Assembly (NCBI GenBank): GCA_947461175.1 | Contig: CANHIY010000008.1 | Coordinates: 1 to 45,122, forward strand | Length of the DNA stretch: 45,122 nt | From: Bacteriovoracaceae bacterium | GTDB taxonomy: Bacteria; Bdellovibrionota; Bacteriovoracia; Bacteriovoracales; Bacteriovoracaceae | Reading direction: 5' to 3' | Shown: positions 1 through 45,122 of the stretch, piece after piece | How positions within the stretch are numbered: the first letter of the stretch is position 1 | How the letters are laid out: each line of letters begins with the position of its first letter | Program-made: the position numbers and the translations under genes | Notes under the pieces: model-generated | Databases searched by the model: none | What the model saw: the letters and a program-made list of their open reading frames with translations, nothing else | What the model was told of the DNA's origin: nothing

Positions 1-2
1 GT

Positions 3-83
3 GGCATTACAATTCAAGGCTCGGACGGAGTTTACCCTTCTGAAATTTATTTTTCACTTGAGTTTGGACCTATTGAATTCTGA
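3..83 (+). CDS. 3' end of an upstream gene (partial)
   Basis: Frame 3 is open from the window edge to a TGA and reads GITIQGSDGVYPSEIYFSLE, then FGPIEF. This has protein-like composition and could be the C-terminus of a secreted or beta-rich protein. Only 26 residues are visible, so no family can be named. The two other forward frames over this stretch look less protein-like. Confidence 0.35.
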   Translation, partial: GITIQGSDGVYPSEIYFSLEFGPIEF

Positions 84-227
84 CTTGTGGGTAATAGTAA
101 GCGGCCGTAGATGCAGGGCCGGATAATCAGATATTCAGGTGAGAGTAGGAAAATTGTTCCCTGTGAATGGAAATGGTTATTATCGTGCGATTTACGGAAG
201 GATTAACTATTAAGTTATGGCCTAGAG

Positions 228-359
228 ATGGATGAATTTAACCGGCTCATGAAAGAAGAAGTGCTTAGGGATGAAGTCCTGGAAAGTTGCTACGCTAAAA
301 TGATGGGTCTTGCTGAAAGTAAATTAAAACTTATTCAGTCCGTGCTGGAAAATTTGTGA
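228..359 (+). CDS. Possible 43-aa helical micro-protein
   Basis: An ATG ORF reads MDEFNRLMKEEVLRDEVLES and ends SVLENL. It is charged, helical in character and has no signal peptide. No clear Shine-Dalgarno is seen and no family is recognised. It could be a gene remnant or chance. Confidence 0.2.
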   Translation: MDEFNRLMKEEVLRDEVLESCYAKMMGLAESKLKLIQSVLENL

Positions 360-428
360 CCTCAAAGAAACTAGATAAGGGATTTTGGATTCTAATGGCC
401 GTTCATTGAACATATCGGAGGGGTACCA

Positions 429-527
429 ATGCATTCCACACATACTAATAAAGGACGACGGATCTTAGGATCTCTAGTATCTCATATAAGTTTTTGGTAT
501 CCAAAAAATATGTCGTATAAGATTTAG
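429..527 (+). CDS. Possible 32-aa micro-protein with strong ribosome binding site
   Basis: The ATG is preceded by CGGAGGGGTACCA, a near-ideal Shine-Dalgarno at normal spacing. The product begins MHSTHTNKGRRILGSLVSHI and ends in SYKI; it is basic and unrecognised. The ribosome binding site is the only strong evidence. It could be a leader peptide or the remnant start of a lost gene. Confidence 0.25.
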   Translation: MHSTHTNKGRRILGSLVSHISFWYPKNMSYKI

Positions 528-567
528 ACTGTAGAAAACACCTTGACCATATTTCTAAAAAAGAATC

Positions 568-1362
568 TCACATATCATTAAGAGAATTAAAAAACGACGT
601 GCACTTTGCACGAAAAACATTACTTTTCTTCACGATTTGATAAAGCCCTACGCAGATGACTCCAATCGCGAGCCATTGGTAAAACCCCAAGAAGAGGAAA
701 GTCGTAGCTAAATTTTCTCTGAAAAATTCAAGAATGAATCTCCCTATTCCATATGCCACAAAAAATAGAAAGAATCTCTGGTCATGAAACCGATCCTGTT
801 TTTCCAGTTTTCTGAATAAGAAGAACAAAAATCCCACATATGCTGCCTCGAGAAGCTGAACAGGAAATCTTGGATTTCCATCTCCAAAATCCACTCCAAA
901 ATAATGAGGTACAATGATGCCATAGCAACAATGTTGAAAAAAACATCCGATTCTGCCAATAAACATGAGGGCACAAGTACCTAGAACAAAGTCATCACTG
1001 GTTTCTTCTTTAATGTGAAAAATTCTTTTTGTGACCGCCACGAAAAAGAATCCCAGCAAAAGTCCGCCCAAGATTGTCTTTGGTCCGTAAAGATAGTTTT
1101 CTACAAAATCCTGTTTGAAAGTTGATCCAATTAGTTCTCCGGCAAAGTAAGCAGGAATGATGGCTCCAAAAATCGATCCAATGGAAGCGGATGAGAGAAC
1201 CAGTGTTCTTTGTGCCCAGTTAACGTTCCAAAGTTTACTTCTTTTTGTAATGAAGATTGAGCCCACGGTAAACGCCATTAAAATGAATAGTCGATGTAGC
1301 AGTGGGTTTCCTGACCGTAAAATATCAAGATAGTTTATTTGAAACCTCCCATGGCCATACAA
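568..1362 (-). CDS. Prolipoprotein diacylglyceryl transferase-like membrane enzyme
   Basis: This 264-aa polytopic membrane protein has the Lgt signatures in order: an LGGLLLG segment (about residues 97-103) where classical Lgt has HGGL, GRIGCFFQHCCYG (about 136-148) for the GRIGNFxNxExxG region, RFPVQLLEA for the RxPxQLYEA motif, and a C-terminal GRFILEFFRE. The His of the classical HGGL motif is Leu here, and the signature is of the cysteine-rich GCF..CCYG type. It is therefore probably not the housekeeping Lgt. By family it should move a diacylglyceryl group from phosphatidylglycerol onto a thiol or another acceptor in the inner membrane; the acceptor is unknown. Its start overlaps the end of the zinc-ribbon gene by 28 nt, making it the last gene of the leftward operon. 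Confidence 0.75.
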   Translation of the reverse strand: MYGHGRFQINYLDILRSGNPLLHRLFILMAFTVGSIFITKRSKLWNVNWAQRTLVLSSASIGSIFGAIIPAYFAGELIGSTFKQDFVENYLYGPKTILGGLLLGFFFVAVTKRIFHIKEETSDDFVLGTCALMFIGRIGCFFQHCCYGIIVPHYFGVDFGDGNPRFPVQLLEAAYVGFLFFLFRKLEKQDRFHDQRFFLFFVAYGIGRFILEFFRENLATTFLFLGFYQWLAIGVICVGLYQIVKKSNVFRAKCTSFFNSLNDM

Positions 1363-1562
1363 AGAAGTTTGAGAATAAAGGGGATTCCTATCGTGACGGC
1401 AATAAACATGAAAATGATCGCAAATAATACTGTTACAAATAAATTGCTTTTCTCTTCTTTATCTTCGGAAGGAGGAAAATTATAGTAACAGGTCCAACAA
1501 GAAGTTGCCGATGGATGGTTAAGTTTTCCACACCTTGGACATTTTTTTTGATTAGAGCTCAC
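1335..1562 (-). CDS. Small zinc-ribbon membrane protein
   Basis: A 75-aa protein. The N-terminal CPRCGKLN...SCWTCYYNF (residues 8-29) supplies two CxxC knuckles of a zinc ribbon, followed by an acidic linker and one or two hydrophobic segments (about 40-70). The zinc ribbon should face the cytoplasm. It overlaps the upstream membrane-protein gene by 11 nt and the downstream Lgt-like gene by 28 nt, so it is translationally coupled within the operon. No specific family is recognised; an accessory or assembly role for the neighbouring enzymes is inference. Confidence 0.7.
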   Translation of the reverse strand: MSSNQKKCPRCGKLNHPSATSCWTCYYNFPPSEDKEEKSNLFVTVLFAIIFMFIAVTIGIPFILKLLCMAMGGFK

Positions 1563-2151
1563 GGACGTCCCCTTTTAGAATAAGTCTACGGAAAAGCCTG
1601 ATTATCTGGCTTATCACCCCACCGCCCATGAAAAGAATGGCAACGAAAATCACAATCTGAGAATGCTCAATAGCAGTGGGAAGTTGGTATCGGCTACTGT
1701 AGTAGGTTACACCTAGGAAACCGATTGTATTTATGATGATCGTGAACCATAAGATTTTTAAGTCGAAGTAAAGGCCAACTAAGCTTATGAGCACTAAATA
1801 GAGTGGAATGAGTGAACTGCGTGGTCCATCGGCACTCAAGATGATCATACTAAGCAATGCCGTATCAATAATGGCTACCAGATACTTAAAGGTGACGTGC
1901 GAGATTTTAAAGTAATGAAAGATGAACAGACTAAGAGATATCACTCCCCAGAAGAGGAGGATATAAGTGATCGCCTGATGAACTGCAGGTGTTACTGAGG
2001 CATATTGGTAAAAATTTAGGAACTGGATCCCAGTGAAGACAAAGATCCCCAAGAGACGAATCCAATTGATGACTAAAGAGGATTTCACATTGAAGAGTCT
2101 TTCTGCAATGAAGAGTTTTTCCGACTGCTGAAGGGGCAAAAGAGTGCTCAT
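1552..2151 (-). CDS. Six-helix integral membrane protein, sensor-domain-like
   Basis: A 199-aa protein with about six predicted membrane helices after a short cytoplasmic N-terminus. The segment ADGPRSSLIPLYLVLISLVG resembles the membrane sensor modules usually fused to histidine kinases or nucleotide cyclases, yet no output domain follows here. Its start overlaps the iorB stop by 4 nt (ATGA type) and its end overlaps the zinc-ribbon gene. It could be a free-standing sensor, a lipid-binding scaffold or a transporter-like partner of the Lgt-like protein. Confidence 0.65.
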   Translation of the reverse strand: MSTLLPLQQSEKLFIAERLFNVKSSLVINWIRLLGIFVFTGIQFLNFYQYASVTPAVHQAITYILLFWGVISLSLFIFHYFKISHVTFKYLVAIIDTALLSMIILSADGPRSSLIPLYLVLISLVGLYFDLKILWFTIIINTIGFLGVTYYSSRYQLPTAIEHSQIVIFVAILFMGGGVISQIIRLFRRLILKGDVREL

Positions 2152-2708
2152 TTATGATCCTTTTTATGAAGGCATTCTTGAAAGTATTTTTGATAATTGT
2201 TTTCTGAGAACGGCAAATATCCTAACTTTACTGATTCAAGTCCAAGCTCGAAGTTAGTCATTTTTTTTGTACCGTGTTTGTGATGACTTAATGACTCGAA
2301 GTCCTTAATGATAGAAGAAAGTTCCAAGCGACGAAGCTCTTCACAGGGGTCGGTGTTGGAGGTTCCATTCAAACGGTCCGAGAGAAAGGGCTGCTTCACC
2401 GAATTGACCACGATCTTTGTCGATCGCGAGAAGAGAGATGAATGCCTGAGCGCCTCCCAAGGTTCGAGGGCAATAAGGAGATCAAGACTTCCACGAGGAA
2501 TCTGTGGTGAGAAGCGTTTATAGTCTGTCTGATTTTGAAAGATTCTGATCACTGAATGGACCGTACCAAGTCGTTGGGCCCCACCTTTGATAATGGAACT
2601 GATTGCCTGCTGACCACTATTTTCCAGTAAAGTTGTGATTGTCCGGGTGAGTGTAATAACACCCTGGCCACCGATCCCTGCAATGAGAATATTATATGGA
2701 GAATTCAT
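2148..2708 (-). CDS. iorB: Indolepyruvate/2-oxoacid:ferredoxin oxidoreductase, beta subunit-like
   Basis: A 186-aa protein beginning with the gamma-domain signature IAGIGGQGVITLTRTI (residues 8-23), typical of IorB/KorC/PorG subunits. KGGAQRLGTVHSVIRI (about 41-56) is also characteristic. It pairs with the downstream-numbered iorA gene, whose 3' end it overlaps by 17 nt. The complex oxidatively decarboxylates aryl-2-oxoacids to acyl-CoA and reduces ferredoxin. In this operon either the acyl-CoA or the reduced ferredoxin may be the wanted product; the radical SAM enzyme across the promoter needs an electron donor. Length is normal for the family. Confidence 0.85.
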   Translation of the reverse strand: MNSPYNILIAGIGGQGVITLTRTITTLLENSGQQAISSIIKGGAQRLGTVHSVIRIFQNQTDYKRFSPQIPRGSLDLLIALEPWEALRHSSLFSRSTKIVVNSVKQPFLSDRLNGTSNTDPCEELRRLELSSIIKDFESLSHHKHGTKKMTNFELGLESVKLGYLPFSENNYQKYFQECLHKKDHK

Positions 2709-4509
2709 GTTGATACCTCACATTGATGGCGTCATTCGGACAGATCTCGATACAAACCCCACACCTCATGCACTTATCTAGATCTATTTTTAAGTCCTCA
2801 CTCAACGTTTCTACTCTTTCAATTGCGGGACATTGAAGGTCAGTATAGCAAATATCACAATCCAAGCATTGAGAATTGTCGATGGAGATGAATTTCGTTT
2901 TTCTTTTAAGCTCTGTCTCTGGATCAGGTTGAAGTGCGCAATCCCCCTTGACCCACATCACGCGCACACCTTTACCTTTGAGTTCCTGACGAATTCTTAG
3001 AGTAAGCTCAAGTGGGTTAAACGCAGAAACTTCAATGATTTTATCAACTCCAATAGACTCTAGTAAACCTCGATAATCGGTCTTCGGATTCCGTGTCGGA
3101 GAATCCTGGTGGCCCGTCATGGCAACCGAACGGTTATCGAGTACCATGTGTAGGAGATTTATCTTATTCAGGATTGCACTCTGAAGTGAAAGTATTCCCC
3201 CGTGGAAAAAGCTACCTTCACCTCCAGTAGAGATGACTTGTTGATCTTTTAAAACATGGCTCATACCCTGAGAAATTCCGATCCCTGCATTCATACAAAG
3301 AAGCCAATCGGTCCGATGTGGAGGAAGTGATGAGCATCCGATGTCTCCACCAATGATTGTGTCTGTTCCCTTGATTGCCTCGTCGATAGCATAAAAGATC
3401 GAGCGGTGGGGACAACCTTCGCAAAAAGCACCTAGTCTCTCAGGGACCACCGGTATTGCCAGTGGTTCGGGTCCTTCTTCAAATTTGAATTCTTTTCGAA
3501 GATAAGAATCTACCAGATGGTAACTAACCTCATCCCAGACGGGAAAAATGTCTTTTCCATAAACATCTCCCTTGAGCTTATTAAAGAGGTTCATCTTAAT
3601 CTGATTTTCAAGGAATCCGTCTTGATCTTCGATCACGACGATCTTTGCTTTATGTTCCAGAAGGGCTGCAAGTGGAGTGATGTTTAACGGGTACGTCATC
3701 TCAACATTAATCAGATGAACTTCGTTAAATAGACCCAAATGAGATAGACTCTCATAAACATGGTTTGACGTGATTCCTCGGGTGACTATTGCATAAGGAG
3801 CTTTTGGATTACCAAAGCCTTGAAGAAAATTGGTATCACTTGCTAAACGGCCAAGCCTCTCAACCAGAGCACGATGATTGCGCACAGCTTTTTGGCCAAC
3901 GTTGATGAAGCGCTCAGGATTTTTTTCAAAGTGAAAGTTTTTAGGATGGTATTTTATTTTTTGCACGACTATGGAGTCGGTGTTGTAACAAAGCTTGGCG
4001 GGAATGAAGACCAAAACAGGAACCTCATATTTTTCGGAGATGTCGAACGCCCTCACGACTGTATCTTTGATCTCTTGAACTGTCGTCGGCTCAAGAAGTG
4101 GAAGATTCATCTGAGGAGCGTACCAATGCGGATCTTCCTCTCCCGTACTGCAAGTGGCTCCCGGATCTGTTCCCACAACGATCACCATCCCGCCCTTGAG
4201 GCCCGTATACCCGAGGTAATTCAGAGGATCGCTCGCAATGTTCATTCCCACATGTTTGAAAACGACCAGAGACCGCGCTCCACAGTAACTTGCCCCAGCT
4301 GCTGCCAAAGTAGCAATGTGCTCATTAGTTGCGTGGTTGAAAGTGATATCGATATTTTCTTGCGCACAAATTTTCTGTAGGGCCGGCTCGACATGATTTA
4401 CTGGAGAGCCAGGATAATGAGCGAAGTAATCGACACCTGCTTCAACCGCCGCCCAAGCGACTGCCTGGTTACCAGTTGAGTTGACATTAAAAGAGTATTT
4501 AGGGACCAT
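2692..4509 (-). CDS. iorA: Indolepyruvate:ferredoxin oxidoreductase, alpha subunit
   Basis: A 605-aa protein with the IorA layout: N-terminal pyrimidine-binding domain (NQAVAWAAVEAGVDYFAHYP near residue 14), transketolase C-terminal-like middle domain, and a TPP-binding domain with GDIGCSSLPPH and GGEGSFFHGG...LDN. Two C-terminal [4Fe-4S] motifs follow, CLDCDICYTDLQCP and CMRCGVCIEICP. It decarboxylates arylpyruvates with TPP and passes electrons to ferredoxin. It is the first gene of the leftward operon and sits 54 nt from the divergent radical SAM gene. Substrate specificity cannot be read from sequence. The start ATG has only a weak ribosome binding site. Confidence 0.9.
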   Translation of the reverse strand: MVPKYSFNVNSTGNQAVAWAAVEAGVDYFAHYPGSPVNHVEPALQKICAQENIDITFNHATNEHIATLAAAGASYCGARSLVVFKHVGMNIASDPLNYLGYTGLKGGMVIVVGTDPGATCSTGEEDPHWYAPQMNLPLLEPTTVQEIKDTVVRAFDISEKYEVPVLVFIPAKLCYNTDSIVVQKIKYHPKNFHFEKNPERFINVGQKAVRNHRALVERLGRLASDTNFLQGFGNPKAPYAIVTRGITSNHVYESLSHLGLFNEVHLINVEMTYPLNITPLAALLEHKAKIVVIEDQDGFLENQIKMNLFNKLKGDVYGKDIFPVWDEVSYHLVDSYLRKEFKFEEGPEPLAIPVVPERLGAFCEGCPHRSIFYAIDEAIKGTDTIIGGDIGCSSLPPHRTDWLLCMNAGIGISQGMSHVLKDQQVISTGGEGSFFHGGILSLQSAILNKINLLHMVLDNRSVAMTGHQDSPTRNPKTDYRGLLESIGVDKIIEVSAFNPLELTLRIRQELKGKGVRVMWVKGDCALQPDPETELKRKTKFISIDNSQCLDCDICYTDLQCPAIERVETLSEDLKIDLDKCMRCGVCIEICPNDAINVRYQHEFSI

Positions 4510-4563
4510 TAATTAATGGTAGCAGTAAAGAAACCTAGAATCAAATAATTAAGAGAGGATTCC
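4510..4563. promoter_or_regulatory. Shared divergent promoter region of the nine-gene cluster
   Basis: Only 54 nt separate the iorA start (leftward) from the GTG of the radical SAM gene (rightward), so both promoters and any operator must lie here or extend into the coding regions. AGAGAGGATTCC directly before the GTG is a good Shine-Dalgarno. I could not define -10/-35 boxes with confidence. Confidence 0.5.
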
Positions 4564-5931
4564 GTGAACCTTACGTCACTCAAAGAGAACCTTGGCCTAT
4601 CGTCGAGAGATGCGAAGTTTTTTAGAAAGCTTGATGACCAATCTGTCGAGTGCTACCTATGTCCCCGCCACTGCAAAATAAAAGATGAGAAAGGCGGATT
4701 CTGCAAAGTTCGTTGGAACGAAGGCGGAAATCTTAAAACTCTCAATTACGGTGTCTCCGTTCAGATGACCCAAGAAGTTATTGAAACTGAAGCCGTTAAT
4801 CACTTCGCTCCTGGAACGCCGATTTTATCTCTTGGGAATGTCGGTTGCATGATGAACTGCGATTACTGCCATAACTGGAAGACCTCCCAGATGCGAGAGG
4901 TAAATCTAAAAGATATTCACCATTATACGCCAGAGCAAGTTGTCGCCACCGCCCTTGAAAAAAATATCAAGATTCTCTCATGGACTTATAATGACCCGGT
5001 CGTCTGGCATGAATTTGTCTATGATACGGCCAAGCTTGCCCGGAAACATGGATTGATTAATCTGTATAAGTCTGCCTTTTATATCGGACCTGAGGCAATC
5101 GAGGAATTGCTTGAGGTCATCGACATTTTCAGTATCTCTCTTAAATCCTTGAACCCTGAAATTTATTTAAAAACAACCAAGGGCCAACTTCAGCCGGTGT
5201 TAGACGGGATCAAGCAAGTTTATAAATCCAAACGTCACCATCTTGAGCTAAGTAATCTTGTTGTCACTGACAGTACCGATAAGATGGAAGAAATTGAACG
5301 TCTTGTCTCCTGGATATTGACAGAGCTGGATTCGACAGTTCCTCTTCATCTCGTTCGCTTTCATCCAGATTATAAGTACACTTACGTGGAGCGGACTTCG
5401 ATTGAATTTCTGAAAAAGGCCCGTGAACGCGCGCTCGAAATGGGTCTTAAACATTGCTACTTAGGAAATGTTTATGAGTCCGGGGAATGGTTAAATACTC
5501 ACTGTCAGTCTTGCGATGAAGTCCTAGTTAAACGGTTTGGACTCCAGACTCAAACTCCCGGTCTAAGCTCTGATGGATCTTGTCTCAATTGCGGGCAGAA
5601 ATCCTCAATTGTAACGCTTTCATCTTCACCAGTCATTCCCAAGATATCTACTAATGACGATTTTACTAATTCCAAGTTCATATCATGGACCTCCGAAGCC
5701 AATGCAGCTCACCTTGTTGCAAAAAATAATTCCACGGATTCCAAAAGCTTTCGCTTTCGTCATCTGGGCAAAGAAGAGTTTTCTGAAATTGGTCTTACCC
5801 CAGGAGAGAAATGGCGCTTCCTTATCTCTCGAGATAATCACAGTTCGCAGGGAATTGAGATTTCATTTCCCGAGCAAATAAGCGTTGAATTTTTGGAGGT
5901 TTTAGATCGGGCCCATTTTCCCGTTTCTTAA
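4564..5931 (+). CDS. AmrS/PflA-like radical SAM enzyme with C-terminal extension
   Basis: A 455-aa radical SAM protein. The N-terminal CYLCPRHCKI...GFC (C30, C33, C37, C47) and CMMNCDYC (C95, C99, C102, the SAM cluster motif CxxxCxxC) match the AmrS/pyruvate-formate-lyase-activase-like family of the AmmeMemoRadiSam group. A zinc-ribbon-like set C314/C317/C340/C343 follows, normal for AmrS. About 110 further residues at the C-terminus are extra to the usual length and unrecognised. No amrA or amrB (Memo) gene lies nearby. Start is GTG at 4564 behind AGAGAGGA. It needs a low-potential reductant, which the divergent IorAB pair could supply through ferredoxin. First gene of the rightward operon; reaction unknown. 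Confidence 0.8.
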   Translation: MNLTSLKENLGLSSRDAKFFRKLDDQSVECYLCPRHCKIKDEKGGFCKVRWNEGGNLKTLNYGVSVQMTQEVIETEAVNHFAPGTPILSLGNVGCMMNCDYCHNWKTSQMREVNLKDIHHYTPEQVVATALEKNIKILSWTYNDPVVWHEFVYDTAKLARKHGLINLYKSAFYIGPEAIEELLEVIDIFSISLKSLNPEIYLKTTKGQLQPVLDGIKQVYKSKRHHLELSNLVVTDSTDKMEEIERLVSWILTELDSTVPLHLVRFHPDYKYTYVERTSIEFLKKARERALEMGLKHCYLGNVYESGEWLNTHCQSCDEVLVKRFGLQTQTPGLSSDGSCLNCGQKSSIVTLSSSPVIPKISTNDDFTNSKFISWTSEANAAHLVAKNNSTDSKSFRFRHLGKEEFSEIGLTPGEKWRFLISRDNHSSQGIEISFPEQISVEFLEVLDRAHFPVS

Positions 5932-5941
5932 AAAATATATT

Positions 5942-7057
5942 ATGCATACGAACACCGAAATTTTACATACTAAGATTGATACTTCGAGGGCGAATCCCAA
6001 TGTGACTCCTTTGTATCAAGCGAGCTCCTTTTTATCGGGTTCTGATTTCTTTTACACTCGTAAATCAAATCCCAATTCCTCTGAACTTGAAGAGGTTCTT
6101 AAAAACCTCGAAGGTTGTCAGCATGTGATTAGTGTCACAACGGGCATGGCCGCCATAAACATGGCTTTGCGTTTGCTCCAGCCAGGTGATCATCTCATCG
6201 CTAACGAACTTATTTACGGCTGTACTTATCAGTACCTGATTGAGTTCGCTCACCACTATCAGATTCAACTCGATTTTGTCGACATGCTAAAGCTAGATGA
6301 CTTAAGAAGTTACATGAAGCCTACAACTCGGATGATTTTATTTGAAACTCCGACAAATCCACTTTTAAAAACAATTTCTATAATGGATGTTGTGAAGTTG
6401 AGAAACGAGCAATGTTCCAATGCCCTGATCGTAGTGGATAACACTTGGGCAACTTCCTACTTCCAGAAACCTTTAGACCTCGGTGCTGATCTCTCAGTTG
6501 TGAGTGGTACGAAGTTCTATGGTGGCCACAGTGACTGCATGGCCGGCTTCATATCAACTAATCGGCAGGATCTGGCAGAGAAGATGTTGGCCCTGCGGTT
6601 TTTTCAAGGCTGCATTCTTGATCCGCACTCGGCGTGGCTGATGAGAAGAAGCATGCAAACTTTTACTCTAAGAATGAAAGAGCATCAGGCCAAGGTTCAG
6701 ATGATGGGCCGATTCCTGAAAGAAATAGACGAGATCGAAAAAGTTTATCTTCCAGAAGTCGATGGGGTTCAAATGACAGGGTATGGTTGCATCCTCTTTT
6801 TTGAGTTTAAAGATAGGTACAAGGACTCGGTCAGTAAGTTCATGGACTCACTCAAACTTTTTGATCGCGGAACCTCTATGGCATGTGTCGTATCGGCAGT
6901 GGCCCAGCCTTTCACCGGAAGTCATCTCTCTATGAAATCAGAAGATAAGATTCGAGTGGGGATCCGGGAAACGTTAGTTAGACTTTGCTTTGGTCTGGAA
7001 GAAGAGCAAGACCTTAAGGCCGATCTCCTTCAGGCATTTAGAAGCATCAATGATTAA
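5942..7057 (+). CDS. Cys/Met-metabolism PLP-dependent enzyme (cystathionine synthase/lyase family)
   Basis: A 371-aa fold-type I PLP enzyme. YTRKSNPNSSELEE (39-51) and TTGMAAINMAL (66-76) form the cofactor pocket, VVDNTWAT holds the PLP-binding Asp166, and SGTKFYGGHSDCMAG carries the Schiff-base Lys191. The family includes cystathionine gamma-synthase, the beta- and gamma-lyases and O-acylhomoserine sulfhydrylase; the exact reaction cannot be assigned. It starts 10 nt after the radical SAM stop with no good Shine-Dalgarno, so translation is probably coupled. In this cluster it may build or cleave a C-S bond in a sulfur-containing intermediate, but that is inference. Confidence 0.85.
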   Translation: MHTNTEILHTKIDTSRANPNVTPLYQASSFLSGSDFFYTRKSNPNSSELEEVLKNLEGCQHVISVTTGMAAINMALRLLQPGDHLIANELIYGCTYQYLIEFAHHYQIQLDFVDMLKLDDLRSYMKPTTRMILFETPTNPLLKTISIMDVVKLRNEQCSNALIVVDNTWATSYFQKPLDLGADLSVVSGTKFYGGHSDCMAGFISTNRQDLAEKMLALRFFQGCILDPHSAWLMRRSMQTFTLRMKEHQAKVQMMGRFLKEIDEIEKVYLPEVDGVQMTGYGCILFFEFKDRYKDSVSKFMDSLKLFDRGTSMACVVSAVAQPFTGSHLSMKSEDKIRVGIRETLVRLCFGLEEEQDLKADLLQAFRSIND

Positions 7058-7835
7058 GCAACATAAGAAACTTCTTATATATCCATTGCTCCAGCTGATC
7101 TTTTTTTGTTTTTCCCTTCAGCTCGATGGAATTAGTGCCTTTGTATGTCTGATCTTGGCAGGTTTTTTTCTTTGTTTTACCGTTCATATTTCTTTTCACG
7201 AACTCATTCACAGAACTCATCATTTCGAGAGAGACCATTATATTTTTTATGTAGGAACATTGATGATCGGCCTTCCTCTGGATGGATACCGACTACACCA
7301 TCTCAATCATCATCTTTTCACCAATACTATAGGCGACTATTCTTCCACTTGGAAGAATACTCCAGAAGGCCCTAAGGCACGAAATGTCTGGCACTATTGC
7401 CTGGCTTGGCCCTATTTTATTTTTCTCTCACGAAAAGGTATGAAACTGGATCTCCAGGCAGGTCGCACCAAAGCAAGTCATCAACTTCGATTGAATCGAC
7501 AGAAAATATTTTTTCTATTATTTACGGTTTCTTTACTTTGTTTTCACAAGGTATTTTTCTCATATCTCACTATGATCTACTTGGGTTGGGTCTTCACCTC
7601 CTTGCAAAACTATGGTCAGCACCGTCCGTACAGTTACGAAGCCAGTCAAACCTATAGTTGTGGAGATAAAGTTTATAATTGGATATTGGCCAATAACGGA
7701 CTTCACTGTGAGCATCACTCCCAGCCTGTCGTTCCTTGGCATAAACTAACGGAGAGTCGGCCAGTGCCCCGTTTGAATTGTCCTCATATAATATTTCCTT
7801 TTAGGAGCTTAAATGAAAATTCATTTCATCCGTAG
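7050..7835 (+). CDS. Membrane fatty-acid desaturase family protein
   Basis: I choose the ATG at 7050, which overlaps the PLP gene stop by 8 nt, rather than the ORF-track start; it gives 261 aa. The three histidine clusters of membrane di-iron desaturases/hydroxylases are present: HELIHRTHH, HHLNHHLFTN and NNGLHCEHHSQP. Four hydrophobic helices surround them. It should use O2 and electrons to desaturate or hydroxylate an acyl chain in the membrane. Its place after a radical SAM and a PLP enzyme, and opposite an Lgt-like protein, suggests a lipid product. The electron donor is not encoded adjacent. Confidence 0.85.
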   Translation: MIKQHKKLLIYPLLQLIFFCFSLQLDGISAFVCLILAGFFLCFTVHISFHELIHRTHHFERDHYIFYVGTLMIGLPLDGYRLHHLNHHLFTNTIGDYSSTWKNTPEGPKARNVWHYCLAWPYFIFLSRKGMKLDLQAGRTKASHQLRLNRQKIFFLLFTVSLLCFHKVFFSYLTMIYLGWVFTSLQNYGQHRPYSYEASQTYSCGDKVYNWILANNGLHCEHHSQPVVPWHKLTESRPVPRLNCPHIIFPFRSLNENSFHP

Positions 7836-8949
7836 GCCTCTTGAAGTCTCACTTGAGTCACGAGAAGTTTTGGGACGGACCATTGCCGCTTTCCTTGATG
7901 AGGAACTTAAACACCTTGCCAAAGATTCTGACTCGGATTGGGAAGTCACCTTGGGTGAAAATTTGATTTTTGATAGGGCCGGACTTGAGCTTCTTAAAAC
8001 TTGCCTTAGCTCCTATAAGGGGAACGCAGACCAAGTGATCTTTAGTCTCAGATCATCTGAAAGTTGCTTCAGAGACTATTATTCTCTTCAGCGACAATCT
8101 TCTGATGACGTTGTTAATTTGGAGGCAATCGCAAAAAAAGTTTCAGGAAAAAACATTCTAACTGAGACGATTGAAGTTATTCTTCCTGAGCTTACAACAA
8201 CGGTGCCAATGCCTAGCTCTCTGGCGAGAGAAGTTATAACAAGTCTTCCTTTGGCGTTACTAATGAATATTAACTGCGAGCACGAACTACTTTTTGCGAA
8301 TCAGATTGCGTATTTCCCTAAACTACTGCGAGAAATCAGGATTTCTCCATGGGCCTGGGTGAAAAGTCTTTTTCCTAGGGGAGGGATTTCATTTAAACAA
8401 CGTATTGCAATCAATACTAATCGCATTCATCCTTCTGCCCAAGTTCATCCAACTGCTGTTATAGAAGGTAGTTTCATCGGTGAAGGTTCCAGGATTGGGG
8501 CCCATGCAGTCGTACGCTATAGTTTGTTAGGAAAAAATGTCCGACTTCATGATGGAGCAAAGGTCGAGCATTCTGTTGTTGGTGACGGCAGCTGGCTTAT
8601 GCATGACCTTGTTTTATATCGAAGCTGTACAGAGAAAGAAGTTTTTCTCATCCATGGACCTTATCAGTTCTCTTATTTTCAAAGTTACAGTGCTGCCTTT
8701 GCCACGATCATGATGGATTATCGTCCCGATGCTAAGCCAATTAGGATTTCTACCAGATCAGGAAAGAAAGCATATGAGGGAAGGTTTCTAGGTTCTGTTC
8801 TTAAACCAGGATCAAAGACACTAGGTGGATGCAACTTGGCACCAGGTCGAATTGTTCCTGAAAATGTCTGGCTTGCTGGTGACAAGGACTCTCTCCATAA
8901 ATTAGAAAAGTTAGATCTTCCCCAACAGTCACCAATTTTTTCAAGCTAG
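7813..8949 (+). CDS. Left-handed beta-helix (GlmU-like hexapeptide repeat) protein
   Basis: A 378-aa protein. Residues about 205-265 carry imperfect hexapeptide repeats (IHPSAQVHPTAVIEGSFIGE, IGAHAVV, LLGKNVRLHDGAKVEHSVVG) of the left-handed beta-helix acyltransferase/nucleotidyltransferase class. The N-terminal 200 residues are not a recognisable nucleotidyltransferase, as no GxGTRM-type loop is seen. It resembles sugar-nucleotide pyrophosphorylase C-terminal regions, but the chemistry is open; CoA-dependent acyl transfer is the commonest activity of this fold. The start has TTTTAGGAGCTTAA before it and overlaps the desaturase by 23 nt. Last gene of the rightward operon. Confidence 0.7.
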   Translation: MKIHFIRRPLEVSLESREVLGRTIAAFLDEELKHLAKDSDSDWEVTLGENLIFDRAGLELLKTCLSSYKGNADQVIFSLRSSESCFRDYYSLQRQSSDDVVNLEAIAKKVSGKNILTETIEVILPELTTTVPMPSSLAREVITSLPLALLMNINCEHELLFANQIAYFPKLLREIRISPWAWVKSLFPRGGISFKQRIAINTNRIHPSAQVHPTAVIEGSFIGEGSRIGAHAVVRYSLLGKNVRLHDGAKVEHSVVGDGSWLMHDLVLYRSCTEKEVFLIHGPYQFSYFQSYSAAFATIMMDYRPDAKPIRISTRSGKKAYEGRFLGSVLKPGSKTLGGCNLAPGRIVPENVWLAGDKDSLHKLEKLDLPQQSPIFSS

Positions 8950-9071
8950 CGCCTTCACACTTAAAAACTCTTCATTTACTCTTTTCCTGTTTAGTGAAAA
9001 GATTTAATCACCCAAAAATTAAGTCACGAATTGAGAATTCATTATAAGCAGTTAATCTCTTAGAAAAATTC

Positions 9072-9200
9072 ATGTTACGAAAGATTGAAAGTGCTACTTC
9101 TGACATCCCCGAATTCAACAGAGTCCTTTCGCATTTATCTCCGATTTTTCAATTAAAACGACACACTTTTGACAAATTTTCGTCAAATGAACTCCCTTAA
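9072..9200 (+). CDS. Possible 42-aa small protein upstream of transposase
   Basis: The ATG ORF reads MLRKIESATSDIPEFNRVLS and ends SSNELP. No good ribosome binding site is visible and no family is recognised. It may be the 5' remnant of a gene interrupted by the mobile element that follows. The inverted repeat TTTGAC...GTCAAA (9168-9187) overlaps its end. Confidence 0.2.
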   Translation: MLRKIESATSDIPEFNRVLSHLSPIFQLKRHTFDKFSSNELP

Positions 9201-9215
9201 AAATAAAGGACATTT

Positions 9216-10481
9216 ATGAAATATAGAAACTATGACCCAAGGGTCAAGCAGATGGTTATTCGTTCAAGAAACCCAAACTTATTTCCTGATTTAAATATTC
9301 CAAGAACGACAGCTCTATATTGGATAAATCACAGTAAGGATATGGTTGAATATGATTCAGCTTGTTTCTCAAATGAGGAGATCACTGGTTTAAAAAAAGA
9401 TAACTTCAATTTGAAAGCAAAGAACTTGTTGCTCAAGGAGCTTATTGGCGAGAGCTTTAGTTTTGAAATTAAGAATTCGTTGAAGGGGAGAGAAAGACGG
9501 CAGAAAATTATTGAAATAGTCGAAAGCTTCAAGGATGTACTCAAATTAAAAGAAGCTCTTGATGCTTTTGGAATCAGTTTTTCTACTTATTATCGTTATC
9601 GCTCTGAGATTTTAGGTTGTAATTTGAAATCAAAAATTTGTGATTCAAGTTATGGTAGATCTCTGTCCCATGAAAATCAGAAAAAGATGATTGAAATGGC
9701 ACAGGATAAAAGGTTTGCTCATTTTTCAACTAGAAGTCTTGCCTATTTTGCTCAAAAGGAGGGGATATTAAGTTGTGGGGCAGATTCTTGGTATAAGTAC
9801 TTAAGAGTAAATCAAATTGAGAGACCTAGAATTAAAAAGATCAAGCAGAAAAAATATGGAGTTGGAATTCGGGCGAGCAGGCCTTATGAATTGTGCCATA
9901 TTGATGTTACGCAGGTTAAAACAAGTAATTTTAAAAAAGTCTATCTTCAGTTAGTAGTTGATAATTTTTCAAAATCAATTCTATCCTTCAAGGTTGGTGA
10001 GTTTAAAAATTTAAAACTTTCAATTCGTAGCCTGAATTCTTTAGATATGACTCAGTTTTATAAGGATAAGTATTTAATGTCTGATAGAGGAGGTGAAAAT
10101 GTTAATGTTAAGTTTCAAAAATTATTAATTGGAAAAGGGATAACACATTTATTGGTAAAATCAGAAATATCCTTTTCAAACTCAATTGTTGAAGCCGTAT
10201 TTAGACAGATGAAAAGAGTTGAAGAGATAAGGAATCCACGTTCGATAAATAGTTTTAGGATTGCTGTGAGAAATTATGTTGAACAACACAATAATCTCAT
10301 TCCACACTCTTCACTTAAAGGTGCCACACCTTTTGAAGTTCTCACCTCAAAACCCAAATATGACTATCGGGTTCAATGCTTAAAATTGAGGACCAATGAA
10401 ATACTGAACCAGTCTAAGGTTAAAAGGCAATGTCGTAAATGTTCGTTTAGGATGAAAAGAGTTTTACTTCAAACATCTTAA
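9216..10481 (+). CDS. DDE-type transposase (IS3-like integrase core, single ORF)
   Basis: A 421-aa protein. The N-terminus (1-60) is a helix-turn-helix-like region (NIPRTTALYWINH), followed by a coiled linker and an rve-type integrase core. The catalytic triad is probably the Asp in HIDVTQVK, the Asp in MSDRGGENV and the Glu in SIVEAVFRQMKR. The C-terminus is basic and carries an RQCRKCSF knuckle. Unlike classical IS3 elements there is one uninterrupted frame, without the orfA/orfB programmed frameshift. The ribosome binding site is AAAGGA. Base composition is more AT-rich than its neighbours, suggesting transfer. I found no convincing terminal inverted repeats, so the element borders are not given. 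Confidence 0.8.
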   Translation: MKYRNYDPRVKQMVIRSRNPNLFPDLNIPRTTALYWINHSKDMVEYDSACFSNEEITGLKKDNFNLKAKNLLLKELIGESFSFEIKNSLKGRERRQKIIEIVESFKDVLKLKEALDAFGISFSTYYRYRSEILGCNLKSKICDSSYGRSLSHENQKKMIEMAQDKRFAHFSTRSLAYFAQKEGILSCGADSWYKYLRVNQIERPRIKKIKQKKYGVGIRASRPYELCHIDVTQVKTSNFKKVYLQLVVDNFSKSILSFKVGEFKNLKLSIRSLNSLDMTQFYKDKYLMSDRGGENVNVKFQKLLIGKGITHLLVKSEISFSNSIVEAVFRQMKRVEEIRNPRSINSFRIAVRNYVEQHNNLIPHSSLKGATPFEVLTSKPKYDYRVQCLKLRTNEILNQSKVKRQCRKCSFRMKRVLLQTS

Positions 10482-10512
10482 GTGCCAAAAAATATTCGGC
10501 TCTTTACGTCGC

Positions 10513-10528
10513 GTACACATTTGTGTAC
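10513..10528. promoter_or_regulatory. Palindromic operator of the YefM-type module
   Basis: GTACACA-TT-TGTGTAC is a perfect 7+7 inverted repeat 24 nt before the antitoxin ATG. With the following bases it includes GTGTACAC, containing the TGTACA core known from YefM-YoeB operators. Position and sequence suggest autorepression by the antitoxin. Confidence 0.7.
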
Positions 10529-10552
10529 ACTATATTGAACGAGGAGATTTCT

Positions 10553-10861
10553 ATGTCAGATAAGACAACAACAAGAAATTTTAGAGAGAACTTAAAATAT
10601 TTTTTTGATCTAGCAAGTAAAAATCCTATTGCTGTAAATCGTGGGGCGGAAAGATTTATAATCATGAGTGAGGATGAATTTTTAAAAATGAAAGAAGAAG
10701 TAATGAATCTTCAAAAGAGTCTTATTTCAAATTTGCAACACCAAAACAATCAAACTGCACTTAGAGTTGATCCAAGTATTAATGAAGAAGACGACGAACT
10801 TTTAAAAGAGTACACTGAAAAATATAAAAAATTAAAAGGCAAGAAAGCTAAGGTTAGTTAA
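10553..10861 (+). CDS. Phd/YefM-family antitoxin
   Basis: I choose ATG 10553, behind the ribosome binding site GAGGAG, over the GTG at 10523 of the ORF track, which lies inside the operator; this gives 102 aa. TTTRNFRENLKYFFDLASKN..AVNRGAERFIIMSEDEF (residues 4-45) is the Phd/YefM DNA-binding fold; the charged C-terminus would bind a toxin. The stop overlaps the next ATG by one base (TAATG), the usual toxin-antitoxin coupling. The expected role is to neutralise the partner and repress the promoter at the TGTACA-containing palindrome. Confidence 0.75.
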   Translation: MSDKTTTRNFRENLKYFFDLASKNPIAVNRGAERFIIMSEDEFLKMKEEVMNLQKSLISNLQHQNNQTALRVDPSINEEDDELLKEYTEKYKKLKGKKAKVS

Positions 10862-11085
10862 TGGCAAGTATTCTCGTTCCTTCATTAAATTATCAGAATG
10901 ATCAACGAAAGGTCATGGACGATATTATTGAATATGCTTTGAAGTCTAAGGAAGATGCTGAACCTTTGCTTAAGTTCTTCAGAAGAGAAGAAAAGGACCT
11001 TCAGAAAAGAATAATCAGTGGTCCTTTAAATGCTGGAATTGATTTCCCTTGGCCAGTTAAAAAAGCTGTAAGTTTTTCTGGCTAA
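10861..11085 (+). CDS. Unrecognised partner of the YefM antitoxin (74 aa, possibly truncated toxin)
   Basis: A 74-aa product starting on the last base of the antitoxin stop codon. The sequence MASILVPSLNYQNDQRKVMD...is charged and helical, and lacks the RelE/YoeB/Doc motifs I would expect. The same reading frame continues after its TAA for a further 48 open codons (11086-11232) with protein-like content, so the gene may be a longer one broken by a nonsense change. Position argues for a toxin; sequence does not prove it. Confidence 0.5.
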   Translation: MASILVPSLNYQNDQRKVMDDIIEYALKSKEDAEPLLKFFRREEKDLQKRIISGPLNAGIDFPWPVKKAVSFSG

Positions 11086-11232
11086 TATATAATCCTTTAC
11101 ACAAATATTCCTGTTGATCCAGCAACAAATTCTGAAGTCACAAGAGTTAATCTAGATTCGATTATGCCGGCAGCTTCTGGTAAATATAATGGGATGGTAA
11201 AGATGCAATTGCCATCTTATGAAATCGAATAA
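11086..11232 (+). pseudogene. In-frame continuation or gene remnant after the partner gene
   Basis: Directly after the TAA the same frame reads YIILYTNIPVDPATNSEVTR and ends MQLPSYEIE before TAA. There is no start codon or ribosome binding site at its beginning. It is either the severed C-terminus of the preceding gene or a remnant of another gene. No family is recognised. Confidence 0.35.
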
Positions 11233-11330
11233 ACGTCTCTCTTCACCTCTGTATTTTTCTATTTTTGGCAATATTATCGCCTAATTTGTTAGAATCATTC
11301 TGGTTCTGTTGCTTCCACCAAATTTCTTCT

Positions 11331-11360
11331 AAAAAAGCCGGATATCATCCGGCTTTTTTA
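11331..11360. terminator. Strong bidirectional intrinsic terminator
   Basis: AAAAAAGCCGGAT-ATC-ATCCGGCTTTTTT forms a perfect stem with an A-run before and a T-run after, so it can stop transcription from both sides. It closes the antitoxin module on the left. Confidence 0.85.
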
Positions 11361-11474
11361 TGTCCATCAGTCAACATCATGAAATTAATAATCAATCACT
11401 TATCAATGAGTGCATGAATTCCTTACTCTAAACCAAGATCAAAAGTCTCTGGAAATCTCTCCGGTTGGCATTTT

Positions 11475-11618
11475 GTGGCTCTCCGTTTGGCTGCCGATGT
11501 CGTGCCATTTTTAAATGTCATGTCGGGCAAAAAATATCGTGCTGATTTTGGAGTTAACCGTATTGAATTGTTCAAAGAGCGTCCGCTGGCACTTAACAAA
11601 AAAAGGAGTCTGCCATGA
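11475..11618 (+). CDS. Small basic protein coupled to the XRE regulator
   Basis: The frame is open from 11418. GTG 11475 (47 aa) or ATG 11520 (32 aa, MSGKKYRADFGVNRIELFKE) are possible starts. The stop overlaps the regulator ATG in an ATGA arrangement, the classic sign of coupled translation. The residues before the ATG (ALRLAADVVPFLNV) also look protein-like. It could be a remnant of a larger gene or a small partner protein. No family is recognised. Confidence 0.4.
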   Translation: MALRLAADVVPFLNVMSGKKYRADFGVNRIELFKERPLALNKKRSLP

Positions 11619-12079
11619 CTACGCTCTCCAACATGGAACGAATGAATTTATCCAACTCAAAGGCTCTAAGAAGGGCACGAGAACAGCTCAACATCACCAA
11701 TGTTAAGCTGGCAAGAAGACTAGAGGTCTCCGCGAAGACAATTGACCGCCTTGAAAACGCTGAGGCCCCCTTAAACCAAGCCAAAATCAACGAAGTAATG
11801 TCAGCTCTTGGGATAAGCATTGAAGAATTCCTGAAGGCTAAGAGAGGACGAAGTCTTTTCCATTTAAAGAAACGGGAAAAGCTTGTTGTCCAAAATTCTC
11901 AAAGACGTAGTTACCAGAAGCACATAACAAAAGAAGTGCAAGTTTTACGATCTATGTGGAAATTAAAGGGCATCAGCCAAGATCAGGATCGCATCCGGCA
12001 TATTGTTTCCAGCCCTGGGCTTGAGATGGGAGAATTTCGCCGTCTCATGGGGGCCTTAAGTAATTTCGGAGGGCCGTAA
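11615..12079 (+). CDS. XRE/Cro-family DNA-binding protein with a shortened second HTH
   Basis: A 154-aa regulator. Residues 17-58 (ALRRAREQLNITNVKLARRL...KTIDRLENAEAPL) form a clear Cro/C1 helix-turn-helix. A second region starts HITKEVQVLRSMWKLKGISQ (about 107-126) like another XRE domain, but runs straight into DRIRHIVSSPGLEMGEFRRL, without the recognition-helix residues expected between them. This suggests an in-frame deletion. The ribosome binding site AAGGAGTCTGCC is good. Sits in the accessory island; the target is unknown. Confidence 0.7.
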   Translation: MTTLSNMERMNLSNSKALRRAREQLNITNVKLARRLEVSAKTIDRLENAEAPLNQAKINEVMSALGISIEEFLKAKRGRSLFHLKKREKLVVQNSQRRSYQKHITKEVQVLRSMWKLKGISQDQDRIRHIVSSPGLEMGEFRRLMGALSNFGGP

Positions 12080-12136
12080 ATTATTGTGAATGAACTATTA
12101 AAAATATGATGGTTAAAACCATTAGTTTTCAAGTAC

Positions 12137-12262
12137 TCAGTTATAGACGGTGACATCAATGTCTGAAGCTAAAGTTTCAACACATGGCCGACATCTTTCT
12201 TTATCCTCATTCAATGCTTTAAGGTAAAAACTTTCCTCACAAACGATATATTTTTTTGGCAC
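12137..12262 (-). CDS. Possible 41-aa Cys-containing small protein or remnant
   Basis: The reverse strand reads VPKKYIVCEESFYLKALNED then KERCRPCVETLASDIDVTVYN from a GTG. C8, C24 and C27 could form a small metal site. No ribosome binding site is clear, and a stop lies a few codons upstream of the GTG. The composition is protein-like, so it may be a decayed gene between the regulator and the IS91 remnant. Confidence 0.25.
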   Translation of the reverse strand: MPKKYIVCEESFYLKALNEDKERCRPCVETLASDIDVTVYN

Positions 12263-12323
12263 TTTTGGTTTAGGCGAATAATTTTAATCATCTAGTAAAT
12301 TTGAACAAGTCACAGTTTTTTGC

Positions 12324-12812
12324 ATGTTCTGGGGGATGTGTGTTGCCCGCGACCCACAAAGTTTCGACCTTCATCATTTGATTCGAGAAAATTACCGACA
12401 AGTTTCTTTTAATAAAGAAATTCGAGGCACACACCTGCCTTTTCATCTTGAACGGGAATTTAAGAAGTATCTTACTTACGGAAACCTTGATTTCGGTATG
12501 GCGAGGTTTCACTGCTCTTTATGCCAAAAAGATAAGCTGGTAGCTTTTAGCTGCAAAGGGAGAAAACTTCGTCCAAGTTGCACGGGTAGAAGAATGTCGA
12601 ATACCGCCAAGCATTTAATTGAAGAAGTCATACCAGAAGTGCCGACAAGGCAATGGGTTTTGAGTATGCCCTACGCATACCGATTTTTGACTTCCAGAAA
12701 TCCTGATTTTTTAAGAAAGGCCTTGGCGATTTTTCAGCGGACATTTAGTCGTCATTATGAATACAAGGCCAGAATTCACAATCTCAAAAATCCAAAAGCG
12801 GGGGCTTCCTAG
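12324..12812 (+). pseudogene. IS91-family transposase remnant (N-terminal zinc-binding part)
   Basis: The frame matches the N-terminus of IS91-type rolling-circle transposases: EREFKKYLTYGNLDFGMARF (about 42-61), CSLCQKDKLVAFSCKGR, the RRMSNTAKHLIEEVIPEVP segment and TRQWVLSMPYAYRF. The usual CPSC knuckle reads RPSC, so one zinc ligand is lost. Translation stops after KNPKAGAS, just where the HUH catalytic region of a roughly 400-aa protein should begin. The element is therefore dead. Start uncertain; the ATG used is the ORF-track one. Confidence 0.75.
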
Positions 12813-13123
12813 ATCTAGGGTTCAGAATATAGGGCTAATCCAGCCTATCCTTTAATTTTTTTTCCTTCTTAAAATCAAGGAAAGTCGCTTTCCAATCTTG
12901 GAGATCAATTCGTTGGAGGAGCCTCGAATACACACTCTTTCCTTTTGAAGAAAACTAACAATACGGAATTAAATTACTCAAAAAAGAGAATAAATTAAAC
13001 ATGTTATACGGTTTATCATTAATTCATAAGTTTTCCCAAAAAGTTGCAAAATAGACGCCCCCTTTATTGGTTAAAGGCCCATAATCGGTGAAAATAATGT
13101 AGGTCTTTATCAAGGAGAAACAA
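12813..13123. other. Gap after the IS91 remnant
   Basis: No convincing gene is seen. The palindrome CCTAGATCTAGG (12808-12819) spans the transposase stop, and a second in-frame TAG follows two codons later, consistent with decay. The right part is AT-rich and should contain the promoter of the small lipoprotein, whose ribosome binding site is AAGGAG. Confidence 0.4.
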
Positions 13124-13411
13124 ATGAAATTAGTAACGACTTTGATGGCAGTTATGTTTATCTCACTAGCTGCTTGTGATCGAAAAAGTCCCGAGAAGGA
13201 GCTAAATGAACAACGTATGGAAGCTAACAAGGATTATCGAGAAGATGTACAGGAATCAAAAAAGGAATTGAAAAAAGATGAAATCGATACTTCAGAGCAG
13301 CGCATGGAAGACAAAGAAGAATTTAGTGAAGACGTTAATGAAGCTAGTAGAGAAAGAAGCAAAGAAATAAACAAAGCAAAGAAAGACTATGTTGAAGAAG
13401 TTAATGAATAA
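13124..13411 (+). CDS. Small lipoprotein with charged repeats
   Basis: A 95-aa protein. The signal peptide ends in the lipobox LAAC (Cys18) followed by Asp, a residue that in E. coli favours inner-membrane retention. The mature part is very rich in Glu/Lys and has an imperfect threefold repeat: NEQRMEANKDYREDVQESKK, SEQRMEDKEEFSEDVNEASR and INKAKKDYVEEVNE. It is probably a coiled coil. Ribosome binding site AAGGAG. Stand-alone gene, followed by a G/C-rich stem-loop; function unknown. Confidence 0.7.
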   Translation: MKLVTTLMAVMFISLAACDRKSPEKELNEQRMEANKDYREDVQESKKELKKDEIDTSEQRMEDKEEFSEDVNEASRERSKEINKAKKDYVEEVNE

Positions 13412-13419
13412 AGAAAAAG

Positions 13420-13445
13420 ATAAGGGGGGGAAATATCCCCCTTAT
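13420..13445. terminator. Stem-loop between convergent genes
   Basis: ATAAGGGGG(GG)AAATATCCCCCTTAT forms a 9-bp stem between the lipoprotein gene and the convergent hemerythrin gene. There is no proper T-run, so it is a probable but not classical terminator. Confidence 0.5.
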
Positions 13446-13456
13446 AATCTATTCGA

Positions 13457-13993
13457 TTATTCTGGTCTTGAGATAGGATTTAATGCCTTGATTTTATCAA
13501 CAAATCTTGGTGGCATAAGATTTACGACAAAATCAAATGTGCTTTTTTGCATTCCTTCACTGGATACTTTTGACTTCATTTCTTCAAAAGCAGTTCCAAG
13601 CATTTTCGCATCTTCTTCACTGAAAATTTTTCTGGCCACCGAAAATATCCTACTTTCTTCATTTTGAATGTGATGCTCTAATGCGTCCTTAATTTTAATG
13701 GCCGTCGGTTTCCAATCTATATTTGCAGTCTTTTTTACATTTAATGTTTTTAATAAGGTTTCAGCTTCCAAGTGTTCTTTTAATGAATCAATAAGCTCTG
13801 AGTTATCTGGGTTTAAAGCACGAATAGAATTATAAAAGACCGATTCTTCTGCTCTTGAGTGAGGTACTAAAGCTTGTTCAATTTCTTGAACCAAAACTTC
13901 CCTATAATCATCCTCCTTATCCAAAGCAATAAGTTGTTCTAATAATTCCTTTAACTCTTCATGATCCTTTTTTAATTCAGTATAAATATCCAT
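13457..13993 (-). CDS. Hemerythrin-like HHE domain protein
   Basis: A 178-aa cytoplasmic protein. The di-iron ligand pattern is KKDHEELKEL (His10), PHSRAEESVFY (His47 and Glu51 region), KEHLEAE and LEHHIQNEESRIFS, spread over a four-helix bundle in residues 1-125. Such proteins bind O2, NO or iron and are linked to oxidative or nitrosative stress. About 50 C-terminal residues extend beyond the domain. The ribosome binding site AGGAGGAAGACA is strong. It stands alone, convergent with the lipoprotein gene. Confidence 0.8.
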   Translation of the reverse strand: MDIYTELKKDHEELKELLEQLIALDKEDDYREVLVQEIEQALVPHSRAEESVFYNSIRALNPDNSELIDSLKEHLEAETLLKTLNVKKTANIDWKPTAIKIKDALEHHIQNEESRIFSVARKIFSEEDAKMLGTAFEEMKSKVSSEGMQKSTFDFVVNLMPPRFVDKIKALNPISRPE

Positions 13994-14174
13994 TGTCTTC
14001 CTCCTATTTTAAAAGAACATCATCTCTCAAATTCTTAATAGGAGAATTTAAAGCTAACTAAATTATCAGATCCCCAGATAGTTTGTTTTTATGAGGAGAA
14101 TGGGTTTTAATGTATTAAAAAAGGATGATTATTGGACTCGTAAAAAAACAGAGTTATGATTTTTTTGTGAACAA

Positions 14175-14217
14175 GTTCTTCTTCATTTGCTCCTACTCCA
14201 TGTAGGATAAGAAGAAC
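14175..14217. other. Nested stem-loop
   Basis: GTTCTTCTT...AAGAAGAAC (9 bp) encloses TCCTAC-TCCAT-GTAGGA (6 bp), with an asymmetric internal loop. It lies in a gene-free region and could be part of a structured RNA. Confidence 0.5.
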
Positions 14218-14350
14218 GCTCTTTAAGTCCCCGGCCTGCCTTAAATAAGAAGATCCGGTGAATTTCAATCAAGTCGGTTCAATTCTTTTAAAAGTTCGAA
14301 TTTTTGGGACTTGGTCCGGTACTGTCGTGTTGTGGTTTTAATAGTTTGAA

Positions 14351-14392
14351 TAGAACCTCCTGAGGTTGGAGGTTTCTAATTCAATTGGGGGG
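14351..14392 (+). repeat. 42-nt hairpin repeat, copy 1
   Basis: TAGAACCTCC-TGAGGTT-GGAGGTTTCTA forms a 10-bp stem with one bulged T and a 7-nt loop, followed by ATTCAATTGGGGGG. The second copy at 16453-16494 differs at only four positions. Confidence 0.7.
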
Positions 14393-14449
14393 TCAAGAAC
14401 ATGGAGAACTTCATTCTACTTATGGCGGAATTTAAAAGTAATTAAAAAA

Positions 14450-14470
14450 AGACGGTCATGATGACCGTCT
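14450..14470 (-). terminator. Intrinsic terminator of the glycine-rich membrane protein gene
   Basis: AGACGGTCATGATGACCGTCT is a near-perfect palindrome. On the minus strand it is followed by a run of Ts, giving a standard Rho-independent terminator just downstream of the leftward gene ending at 14482. Confidence 0.8.
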
Positions 14471-14481
14471 CACGTATTTTA

Positions 14482-15330
14482 TTAAACAGTTTGTCCTCTT
14501 TGATATTGTATATCGGCAACAGAAATAAGGGGTTTCCTGAAATTCACTACAGAACCTAAACCTCCACCAAGTATTCCAGCAAGGCCACCAAGCACAACCA
14601 GGAAGAAAAGAGTCCAACCGGTGGACCTTAAGGCAGTTGCAGTTGCTTCTTTTGCATTAGAAACATACTCATCTACCTTGGCCTTCATTTGTGCAATTCT
14701 TGCATCTGCCTCTGTGGGTGTAATACCCGCCTCACGTGCAAGGTAGTTTTTTGCACCTTCAGTATTACCTCTCAAAATTCTTGAACCGATCCCCTCTGCA
14801 ACAACCTGCAATCCAGATCGAAGATTCAAATCTCCAAGAGCATCTTCAGACAAATGACTAATGGTATTTCTAACAGCTGGATAATTTTCCATCTTTTGGG
14901 CACTTAATGCTATAACTCGACCAGTTTTACCCAAGAGGGATCCAACTGCTAGACCTGCTGTTCCTAAGGCGGATACTAGTTGGTAAAGAAAAAAAACCAA
15001 AAAAAGTGATGCAATAACCAATCCTTGAACTGAACCAACTCGTCCCATACGAAATTTTGAAACTCTGGATGCAAAGTAAGAACCAAGAAAAAGAGAAATA
15101 AAAACAGATGCAATAAACCAAATACCACTGAACATACCCACACCCCGCACAGTGGTTTCCTCATCCATGCTAATTCCACCGAAAGCTAAGCCGAGACCGG
15201 TAAGACCAATCATTACGAACATAGTAAGCAAGAGACCGGCAGCAATGGCCCTAAAGCTTATTAGAGCATGAGTATTTCCTTGAAACTCAATAGGATTTAA
15301 ATTTTCAGAATTTATAGAAATATTGGCCAT
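14482..15330 (-). CDS. Glycine-rich integral membrane protein, unknown function
   Basis: A 282-aa protein. Membrane helices are predicted near residues 27-50, 66-90, 100-125 and 240-265; the last is glycine-zipper-like (VVLGGLAGILGGGLGSVV). A soluble region of about 110 residues (about 135-235) lies between helices three and four, with helical sequence such as TEADARIAQMKAKVDEYVSN. The strong ribosome binding site AAGGAG precedes the ATG. Flanked by a terminator and by a lipoprotein gene in the same direction with a 230-nt gap. No named family is recognised with confidence; a membrane stress or scaffold role would be a guess. Confidence 0.65.
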   Translation of the reverse strand: MANISINSENLNPIEFQGNTHALISFRAIAAGLLLTMFVMIGLTGLGLAFGGISMDEETTVRGVGMFSGIWFIASVFISLFLGSYFASRVSKFRMGRVGSVQGLVIASLFLVFFLYQLVSALGTAGLAVGSLLGKTGRVIALSAQKMENYPAVRNTISHLSEDALGDLNLRSGLQVVAEGIGSRILRGNTEGAKNYLAREAGITPTEADARIAQMKAKVDEYVSNAKEATATALRSTGWTLFFLVVLGGLAGILGGGLGSVVNFRKPLISVADIQYQRGQTV

Positions 15331-15562
15331 AAAATCTCCTTCTTTAAATTACAGTACCTAAGAAAAAATATTATTGAAGGTTTTTTGGGGGAGCAATACG
15401 CCTTATTTCAATCCTCATCTAAACCGTCTATTGCTATGGAGTAATTTATAATTCAAATTTTTTGGTGACTAAATTACCGTTAGATGAATAATTCAACAGA
15501 GCTTATTAAATTGGCCCTGTTGAATTAATAAAATATTTTTACGATTATTTTACATTAATTTT

Positions 15563-16294
15563 TTAATTCTCTTCTTGTGCTTGTTTTATCCTTTGAGTTT
15601 GGGTCGGTCCTTTTTTTTGAAGAGCCGGATCTCCTACCCATTGGATCTTATTTGTAATTGATTCACCCTGGTCTGCAGTCTGAAATTGATTCCCAAAATT
15701 TAACACTGTTGTATTAGCGGTTTTTTTGCCATTAAGATAATTCATTGTTTCCTTGCCATATGTGACACGGGCGACTTCGTGACCCATTTTGCCAGTCATA
15801 ACCTGATGAGCAAGGTTTAGAGCAAGAATATTCATGCTTTCATTTTCTGCAAAGGATGACATTTCTCCCTTCGTCCTATCTAGAACAATGGATCCGTTAT
15901 ACTGCCAAACATCATCGATCTTTGAAACAGGTGCTCGATAATCTACGACATGTTCAAGTGAGTTTTGATGAAGAAGAGGAAAGCGATGTGAGTAAACCTC
16001 TTTATGCACAACAATTTTTTTAAATGGGGCAATATTTCTCCATATGAGAGAATCAGTTGTTCTCTCTGAAGGCTCGCCGTATTTAGAAATGATTTCTTTT
16101 GCAGCATTCACCGAGCTTTCTGGCCAACCACCAGTTAAGTTTGCTGCTTTTTCAAAAGCTTCCCTATCTCTACTTTCTGTTTGAACCTGATTATTAGAAA
16201 CTTTCTGATTTTCAGTTGGCCTGGACTTCATCATCGAACAACTTGCTAAAGGTAGCACTAGTCCAAAAACTACTCCCAAATTTGTTTTTTTCAT
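15563..16294 (-). CDS. Lipoprotein of unknown function
   Basis: I choose the ATG at 16294, behind GGAGGGAAAAAT, which gives 243 aa beginning MKKTNLGVVFGLVLPLASCS with a clean lipobox LASC; the ORF track starts 12 codons earlier. The mature protein has a segment on a plant-like 'SVNAAKEIISKYGEPSERTT' motif and HKEVYSHRFPLLHQNSLEHV, giving a soluble periplasmic or outer-membrane-anchored domain. No enzyme motif is seen. It may be co-expressed with the membrane protein gene 230 nt downstream. The two genes together are bracketed by the two copies of the 42-nt hairpin repeat. Confidence 0.65.
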   Translation of the reverse strand: MKKTNLGVVFGLVLPLASCSMMKSRPTENQKVSNNQVQTESRDREAFEKAANLTGGWPESSVNAAKEIISKYGEPSERTTDSLIWRNIAPFKKIVVHKEVYSHRFPLLHQNSLEHVVDYRAPVSKIDDVWQYNGSIVLDRTKGEMSSFAENESMNILALNLAHQVMTGKMGHEVARVTYGKETMNYLNGKKTANTTVLNFGNQFQTADQGESITNKIQWVGDPALQKKGPTQTQRIKQAQEEN

Positions 16295-16452
16295 ATTTTT
16301 CCCTCCATAAATTTGTAACCAAATGGTCACTTATTAACGAGGAAGAATAGGCAAGGATGAGGCCAATATTTTAAACGATGTATCCATATGAAAAGAGTAA
16401 ACGATTGTTTTAAATTTGGGCTAAATATCAATAATCATTTTTAATATTTGCA

Positions 16453-16494
16453 TAGACTCTCCTGAGGTTGGAGGTGTCTAGTTCAATTGGGGGG
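16453..16494 (+). repeat. 42-nt hairpin repeat, copy 2
   Basis: TAGACTCTCC-TGAGGTT-GGAGGTGTCTA folds like copy 1, with the same bulge and identical loop, followed by GTTCAATTGGGGGG. One changed pair is compensatory (A-T in copy 1, C-G here) and another becomes T-G. It lies about 88 nt upstream of the TRL-like gene start. Confidence 0.7.
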
Positions 16495-16581
16495 GGTAAT
16501 AACAAAAGGCATCAATAGAGCTACCAAAAAAAATGTTTCACAGTATAATGATAACAAACTTTCACATAAAAAGGATTTTAG

Positions 16582-16854
16582 ATGAAATTTGCCATGTTGA
16601 TGTTAGTTTCTTCTTTGTTTCTAGTTAGCTGTTCAAGCCACCGTCCTATTACTGCCACAAGCAATAAGGTTGGTAATGTAAAAGGTGAATCCTGTAGCCG
16701 CAATATTCTTTTCCTTATTCCTTTAACAAACAATGAATCGATTTATCATGCTGCAAAGGATGGAGGTATTACTGAAATCAGCACTGTGGACAGAGAGACT
16801 TTTGTTTCTATTATCTACAATTCTTTCTGTACTGTAGTTCACGGGAATAAATAG
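16582..16854 (+). CDS. TRL-like small lipoprotein
   Basis: A 90-aa protein with signal peptide and lipobox LVSC (Cys17). The body KVGNVKGESCSRNILFLIPL...SIYHAAKDGGITEISTVDRE..VVHGN follows the TRL (tRNA-associated locus) family pattern, with its G-x-a/K-G start, Ala-rich helix, GGI-x-x-I-x-x-VD and final v-x-G. Family members are short secreted or lipid-anchored proteins of unknown role. The second hairpin-repeat copy is in its upstream region. Ribosome binding site AAAAAGGAT. Confidence 0.7.
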   Translation: MKFAMLMLVSSLFLVSCSSHRPITATSNKVGNVKGESCSRNILFLIPLTNNESIYHAAKDGGITEISTVDRETFVSIIYNSFCTVVHGNK

Positions 16855-16902
16855 TTTTCAAGAAAGACTAAGGCCTATCTGTCATTAAAGACAAGTCAAT
16901 TC

Positions 16903-16923
16903 TAAGGCAGTATTGCTGCCTTA
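16903..16923. terminator. Stem-loop downstream of the TRL-like gene
   Basis: TAAGGCAG-TATTG-CTGCCTTA is an 8-bp perfect stem about 50 nt after the stop codon. There is no T-run, so it may stabilise the mRNA end rather than terminate by itself. Confidence 0.4.
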
Positions 16924-16977
16924 ACTTCACATTGTTTGCTAGGAGCATAATTCCATTTTTCTCGTGATTTAATGGTT

Positions 16978-17076
16978 TTACGGACAGTAAAAATAAAACA
17001 CCCATTCTTTCGAAGGAATGAAATACTGATTGAGCTTAAGTAAGTTAAAGTTAAAAAGCAGATCACTCTTTTTCAT
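16978..17076 (-). CDS. Possible 32-aa micro-protein
   Basis: The reverse strand ATG ORF reads MKKSDLLFNFNLLKLNQYFI then PSKEWVFYFYCP. It begins 42 nt after the stop of the 84-aa gene on the same strand. Composition is protein-like, but no family or clear ribosome binding site supports it. Confidence 0.2.
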   Translation of the reverse strand: MKKSDLLFNFNLLKLNQYFIPSKEWVFYFYCP

Positions 17077-17118
17077 CTCGATGCCATGGCCAGCATGGTT
17101 AGATTTCAGCATCTTTTT

Positions 17119-17373
17119 TTATAATTTTATTTTCGGATTTAAATAGAATATTTTGGTGCGTTTATCTGTATGATACGTCAGAAAAATAAAATCTTCAGTA
17201 ATAAGATCCGGATGCTGAACCTTCTTGCAGATAATAGCTTCAGAAATAAGATCTGCCTCATCTTTAGAAGAACAAGAGATAAGATATTTTCTTTCTTTCA
17301 GTACAGGGACCGGAAAGAGGTAGAACCTTCCATCAATACATGTAAGATTCATCTTGCGATCCATAAGAAGCAC
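17119..17373 (-). CDS. Hypothetical protein (up to 84 aa)
   Basis: The product MDRKMNLTCIDGRFYLFPVP...LNPKIKL is mixed alpha/beta in character, with no signal peptide and no recognised domain. The ORF-track start is GTG; an ATG three codons later is also possible. It has two or three Cys but no metal-site spacing. Isolated gene with 120 nt on its upstream side; moderate confidence that it is real. Confidence 0.45.
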   Translation of the reverse strand: MLLMDRKMNLTCIDGRFYLFPVPVLKERKYLISCSSKDEADLISEAIICKKVQHPDLITEDFIFLTYHTDKRTKIFYLNPKIKL

Positions 17374-17495
17374 TATCTCTTTTTATAATTTTTAAATGAT
17401 ACTTATTTTCTCCGACAGACACACTTTGACATATAGGTACTCAGTTCCAGTTTCGCAGTCGGTATGGCGATTGATGAGTATTTTGAATTTCAATC

Positions 17496-17885
17496 TTAGC
17501 GATTCCCATTAATAGGTCCGCGTGGTTTAGCACTATGAGAGGGAGTTTTAAACTCAGAGGAACTTCTAGTCGCTCCATGTTCTCTACGAAACATTTTTTT
17601 GATGGATGTATCACTCTGGGCTGTTTGTCGGAAACTATCCGGGATTTTTAAACGATCGGCGCATTTTACACATATCCACTCAGCTTCAGTCGTGGGGTTT
17701 CTGTGATGATAAAGTTCCACGTCGGGGTATACCTGCTGACATTCTTCACAGAAGTTTCTTTGTTCCTGATGGATTACTGCTTCAGTAATCTGCTTCTTCT
17801 TAATGTGCTCACGTTCATTTGCGGCCTTAGGGCTTTGGGTTGGACGAAGGCCAGCTTGGAGTAATTGATCTTTTAAACTTTTCAT
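17496..17885 (-). CDS. Zinc-ribbon protein of unknown function
   Basis: A 129-aa protein. The N-terminus MKSLKDQLLQAGLRPTQSPK resembles the start of DUF2058-type proteins. The core holds CEECQQVYPDVELYHHRNP...WICVKCAD (about 46-76), two CxxC knuckles 27 residues apart with a His pair between, so a treble-clef or zinc-ribbon fold is likely. The tail is basic and Ser/Pro-rich. It could bind nucleic acid. Stand-alone gene upstream of nothing obvious on its strand; recQ follows 80 nt downstream. Confidence 0.6.
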   Translation of the reverse strand: MKSLKDQLLQAGLRPTQSPKAANEREHIKKKQITEAVIHQEQRNFCEECQQVYPDVELYHHRNPTTEAEWICVKCADRLKIPDSFRQTAQSDTSIKKMFRREHGATRSSSEFKTPSHSAKPRGPINGNR

Positions 17886-17967
17886 AGCTTCATATTAATT
17901 GATTAAGGGTTGTAAATAAAACTAGTTCGTATCTTACCTGAATTTTCATGGAAGTTCCTTAATGATT

Positions 17968-19809
17968 TTAAGTCCGACCAATTCCGTCCCTTTTGGGCTG
18001 ATTTCTACTAAACTCTTGGATGACCTTTAAAAATAAATCCCCGTAATACTCAAGCTTATTTTGACCAACTCCATGAACCATGAGGAATTCATCACCATTG
18101 CGAGGCATAAGACGACACATGTCATGGAGCGATTTGTCGTTAAAAATAATATAGGAAGGTAGCTTCTTTTCTTTTGCGAGATTGTTTCTTAAATCACGGA
18201 GCGCCGAAAAGAGATCGTGGTGATCATGTTTCACTTCTCTTGTCTTAGAAGTCTCTTTTTTATCTGACTTTTTGATAACTATCTTTTGTTTTCTTAATTC
18301 TAGTTTTTGTCCCCCCTTCAAAATCTCGAGGGACTTTTTATTCAAGCAAAGACTGCGGTATTCCCAGTCTTTGATGGAGACATAATTTAGATTCATTAAT
18401 TGTCTAAGGATAATATCCCAATGCTCTCTTGGCCTATCCTTGCCGATCCCAAAAACTGAGAGCTCGTCATGTTTTCTCTCAAGGACTTTAGAACTTTTAC
18501 TACCACGAATCACATCAATCACATGACCTGCTCCATAGATCTGCTGGGTTCGATAAATTGCAGACATAATTTTTTGTGCATCCACAGTGGCATCCCAAAC
18601 AACTGGTGGGGAGAGACAGGTATCACAATAATTGCAGTTCTCTTTCCCTGTTTCACCAAAATACGCGAGAAGAAATTGGCGGCGGCAACTAGCGGCTTCG
18701 CAGAGTGCAAGCATGCAATCAAGCTTGTGCCTTGCGACTTTTTTGTAGCTTTCATCGGCCATTGTTGTCGCCAGCATTTGTGAGAGCTTAACGACATCTT
18801 GTAATCCATAAATCATCCACGCCGTTGAAGGCAAACCATCACGGCCTGCCCGGCCTGTTTCCTGATAATAACTTTCAATACTTTTCGGTAAATCCAAGTG
18901 AGCTACAAAACGGACATCAGGACGATCTATTCCCATTCCAAAGGCAATTGTAGCAACGACAATAATTCTCTCATCGACATTGAAACGTTCTTGATTTTGG
19001 GTTCTTTCTTCTTTAGAAAGGCCGGCATGATATGGAACCGCTGGGTGGCCAATTTTTTTAAGAGCAACCGCAACTCTTTCAACCTTGTCTCTAGAGAGAC
19101 AATAAACAATCCCTGTATCATTGGGATGATAAGTTTTAATAAATTTATCAAGCTGCTTTAGTTCATCCTCTCGGTCCTGAATCATATAATTAATATTTGG
19201 TCGATCGAAAGAGGAAATAAATACTTCTGGCGATTTCATTCTTAATTGCTCGCTAATATCAGTCCTTGTCTTAGCGTCAGCAGTGGCCGTTAATGCTATG
19301 AGCGGAACATCAGGAAACAAATCTTTCAATTCACCAAGCCTCGTATAGTCTTTTCTGAACTCATGCCCCCACTGGGAAACGCAGTGAGCTTCATCAATGG
19401 CAATAAGTGAAATCTCAACTTCTTTAAAAAAATCTGCTAAATGCCCAGAAAGAATTCCTTCGGGGGATACATAAACGAGTTTAACTTTTCCTTTTTTTAT
19501 TTTTTCTTTTGTTTTTTGCGCGTCTTGGTAGCTAAGAGAAGAGTTGAGGAAAACCGCCTTAACTCCAACTTCCATTAGATTCATGACCTGGTCTTGCATC
19601 AAAGAAATAAGGGGAGAAACAACCAGCGTCACCCCATTTAGATAAAGTGCCGGGATTTGGTAACAAAGAGATTTACCTCCACCTGTAGGCATAATGGCCA
19701 GAGTGTCTTTACCATCTAAAACGGCATTAATGATTTTATGTTGTTCAAAACGAAAAGTGGTATACCCAAAAGTTTCTTTGAGAATTTTTAGTAGTTTCTG
19801 CTCTCTCAT
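17968..19809 (-). CDS. recQ: ATP-dependent DNA helicase RecQ
   Basis: A 613-aa SF2 helicase with 3'-5' DNA unwinding activity for recombination and replication repair. Visible motifs: QHKIINAVLDGKDTLAIMPTGGGKS (Walker A Lys46), DEAHCVSQWGHEFRKDY, ALTATA, and QETGRAGRDGLPS (motif VI). The RQC zinc ligands are in CRRQFLLAYFGE..CNYCDTC, and a HRDC domain (about 520-595) ends the protein. Length is normal. Its ATG follows directly on the stop of the DUF3820 gene, so the two form an operon. Confidence 0.95.
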   Translation of the reverse strand: MREQKLLKILKETFGYTTFRFEQHKIINAVLDGKDTLAIMPTGGGKSLCYQIPALYLNGVTLVVSPLISLMQDQVMNLMEVGVKAVFLNSSLSYQDAQKTKEKIKKGKVKLVYVSPEGILSGHLADFFKEVEISLIAIDEAHCVSQWGHEFRKDYTRLGELKDLFPDVPLIALTATADAKTRTDISEQLRMKSPEVFISSFDRPNINYMIQDREDELKQLDKFIKTYHPNDTGIVYCLSRDKVERVAVALKKIGHPAVPYHAGLSKEERTQNQERFNVDERIIVVATIAFGMGIDRPDVRFVAHLDLPKSIESYYQETGRAGRDGLPSTAWMIYGLQDVVKLSQMLATTMADESYKKVARHKLDCMLALCEAASCRRQFLLAYFGETGKENCNYCDTCLSPPVVWDATVDAQKIMSAIYRTQQIYGAGHVIDVIRGSKSSKVLERKHDELSVFGIGKDRPREHWDIILRQLMNLNYVSIKDWEYRSLCLNKKSLEILKGGQKLELRKQKIVIKKSDKKETSKTREVKHDHHDLFSALRDLRNNLAKEKKLPSYIIFNDKSLHDMCRLMPRNGDEFLMVHGVGQNKLEYYGDLFLKVIQEFSRNQPKRDGIGRT

Positions 19810-20025
19810 TTAAGCCTCTAATTTCCTAACCATACCTTCAAGCCCGTTGAGTTTTATTTCATACAAAAGACCAAGTAAATGTCCCAACTGCCCTTCAGGA
19901 AAACCTTTGGCCTGAAACCAAACAACATAATCTTCCGGTAGATCAATAAGAGGACGCCCCTGATACTTACCAAAAGGCATATGAGTCTTCAAAAGCAAAT
20001 GGAGTTCATTGGATTGATTTTTCAT
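19810..20025 (-). CDS. DUF3820-family small protein
   Basis: A 71-aa protein. MPFGKYQGRPLIDLPEDYVVWFQAKGFPEGQLGHLLGLLYEI (16-57) is the DUF3820 signature, a short domain also found at the ends of exonuclease-like proteins. It ends one base before the recQ start, and recQ-DUF3820 neighbourhoods fit a DNA-repair role. The molecular function is unknown. Confidence 0.8.
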   Translation of the reverse strand: MKNQSNELHLLLKTHMPFGKYQGRPLIDLPEDYVVWFQAKGFPEGQLGHLLGLLYEIKLNGLEGMVRKLEA

Positions 20026-20239
20026 AAATAGAACTTAACAAGATTTAGTAAGAAAGCGGACTAAAATAAGTCATAGATTAAAGAAAGAAAAAAAAGGTAG
20101 CATTCTAGAAAAGGCATTAATATTTCATGATATAGCGCACCGGACAGTCAAACCAGGCCAGTTTAACGTTCTAAGTTATTTGTTTTGGTTTTATCGAATT
20201 CACTCCGTAAAAAAAGATAACCATTTTATCTCTTAACAA

Positions 20240-20410
20240 TCACAGTATTAAAAATGTCTTTTCATCCAAAGCCTCCAAAAAGATGCTCAATGATTGGATT
20301 TTCTTCTTTTTAATTTTTTGTATATCATCCTTTGAGTCTATAGCAACTTGTATAAGATCATGTTGGTGGTGATTAAATACAACCTCATTTTGATAAAAAA
20401 AGAAGTTCAT
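20240..20410 (-). CDS. Small 56-aa protein below the ORF-track cut-off
   Basis: The reverse strand reads MNFFFYQNEVVFNHHQHDLI and continues QVAIDSKDDIQKIKKKKIQS then LSIFLEALDEKTFLIL. Composition is convincingly protein-like, and the ORF is the only sizeable one in the gap 20026-20472. The ribosome binding site is weak. No family is recognised. Confidence 0.4.
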   Translation of the reverse strand: MNFFFYQNEVVFNHHQHDLIQVAIDSKDDIQKIKKKKIQSLSIFLEALDEKTFLIL

Positions 20411-20472
20411 CTTTGAGAGTCAGATTATTGCTGCAAGTTTGATTCTAGTTTTCCTTGGAAAGTAAGTAGAAA

Positions 20473-20796
20473 CTAAACTGAGCGAAATTGAACAGGACCT
20501 TTGAAGTTAAGATCTGAAATAGGTCTACCATTTTGAATGATTGTGATCAGTTTTTCTGTGTGAAGTATACGAGCAATTCTCCTGACTTCTTCTAGTCGAG
20601 TCATTCCTTCATGAGGCCAAAGATATTTTACGATGTCTTCTTGGGTAACAGGCCTTGAAGGGGCAGACTTTTTAGTCAGTAAAAGAATCGCCTCACGAAT
20701 ATGAATAGAGTTCTTATCTAATTTGTGACGCCTGCAGGAGTCAGAGCAGTATCGCATGGAGTCCCAGTTTTTTTCCCATGCCTTTCTCCACTCCAT
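20473..20796 (-). CDS. DUF2256/DUF3253 two-domain protein, true start upstream of the ATG
   Basis: The ORF from ATG 20796 (107 aa) holds the end of a DUF2256 zinc finger (WRKAWEKNWDSMRYCSDSCRR) and a winged-helix-like DUF3253 domain (IHIREAILLL..ITIIQNGRPISDLNFKGPV). The first Cys pair of the finger, KICASCGRP, lies in frame just before that ATG, after NNKQKLPD. Between it and an upstream TGA there is no ATG, GTG or TTG; ATC codons at 20848-20856 are the only near-start triplets. The functional protein must therefore begin near 20850 by non-canonical initiation, or a frameshift exists. It overlaps the stop of the Cys-rich gene at 20843. Confidence 0.75.
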   Translation of the reverse strand: MEWRKAWEKNWDSMRYCSDSCRRHKLDKNSIHIREAILLLTKKSAPSRPVTQEDIVKYLWPHEGMTRLEEVRRIARILHTEKLITIIQNGRPISDLNFKGPVQFRSV

Positions 20797-20842
20797 GGGT
20801 CGTCCGCAGGAGGCGCAGATTTTATCAGGAAGTTTTTGCTTG

Positions 20843-21190
20843 TTATTGATGATGATTTCTCTTCACCAAAGACCCCAAACAATCGGTATTAAACTTCTCC
20901 CATTTCTCCGGATTCGTGAGACAAACGTACTGACTTAAAAATTCGTCACCGGCCGCTATCCGGCAGATATCTTTTAGTTCTTTTGAGCATTTTCTACGAA
21001 TTGTTTCGGCTTGAGAGTTTGTAACTACACAAGTTTTTTTTAAATGATGACCTAAAACTTTAGGACACATATTTGGAATACGTGGATCCTGGTGCTCACA
21101 AAATTTCAGGTAATCGATTTCGCAAGTCACTGATGCAAATGTTAAAGAGATAGTAGACAGAAAAATAACGAATAAAAATAATTTTTTCAT
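20843..21190 (-). CDS. Secreted Cys-rich small protein
   Basis: I choose the ATG at 21190 (115 aa, MKKLFLFVIFLSTISLTFAS, signal peptidase I type) over the ORF-track start ten codons earlier. The mature part has eight Cys spread as VTCEIDYLKFC..MCP..TC..KC..IC..VC..DC, pointing to periplasmic disulfides and resembling cysteine-rich repeat proteins. The start codon is embedded in a 16-bp perfect palindrome (21189-21204). It is followed directly by the DUF2256/DUF3253 gene. Function unknown. Confidence 0.65.
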   Translation of the reverse strand: MKKLFLFVIFLSTISLTFASVTCEIDYLKFCEHQDPRIPNMCPKVLGHHLKKTCVVTNSQAETIRRKCSKELKDICRIAAGDEFLSQYVCLTNPEKWEKFNTDCLGSLVKRNHHQ

Positions 21191-21204
21191 AGAGTATACT
21201 CTAT
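21189..21204. promoter_or_regulatory. 16-bp perfect palindrome over a start codon
   Basis: ATAGAGTATACTCTAT is its own reverse complement and its last two bases form the start of the Cys-rich gene's ATG. It could be a dimeric repressor operator or an RNA hairpin occluding the ribosome binding site. Confidence 0.5.
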
Positions 21205-21438
21205 CAAAGTTTTGTCCCAACTTGAATTAGACAAATTCTGTAGGTGCTTTTATTTACCTTCCTGTGTCACAAATTCGAGCATCTTTTCAAGATTGGCCTC
21301 AATTTCTTAAGAAGGGGCAATATTAACCTTATTTACATCTAACCATTTGAGTGCCCAAATACATTATTTCCGTGGTGGAGGGGTTAATAGAGGCCTTCCT
21401 AAAGTTAGGCATAGGAGAGCTGATCTTCTTTTAAAAAC

Positions 21439-22392
21439 CTAACTTTTAACCGGCAACACATCCAGATCCTTTGGTCTTAGTTTTTTTAAATCTTGGGGTA
21501 TAGATAAGAGGATTGCTTCTCCTAGGGCCTCAATGAGTTCAAGTTTATAGTGCTCCCGCCGGTAAACAAGTCCCACCTCTCTTGCTGGAATAGGTCTTTC
21601 AAATTCTTTAATGACAGTGTTTGCTGAAATCTTATCTAGTGAGAGTTTAGGGACTAACGTCATACCCCCATTCATTTCCACAAGGTTTTTTAACGTTTCA
21701 AGGCTTCCTCCTCCAAAAAAAAACTGCCTAGATTCTTTTCGATTCTTTTTTATTGAACAAATATCCAGCACCTGATGCCTCAAACAGTGCCCCTCCTCTA
21801 AGAGCCAGAGATCCTCACCTGTGAGATCATGATGGTTAACTTTTCTTTTTTTTGTGAGGGCATGATCTTTTCGGCAAAGGAGGTAAAAGGGCTCATAAAA
21901 AAGGGGATACTCATGAATCCTTGGAAGCTTTAAAGGAGTAGAAAGAAGCCCCACATCTAGTTCATCATCTTCCAGGGCCTTAATCACTTTATCCGTCTGA
22001 AGCTCAGAAATGATAAGCTTTATGTCCTTAAAGTGTTTTGTCATTGAACTCATAAGCCGTGGTAAAAGGTAAGGAGTGATGGTGGGGATAATCCCAAGAC
22101 GAAGTTCTCCAGTTAATTTTTCACTCTGATTGATTTTAATCATCTCCTCAATTTTTTTAGATTCAAAGATAAGAAGCTGCATCTGTGGGATCAACTTCTC
22201 ACCCATGGGGGTCAGGAGGATGGGTTTTTTAGTTCGGTCAAATAAGACGACTCCTAAATCCTCCTCAAGTTTTTGGATCTGCATACTGAGGGTAGGTTGT
22301 CCAATATGGCAGGCGGCTGCGGCCTTGGCAAAATGGCGGTGCTGGGCAACAGAGAGGACGTATTCAATTTGCGTGAGGGAAAAACGAAGCAT
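21439..22392 (-). CDS. oxyR: Hydrogen peroxide-sensing LysR regulator OxyR
   Basis: A 317-aa LysR-type regulator. HTH: FSLTQIEYVLSVAQHRHFAKAAAACHIGQPTLSMQIQKLE (4-44). The effector domain has the redox pair in GHCLRHQVLDIC (Cys203 and Cys212), matching the Cys199/Cys208 pair of E. coli OxyR. Oxidation forms a disulfide and turns the tetramer into an activator. Divergent from ahpC-ahpF, its expected targets. Confidence 0.9.
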   Translation of the reverse strand: MLRFSLTQIEYVLSVAQHRHFAKAAAACHIGQPTLSMQIQKLEEDLGVVLFDRTKKPILLTPMGEKLIPQMQLLIFESKKIEEMIKINQSEKLTGELRLGIIPTITPYLLPRLMSSMTKHFKDIKLIISELQTDKVIKALEDDELDVGLLSTPLKLPRIHEYPLFYEPFYLLCRKDHALTKKRKVNHHDLTGEDLWLLEEGHCLRHQVLDICSIKKNRKESRQFFFGGGSLETLKNLVEMNGGMTLVPKLSLDKISANTVIKEFERPIPAREVGLVYRREHYKLELIEALGEAILLSIPQDLKKLRPKDLDVLPVKS

Positions 22393-22534
22393 TTTCGCTC
22401 CTTTTTAATCTGATTGATAAAATCGATCATATCATTAATTCAATCAATTTAACATAGATTTAGTTTTAAGCGAGAATACCCATAACGAAGGATGAAACCT
22501 TCAATCCATGAATTAACTTACTTAAGGAGCATCT
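22393..22534. promoter_or_regulatory. oxyR-ahpC divergent control region
   Basis: The 142-nt spacer contains repeated GAT/ATC-type half-sites (GATTGATAAAATCGATCATATCATTAATTC spans about 22410-22440) spaced roughly as LysR/OxyR tandem sites. I could not fit the full ATAG-N7-CTAT pattern. AAGGAGCATCT before GTG 22535 is the ahpC ribosome binding site. Confidence 0.5.
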
Positions 22535-23101
22535 GTGAAAACAATCATTAATACCCAAGTCGTAGACTTTAAAGTTGAGGCCTATCACAATCAAAAGTTT
22601 ATCACCCTAACTCAGGAGAATCTTAAAGATAAGTGGTCCATTTTCTTTTTTTATCCTGCAGATTTTACCTTTGTGTGTCCCACTGAATTAGGAGACATGG
22701 CCCAAAAGTACGATGCCTTCAAGGCCTTGGGAGTTGAAGTTTACTCCATAAGCTCAGACACCCATTTTACTCATAAGGCCTGGCATGACACTTCAGAGAC
22801 TATTAAAAAAATCAATTTCCCCATGATCGCCGACCCTACGGGACACTTAGGCCGCTCTTTTGGAGTTTATATTGATGAAGCTGGTCTTTCTTACCGAGGA
22901 TCTTTTCTGATAAATCCTGAAGGGCTCATTAAAATTGCAGAGATTCATGATAACGGCATTGGAAGAAATGCAGATGAACTTCTTCGAAAAACTCAAGCAG
23001 CGATTTTTGTGGCGACTCACCCCAATGAAGTTTGTCCTGCTAAGTGGAGACCAGGAGAGAAAACACTAAAACCTGGATTAGATCTTGTGGGAAAGATTTA
23101 A
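22535..23101 (+). CDS. ahpC: Alkyl hydroperoxide reductase peroxidase subunit AhpC
   Basis: A 188-aa typical 2-Cys peroxiredoxin that reduces H2O2, alkyl hydroperoxides and peroxynitrite. The peroxidatic site is FTFVCPTE (Cys48) and the resolving Cys is in NEVCPAKW (Cys167), with the C-terminal region normal for the AhpC subfamily. GTG start behind AAGGAG. ahpF follows 17 nt downstream, and divergent oxyR is the likely activator. Confidence 0.95.
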   Translation: MKTIINTQVVDFKVEAYHNQKFITLTQENLKDKWSIFFFYPADFTFVCPTELGDMAQKYDAFKALGVEVYSISSDTHFTHKAWHDTSETIKKINFPMIADPTGHLGRSFGVYIDEAGLSYRGSFLINPEGLIKIAEIHDNGIGRNADELLRKTQAAIFVATHPNEVCPAKWRPGEKTLKPGLDLVGKI

Positions 23102-23118
23102 TTTAAAAAGGAATTTTT

Positions 23119-24672
23119 ATGCTAGACCATGACCTTATCGAGGAACTATCCGCCCTGTTTTTAAAACTTCAAAGTAACATCACCTTCCGGGTGAGTGATT
23201 CAACTCATGAAGACCAAAAAGATCTTTTGGAACTTCTTCATGAGGTGAAGTCTACGAGTCACATGATTGAGGTTAAGTTTCATGAAGTGAGGAGTGATAT
23301 TCCGGAATTTATGATTCTTCGAAACGGGGTTGAAACGGGGATTTCTTTTAAAGGAATCCCCACAGGTCATGAGTTTAGCTCCCTTATTCTCTCCATCCTT
23401 AACCTTGATGGAAAAGGAAAATTTCCTGATGAAAGGATCATAAGAAGGATAAAAAATTTAAAGGGTCCCATGAGGCTAAAGACCTATGTGTCACTTAGTT
23501 GTGAGAATTGCCCTGAGGTTGTTCAAATCCTGAACCTTATGGCCTCCCTCCATGAAGATTTTCACCACCAGATGATTGATGGGTCTTATGTACAGGAGGA
23601 GGTCTTTAGTCTTGGCATCCAGGGAGTCCCTTCTATCGTCTCTCAGGGAAAACTCCTCCATTCAGGAAAAATTGATCTTGTAGATCTTCTTGTTAAACTA
23701 GAAAACCATTTTGGTTCAAACTCAATTGAGGTTAGTGAAGCACAGGATTTGGGGGACTATGATGTGGTCATCATCGGCGCAGGGCCTGCTGGTGCCTCTT
23801 CGGCCATCTACACCGCAAGGAAGGGACTTAAGACAGCGATTATTGCTGATAAAATCGGAGGACAAGTCAGAGACACCAAGGGTATCGAGAATCTTGTGTC
23901 TGTGGTTTATACCGAGGGAAAAGAGCTTTCCCAAAAATTAGCGGAGCACATGAGTCAGTACCCGATAAAGATCTTTGAACACCGGAAGGTGGAAAGTGTG
24001 GATGATGGGGTGGTCAAAAAAATAAGGCTTCAAAGCGGGGAAGAGTTGAGGGCGAAGTCACTGATTGTGGCAAGTGGAGCGAAGTGGAGGGAGCTTAGGA
24101 TCCCTGGAGAAAAGGAGTACCTCGGAAGGGGTGTTGCTTTTTGTCCCCACTGCGACGGCCCTTATTTTAAGGGGAAAAAAGTAGCGGTTATCGGAGGAGG
24201 AAATTCTGGGGTTGAGGCGGCGATTGATTTATCACAACTGGTGAAAGAGGTTGTTCTCATTGAATACGCCTCAGAGCTTCGTGCTGATAAGGTGTTGGTG
24301 GAAAAACTAATGAGTCTTCCAAACGTTACGGTCATCACAGAAGGAAAGGCCCTGGAGATTATTGGTGATGGAAAAAGAGTTGAGGGGATAGTCCTTCAGA
24401 TGCAAAAGTCCCAGGAGATAAGAAAGGTTGATTTAGAGGGCATTTTTATTCAAATTGGTCTCATCCCAAATTCTCAATTTCTTAAGGGAGTCGTTGAGAT
24501 GACTTCCCAAGGAGAAATAAAAATAGACCACAAGTGCCGTACCTCAAAAAAAGGCATCTATGGGGCAGGGGATGTCACCAATGTACCTTTCAAGCAAATT
24601 GTTGTGGCCATGGGGGAGGGGGCAAAAGCTGGTCTGAGCGTTTTTGAGGATATGATGATGAAAAATCCATAA
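23119..24672 (+). CDS. ahpF: Alkyl hydroperoxide reductase flavoprotein AhpF
   Basis: A 517-aa NADH:peroxiredoxin reductase. The N-terminal double thioredoxin-fold domain carries SCENCPE (Cys128, Cys131). The FAD site is DVVIIGAGPAGASSA (215-229), the catalytic disulfide is CPHCDG (Cys342, Cys345), the NAD site is VAVIGGGNSGVEAA, and the protein ends with GAGDVTNVPFKQIVVAMGEG. It recycles AhpC with NADH. Full length, co-transcribed with ahpC. Confidence 0.95.
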   Translation: MLDHDLIEELSALFLKLQSNITFRVSDSTHEDQKDLLELLHEVKSTSHMIEVKFHEVRSDIPEFMILRNGVETGISFKGIPTGHEFSSLILSILNLDGKGKFPDERIIRRIKNLKGPMRLKTYVSLSCENCPEVVQILNLMASLHEDFHHQMIDGSYVQEEVFSLGIQGVPSIVSQGKLLHSGKIDLVDLLVKLENHFGSNSIEVSEAQDLGDYDVVIIGAGPAGASSAIYTARKGLKTAIIADKIGGQVRDTKGIENLVSVVYTEGKELSQKLAEHMSQYPIKIFEHRKVESVDDGVVKKIRLQSGEELRAKSLIVASGAKWRELRIPGEKEYLGRGVAFCPHCDGPYFKGKKVAVIGGGNSGVEAAIDLSQLVKEVVLIEYASELRADKVLVEKLMSLPNVTVITEGKALEIIGDGKRVEGIVLQMQKSQEIRKVDLEGIFIQIGLIPNSQFLKGVVEMTSQGEIKIDHKCRTSKKGIYGAGDVTNVPFKQIVVAMGEGAKAGLSVFEDMMMKNP

Positions 24673-24702
24673 AGGTTTAAACGTTTTTAGGAAAATGGGA
24701 TT

Positions 24703-25722
24703 TTATTTCATTTTACTATCGATTAGAATCAATATCCCTATTGTTATTAAGATGGGCCCTCCGAAAAATCCAAGTTTGATCCAGAAACTAAAACTTTTTT
24801 TTATTTTTTCTTCAGATTCGAATGACACAAAAACTTTTCCTAGATTGAAAATTAAATCTTCAAATTTTGATTTGCACAGAAGAAATCTTGCTTTAGTGAG
24901 ACAGTCAATTTTAAGACTTTCTTTAAGTTCAGTTTGAACTCTTAGTTCTTTGTTCTTTTGAAGATTTTTATTTTTAAATTCATCCAGGACAAGATTACGG
25001 TTATCATCGAATTTTGAAATATCACAGTGATCTTTTTCCTCACCTTCCAAAATTGATCTATCTAGATGAGTGGAATCTATTTCATAATTGCCATAACCTT
25101 TTTGATGATCGTCTATAATAGGTTTTTCAATCTTGGGTACATCCTTTGCCGTACCTATAACATAAATTTTTTTTTCAGGGGGAAGAATCATTTCACTTAT
25201 GCGGTATTCATCACTTGGAAGGAAAGTTTTTTTAGTTTCTTCAATAATCCCTTTGGTTAATAGAATTTCTTTAACTTTCGCAGGCAGTTTACCTAGGTCG
25301 TGAGAGTGAAAGTTTTGAGAAAAATGCCACTCTTCGCCGTGAAATTCACAGCTAGAAAAATCCACCGCTGCAATTTCCTTGCTTTCATCAGTGATATAAA
25401 AAAAAGGATTCGAAAAGTAGGTGAATATTCTTATATAATTTACAGTATGCCCATTTTTACTTTTAGATCGATGAATTTCGTCAATGGCCCAGACATAATT
25501 GACACAAATTGACCGTGTAAGTGGAGAGAGGGTTTGATGATCTTTTTCACCATGTATTTTACCGTGGATCTCCACTTTGTTTCCCAGGGCAGCTGAATTA
25601 ATCTTAGACTTAGGTGTATTCTGAATAATCTGAAGCCTCTTAAACTTTTTGAAACTCTGGAAGAAAAGCTTACCTCCAAAAAAGACACAAGCAATACCAA
25701 AGGCAGTAAGGTCATTTTTCAT
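24703..25722 (-). CDS. GIDE-domain membrane protein (LemA partner)
   Basis: A 339-aa protein. After an N-terminal helix, NTPKSKINSAALGNKVEIHGKI...LSPLTRSICVNYVWAIDEI (36-82) matches the GIDE (E3 ubiquitin ligase-like) domain seen in MUL1 and its bacterial relatives. A long charged middle and a C-terminal helix (WIKLGFFGGPILITIGILIL) follow. No RING domain is present, as expected for bacteria. Starts 1 nt after the lemA stop; lemA-GIDE pairs are common in bacteria and relate to the envelope. Function not established. Confidence 0.75.
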   Translation of the reverse strand: MKNDLTAFGIACVFFGGKLFFQSFKKFKRLQIIQNTPKSKINSAALGNKVEIHGKIHGEKDHQTLSPLTRSICVNYVWAIDEIHRSKSKNGHTVNYIRIFTYFSNPFFYITDESKEIAAVDFSSCEFHGEEWHFSQNFHSHDLGKLPAKVKEILLTKGIIEETKKTFLPSDEYRISEMILPPEKKIYVIGTAKDVPKIEKPIIDDHQKGYGNYEIDSTHLDRSILEGEEKDHCDISKFDDNRNLVLDEFKNKNLQKNKELRVQTELKESLKIDCLTKARFLLCKSKFEDLIFNLGKVFVSFESEEKIKKSFSFWIKLGFFGGPILITIGILILIDSKMK

Positions 25723-25723
25723 C

Positions 25724-26320
25724 TTAATGACTCTTTTGTTTAAGAATATTTAGCTTGGGAAGAACCTTCTCTTCCTTTGGGATCTGGAATAGTTCTTTAC
25801 TCGTCATCCTAATCATCCTCGCTATAAATAAGTAGGGAAACTGCTGGATACGTGTATTGTAGATGGTTGTTGTATCATTGTAGAGTTCTCTTCGGTCGGC
25901 GAGGGCTTCTTCAAGGGAGGATAATCTTTCTTGGATTTGCATGAAGTTGTTGTTTGATTTTAAATCTGGATAGGATTCTCCCAGAGAGATAAGTCCATTT
26001 ACAAACGAACTCATTTCATTGGATGAGATTGCTTTCTCTTTGAGACTTCTTCCTTGAATCATATTAAGGCGCGAATTCATGACTTTTTCAACCATTTCAC
26101 TTTCTAATTCGATGTATTGCTGGCAAATGGTAATAATTTGTGGAATTTCATCAAACCTCTGTTTCAGGATGACATCAATATTGGCCCATGACTTTTTAAT
26201 TTCTTCTCTCAACGAGATAAGACTATTATAGGCAGTGATGATGATAAAAATACTACTTATGATCACCCCAGATCCAATAACAATAAGAGCTGCTATGATA
26301 AATTTAAGATATTGTTCCAT
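25724..26320 (-). CDS. lemA: LemA family protein
   Basis: A 198-aa membrane-anchored helical protein. N-terminal helix (8-30), then SWANIDVILKQRFDEIPQII (44-63) and RRELYNDTTTIYNTRIQQFP, the LemA core signatures. Most of the protein faces the periplasm as a helical bundle. Its ATG overlaps the end of the upstream 565-aa gene by a base, so the three genes 28017-24703 are one operon. LemA's role is unclear in general; envelope stress is a common proposal. Confidence 0.85.
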   Translation of the reverse strand: MEQYLKFIIAALIVIGSGVIISSIFIIITAYNSLISLREEIKKSWANIDVILKQRFDEIPQIITICQQYIELESEMVEKVMNSRLNMIQGRSLKEKAISSNEMSSFVNGLISLGESYPDLKSNNNFMQIQERLSSLEEALADRRELYNDTTTIYNTRIQQFPYLFIARMIRMTSKELFQIPKEEKVLPKLNILKQKSH

Positions 26321-28017
26321 TATTTCCCCTCCCTGAAGTACTCTTCAAAAACCCCCATTTCTTTAAAAAAAACAGGATTTTCTTTTTTAATAATCTCAAG
26401 TTCCTCAGGATTTTTTTTTGCCCCTTCATAGAGTTTTAGTAAATCTACGTTGTTTGTTTCAAATTTCCATTTCAAGTACTTCATATTAAAGCTTCCCCAC
26501 CTCATTTCCTCAGAATCCCAGGGCTGAGGAGATAATGAATCCATCTGTAAAAGATGATAATAGGAAATTTTTTTTGAGCCTGCTTCCACGAATTTATCCA
26601 AGAGGGTGAGCTTAAACTTGTCATAGTCATAACCGGTTTGATGCACAAAAAATTCAAGCTTAATCATCCGCTCCTTAAGCCTTCTATCCCTGTTGGGGGT
26701 TGAGTGCGTGTGATACAAGCTCCCTAGTGTCTGGTTTAAAGGACGCAAGAAACTCTCATAATTCATGGTTTCTACCTGGTTATTACAGACCTCCTCTGGG
26801 TGAGCGTTTGGTTCATTGGGGTCATGGTAGCTGCATTCAGAAAATCTCTCGAACACATCATCAGAAGCTCGGTAAAATAAGTTCCCCTGACTGTCGAGGT
26901 GATAGGTTGGGGGAGATTTTGAGATAAAACAATCAGTAGCATTTGTGATACTTAGTTTTTCGCAGGCGATACGGCCATTTTTAACCATGATTTCTCTCTG
27001 CTTAATTTCATGGTCTAATTTATTAATCATTTCCTCAACTTCTAGAACGAGTCTCTTTTTAACTTCTTCGGGGGAGAGATTTAAGGCCTTTTGATAGTAG
27101 TGGTTGGGGCCTCTGATGCTAAGTTCTTCTAATTTTTTTTCAAAATCTTTTTGGTTTTGTTCATTGGAGTAGTAGGGCATTTTTTGGTCAGGAATTTTGG
27201 TGATGGTACCTGAGCAGTTCACGACCCAGTTCCACCCGAGCCATCCAAGATTGGGGTTACCATTTTTTTGAGGTGATAAGTGAAACTCATCAAATATTCT
27301 CTCTGAAAGTGGTCTCACTTCTGCTGGCATTGTGGATGAACTAATCCTAAAAGGGAAAAAAGAGTCAGAGTCAATGGTAAGAAATTCAGTATGTCCCTCC
27401 ATGAGAAAAACACTTCCAGGGGCCAGGCACTTTGAGAGTGTTTTTTCTTTTTTGTCGATGAGCTCAATTTGGTATGTATCCCGGGAAATATTGACGGTAC
27501 CGGTTCCATTCATCCAATCCCTTAATGCGGTTCGGAAACGGGGGTCCTTTTTAAAACTCTCTTGCCAATTCTTTTGATCCCATTTTTCTACTGTTCCATA
27601 TTTTTGATAATCTTTTTGAAAGTTACTAAAACTTACTCCGTTAAAAGAGGCAGGAAGATGATGGATCCGCGAGAAAATGGCCCTTATGGCCAGGGCCGCA
27701 TCAGCGCAGTCGGTGGCAAGATTAATTTGTTGAAAAAAATCCTCCCTCACATTTTCTCTCACCCAGTCTTGGTACTTTTTTTCCCAATCATCCGACCAGC
27801 GTCTGTTCCCCACCCTCCAGACAGAGCCATTATCCGGCAGGTCTTCGGGTTTTAGATCCTGATTTTTTAGGACTCCTGGAGGTGAGCAAAAAAGTCGGTC
27901 TTCGTTTGTGATGATGTCTTCGTCCCTTAGGCTTGAAATATCCGGGGGACAAAGGTCAGTGTTCCCCATTAAGAAATAAGAATGCATGAGTACCAATAAG
28001 ACCAAAACTTTCATCAT
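26320..28017 (-). CDS. Secreted protein with possible Cys-His peptidase-like site
   Basis: A 565-aa exported protein, signal MMKVLVLLVLMHSYFLMGNT. The segment ATDCADAALAIRAIFSRIHHLP (102-122, Cys104) followed by CLAPGSVFLMEGHTEFLTID (about 197-216, His209) is arranged like the Cys and His of papain-like/NlpC-P60 folds, a DCA-type helix start and a G-H-strand. The C-terminal half is helical with several Cys pairs. It is first in an operon with lemA and the GIDE gene, so cell-wall or envelope processing is a reasonable idea. Family not firmly recognised. Confidence 0.6.
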   Translation of the reverse strand: MMKVLVLLVLMHSYFLMGNTDLCPPDISSLRDEDIITNEDRLFCSPPGVLKNQDLKPEDLPDNGSVWRVGNRRWSDDWEKKYQDWVRENVREDFFQQINLATDCADAALAIRAIFSRIHHLPASFNGVSFSNFQKDYQKYGTVEKWDQKNWQESFKKDPRFRTALRDWMNGTGTVNISRDTYQIELIDKKEKTLSKCLAPGSVFLMEGHTEFLTIDSDSFFPFRISSSTMPAEVRPLSERIFDEFHLSPQKNGNPNLGWLGWNWVVNCSGTITKIPDQKMPYYSNEQNQKDFEKKLEELSIRGPNHYYQKALNLSPEEVKKRLVLEVEEMINKLDHEIKQREIMVKNGRIACEKLSITNATDCFISKSPPTYHLDSQGNLFYRASDDVFERFSECSYHDPNEPNAHPEEVCNNQVETMNYESFLRPLNQTLGSLYHTHSTPNRDRRLKERMIKLEFFVHQTGYDYDKFKLTLLDKFVEAGSKKISYYHLLQMDSLSPQPWDSEEMRWGSFNMKYLKWKFETNNVDLLKLYEGAKKNPEELEIIKKENPVFFKEMGVFEEYFREGK

Positions 28018-28151
28018 AAAATGCGTATCGGAAAAATAGATGAATTTTTTTAGTCCTATTTTAAGTCTTAAGATGAGTGGAACTTCTTCCGAAATACTTT
28101 TTTTGTGAGTTCATCCGGAGAGTCTATGGGGAAGTTTTATTATATTTTAAT

Positions 28152-28976
28152 ATGGTTATCTTTCTCTCCGATGTCTTACTCACTTTCCTCACTTTTCCCT
28201 ATTGCTCTCAATTAAATACAACATCCTTTGAACCAGTCGATTGTCAGATACCAACCAACATTCCCCTTTTCCAGTCTGAGGAGGTGTTGAAGCTAAAATT
28301 GAAGTCTGAATTTTTTGATCCTAAGAAAAATCCCAATAACCCTAAAAGTAAAACGAAACTTTATGATGGTGATTTATTGATAGACAAGGGAAGGGATAAA
28401 AATATTCCAGTCAAGATTTCAGTCAGAGGTGGGTATCGCAGTGTTTTGTGTGACCACAAGCCTCTTAAAATTGAAATCTCTAAAGAGGTTGATAAAACGG
28501 GAACTCTTTTTCAGCGCGCTGATAATGAATTTAAGATAGTCCGAGGTTGTCAAAGTAAAGACCCCGAAAACCAAAAGAAAGTCCTCCGAGAGTATCAGCA
28601 GTATAGACTTCTTGAGTGCATGGGGCCACCTCAGTTAAAAGTCCGTCTTTTTTGGTCTGATTTATTAAACTCTGAAGGATTAGCTAAAAATAAAAGCTAT
28701 GGTTTTTTTATCGAGTCCCCAAAAGATGCTAGACAGAGGTGCGCAAAAGACTCTTTGGTGCTCACAAAGGAAGAAGCGTTTAAACAAAATCTTCCCGGAA
28801 GTTTAAACGCCACATTTCTTTTAAATTTGTCAGAAAATATCCTTAGTCATTCCTACATTACAGAAATTGGGGATCACAATTCAAAAAAGATCATTTTAAA
28901 AGATCAAAGAGATGTTCTTATCCCTTACGATTTTGATTTATCGGCCCTGAATGTGGCCTGTGCCTCATTCTCCTAG
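28152..28976 (+). CDS. Secreted protein of unknown function
   Basis: I prefer the ATG at 28152 (274 aa), which gives a signal peptide MVIFLSDVLLTFLTFPYCSQ; the ORF track starts 25 codons earlier at GTG. KLYDGDLLIDKGRDKNIPVK then ISVRGGYRSVLCDHKPLKIE is reminiscent of the N-terminal beta part of CotH-like proteins (short similarity by eye only). Six Cys suggest disulfides. No catalytic motif can be named. Monocistronic, divergent from the 565-aa gene. Confidence 0.55.
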   Translation: MVIFLSDVLLTFLTFPYCSQLNTTSFEPVDCQIPTNIPLFQSEEVLKLKLKSEFFDPKKNPNNPKSKTKLYDGDLLIDKGRDKNIPVKISVRGGYRSVLCDHKPLKIEISKEVDKTGTLFQRADNEFKIVRGCQSKDPENQKKVLREYQQYRLLECMGPPQLKVRLFWSDLLNSEGLAKNKSYGFFIESPKDARQRCAKDSLVLTKEEAFKQNLPGSLNATFLLNLSENILSHSYITEIGDHNSKKIILKDQRDVLIPYDFDLSALNVACASFS

Positions 28977-29071
28977 CTACTTAAAATGATGATGATTAAC
29001 TTCCGGCAAATATTACTACTCTCATAAAAATCCCAATTGGTTATAAAATGTTTTAATTGAGGGAGCGTAAT

Positions 29072-29716
29072 ATGAACCGACTGATATTTTCTTTGTTATT
29101 TCTGATCTTCAATTTAACACCCTGTTGGGCAAAAAATAATGGAAAACAGAATAATAAACCTTTTGTAAGTTTATACATTGGAAGGGCCTTTGGTGCAAAT
29201 ATTGACACTGCTCCCACTATCGTAAAAGAGAAAGATGAGGAATGGGAAACGCTTGGTACAGGCGGCTCACTTGTAGCTGGCTATAAGTGGGGAGTTTTTT
29301 CATTAGAAGCATTGTATACAAGTTTTGGAACATCTGAAGTTAATTACAATGACTTCTATAAAGAAAAACATCGTTCATTTTTTTTGGGTGGTGGTCTACG
29401 TTGGACTCTTTCTTTTTTTGATATAAAAATAGGCTTTGGTACGGGTAATGACAAAGTGACCTACACTCAAGGTCCAAGTAGTACCACTTTTTCCACTTCT
29501 CCAGGAGGAGGAAAAAATTCTGGATCCGGTGGTTATTTTGGTTTTGGTTTTAATTTTGATTTGAGTCCCTCTACTGAATTTCTTATTGATTATACAAGTT
29601 ACTCGTGGAACTTCAGCGACTCTCAAACAATTACTGTTAATGGTGATGCGAAAATAACTGATGAACCTAGTACCACAATGGGAATTTTTTCATTAGGGTT
29701 AAGAAGATTTTTCTGA
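29072..29716 (+). CDS. Outer-membrane beta-barrel protein
   Basis: The ATG at 29072, behind GAGGGAG, gives 214 aa with signal peptide MNRLIFSLLFLIFNLTPCWA. The mature sequence alternates hydrophobic and polar residues with glycine/aromatic-rich strands (SLVAGYKWGVFSLEALYTSF, GGGLRWTLSFFDIKIGFGTG, GGYFGFGFNFDL) and ends in SLGLRRFF with the terminal Phe typical of OMPs. It looks like an eight-stranded OmpX/OmpW-like barrel. The stop is 4 nt from the convergent arginase gene. Confidence 0.75.
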   Translation: MNRLIFSLLFLIFNLTPCWAKNNGKQNNKPFVSLYIGRAFGANIDTAPTIVKEKDEEWETLGTGGSLVAGYKWGVFSLEALYTSFGTSEVNYNDFYKEKHRSFFLGGGLRWTLSFFDIKIGFGTGNDKVTYTQGPSSTTFSTSPGGGKNSGSGGYFGFGFNFDLSPSTEFLIDYTSYSWNFSDSQTITVNGDAKITDEPSTTMGIFSLGLRRFF

Positions 29717-29720
29717 AATT

Positions 29721-30689
29721 TCAGATTTGAAGTTCGGATTTAGAATCATGCCTTTTCAGGTAGTCTCTTGTTGGTTTATCTTTTTTCATTAAGAGTGCTC
29801 CCAATACACTCTCGAGGAAAGAAATGATTAATTCAGAAGATCGCTCTCCTTCTTCCTCGGTACCAAAAAGGGGATTAAATTCTGCAATGTCCATACTTTT
29901 AAGACGACCTGTTTCTCCTAAAAATGTCCCCATTCCAAAAATTTCTTCTCTAAAAGGACCTTCTTTTACTTTGGTACCTGTGCATGTCATGTCTTCAGGG
30001 TCAAAGACATCCACATCAAGGCTTAAGTGAATGGGTCTCGTTCCATAGGGGTCTATTTTTTGAATCGCTGACTCTAAAAGGGACTTGTGGCCAAAGCGGT
30101 TAATTTCTTTTGCTGAAAAGTGCTGAATGCCCAGTTTTTGAATAATAAATTTTTCTGATTCATCTAAGTCCCTTGTTCCAAAGAGGATTAGGTCTTTAGG
30201 GATAAGGCCATGAGTGATCCAGTTAAAATGTTTATCTCTTGCGAGTCCGAGAAGAAATGAGAGCGGCATCCCATGAAAATTGTGGCTTAAGGAGGACTCA
30301 GGAGTATTCACATCCCCATGGGCATCGGCCCAGACCACGATCATATCTTTATGGTGATGGAGAAGACCATGAATTGAGCCTAATCCAAAACCGTGGTCAC
30401 CCCCGATGTTAAGGAGGAAACTCTCTTTAAGATCAAGACTTTTAATGAAATCACTGATGTCTCGGTTTGCAAGAGAGCAAAGCTCATGATTTTTGATGAG
30501 ACTATTTTTCATTTCATTTTTTTCTTTTAATTTGAAGGGGAGAGGAAGTTCCTGGTGATCAATAATGTTACAGGAAGGACGAAGTCTATTGATGAAATGC
30601 CTATCTTTTAAATAACTGTAAGGAAGTCTTACTCCAATATGCTCTTGTCCAAAGTCAAATGGAATGCCTAAAATCTGAATGTTGTTCAT
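29721..30689 (-). CDS. Arginase/agmatinase/formiminoglutamase family enzyme
   Basis: A 322-aa ureohydrolase. Mn ligands: GGDHGFGLGSIHGL, VVWADAHGDVNTPESSLSHNFHGMP and LSLDVDVFDPEDMTCTGT. The DAHGDVNTPE...NFHGMP pattern favours arginase, converting L-arginine to ornithine and urea, over agmatinase, but the specificity is inferred by eye. The C-terminus MDIAEFNPLFGTEEEGERSS is typical. Stand-alone leftward gene downstream of the OsmC-YcaO gene with a 100-nt gap. Confidence 0.8.
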   Translation of the reverse strand: MNNIQILGIPFDFGQEHIGVRLPYSYLKDRHFINRLRPSCNIIDHQELPLPFKLKEKNEMKNSLIKNHELCSLANRDISDFIKSLDLKESFLLNIGGDHGFGLGSIHGLLHHHKDMIVVWADAHGDVNTPESSLSHNFHGMPLSFLLGLARDKHFNWITHGLIPKDLILFGTRDLDESEKFIIQKLGIQHFSAKEINRFGHKSLLESAIQKIDPYGTRPIHLSLDVDVFDPEDMTCTGTKVKEGPFREEIFGMGTFLGETGRLKSMDIAEFNPLFGTEEEGERSSELIISFLESVLGALLMKKDKPTRDYLKRHDSKSELQI

Positions 30690-30789
30690 CTATAGCGTCT
30701 CAAAAATTAGAGTGATTCTCTTATTTTGAAGGCTTTAGAAAACTCTGGATGTTAAGTTTTTGTAAAGTATAGTGAACTGATAAAATTGG

Positions 30790-32964
30790 TTATCTGTTTT
30801 CTTGTCTTTTGGCCTTAATCTTTTTGTAACTTTCAATGAGTCTTAGATGCTTATGAAGTCCTTTTAGGTTAAGATCTGTTTCTTCTAGGCCATGAAAGCG
30901 TATTTCCCCGGAAAGAGACTTAAACGCCAGATCCACATCCTTGTCTCCATACATTCTTTTAAGACTTTCTACGTAATCATCCATTTCTAGAGTTTCATGA
31001 GTGCAGATATCCAGGACTGTTTTTAAGGTACGGTAGTAATTTTTTCTTTCAAAGGAATGACTGTTGAAACTTAAGATAATTTCAAAAAGATCTTTGGCCT
31101 CTTCAAAGTTTTTTAGGGCCAGGTGAATAAGGCCCTTTAACTCTGAAATAACGAGCTGACCCCAGGGAGTGCTTTCTTCAAAGGTCACACCGATGAGTTC
31201 AGAAATTCTGTAAAAGTCATCGTGCTCACTTTCATGGAGAATATCCAGAAGCTCATAAAGTTCTTCATCACTTAAACGATGAAGATTTAAAATGCTAGAG
31301 CGGTATCTGATGGCCTCGTTACTATTATTCCAGATAAGCTCTTCCGGTGGATAAATCTCTGAGTAACCGGGAACTAAAATCCGGCAGGCACTGGCCCCTA
31401 AGTCATTAAAGTCAGCGATATAAACTTCTTTTTCAAGACTCTTTAAAATATTCATCAGGTGATGAAATTCCTCTTCTGTCGTTCCTGAAAAATCCCATTC
31501 TACAAATTCAAAATCGGGCCTGTTACTAAAAAACTTCCAGGAAATGACTCCCGTTGAGTCAATGAAGTGGTCCACGATGTTGTTATGATCTTTCACCGCA
31601 AGGTCATTAAATGTGGGGGCCGGCATATCTTTTAGCCCCTCAAAACTCCTTCCCTGAAGAAGCTCCGTAAGGGCCCTCTCTAAGGCCACTTCAAAAATAG
31701 GGTGTGCTCCAAAGGAGGCATAGGCACCACCGGTGCGAGGATTCTTAAGAGTCACACACATGACAGGATACCGCCCACCTAAGGATGCATCTTTGATGAG
31801 GATCGGGAATCCCTCTTGGGTGAGTTTTTCTATGCCCTCTCGAATCTGTGGAAACTTTTCCAGTACCCTTTCTGGAACGTCCGGGAGAGTGATCTCGTTT
31901 ATGATGATGTGATTTTTAACCGCCCGTTCAAATATTTCCGACAGGCACTGAACTCTTGCTTCAAAGAGCGTATTTCCGGCACTCATGCCATTACTTGCGA
32001 AGTGATTTCCGATGAGATTTACGGGTATATAGACAACTTTTTGGTCAGACTGGCGGATAAAAGGAAGTGCGCATATTCCTCTATTGGTATTTCCTGAATT
32101 GTTATCCACTAAATGATGGGACTTAAGTTCACCCTCACCATTATAGATCCTTAAAAAATTCTCATCCATGAGACCCTCTGGAAGAGTCGTGTTGGAAGAG
32201 ACCTTAAACCAGCACTCATTTGGATAATGAACAAATTCACTTTGTGAAATTTCCTGTCCTAGATAAAAATCACTATAAAAATAATTACTGCTTAACCTTT
32301 CAATGAACTCACCCAAGGCGGAGCAAAGAGCAGAATGCTGGGTGGCCCCTTTGCCGTTGGTAAAATTCATGGGGCAATCAGCGTCTCTTAAATGCACAGA
32401 CCAGACATGGGGGACAAGGTTTCTCCAGGAAGCTATCTCTAGGTTAATTCCAAGTGAGGAGATGACCTTTGTCATTTTAGCCAAGGTTTCTTCTAGAGGA
32501 ATATCCTTACCTTTGATGGTGGTTTTGTTTTTAAGATCAAATTCATAAACAAGACTTAAGTCTTTTCCTAAAACATCCACTGGAATGATTTTAAATTCAG
32601 GGGAGTGTTGGATAACTTTTTTTACCGTACACCGGTCAATGGCGCTCAGGATCCCAGACCGGTCTTTTTCTGATAAGTCAGAGGGGAGTTCAACCTCAAT
32701 TTGGAAGGTCTGTTTATACCGGTTCTCAGGGTCTATGACGTTGTTTTGAATGATGCGAATATCATCGGTTGAAATGTTACGGGCAAGGCAATAAACCTTC
32801 ACAAAATAGGCCGCACACATGGCCGAGGAGGCGAGAAAATAGTCAAAAGGTCCCGGAGCGAGACCGTCCCCTTTGTAGCGGACAGGTTGATCAGCGATGA
32901 TGGTAAAATCATCAAAACTCGCCTCCACCTTCAAATTATCCAGGTACCTGACTTTTATCTGCAT
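30790..32964 (-). CDS. OsmC-YcaO fusion protein
   Basis: A 724-aa protein. Residues 1-130 form an OsmC/Ohr-like domain (RYKGDGLAPGPFDYFLASSAMCAAYFVKVYCLAR). The rest is a YcaO domain (from about 150) with FTNGKGATQHSALCSALGEFIERLSSNYFY, GNTLFEARVQCLSEIFERAVK and HPIFEVALERALTELLQGR, the ATP/Mg-binding Glu-rich helices. A helical TPR-like tail (about 585-720) ends it. The lone E. coli YcaO is linked to RimO-dependent S12 beta-methylthiolation; the OsmC fusion is a known architecture. The usual OsmC Cys appears as AMCAAY. No precursor peptide gene is evident nearby. Confidence 0.85.
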   Translation of the reverse strand: MQIKVRYLDNLKVEASFDDFTIIADQPVRYKGDGLAPGPFDYFLASSAMCAAYFVKVYCLARNISTDDIRIIQNNVIDPENRYKQTFQIEVELPSDLSEKDRSGILSAIDRCTVKKVIQHSPEFKIIPVDVLGKDLSLVYEFDLKNKTTIKGKDIPLEETLAKMTKVISSLGINLEIASWRNLVPHVWSVHLRDADCPMNFTNGKGATQHSALCSALGEFIERLSSNYFYSDFYLGQEISQSEFVHYPNECWFKVSSNTTLPEGLMDENFLRIYNGEGELKSHHLVDNNSGNTNRGICALPFIRQSDQKVVYIPVNLIGNHFASNGMSAGNTLFEARVQCLSEIFERAVKNHIIINEITLPDVPERVLEKFPQIREGIEKLTQEGFPILIKDASLGGRYPVMCVTLKNPRTGGAYASFGAHPIFEVALERALTELLQGRSFEGLKDMPAPTFNDLAVKDHNNIVDHFIDSTGVISWKFFSNRPDFEFVEWDFSGTTEEEFHHLMNILKSLEKEVYIADFNDLGASACRILVPGYSEIYPPEELIWNNSNEAIRYRSSILNLHRLSDEELYELLDILHESEHDDFYRISELIGVTFEESTPWGQLVISELKGLIHLALKNFEEAKDLFEIILSFNSHSFERKNYYRTLKTVLDICTHETLEMDDYVESLKRMYGDKDVDLAFKSLSGEIRFHGLEETDLNLKGLHKHLRLIESYKKIKAKRQENR

Positions 32965-33152
32965 GGGGGCCCCTTATCTCTTAATTCCAAAAAAAATCAA
33001 GAATGATCCTGTAAAACAGGTAAGTTTTACGCATAAAAATAACTTGTTCAGAGTGTGTAATATTTTTTCAAATCTCTTATACTCATTGTTTGGTATTGGG
33101 TCCAGGGTTAATCTTGAGGGAGTTTATTACATTTTAACACTCGAGTAGATGC

Positions 33153-34712
33153 ATGAACATGATAGCACTTCTTCTTGTCTCTTTTTTCCTCAATCCCTGG
33201 TCAACAGTTAAGGCCCAATCCCTTATTGATCCATTTGTGGAAAGGAACATTAAAAGAAATTTTCCCGATTCAGGTCAGACCTTTTTAGAGCTTCATAAAA
33301 AGTTATGTGCCCTTAATTCATCTGAAAAAATCTCTAACCTTGATTTAAGTTCAACGGGATTAAAAATAAAATCTCAAAAAATAGTAGAGATTAATAAAAT
33401 CGATGCCATGAATCTGAAGCTTGAGATTGAGTTACAGGATTCAGCTCATCGGTTCAATACGATTGAGATTATCTCAAGAAGGGGAGAAAATGGTTTTGAT
33501 ACCTTGTTTAGCATGTACTTTGTTAAAAAAGTTGATGTCATCCCCTCTCTAAATACCAACCAGATGGTATTTAGGTCTTTCACGGGTAATAGTACTTCGA
33601 TGAAAAAATGCCTTTTCATGAGTCCAACGGAATTTTATAAAAAAGGTGAAAGAGCTGATAGGCTTGTTTATCTTGAACTTAATGAGGACGGACTTGTTCA
33701 CCGAAATCACTACAGTAATCAGGAACCACAAACTTTAGCTGAAATCTACAAGTCGCAACCAAATCTTCACGCCAAAATCAGGATTCTTCAGGAATCGAAC
33801 CGTCGGATCAAAGTAGGAATCATAGATTCAGGTGTGGATTATAATCATCCGGCGATTGCTTATAAAATTGAGCGCCGTTACACCTATGAAACGGAGGAAA
33901 AACTTCTCCATGATGCTGTTGTTTCAGAGAATAAGAAAAATGAATTGGACCTAAGAAAATTTCTCATCAATGGTTTTGATTTGAGAGATAAGGACTCTTC
34001 TCCTTATGATTTTGATGGTATAAAAAAGATCAGTCACTTTCACCCTTATGTTGATTTTCATGGAACCGAAGTGGCCCATGCTTTAACAAAAGACACGGAT
34101 AAAATTGTTTTAACTGTCGGTAAGTACAATTTAATCTCACTTTTCTCCATTGCAAAAATTATTCAGGAACAAGTTAGTCAGGGGGCAAGGATCATTAACA
34201 TGAGTTTTAATTACTCAAAATTATCCCAGATGCTCTCCCTTGATACGGGCATTCGTAATGCTTTAAAAAATAACCCCGATACCCTTTTTGTGGTAGCAGC
34301 AGGAAATGAGGGAAAACAAAAAGTGACCTATCCGGGTTCTTATCCCTTTCCAAATATTATAAACGTGGCGGCCACTGATTCTAAAGGGGAGTTATGGAAG
34401 CACTCAAATTACGGGCCTACCGTTTTTATTGCGGCCCAGGGAATTCATAAACTGTTTGTCCCAGGAAATACAGATGTCACTGACGATTCCAGTGGCACAA
34501 GCTTTGCTGCCCCAGTGGTCTCAAGGCTTGCCGCTCTGATGCTTTTTGAAAATAAAGACCTTACTCCCTCAGAGATCAAGCAAATTCTTTGTGAAACCGC
34601 TGATAAAAAAGAGGCTTTGGTGGGAAAACTTATTTGTCCTGGGATCATTAACGAGGAAAGGGCCCTTCAGAGTGCGCGAACTTTCGTGGGCTCAAGGAGC
34701 TCTGGACTCTAG
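33153..34712 (+). CDS. Secreted subtilisin-like serine protease (S8)
   Basis: A 519-aa protease with signal peptide MNMIALLLVSFFLNPWSTVKA. A roughly 190-residue N-terminal region (pro-domain or accessory) precedes the S8 domain. Triad: IIDSGVDYNHPA (Asp225), DFHGTEVAHAL (His303), SSGTSFAAPVV (Ser450); oxyanion Asn385 is in VAAGNEGK. All catalytic residues are intact. The ATG at 33153 has a second ATG two codons later as an alternative. Its 3' end overlaps the convergent AlkB-like gene by 21 nt. Likely acts in the periplasm or outside the cell. Confidence 0.9.
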   Translation: MNMIALLLVSFFLNPWSTVKAQSLIDPFVERNIKRNFPDSGQTFLELHKKLCALNSSEKISNLDLSSTGLKIKSQKIVEINKIDAMNLKLEIELQDSAHRFNTIEIISRRGENGFDTLFSMYFVKKVDVIPSLNTNQMVFRSFTGNSTSMKKCLFMSPTEFYKKGERADRLVYLELNEDGLVHRNHYSNQEPQTLAEIYKSQPNLHAKIRILQESNRRIKVGIIDSGVDYNHPAIAYKIERRYTYETEEKLLHDAVVSENKKNELDLRKFLINGFDLRDKDSSPYDFDGIKKISHFHPYVDFHGTEVAHALTKDTDKIVLTVGKYNLISLFSIAKIIQEQVSQGARIINMSFNYSKLSQMLSLDTGIRNALKNNPDTLFVVAAGNEGKQKVTYPGSYPFPNIINVAATDSKGELWKHSNYGPTVFIAAQGIHKLFVPGNTDVTDDSSGTSFAAPVVSRLAALMLFENKDLTPSEIKQILCETADKKEALVGKLICPGIINEERALQSARTFVGSRSSGL

Positions 34713-35690
34713 GACCTTTTTATTCATGACTCTAAACCACAGGGGCGGAATGAGGGCCAGGAGGATCATTCCTGGATAGCCAGTGGGTAGCTCTGGTGAA
34801 CTGTCATGATGGCGAAGGATCTGATATTTTCTTCCCACATTGGAGTGATGGTCTGAGTGTCTGGATAACTCAAACAACACGGCCCGAGACAGTGGGTGGT
34901 CAGAGTTCCAGGAGTGATGGGGAAGGACTTTCTCGTACCGACCGGGTGTGGTTTCTTTTCTCATGAGACCGTAGTGCTCGATGTAGTTAACTGATTCTAA
35001 TAAAATAATTCCCACAATGGCACTCAGGATAAAACCCACAAGGGCCCTCTCTCCAAAGAAAAAATAAAGAAAAATCATAAAAAGGATCTCCAGCATCACC
35101 GCCTTTTTCATTTCTTTGGGATCAATCTTAAAGGCCGAAAAAAAACTCTCTTTAATTGACCTCAACCAAAAAGCATAAAGATTTTCATTTAAGCGTGAAG
35201 TTTCAGGATCTAAGGGGGTGGAGACATTTTTATGATGACCTTTGTTGTGCTCAATAAAAAAATGCCAATAAAGGGACGTTGTAAGAAGAAGTTTCGCCAA
35301 GACCTGCTCGAGGGGATGTGAGCGATGACCCAATTCATGAGCGGCATTTATCCCCAAAACCCCACACCCAAGCCCCATCGCACTGATAAGTCCTATGCGC
35401 TCCATCATCCCAAGATCTGGATTCTCATACAAATGGCAAAACCAAAAAAGAAGCCCATACTGAACGGGAACCATAATCCAGAGGATAACATCAAAATAGA
35501 TGTGGTCTTTTATTTGTTCTTCTTCAGAAAGAGTTTTATTTTCTTTTAATACCGGAAGAAAGAACTCAAGAAGTGGTAAAAAAACAAAAGCATAAACCAC
35601 AGCAAAGTAACTCAATACCCCCCCCAGCCAAAAAGAGATGAAAATGGCCAAAGGTATCGTTAAGGAGAGTAGGTAATAGGATTTTTTCAT
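34692..35690 (-). CDS. AlkB-like alkane 1-monooxygenase
   Basis: I choose the ATG at 35690 (332 aa, MKKSYYLLSLTIPLAIFISF), as the ORF-track start 19 codons earlier adds non-membrane sequence. All His motifs of the AlkB integral-membrane di-iron hydroxylases are present: AHELGHRSH, EHNKGHHKNV, NYIEHYGL (the AlkB hallmark) and SRHSDHHSN. Six helices are expected. It hydroxylates medium-chain alkanes or alkyl tails with O2 and rubredoxin. No rubredoxin gene is adjacent. It may act on lipid chains rather than free alkanes. Confidence 0.85.
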   Translation of the reverse strand: MKKSYYLLSLTIPLAIFISFWLGGVLSYFAVVYAFVFLPLLEFFLPVLKENKTLSEEEQIKDHIYFDVILWIMVPVQYGLLFWFCHLYENPDLGMMERIGLISAMGLGCGVLGINAAHELGHRSHPLEQVLAKLLLTTSLYWHFFIEHNKGHHKNVSTPLDPETSRLNENLYAFWLRSIKESFFSAFKIDPKEMKKAVMLEILFMIFLYFFFGERALVGFILSAIVGIILLESVNYIEHYGLMRKETTPGRYEKVLPHHSWNSDHPLSRAVLFELSRHSDHHSNVGRKYQILRHHDSSPELPTGYPGMILLALIPPLWFRVMNKKVLESRAP

Positions 35691-35789
35691 AAACCTATTA
35701 TATTCTAACCCTTTTGAAATTCCTTGTGGGAATTGACGAATGTCCAAGTCTTAGGTAAACCCGTCCTTACACTTTTCAAGGATCTACCC

Positions 35790-36311
35790 ATGTCTTTCAT
35801 AAAATTATTTGCCCTTCTCTTTCTCATGGCCAATGGGGCCTATGCTCAGGTTAAGACTGTCGATTTTGTTGACACCCACCGCTTCATGGGGACCTGGTAT
35901 GTGATCGCCGGAAGATTCACACCATTTGAGAAAGATGTTTTTAATGCCGTAGAAAAATATGTTTGGAACCCTAAGAAGAGGGTGATTGAAATTGACTTTA
36001 GCTACAACCAGGGGTCTCTGAAAGGACCCTTTAAGAGAATTCCACAAACGGCCTGGATAACAAATCATCGGACCAATGCCACTTGGAAGGTTTCTCCCTT
36101 CTGGCCTTTGCGTTTTACTTATCTCGTGATCGCCCTCGCTCCTGACTATGAATGGACCGCGATTGGTGTACCGGATGAAGGATACCTTTGGATCATGGCA
36201 AGAAGTCCGAATTTCTCACAAGAAAAGATGCAGATGGTTTTAGATGAGCTTGATAGAATTCAATACTCTACTCAGGACCTGGTTTTTGTCAGGCACAAAG
36301 TTATTGAATAA
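35790..36311 (+). CDS. Blc-type lipocalin
   Basis: The ATG at 35790 gives 173 aa with signal peptide MSFIKLFALLFLMANGAYAQ (signal peptidase I, no lipobox, unlike E. coli Blc). FMGTWYVIAGRFTPFEKD is the lipocalin GxW motif region, and KGPFKRIPQTAWITNHRTNA and RSPNFSQEKMQMVLDELDRI fit the family. It probably binds or shuttles lysophospholipids or fatty acids in the periplasm. Divergent from the AlkB-like gene with 99 nt between the starts. Confidence 0.85.
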   Translation: MSFIKLFALLFLMANGAYAQVKTVDFVDTHRFMGTWYVIAGRFTPFEKDVFNAVEKYVWNPKKRVIEIDFSYNQGSLKGPFKRIPQTAWITNHRTNATWKVSPFWPLRFTYLVIALAPDYEWTAIGVPDEGYLWIMARSPNFSQEKMQMVLDELDRIQYSTQDLVFVRHKVIE

Positions 36312-36405
36312 AATCTCAATTCATCTCAAGACATCTTTAGAATATCTTTAGGTTCATTCCCTCCTCTGGGACATAAAATCATTTATACTACCTCCTTTGA
36401 TTCAA

Positions 36406-36425
36406 CTTTTAGGACTAAAAGTCCT
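36406..36425 (+). promoter_or_regulatory. Alternative leader hairpins before the histidine kinase gene
   Basis: CTTTTAG-GA-CTAAAAG (36406-36421) and AGGACT-AAA-AGTCCT (36411-36425) overlap and cannot form together. They lie about 40 nt before the kinase ATG and could be a switch or a palindromic operator. Confidence 0.4.
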
Positions 36426-36465
36426 GAGACTGTATTTTTTTACGGACAACAATGAGGATTAAAAA

Positions 36466-38565
36466 ATGAATTCTTTTGTCCCTCCCTTCCATGATCTGTC
36501 TCATCTTAGTGAACGAGAAAAAGGCATGATGCAAGTTCTTGATCACATCTCAGAGGGGTTTTGGATCTGGTATGTCCCAGAAGACTATGAATATATGTCA
36601 CCTCGCTTTTGGGAGATACTGGGTTATCTTCCTTCTGAAAAAAAGTCTCATCCCTCTGAGTGGCAGGCCTTGATTCATGGGGAGGACTTGCCTGTTCTTT
36701 TGGATAACTTTAATAAACACGTTCAGTCCCATGGGAAAATTCCTTTCTCAATGGATGTGCGTTACAAACATAAAAAAGGGCATAGGATATGGGTCCGTTG
36801 TGAGGGGAGAGTGACCGAGTGGGATGAATCCTATCATCCACTAAAGGTGGTTGGAATTCATAGGGATGTGACAAAGGAGAAACTCCAGCAATTGATTTCC
36901 TATGAGATTTCAGATCTTAGGGCCCGATACATTGAGTATGCTTCGGATTTAAAAAAATTCTTCTCACACTTACTAACCAAAATACTAAAGCTCACTGAAA
37001 GTGAGTACGGTTTTATAGGTGAAATTGTAGAGGGCGAGGAGGGAAGGTATCTTAAGACTTACTGGCTTTCTGATATTTCCTGGAATGATGAGACCAGAAA
37101 GTTTTTTAAAGAAAATGCTCCTAAAGGGCTCATTTTCAAAAACCTCAAGACTCTTTTTGGTTATGTCATAAGAACTGAAAAACCCATGATCACTAATGAT
37201 CCTCTTCATCATCCTGAATCAGGTGGGCTTCCAAAAGGGCATCCTCCACTTCGTTCTTTCATGGGAATACCTATTTTCTTTTCAGGGAAATTTATAGCCA
37301 TGGCCGGAGTGGCCAATCGGAAGGAGGGTTTTAGTGAAGAGTTTTATGATTATCTCAAACCTTATTTTGAAGTGGTGGGAGAAATGATCCACGCCAAATT
37401 GATTCAAGATGAATTAGACAAACAGGTTTCACTGACCATGCATCAAGCAAGGCTTGCTTCCATCGGACAACTGGCGGCAGGTGTGGGCCATGAAATTAAT
37501 AATCCTTTGGCCATCATTTCTGGCCAGTTGTTCTTATTGGAAAAACACTTAAGTGATCAACACTGTCTTGATTCAGTTTGCGGACAAAGGATGATGAAGA
37601 TCAATAAAAGTATCACCAGAATAAGTAACATCGTTAAAGGCCTTAAGGCCTATTCTCGAACGGATGATGGTGTCATGAGCACCTTTGATCTCTATGATCT
37701 TGTGAAAGAAACTGTAGATATGATGATAGATTTATTTTTAAAAGAACAGGTTCAGATTAAATTTGATGGAAAAAGGATTCAGTCCATGGTCAATGGCCAC
37801 AGGGGAAGAATACAGCAGGTCCTTGTGAACCTCATGACCAATGCCAAAGATGCTTCTATGGGAAAAGATAATAGATGGATAAGAGTTGAAATGATTCCAA
37901 CCAAAGATATGGTTCAAGTTTCGGTTACAGATAATGGAGAAGGAATAAGTGGTGAAATCATGGATAAAATTTTTGATCCCTTTTTTACTACAAAAGAAGT
38001 CACAAGAGGAACAGGGATAGGTTTATTTTTGGTAAATAATATCATCAAGGAACACAAAGGAAGGATTGATGTGAAAACAAGAGTACATGAAGGAACCACT
38101 TTTACCATTTCCCTTCCTGTTTCAAGTGAACTTATGATTTCATCTGAAAAAACACCTAAAAAAGATGAAAGTGGAAAATTTAATAAGAGAATTCTCATTG
38201 TCGATGATGAAGACGATATTCGGGACTTTCTCCACTATATTCTTTCTGTTCTTGTGGTGGAAGTTGTATCCGTTAAAAGTGGCCTAGACGCCATAGAATA
38301 TTTGAAATACAACGAGGCCGATCTTGTTTTGTCGGATATTAAGATGCCGGATATGGATGGATTTCAGCTTCTTGAGTACGTAAAAAATCATAAAGGAAAT
38401 GGACCAGTGTTTGTTTTTATTTCTGGCGGGGTAGATTTAACACCCCGCCAGAAAGAATTGATCCATAAACACACAAAAGGAGTGATTCAAAAGCCTTTTT
38501 CTCCCAATGATCTAAAAGAAAAACTAACAGAAATTTTTAAAGAGTTATCCCCATCTCAATTTTAA
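36466..38565 (+). CDS. Hybrid sensor histidine kinase (PAS-GAF-HisKA-HATPase-REC)
   Basis: A 699-aa soluble hybrid kinase without membrane helices. PAS 1-136 (GFWIWYVPEDYEYMSPRFWE), GAF about 165-315, HisKA with phospho-acceptor His342 in GHEINNPLAI, and HATPase with NAKDAS (N box), DNGEGIS, FDPFFTTK and GTGIGLFL. The C-terminal receiver has Asp624 in LSDIKMPDMDG and Lys676 in IQKPFSP. It senses an intracellular signal, and the attached receiver suggests a phosphorelay; no response regulator gene is adjacent. A 13-bp perfect inverted repeat lies in the REC part. Followed by the stress genes at 38.6-41.3 kb. Confidence 0.9.
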   Translation: MNSFVPPFHDLSHLSEREKGMMQVLDHISEGFWIWYVPEDYEYMSPRFWEILGYLPSEKKSHPSEWQALIHGEDLPVLLDNFNKHVQSHGKIPFSMDVRYKHKKGHRIWVRCEGRVTEWDESYHPLKVVGIHRDVTKEKLQQLISYEISDLRARYIEYASDLKKFFSHLLTKILKLTESEYGFIGEIVEGEEGRYLKTYWLSDISWNDETRKFFKENAPKGLIFKNLKTLFGYVIRTEKPMITNDPLHHPESGGLPKGHPPLRSFMGIPIFFSGKFIAMAGVANRKEGFSEEFYDYLKPYFEVVGEMIHAKLIQDELDKQVSLTMHQARLASIGQLAAGVGHEINNPLAIISGQLFLLEKHLSDQHCLDSVCGQRMMKINKSITRISNIVKGLKAYSRTDDGVMSTFDLYDLVKETVDMMIDLFLKEQVQIKFDGKRIQSMVNGHRGRIQQVLVNLMTNAKDASMGKDNRWIRVEMIPTKDMVQVSVTDNGEGISGEIMDKIFDPFFTTKEVTRGTGIGLFLVNNIIKEHKGRIDVKTRVHEGTTFTISLPVSSELMISSEKTPKKDESGKFNKRILIVDDEDDIRDFLHYILSVLVVEVVSVKSGLDAIEYLKYNEADLVLSDIKMPDMDGFQLLEYVKNHKGNGPVFVFISGGVDLTPRQKELIHKHTKGVIQKPFSPNDLKEKLTEIFKELSPSQF

Positions 38566-38646
38566 TTGTGAGACTTTCACCCAGGAATTTCAAGTATGAG
38601 CTGTATAACAACGCTGAAAAATCAAAAAGTTGTTGATGATGATGAC

Positions 38647-38967
38647 TTAATGACTTCTTCCCTGTGGTAATCCTTTTCTTGGGTGATTAAAGGTTTTTGC
38701 TTCTCTATTAACTTTTCCCTTGCCGTTATGGCCACTGCCCTTGAATGAATAGATTTCTTTTTTTATTGGTTTTTTTATTTTGTCATTTACCCTACCCTTG
38801 TTCCTTCCATAATCAGAGATTTGTTTCATTCTTTGACGTGCTTTTTCAGTTTCTTCTTTTTTAGGCACAAGATTTATTTTTTCACCAATCGTTTTTAAGA
38901 TTTTCTCCATGGGAGTCATTATAGTGACGATTAACCTTTTTAAGTTTGGAATTTTTGTCGCGATCAT
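38647..38967 (-). CDS. Small very basic protein, unknown
   Basis: The 106-aa product is rich in Lys/Arg (KKEETEKARQRMKQISDYGR, then NKGRVNDKIKKPIKKEIYSF). GGAGG lies just before the first ATG (38967) at short spacing; an ATG at residue 17 or 20 is also possible. No domain is recognised. The charge suggests nucleic-acid or membrane association. It lies convergent with the histidine kinase, 80 nt apart. Confidence 0.45.
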   Translation of the reverse strand: MIATKIPNLKRLIVTIMTPMEKILKTIGEKINLVPKKEETEKARQRMKQISDYGRNKGRVNDKIKKPIKKEIYSFKGSGHNGKGKVNREAKTFNHPRKGLPQGRSH

Positions 38968-39154
38968 AATCCTCCATTTTATTTTACTGAGTTTTATTAA
39001 GCTAAATCTAAACCATCATTAAGGATTAAAATCTTTAATTATAACTTAAGAATCACAAGGTTGATTGTGTTGGTTTGATTAATTCTAAAGATTCAATTTA
39101 ATTGAACTTCATCATTTTTGGCACCATGATATTTTTTTATCAGGGGGTGTTTCT

Positions 39155-39532
39155 ATGCCTCATAATAACAACGGTATTTCTATCAATAATCATGAAGATG
39201 ATTCCCGTTTCATTGACCGAGATTACTCCATTGGTGGAGGAGTAAGTATGGTCAGAAGGGATTTTGAGCATGGATTTGGGGCTTATCAAAAAAGGGATAA
39301 TAAAGAGGATGATCATTTATTGGAAGAGGTGAGTAAAGGTCTTGCGGAAAATAAGTTAATAGATCTCACTGAGGTAGAGGTATCAGTCAAGGATAAGGTT
39401 ATTTACCTTAAGGGATGGGTTAACTCCAGGGAAGAAAAACTTGAGTCGTTAAAAACGGCCTTTAATATAAATGGTGTAGAGGATGTGCAACTACAACTTT
39501 TTGTAAGAAATAGAAAACTAAGCCATAAATGA
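39155..39532 (+). CDS. BON-domain protein
   Basis: A 125-aa protein without signal peptide. Residues 55-118, VSKGLAENKLIDLTEVEVSV then KDKVIYLKGWVNSREEKLES, are the BON fold found in OsmY-like and channel proteins, which binds membranes or ligands. The N-terminal 50 residues are polar. Ribosome binding site CAGGGGGTG. The next gene (CBS) starts 27 nt later with its own strong ribosome binding site; BON-CBS pairs are typical of stress loci. Confidence 0.75.
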   Translation: MPHNNNGISINNHEDDSRFIDRDYSIGGGVSMVRRDFEHGFGAYQKRDNKEDDHLLEEVSKGLAENKLIDLTEVEVSVKDKVIYLKGWVNSREEKLESLKTAFNINGVEDVQLQLFVRNRKLSHK

Positions 39533-39558
39533 AAATTTTTTTAATAAAGGGGGCCTCT

Positions 39559-40011
39559 ATGAGAAAAATTAGTGAACTCATGACCTCAAATGTCATCTTT
39601 GCTACGCCGAGTACATCTTTAGTGGAGATCTCAAAATTAATGATCAAAGGAAATTGCGGTGAAATACCCTTGGTGAATAATATGGATCATAAAATTGTGG
39701 TGGGGGTAATCACCGATAGGGATATTGTCTGTAGAACTTTGGGACAAGGTAAAAACCCCATGGATCTTACCGCCCGTGACTGCATGACCACTCAGGTGGT
39801 TATGGCCGATTTAAATATGAATCTTACTGATGTGATTAACCTCATGCGGGATAATAAGATCAGACGGGTTCCTGTTGTTGACAAGGATGACAGGTTAACG
39901 GGAATGATTTCTCAGACTGACATTCTCCAATCATCAAACGAGAGGGAGGTTGTTCAGATGGTTCATGAGCTTTCAAAATCCATTGACTCACCACCTAGTA
40001 TCATTCATTAA
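39559..40011 (+). CDS. Two-CBS-domain protein
   Basis: The ATG at 39559, behind AAAGGGGGCCTCT, gives 150 aa; the ORF track starts 10 codons earlier. Two CBS repeats: MTSNVIFATPSTSLVEISKL...GVITDRDIVCRTL and CMTTQVVMADLNMNLTDVIN...GMISQTDIL. Stand-alone CBS pairs bind adenosine nucleotides and act as energy sensors. It is in a run of genes (BON, CBS, erythromycin-esterase family) likely expressed together. Confidence 0.85.
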   Translation: MRKISELMTSNVIFATPSTSLVEISKLMIKGNCGEIPLVNNMDHKIVVGVITDRDIVCRTLGQGKNPMDLTARDCMTTQVVMADLNMNLTDVINLMRDNKIRRVPVVDKDDRLTGMISQTDILQSSNEREVVQMVHELSKSIDSPPSIIH

Positions 40012-40028
40012 AAAAATTCGGAGAGATT

Positions 40029-41330
40029 ATGGATGCCTATTCCAGGGAAATGGCGAGATACTCCCATGCTTTAACTGATCTCTCTGATCTGGATGATTTA
40101 ATGAGTGTCATTAAGGATAAGAGGATCGTTATGCTGGGAGAGTCTTCCCATGGAACGAGTGAGTTTTATCAATGGCGGAAAGTCATTTCTTTAGAGTTAA
40201 TAAAAAATCATCAATTTGATTTCATCGCTGTTGAGGGTGACTGGCCTGCGTGCCAGAAACTTAACCACTTTATCCAAACCCAAGATGAGGGAAGTATTTT
40301 AGAACTACTCAACGTTTTTGACCGCTGGCCCACCTGGATGTGGGCCAATATGGAAATTGAGGATCTTCTTTTTGAATTAAAGCTTTTAAAAACAGAGCTC
40401 AAGAGAAAAATTGGTTTTCATGGGTTAGATGTCTACTCATTAATGGAATCCGTTCAGGAATTAAAAAAGATCCTCCCCTCGGTGGATTCTTCTCTTTTTC
40501 AAAAATATTTTGATATGTTTTCTTGCTTTGAAAACTTTCATTTTAATGAAAAAGAATACACCAGGTCTCTTTTTGGAGATCCCGATGGATGTCAAAAGGA
40601 AGTTGAAAATTTTTGTCAGGAGATTCTTCATTATAAACTTAAAGACCCGTTAAAGAAGGATGACCTTTTTGAGGTGATCCAGAATGCACATGTCATTAAG
40701 AATGCCCAACATTACTACCGCTCCATGATTTCCATCGATAATCAATCCTGGAACATCCGAGACCACCATATGATGGAAACATTATTAAGGCTCACTAACC
40801 ATTATGGGCCTTCATCAAAAGGGATTGTTTGGGCCCATAACACCCACATTGGAGACTATAGAGGGACAGACATGGTTCTTCGTGGAGAGGTGAACTTGGG
40901 AGGGCTTGCCAAGAAGAGTTATGGTGAACAGCATGTTTCACTAATAGGTCTTGGAACATTTTCTGGAACTGTCATGGCCTCCCATGCCTGGGAAGGACCC
41001 AGCGAGGTTCTTACACTCCCAGAGGCAAGACCCCAGAGTCTTGAATATCTCATGCACAACTTATCTCTCGATACACTTGCCAAAAATTTTTACGTTTTAC
41101 TTAACGAAGCAAAAATGAACTCAGCTCTTCTGGAGTTTAAAGGACATAGGGCCATAGGTGTGGTTTATCATCCTGAATCCGATAGGAAAGGTCATTATGT
41201 CCCCACCTCTTTACCGAAAAGGTATGATGGGTTTATTTTTTTAGATGAAACTCACCCTCTCACTCCTATAAAGCAGGGTAGTGATCGTAAAAAGTTTCCC
41301 GATTCCTTTCCCTTCGGTGCAAGGATTTAG
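40029..41330 (+). CDS. Erythromycin esterase-family protein
   Basis: A 433-aa protein with the family's conserved elements MLGESSHGTSEFYQWR (about 35-50), FIAVEGDWPACQKLNHFI and VWAHNTHIGDYRG (the His-Asn-His site). Distant members of this family have stress-linked but unassigned hydrolase roles; macrolide resistance should not be assumed from family membership. Ribosome binding site CGGAGAG, 17 nt after the CBS stop. Ends 12 nt from the convergent copA. Confidence 0.8.
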   Translation: MDAYSREMARYSHALTDLSDLDDLMSVIKDKRIVMLGESSHGTSEFYQWRKVISLELIKNHQFDFIAVEGDWPACQKLNHFIQTQDEGSILELLNVFDRWPTWMWANMEIEDLLFELKLLKTELKRKIGFHGLDVYSLMESVQELKKILPSVDSSLFQKYFDMFSCFENFHFNEKEYTRSLFGDPDGCQKEVENFCQEILHYKLKDPLKKDDLFEVIQNAHVIKNAQHYYRSMISIDNQSWNIRDHHMMETLLRLTNHYGPSSKGIVWAHNTHIGDYRGTDMVLRGEVNLGGLAKKSYGEQHVSLIGLGTFSGTVMASHAWEGPSEVLTLPEARPQSLEYLMHNLSLDTLAKNFYVLLNEAKMNSALLEFKGHRAIGVVYHPESDRKGHYVPTSLPKRYDGFIFLDETHPLTPIKQGSDRKKFPDSFPFGARI

Positions 41331-41342
41331 TTCCTGAAAATT

Positions 41343-43532
41343 TCAACTGGACCTTTTCTTTAGTGAATTTTTAAGAAGAAGTGAATTCCCCACAACACTT
41401 ATGGAACTTAAGGCCATCGCCGCACTGGCAACAACGGGATCAAGAAGGCCCATGGCCGCAAGAGGGATTCCAATAACGTTGTAAACAAAGGCCCAAAAAA
41501 GATTCTGTTTTATTTTCTTATAAGTCAGTTTTGAGAGAGAGAGGGCCTTAGAAATAAGAACTGGATCACTGTGCATGAGGGTCATGCCCGCAGAATGAAT
41601 CGCCACATCCGTGCCTGTTCCCATAGCGATACCGATACTGGCCGAAGCAAGTGAGGGAGCATCATTAAGTCCATCTCCCACCATGGCCACCACTTCACCC
41701 TGATCCATGAGATCTTTTATAAACTTATTCTTCTCATCCGGAAGAAGACTGGCCTTAAAGTGATTGATTCCCAAGCTTTCTGCTACCCGTTCCGCCGTTT
41801 TTTCATGATCTCCGGTGAGCATGTAAACTTTAAGTCCTAATTCTTGTAGTGTCCTAATACCTAAGGGAGCATTCTGTCTGATCTTGTCTTTAAATGTGAC
41901 CATTCCTAAAATTTTCCCATGGGTCACATCTAATAAATATGAATGAGTTAAAGATTCTTCCCACTGATCAGGAAGATTTTTTTCATGAATAAGACGTTCC
42001 AGATTAAAAAGACCTAGAATCTTTTTAGAACCTACTCCGTAGTGAACACCCTCGATGCTTGCCTCGGCTCCCACACCAGGAATAACCCTCATGTGACTTC
42101 CCGTGAGAGGAACCAGGTTTTCTTCCTTTGCCATTTTGGCCACGGCCTTTGCCAATGGATGCTCACTCATTTGTAAGACTGAGTAAAGGAGAAGGAGGAG
42201 GTTCTTATGATCATGGGCCTTTGTATCAAAAGAAATCATCTCATGGACAGTCGGTTTTCCCTCGGTGAGGGTCCCGGTTTTATCGAAAACAATGGTGGTT
42301 ACAGAGTGGGCCACTTCAAGTGTCAGGGCGTCTTTAAAAAGGATTCCCTGTTTGGCGGCCTCTCCTGTACCTACCACAATTGCAGTCGGTGTCGCTAATC
42401 CCAAGGCACAGGGACAGGCAATGACGAGAACGGCCACTCCACGGATGATGGCCTCTTCCCAGTTTACAAAAAATAATCCAGAACCAAGTACTGTGAAGAA
42501 GGAAATCAGGAGGATAAGGGGTACAAAAACACTACTTACCTTGTCGACTAACTTTTGAATGGGGGCCTTTTTCATTTGGGCCTCTTCCATGAGTTTTATG
42601 ATTTTAGAAAGCATCGTTTCATGGCCCAAGGCCGTCACACCTATCTTAAGTGGACCTTCTCCATTAATGGAGCCCGTGTAAATGAGGTCACCTTTTTGTT
42701 TTGTTATTGGAAAACTCTCCCCTGTGATGTGGGACTCATCAACTCCGGATAGGCCATCAAGAATTTTTCCATCCACTGGCATCCTCTCTCCGGGACGGAT
42801 AAGGACAATATCCTTGAGAGTAAGGAGTTCAAGAGGAATTTCTTTCTCTTCATTTTCAGAAGTTAAGATCCTCGCCGTGAGAGGTCTTAATTTTTGAAGT
42901 GAACTGATGGCCTTAGTGGTTTCTTTTTTCGCTTTTTTTTCTAAAAATTTTCCAAGCATCACTAAGGTGATGATCATGGCGGAACTTTCAAAATAAAGAT
43001 GTGAAGAGTGGCCATGATTTTTATTCATGAGATAAAGGCTCAGCCCATAGGCAGCTGTGGTTCCCAGAGAAACCAGAACCTCCATATTAAATGAATGAGT
43101 CCTTAATGCCCTGAAGGCCGATGTGTGAAATTTCCAACCCATGATGAATTGAACTGGTGTCGCAAAAAGGCACTGAACCCATGGGGCGAGGTGGATATCA
43201 ATACCTAAAGGCCCAAGAATCATGGGGAGTAAGAGGGGGAGAGTTAAGAGGCCAGAAAAAATAATAAGTTTTTTATCTTCATCCAGGTTTTTTTCCTGAC
43301 TCCCCTGGGCCCCAAGATCTTCACCAGTCACTTCGTATCCAAGCTCTTTTATAAGTTTTCTCATTTTTTTTATATCAATGAGATCACTTTCAAAGGTGAT
43401 GAAGGCTTTTTCAGTCACAAGATTCACCTCGGCCGAATAGACTCCGGAGGTTTTTAAAAGACCTTTCTCAATCCTTCCCACACAGGAGGCACAGCTCATG
43501 CCTTTTATTTTTAAAACCAGATTCTCTTTCAT
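41343..43532 (-). CDS. copA: Cu+-exporting P1B-type ATPase
   Basis: A 729-aa pump. One N-terminal HMA domain with GMSCASC (Cys14, Cys17), eight helices, the transport motif ACPCALGLATP in helix 6, DKTGTLTEG phosphorylation loop, HPLAKA, and GDGLNDAPSL hinge. The Asn/Tyr...Met-Ser residues in helices 7-8 (NVIGIPLAAMGLL, MALSSISVVGNSLLL) fit Cu+ rather than Zn2+/Cd2+. It moves Cu+ out of the cytoplasm with ATP. The two small membrane genes upstream (43615, 43929) lie on the same strand and may be co-regulated. Confidence 0.9.
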   Translation of the reverse strand: MKENLVLKIKGMSCASCVGRIEKGLLKTSGVYSAEVNLVTEKAFITFESDLIDIKKMRKLIKELGYEVTGEDLGAQGSQEKNLDEDKKLIIFSGLLTLPLLLPMILGPLGIDIHLAPWVQCLFATPVQFIMGWKFHTSAFRALRTHSFNMEVLVSLGTTAAYGLSLYLMNKNHGHSSHLYFESSAMIITLVMLGKFLEKKAKKETTKAISSLQKLRPLTARILTSENEEKEIPLELLTLKDIVLIRPGERMPVDGKILDGLSGVDESHITGESFPITKQKGDLIYTGSINGEGPLKIGVTALGHETMLSKIIKLMEEAQMKKAPIQKLVDKVSSVFVPLILLISFFTVLGSGLFFVNWEEAIIRGVAVLVIACPCALGLATPTAIVVGTGEAAKQGILFKDALTLEVAHSVTTIVFDKTGTLTEGKPTVHEMISFDTKAHDHKNLLLLLYSVLQMSEHPLAKAVAKMAKEENLVPLTGSHMRVIPGVGAEASIEGVHYGVGSKKILGLFNLERLIHEKNLPDQWEESLTHSYLLDVTHGKILGMVTFKDKIRQNAPLGIRTLQELGLKVYMLTGDHEKTAERVAESLGINHFKASLLPDEKNKFIKDLMDQGEVVAMVGDGLNDAPSLASASIGIAMGTGTDVAIHSAGMTLMHSDPVLISKALSLSKLTYKKIKQNLFWAFVYNVIGIPLAAMGLLDPVVASAAMALSSISVVGNSLLLKNSLKKRSS

Positions 43533-43614
43533 GCCATCATTTTTACACCTCCTTTAATTGTCTGGAAAGGGGAGGGGAGAGGGAAAAAAAGATCTTCAGG
43601 TGATGAATTCTTCC

Positions 43615-43887
43615 CTAATGAGTTATTTGTGAATCATGTCCTTGTAAATGACTTTTGTACTCATCAATTTTTACTTGAAGCATATTCATATTATCTTTTA
43701 TAAAGCTTGAAACTTCTGGGAATTTCTCAGAGGTTTGACTGGCCAATCGGGCGAGCATTGCGGCCCCTAGACCTGCAGCAATGTATTTAAAAGCTGGACT
43801 CATGACCACATCTCTCATGAGGTCCCGGTAGTAGTTGTCCTTTAGCTCTTTTGGTTTTGAAGCTTTGACTGATATTTTTTTTGCCAT
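43615..43887 (-). CDS. Small membrane-associated protein A
   Basis: A 90-aa protein: basic N-terminus MAKKISVKASKPKELKDNYY, a glycine/alanine segment FKYIAAGLGAAMLARLA (34-50) and a charged helix SFIKDNMNMLQVKIDEYKSH. Its pattern GLGxxxLxR - acidic P-V - D - long helix parallels the neighbouring 104-aa protein (43929), suggesting a related pair. The ribosome binding site AAAGGGGGCCTT is like that of the CBS gene. It is 80 nt upstream of the copA start on the same strand. Function unknown. Confidence 0.6.
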   Translation of the reverse strand: MAKKISVKASKPKELKDNYYRDLMRDVVMSPAFKYIAAGLGAAMLARLASQTSEKFPEVSSFIKDNMNMLQVKIDEYKSHLQGHDSQITH

Positions 43888-43928
43888 AAGGCCCCCTTTT
43901 TAAATAAGAAAAATTTTTTAAGTTTTCT

Positions 43929-44243
43929 TCATACGATCTCTATAGGATTTTTTTCAGGATTTATTCTTTTCATTTTTTTTTCAAAAATCTGAACTTGATC
44001 CCGCACATATTCCACCATTTCAGGATGCGCCTTGTAGTAACGAAAGATCATTCTTCCCAAAACAACAACTCCAAGGCCCACTCCAAGATACATGACCTTT
44101 GGGTTTTGGCCCAAGGTTTTTAAAATTCTTTGATATTTGATCCTCTTCATAAGACTAAAACCCAAGGTGTTACCACCTAATCCCAAAGGGAAAATACTCC
44201 TATAAATTCCGTAGTTTTTTAAAGAGACTGTCCTTCTTGCCAT
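43929..44243 (-). CDS. Small membrane-associated protein B
   Basis: The ATG at 44243, behind GGAGGGGCAAG, gives 104 aa beginning MARRTVSLKNYGIYRSIFPL; the ORF track starts 16 codons earlier with an Arg-rich stretch. A hydrophobic segment VMYLGVGLGVVVLGRMIFRY is followed by HPEMVEYVRDQVQIFEKKMK, aligning by eye with protein A (GLGAAMLARL..FPEVSSFIKDNM). Probably one membrane span with a cytoplasmic or periplasmic helix. No family is recognised. Confidence 0.6.
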   Translation of the reverse strand: MARRTVSLKNYGIYRSIFPLGLGGNTLGFSLMKRIKYQRILKTLGQNPKVMYLGVGLGVVVLGRMIFRYYKAHPEMVEYVRDQVQIFEKKMKRINPEKNPIEIV

Positions 44244-44504
44244 CTTGCCCCTCCTGGTTGTTCTCCTGAGCTGCCGATTCATTATAAGCACATTAAAATC
44301 TTTTTGGACTCATCTTCAGGATGAATTTTGATTTAAGAATTTTTCCCTTAAGGGGACCTCTTTAACAAATTCTTTAAAGGAATTTTTATCTCCATTTCAT
44401 ATCTTTGGATCCAGTTATATTGGATCAAAAAACTCCTTTTAAATCTGTTTGTAAGAAAATATCGTTCCGCAGAAGTCGAACTTGTTTTAAAAAAGGATCA
44501 ACTC

Positions 44505-44942
44505 ATGAAAGTTTCACGATTTATGTTTTTAACTTTGTTCTTAATGACTTTCTTAACATTGACCGGTTGTGGTGAAGAGAAAAAAAAGGTAACACAAAAA
44601 GAATTAAATCCCATTTGCTCCGAAGCGGACTGCTCTTTAACTTCAACTTGGAAAATCTTCATGCCCGGGAAGGCATTTCCGGTTAAAACTCGTCTTGATA
44701 TGAATGGAGTCACTGTTTTGGATGAGTGTGCGGGGAAACAAAAATATCATGTCTCCAGGGGGCAGGAGACTGAAATGATTCTTCTTGATTACTTTTATTT
44801 ACCTCTGGATCAAAAAATTAGTGTTGATCTCTTTCATAGAGGGGAGTCTTGTGATGAATTAACACCTGTATTAAGCCTTCAGGATGTGGCCTATGAAGTG
44901 AAAAACGATCTTGGTCAAAATGTAGTTCATATTCATCTTTAA
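44505..44942 (+). CDS. Lipoprotein of unknown function
   Basis: A 145-aa protein; signal peptide with lipobox LTGC (Cys22) followed by Gly-Glu-Glu. The mature part has paired Cys (ICSEADC, DECAG, SCDEL) and beta-rich sequence, MPGKAFPVKTRLDMNGVTVL, ending in VVHIHL. Ribosome binding site AAAAGGAT. Monocistronic with its own terminator directly downstream. Could be an envelope or metal-binding lipoprotein; no domain is named. Confidence 0.65.
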   Translation: MKVSRFMFLTLFLMTFLTLTGCGEEKKKVTQKELNPICSEADCSLTSTWKIFMPGKAFPVKTRLDMNGVTVLDECAGKQKYHVSRGQETEMILLDYFYLPLDQKISVDLFHRGESCDELTPVLSLQDVAYEVKNDLGQNVVHIHL

Positions 44943-44964
44943 CACTTTTTCGAAATATTTTTTT

Positions 44965-44992
44965 ACGACCGGAACCCCGGTCGTTTTTTTTT
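44965..44992 (+). terminator. Intrinsic terminator of the lipoprotein gene
   Basis: ACGACCGG-AACC-CCGGTCGT followed by a T-run (TTTTTTTT), a strong Rho-independent terminator 22 nt after the stop codon at 44942. It also separates the gene from the leftward gene at the window edge. Confidence 0.9.
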
Positions 44993-45027
44993 GAAAAAAA
45001 GATTCGTATATTACTATCGTCTCAACT

Positions 45028-45122
45028 TTATTTTTGTATCAACAACGTTTCTATCATTTCAACATCGAAAGAAGACGAAACAAAATCATCAGTTGCTTCT
45101 ATGACCCCTTCGATGAGAGTGA
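45028..45122 (-). CDS. 3' end of a leftward gene (partial)
   Basis: The reverse strand reads TLIEGVIEATDDFVSSSFDV then EMIETLLIQK before TAA at 45028. Acidic and helical, protein-like. Only 30 residues are visible, so no product can be named. Confidence 0.4.
   Translation of the reverse strand, partial: TLIEGVIEATDDFVSSSFDVEMIETLLIQK

Follow-up and report, generated by a model that had tools for sequence, protein, structure and literature searches.

The nine genes between positions 568 and 8949 of a 45,122-nucleotide stretch of DNA from a Bacteriovoracaceae bacterium (the whole of this stretch is called the window here) are part of a gene set that is rare and had no name before. We think it probable, with modest confidence, that they encode one version (type A) of a single biosynthetic pathway that moves horizontally and yields an acyl-derived lipid or lipid-like metabolite. 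That the cluster forms one unit in an acyl or lipid setting is well supported, and its product is very probably an unusual molecule derived from a fatty acid; within that frame, our assignments of substrate, radical step and product identity are inferences. Our literature searches found no description of this gene combination. The block of core enzymes is rare and occurs in at least seven phyla, no described product was found for it, and it provides a defined setting for finding the roles of an AmrS-like radical SAM enzyme and of an Lgt paralogue whose active site is altered. The cluster is probably a sign that mostly uncultured bacteria make a lipid or acyl metabolite that has yet to be described.

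Organization of the locus

The first-pass annotation had described nine tightly packed open reading frames, and we located all of them at 568-8949, overlapping or 10 nt apart, in two arms that diverge from a 54-nt gap:

568..1362, minus strand: Lgt-like integral membrane protein, type A marker (family and alignment)
1335..1562, minus strand: zinc-ribbon protein with one transmembrane (TM) segment (weak zinc-ribbon match and TM segment)
1552..2151, minus strand: MEM, sensor-like multi-TM protein (family search without match; remote homologues)
2148..2708, minus strand: IorB-like gamma/beta subunit of a 2-oxoacid:ferredoxin oxidoreductase (family search and neighborhoods)
2692..4509, minus strand: IorA-like TPP / 2x[4Fe-4S] subunit (family search and orthologues)
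4510..4563, no strand: 54-nt divergent intergenic region (sequence)
4564..5931, plus strand: long AmmeMemo-type radical SAM enzyme, rSAM (TIGR04337 and motifs)
5942..7057, plus strand: PLP enzyme of the Cys/Met (cystathionine/methionine gamma-lyase) family (PF01053 and motifs)
7050..7835, plus strand: membrane fatty-acid desaturase/hydroxylase-type di-iron protein, DES (PF00487 and His boxes)
7813..8949, plus strand: LBH, GlmU-like architecture (hexapeptide beta-helix family and fold)

The overlaps in the leftward arm are 28, 11, 4 and 17 nt, while in the rightward arm rSAM and the PLP gene are spaced by 10 nt and the desaturase and LBH genes share 23 nt. The desaturase frame was listed from 6990, but its start is most likely the ATG at 7050, where its homologues begin, and the overlap with the PLP gene is therefore about 8 nt and not 68. 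The divergent arrangement is not fixed: in several other genomes the core genes are all on one strand. A homologue of MEM with 22-26% identity lies immediately after LBH in three planctomycete loci, where comparable zinc-ribbon and TM proteins follow the MEM gene; a comparable zinc-ribbon and TM protein is found beside the PLP gene in a Geobacteraceae locus. No known RNA features were found in the window, a search with PADLOC for known defence systems gave no match other than a trivial one to rSAM, and a viral origin was rejected when patterns taken from IorA alone gave no match in viral contigs.

Distribution of the gene set

Using LBH as the query, we scanned 85,462 species genomes and found 22 LBH loci, all of them in metagenome-assembled genomes (MAGs). 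In most of these loci LBH adjoins orthologues of IorA, IorB, the radical SAM enzyme, the PLP enzyme and the desaturase, and a contiguous core of the form IorA-IorB-rSAM-PLP-DES(-LGT)-LBH is seen in several phyla. The carriers are Gammaproteobacteria, an Aquificaceae MAG, Planctomycetota, Verrucomicrobiota, Desulfobacterota, Bacteroidota and Bdellovibrionota. The search for a shared neighborhood across genomes had been set beforehand as the main test of the proposal, which came through it: the genes recur as a block across phyla, far in excess of chance. Because three planctomycete genomes and one further genome (G074) lack IorAB, this enzyme is not strictly required; nor is the Lgt-like protein, since it is missing from all type B loci.

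An orthologue of the long rSAM is present in 19 of the 23 LBH genomes versus about 1 of 1,290 other genomes sampled. It was absent from the 367 other Gammaproteobacteria, from 394 other genomes in the phylum of G302 and from 292 other Planctomycetota genomes, and among approximately 237 other Bdellovibrionota it was found in a single genome, G147. Likewise, IorA orthologues with more than 50% identity occur in 16/23 LBH genomes versus 0/247 other Bacteroidota. The pairwise distances of IorA, rSAM, the PLP enzyme and LBH correlate with one another (r 0.48-0.76, Mantel p <=0.003), a correlation to which shared species history may contribute. The catalytic motifs are invariant in the aligned families.

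Two layouts and horizontal transfer

The type A layout, which includes the window, is marked by the Lgt-like gene. In the type B layout this gene is replaced by a dedicated type-II fatty-acid synthase, an acyl carrier protein and an RND/MMPL exporter (FabA/KS/KS-like/KR/ACP/ER/MMPL), and LBH comes after the ACP gene. The Geobacteraceae locus carries an MFS-PlsC-AMP-ligase fusion and a CDP-alcohol phosphatidyltransferase. Both of these gene sets favor the lipid or acyl product that had been suggested from the window. NRPS-type clusters surround two further loci.

Elsewhere in the genus the cluster is missing, and horizontal acquisition is its probable origin; its spread across lineages is patchy. 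Contamination of the assembly was considered and rejected: a YcaO-like gene on the same contig is shared, at 48-65% identity, with 10 of the 11 congeners, which marks the contig as native and the cluster as the foreign part of it.

Proposed pathway and alternative explanations

The pathway we propose would begin with the PLP enzyme, which may eliminate or replace the gamma (or beta) group of a methionine- or homocysteine-type amino acid to give a 2-oxoacid. IorAB, to judge from its family, would decarboxylate this to an acyl-CoA, the special building block, and reduced ferredoxin, which could supply the radical SAM enzyme. The AmrS-like rSAM with its beta-sandwich domain would then modify the building block, or a chain bound to a carrier, by radical chemistry. 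Extension of the chain could be carried out by the housekeeping fatty-acid synthase in type A and by the dedicated KS, KS-like, KR, FabA, ER and ACP proteins in type B, whose genes are present there. The di-iron desaturase would use O2 to desaturate or hydroxylate the chain, the GlmU-like LBH may transfer it from ACP or CoA to an acceptor, and the product would be completed or anchored at the membrane by the Lgt-like protein in type A and by an MMPL exporter in type B. The first-pass annotation had the Lgt-like protein transfer to or of a diacylglycerol-type lipid, a statement that was too specific: because Lgt is replaced in type B and the catalytic His is lost, diacylglycerol transfer is only one possibility.

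An unlikely reading, though one that deserves consideration, is that the output of the core is not a membrane lipid but a diffusible natural product or a building block for one (an uncommon amino or acyl unit used by an NRPS or FAS), with Lgt, MMPL and FAS being alternative uses of one block. The Desulfobacteraceae locus L098/L034 points in this direction, having PALP and ornithine-cyclodeaminase-type genes, condensation and AMP-binding domains and ATP-grasp around rSAM, LBH, IorAB and the PLP enzyme, and so does G147, where a split rSAM and its C-terminal domain adjoin a 2,072-aa NRPS and a phosphopantetheinyl transferase. However, the type A loci that we examined showed no assembly-line genes, and the Lgt-like and desaturase genes encode membrane proteins of lipid-type families. 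It also counts against the proposed pathway that LBH was not found at the G147 NRPS locus, so that rSAM and its C-terminal domain may be a mobile tailoring module. We think it improbable that the locus serves amino-acid catabolism, with a methionine gamma-lyase-like enzyme releasing 2-oxobutyrate and a thiol, IorAB making propionyl-CoA that would go into energy metabolism or odd-chain fatty acids, and the other genes being mere neighbors. The PLP enzyme does have the methionine gamma-lyase YGC motif, its best PDB relatives include methionine gamma-lyases, and 2-oxoacids are oxidised by IorAB-type enzymes; yet the conserved rSAM, DES, LBH and Lgt would be left unexplained, and both enzymes score under the curated cut-offs (254.2 vs 549.7 bits for the PLP enzyme with methionine gamma-lyase TIGR01328, 434.6 vs 650.9 bits for IorA with IOR TIGR03336).

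The view that two separate pathways, one in the IorAB arm and the other in the rSAM-PLP-DES-LBH arm, share a promoter region by chance would account for the planctomycete and G074 loci, which have rSAM-PLP-DES-LGT-LBH with no IorAB on the contig and no orthologue in the genome. It is already weakened, and very improbable in our estimation, by the contiguous and co-directional IorA-IorB-rSAM-PLP genes in seven loci (L023, L024, L027, L035, L039, L064 and L066) and by Lgt, which belongs to the IorAB arm in the window and sits with DES and LBH in L023, L024, L027, L030, L031 and L032. The original claim of one unit in place of two known pathways is supported. Modification of a lipoprotein or lipid anchor, in which the Lgt-like protein would lipidate a product of the other enzymes, either a specific peptide or a small thiol, is consistent with its PF01790 membership and with the conservation of the Lgt arginines and Glu-type positions. 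We regard it as extremely improbable: type B lacks Lgt, the HGG His of E. coli Lgt, which we take to be the catalytic residue, is Leu or Met in all 11 sequences, and a non-systematic look recognised no dedicated peptide substrate gene in the cluster.

Returning to the acyl-lipid pathway, its most far-reaching form is possible but rather unlikely: a new class of bacterial lipid. An Lgt homologue whose Cys/His active site has been rebuilt would attach to a diacylglycerol-type lipid an acyl unit modified by the radical SAM enzyme, primed by a dedicated IorAB-type acyl-CoA and desaturated or hydroxylated; in other phyla this unit would serve in FAS- and NRPS-made products.

Comparison with known systems

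Aryl polyene clusters are type-II FAS/PKS lipid clusters, and like these and the ladderane candidates, type B has a KS with a KS-like partner, KR, dehydratase, ACP and MMPL, together with B12 radical SAM proteins in some loci. Unlike in those clusters, KS-CLF, KR, DH and ACP occur in type B only, type A and the window having none of them. Identity with the ladderane candidate clusters of Kuenenia and Desulfotalea (PMC2649909) was checked directly and rejected, as the clusters differ; the words ferredoxin, hexapeptide and pyridoxal do not occur in the main text of that paper.

The rSAM resembles AmrS of the AmmeMemoRadiSam system, for which our literature searches found no function: it scores 296.6 bits with TIGR04337 (cut-off 220) and has the CX3CX2C motif (C95/C99/C102) and extra Cys sets. 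It differs in its length of about 455 aa and in its C-terminal beta-sandwich domain (approximately residues 372-455), which is encoded by a separate gene in some Bdellovibrionota and is modeled confidently as a small beta-sandwich (pLDDT 84), with no significant match in the PDB (all E >0.005, ignored). In agreement with the first-pass annotation, a search of its own genome, a MAG about 90% complete, found no Memo (PF01875). Memo is present in 8 of the 23 cluster genomes, and most of these eight have a second, shorter rSAM that is about 31-37% identical to the long form and lies beside Memo in G300 and G304; the cluster rSAM is a long form distinct from the Memo-linked one.

IorAB shares with indolepyruvate:ferredoxin oxidoreductase (TIGR03336/TIGR03334), which oxidises aryl pyruvates with CoA and ferredoxin, the POR_N, C-terminal TPP and two [4Fe-4S] domains of IorA and a separate gamma subunit gene. 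It differs in missing both NCBIfam cut-offs (IorB 56.9 vs 205.8 bits), and the IorA orthologues form a separate group tied to the cluster, 50-56% identical. The Lgt-like protein belongs to the Lgt fold family (PF01790, 71.6 vs 24.9 bits), retaining the Lgt arginines, with the Arg of GRxG and the motifs R-P-Q-E and YG..R..EF.R, but it lacks the HGG His, has gained the invariant C140-H144-C145-C146 and falls under the TIGR00544 cut-off (40.2 vs 118.9 bits). The PLP enzyme (Cys_Met, PF01053) has the fold family, PLP Lys, substrate-carboxylate Arg and invariant YGC[TS] of methionine gamma-lyase and cystathionine gamma-synthase, with C94 of YGCT, presumably the active-site Cys of the methionine gamma-lyase type, invariant in 15 sequences; unlike these enzymes it lies under all curated subfamily cut-offs shown.

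LBH combines an N-terminal nucleotidyltransferase-like domain, in which no catalytic signature was seen by eye, with a left-handed beta-helix (Hexapep 30.5 vs 27 bits). Its overall fold is like that of GlmU-type nucleotidyltransferases and LbH acyltransferases (ST0452, Foldseek E 5.5e-12), whereas identity is about 12%, TM-scores over the whole chain are <=0.45 and the block VFLIHGPYQF, invariant or nearly so, is unique to it. Neither LBH nor DES has a solved relative by sequence. DES is like the membrane fatty-acid desaturases/hydroxylases in both score (FA_desaturase PF00487, 76.5 vs 29.7 bits) and His boxes, HxxxH, HxxHH and HxxHH all being invariant.

Organization and recurrence of the cluster

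The cluster was read from the sequence as nine ORFs arranged in two arms flanking a 54-nt gap (window 568-8949), and the most likely start of the desaturase gene (DES) is at 7050.

Genes of the cluster, each arm in listed order
Leftward arm (overlaps of 4-28 nt): Lgt-like protein (LGT), zinc-ribbon/TM protein, multi-TM protein (MEM), IorB, IorA
Rightward arm: long radical SAM enzyme (rSAM), PLP enzyme (PLP), DES, beta-helix protein (LBH)

Outside the cluster, a second membrane protein (window 34692-35747) appears by eye to be of the alkane-hydroxylase/desaturase type.

An LBH profile built from four sequences was run against the GTDB species genomes and recovered 22 LBH loci, every one in a MAG; because the scan relied on two short exact patterns, the rarity of the cluster may be somewhat overstated, and some absent genes may sit past contig ends. 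Searching with the nine cluster proteins (tblastn) revealed two layouts at these loci, the window-like type A and the FAS/exporter type B, and detected no Lgt at type B loci. This recurring neighborhood at LBH loci of other lineages bears out the proposal of the first-pass annotation that the genes form one undescribed unit.

Gene sets at the loci
Type A, [IorA IorB] rSAM PLP DES LGT LBH: Gammaproteobacteria L023, L027 and L030 (whose sequence begins within PLP); L024, a MAG labelled Aquificaceae
Type A without IorAB: L031, L032 (Planctomycetota/Brocadiia); L021 (further Bdellovibrionota)
Type B, FabA, KS-like, KS, KR, ACP, LBH, saccharopine-dehydrogenase-like ER, DES, MMPL, IorA, IorB, rSAM, PLP: Flavobacteriales L035; parts in L037, L038/L066, L040/L102
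Type B, partial or rearranged: L041 (other Bacteroidota); L036, L042, L043 (Bdellovibrionota)
LBH-DES-IorA-IorB-rSAM-PLP: L039 (verrucomicrobial)
NRPS-type cluster enclosing rSAM, LBH, IorA, IorB, PLP: L034/L098 (Desulfobacteraceae)
Geobacteraceae, gene set divided between two contigs: L025, Lgt and LBH close to B12-type radical SAM proteins and CDP-alcohol phosphatidyltransferase; L064, IorA-IorB-rSAM-PLP adjoining an MFS-PlsC-AMP-ligase fusion

In genome G074 the rSAM gene is split in two overlapping frames (L021:1703-3051), perhaps through sequencing error or a genuine frameshift. In MAGs of Gammaproteobacteria, the type A cluster repeatedly has a PF10118 (predicted metal-dependent hydrolase) gene next to it (L023:2552-3421, L027:11139-11987, L051, L067).

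The long rSAM is present in 19 of the 23 LBH genomes and was found in none of the other genomes sampled from Gammaproteobacteria (0/367), planctomycetes (0/292) or the phylum of genome G302 (0/394); among ~237 other Bdellovibrionota it occurs only in G147, beside an NRPS. IorA at >50% identity is found in 16/23 LBH genomes and 0/247 other Bacteroidota, and pairwise distances are correlated among the four main proteins. Directly after LBH, three planctomycete loci carry a MEM homolog and, behind it, a zinc-ribbon/TM protein, and zinc-ribbon/TM proteins adjoin PLP in L064; therefore all nine genes have a cluster-linked counterpart elsewhere, the zinc ribbon by position and general make-up, without significant alignment.

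Origin in this genome

The simplest reading is that the cluster was gained horizontally, since it was not found in any same-genus relative searched, a neighboring gene on its contig is common to 10/11 congeners, its GC is 0.423 vs 0.385 for the rest, and an rve-type integrase/transposase gene lies directly downstream (window 9216-10481). The contig product shared with congeners is a long protein (window 30790-32964) that by eye resembles a fusion of OsmC-type and YcaO domains.

Proteins and possible product

All cluster cysteines and TPP-domain motifs are present in IorA, which scores below the IOR equivalog cut-off. PLP retains its YGC[TS] motif and catalytic Lys, together with an Arg that, given the usual residue roles in this family, would be expected to bind the substrate carboxylate. 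Every His box of DES is conserved. The AlphaFold model of LBH (pLDDT 90) has a GlmU-like fold by Foldseek, which is evidence of fold, not activity.

The ACP adjoining LBH, the full reductive FAS set and exporter of type B, the phospholipid-type genes in Geobacteraceae and the desaturase at most loci argue for an acyl-derived product, a lipid or lipid-like molecule. As the NRPS settings make plain, other assembly lines can be served by part of the gene set. IorAB would act on an aryl or short alkyl 2-oxoacid and rSAM would perform a radical step, the order of steps being likewise putative. The lipid leaning of the first-pass annotation stands; its diacylglycerol transfer and arylacyl-CoA were overly specific.

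At L119 (G147:C210:44000-63000), a split long rSAM and the gene of its C-terminal domain adjoin a 2,072-aa NRPS. Also beside them are a phosphopantetheinyl transferase, a U32 peptidase-like protein and two more radical SAM proteins.

Comparison with known systems

HgcAB-like fusion proteins adjoin IorA in a Bdellovibrionales locus (L065:8368-9492, -) and rSAM in the Desulfobacteraceae locus (L098:7579-8763, +), each accompanied by a UbiE-type methyltransferase. Both contain the NVWCAAG motif, and the L065 copy scores 307.8 vs 285 bits with NF043039. Because the fused HgcAB of Methanococcoides and Pyrococcus produced no methylmercury (PMC5893877), a tie to the cluster pathway could hint at a different role.

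The cluster rSAM belongs by score to the AmmeMemo family, but it is ~100 residues longer and Memo was not found in its own genome; most Memo-bearing genomes have a second, short rSAM, which adjoins Memo in G300 and G304. The C-terminal domain, with the signature W..H..R..DRA.[FY]P, is predicted to form a seven-strand sandwich, and in some Bdellovibrionota it is its own 97-106 aa gene adjoining a 356-364 aa rSAM. The Lgt-like protein can be aligned with E. coli Lgt (5azb); it is without the HGG His but keeps the arginines, and its C140/H144/C145/C146 are invariant.
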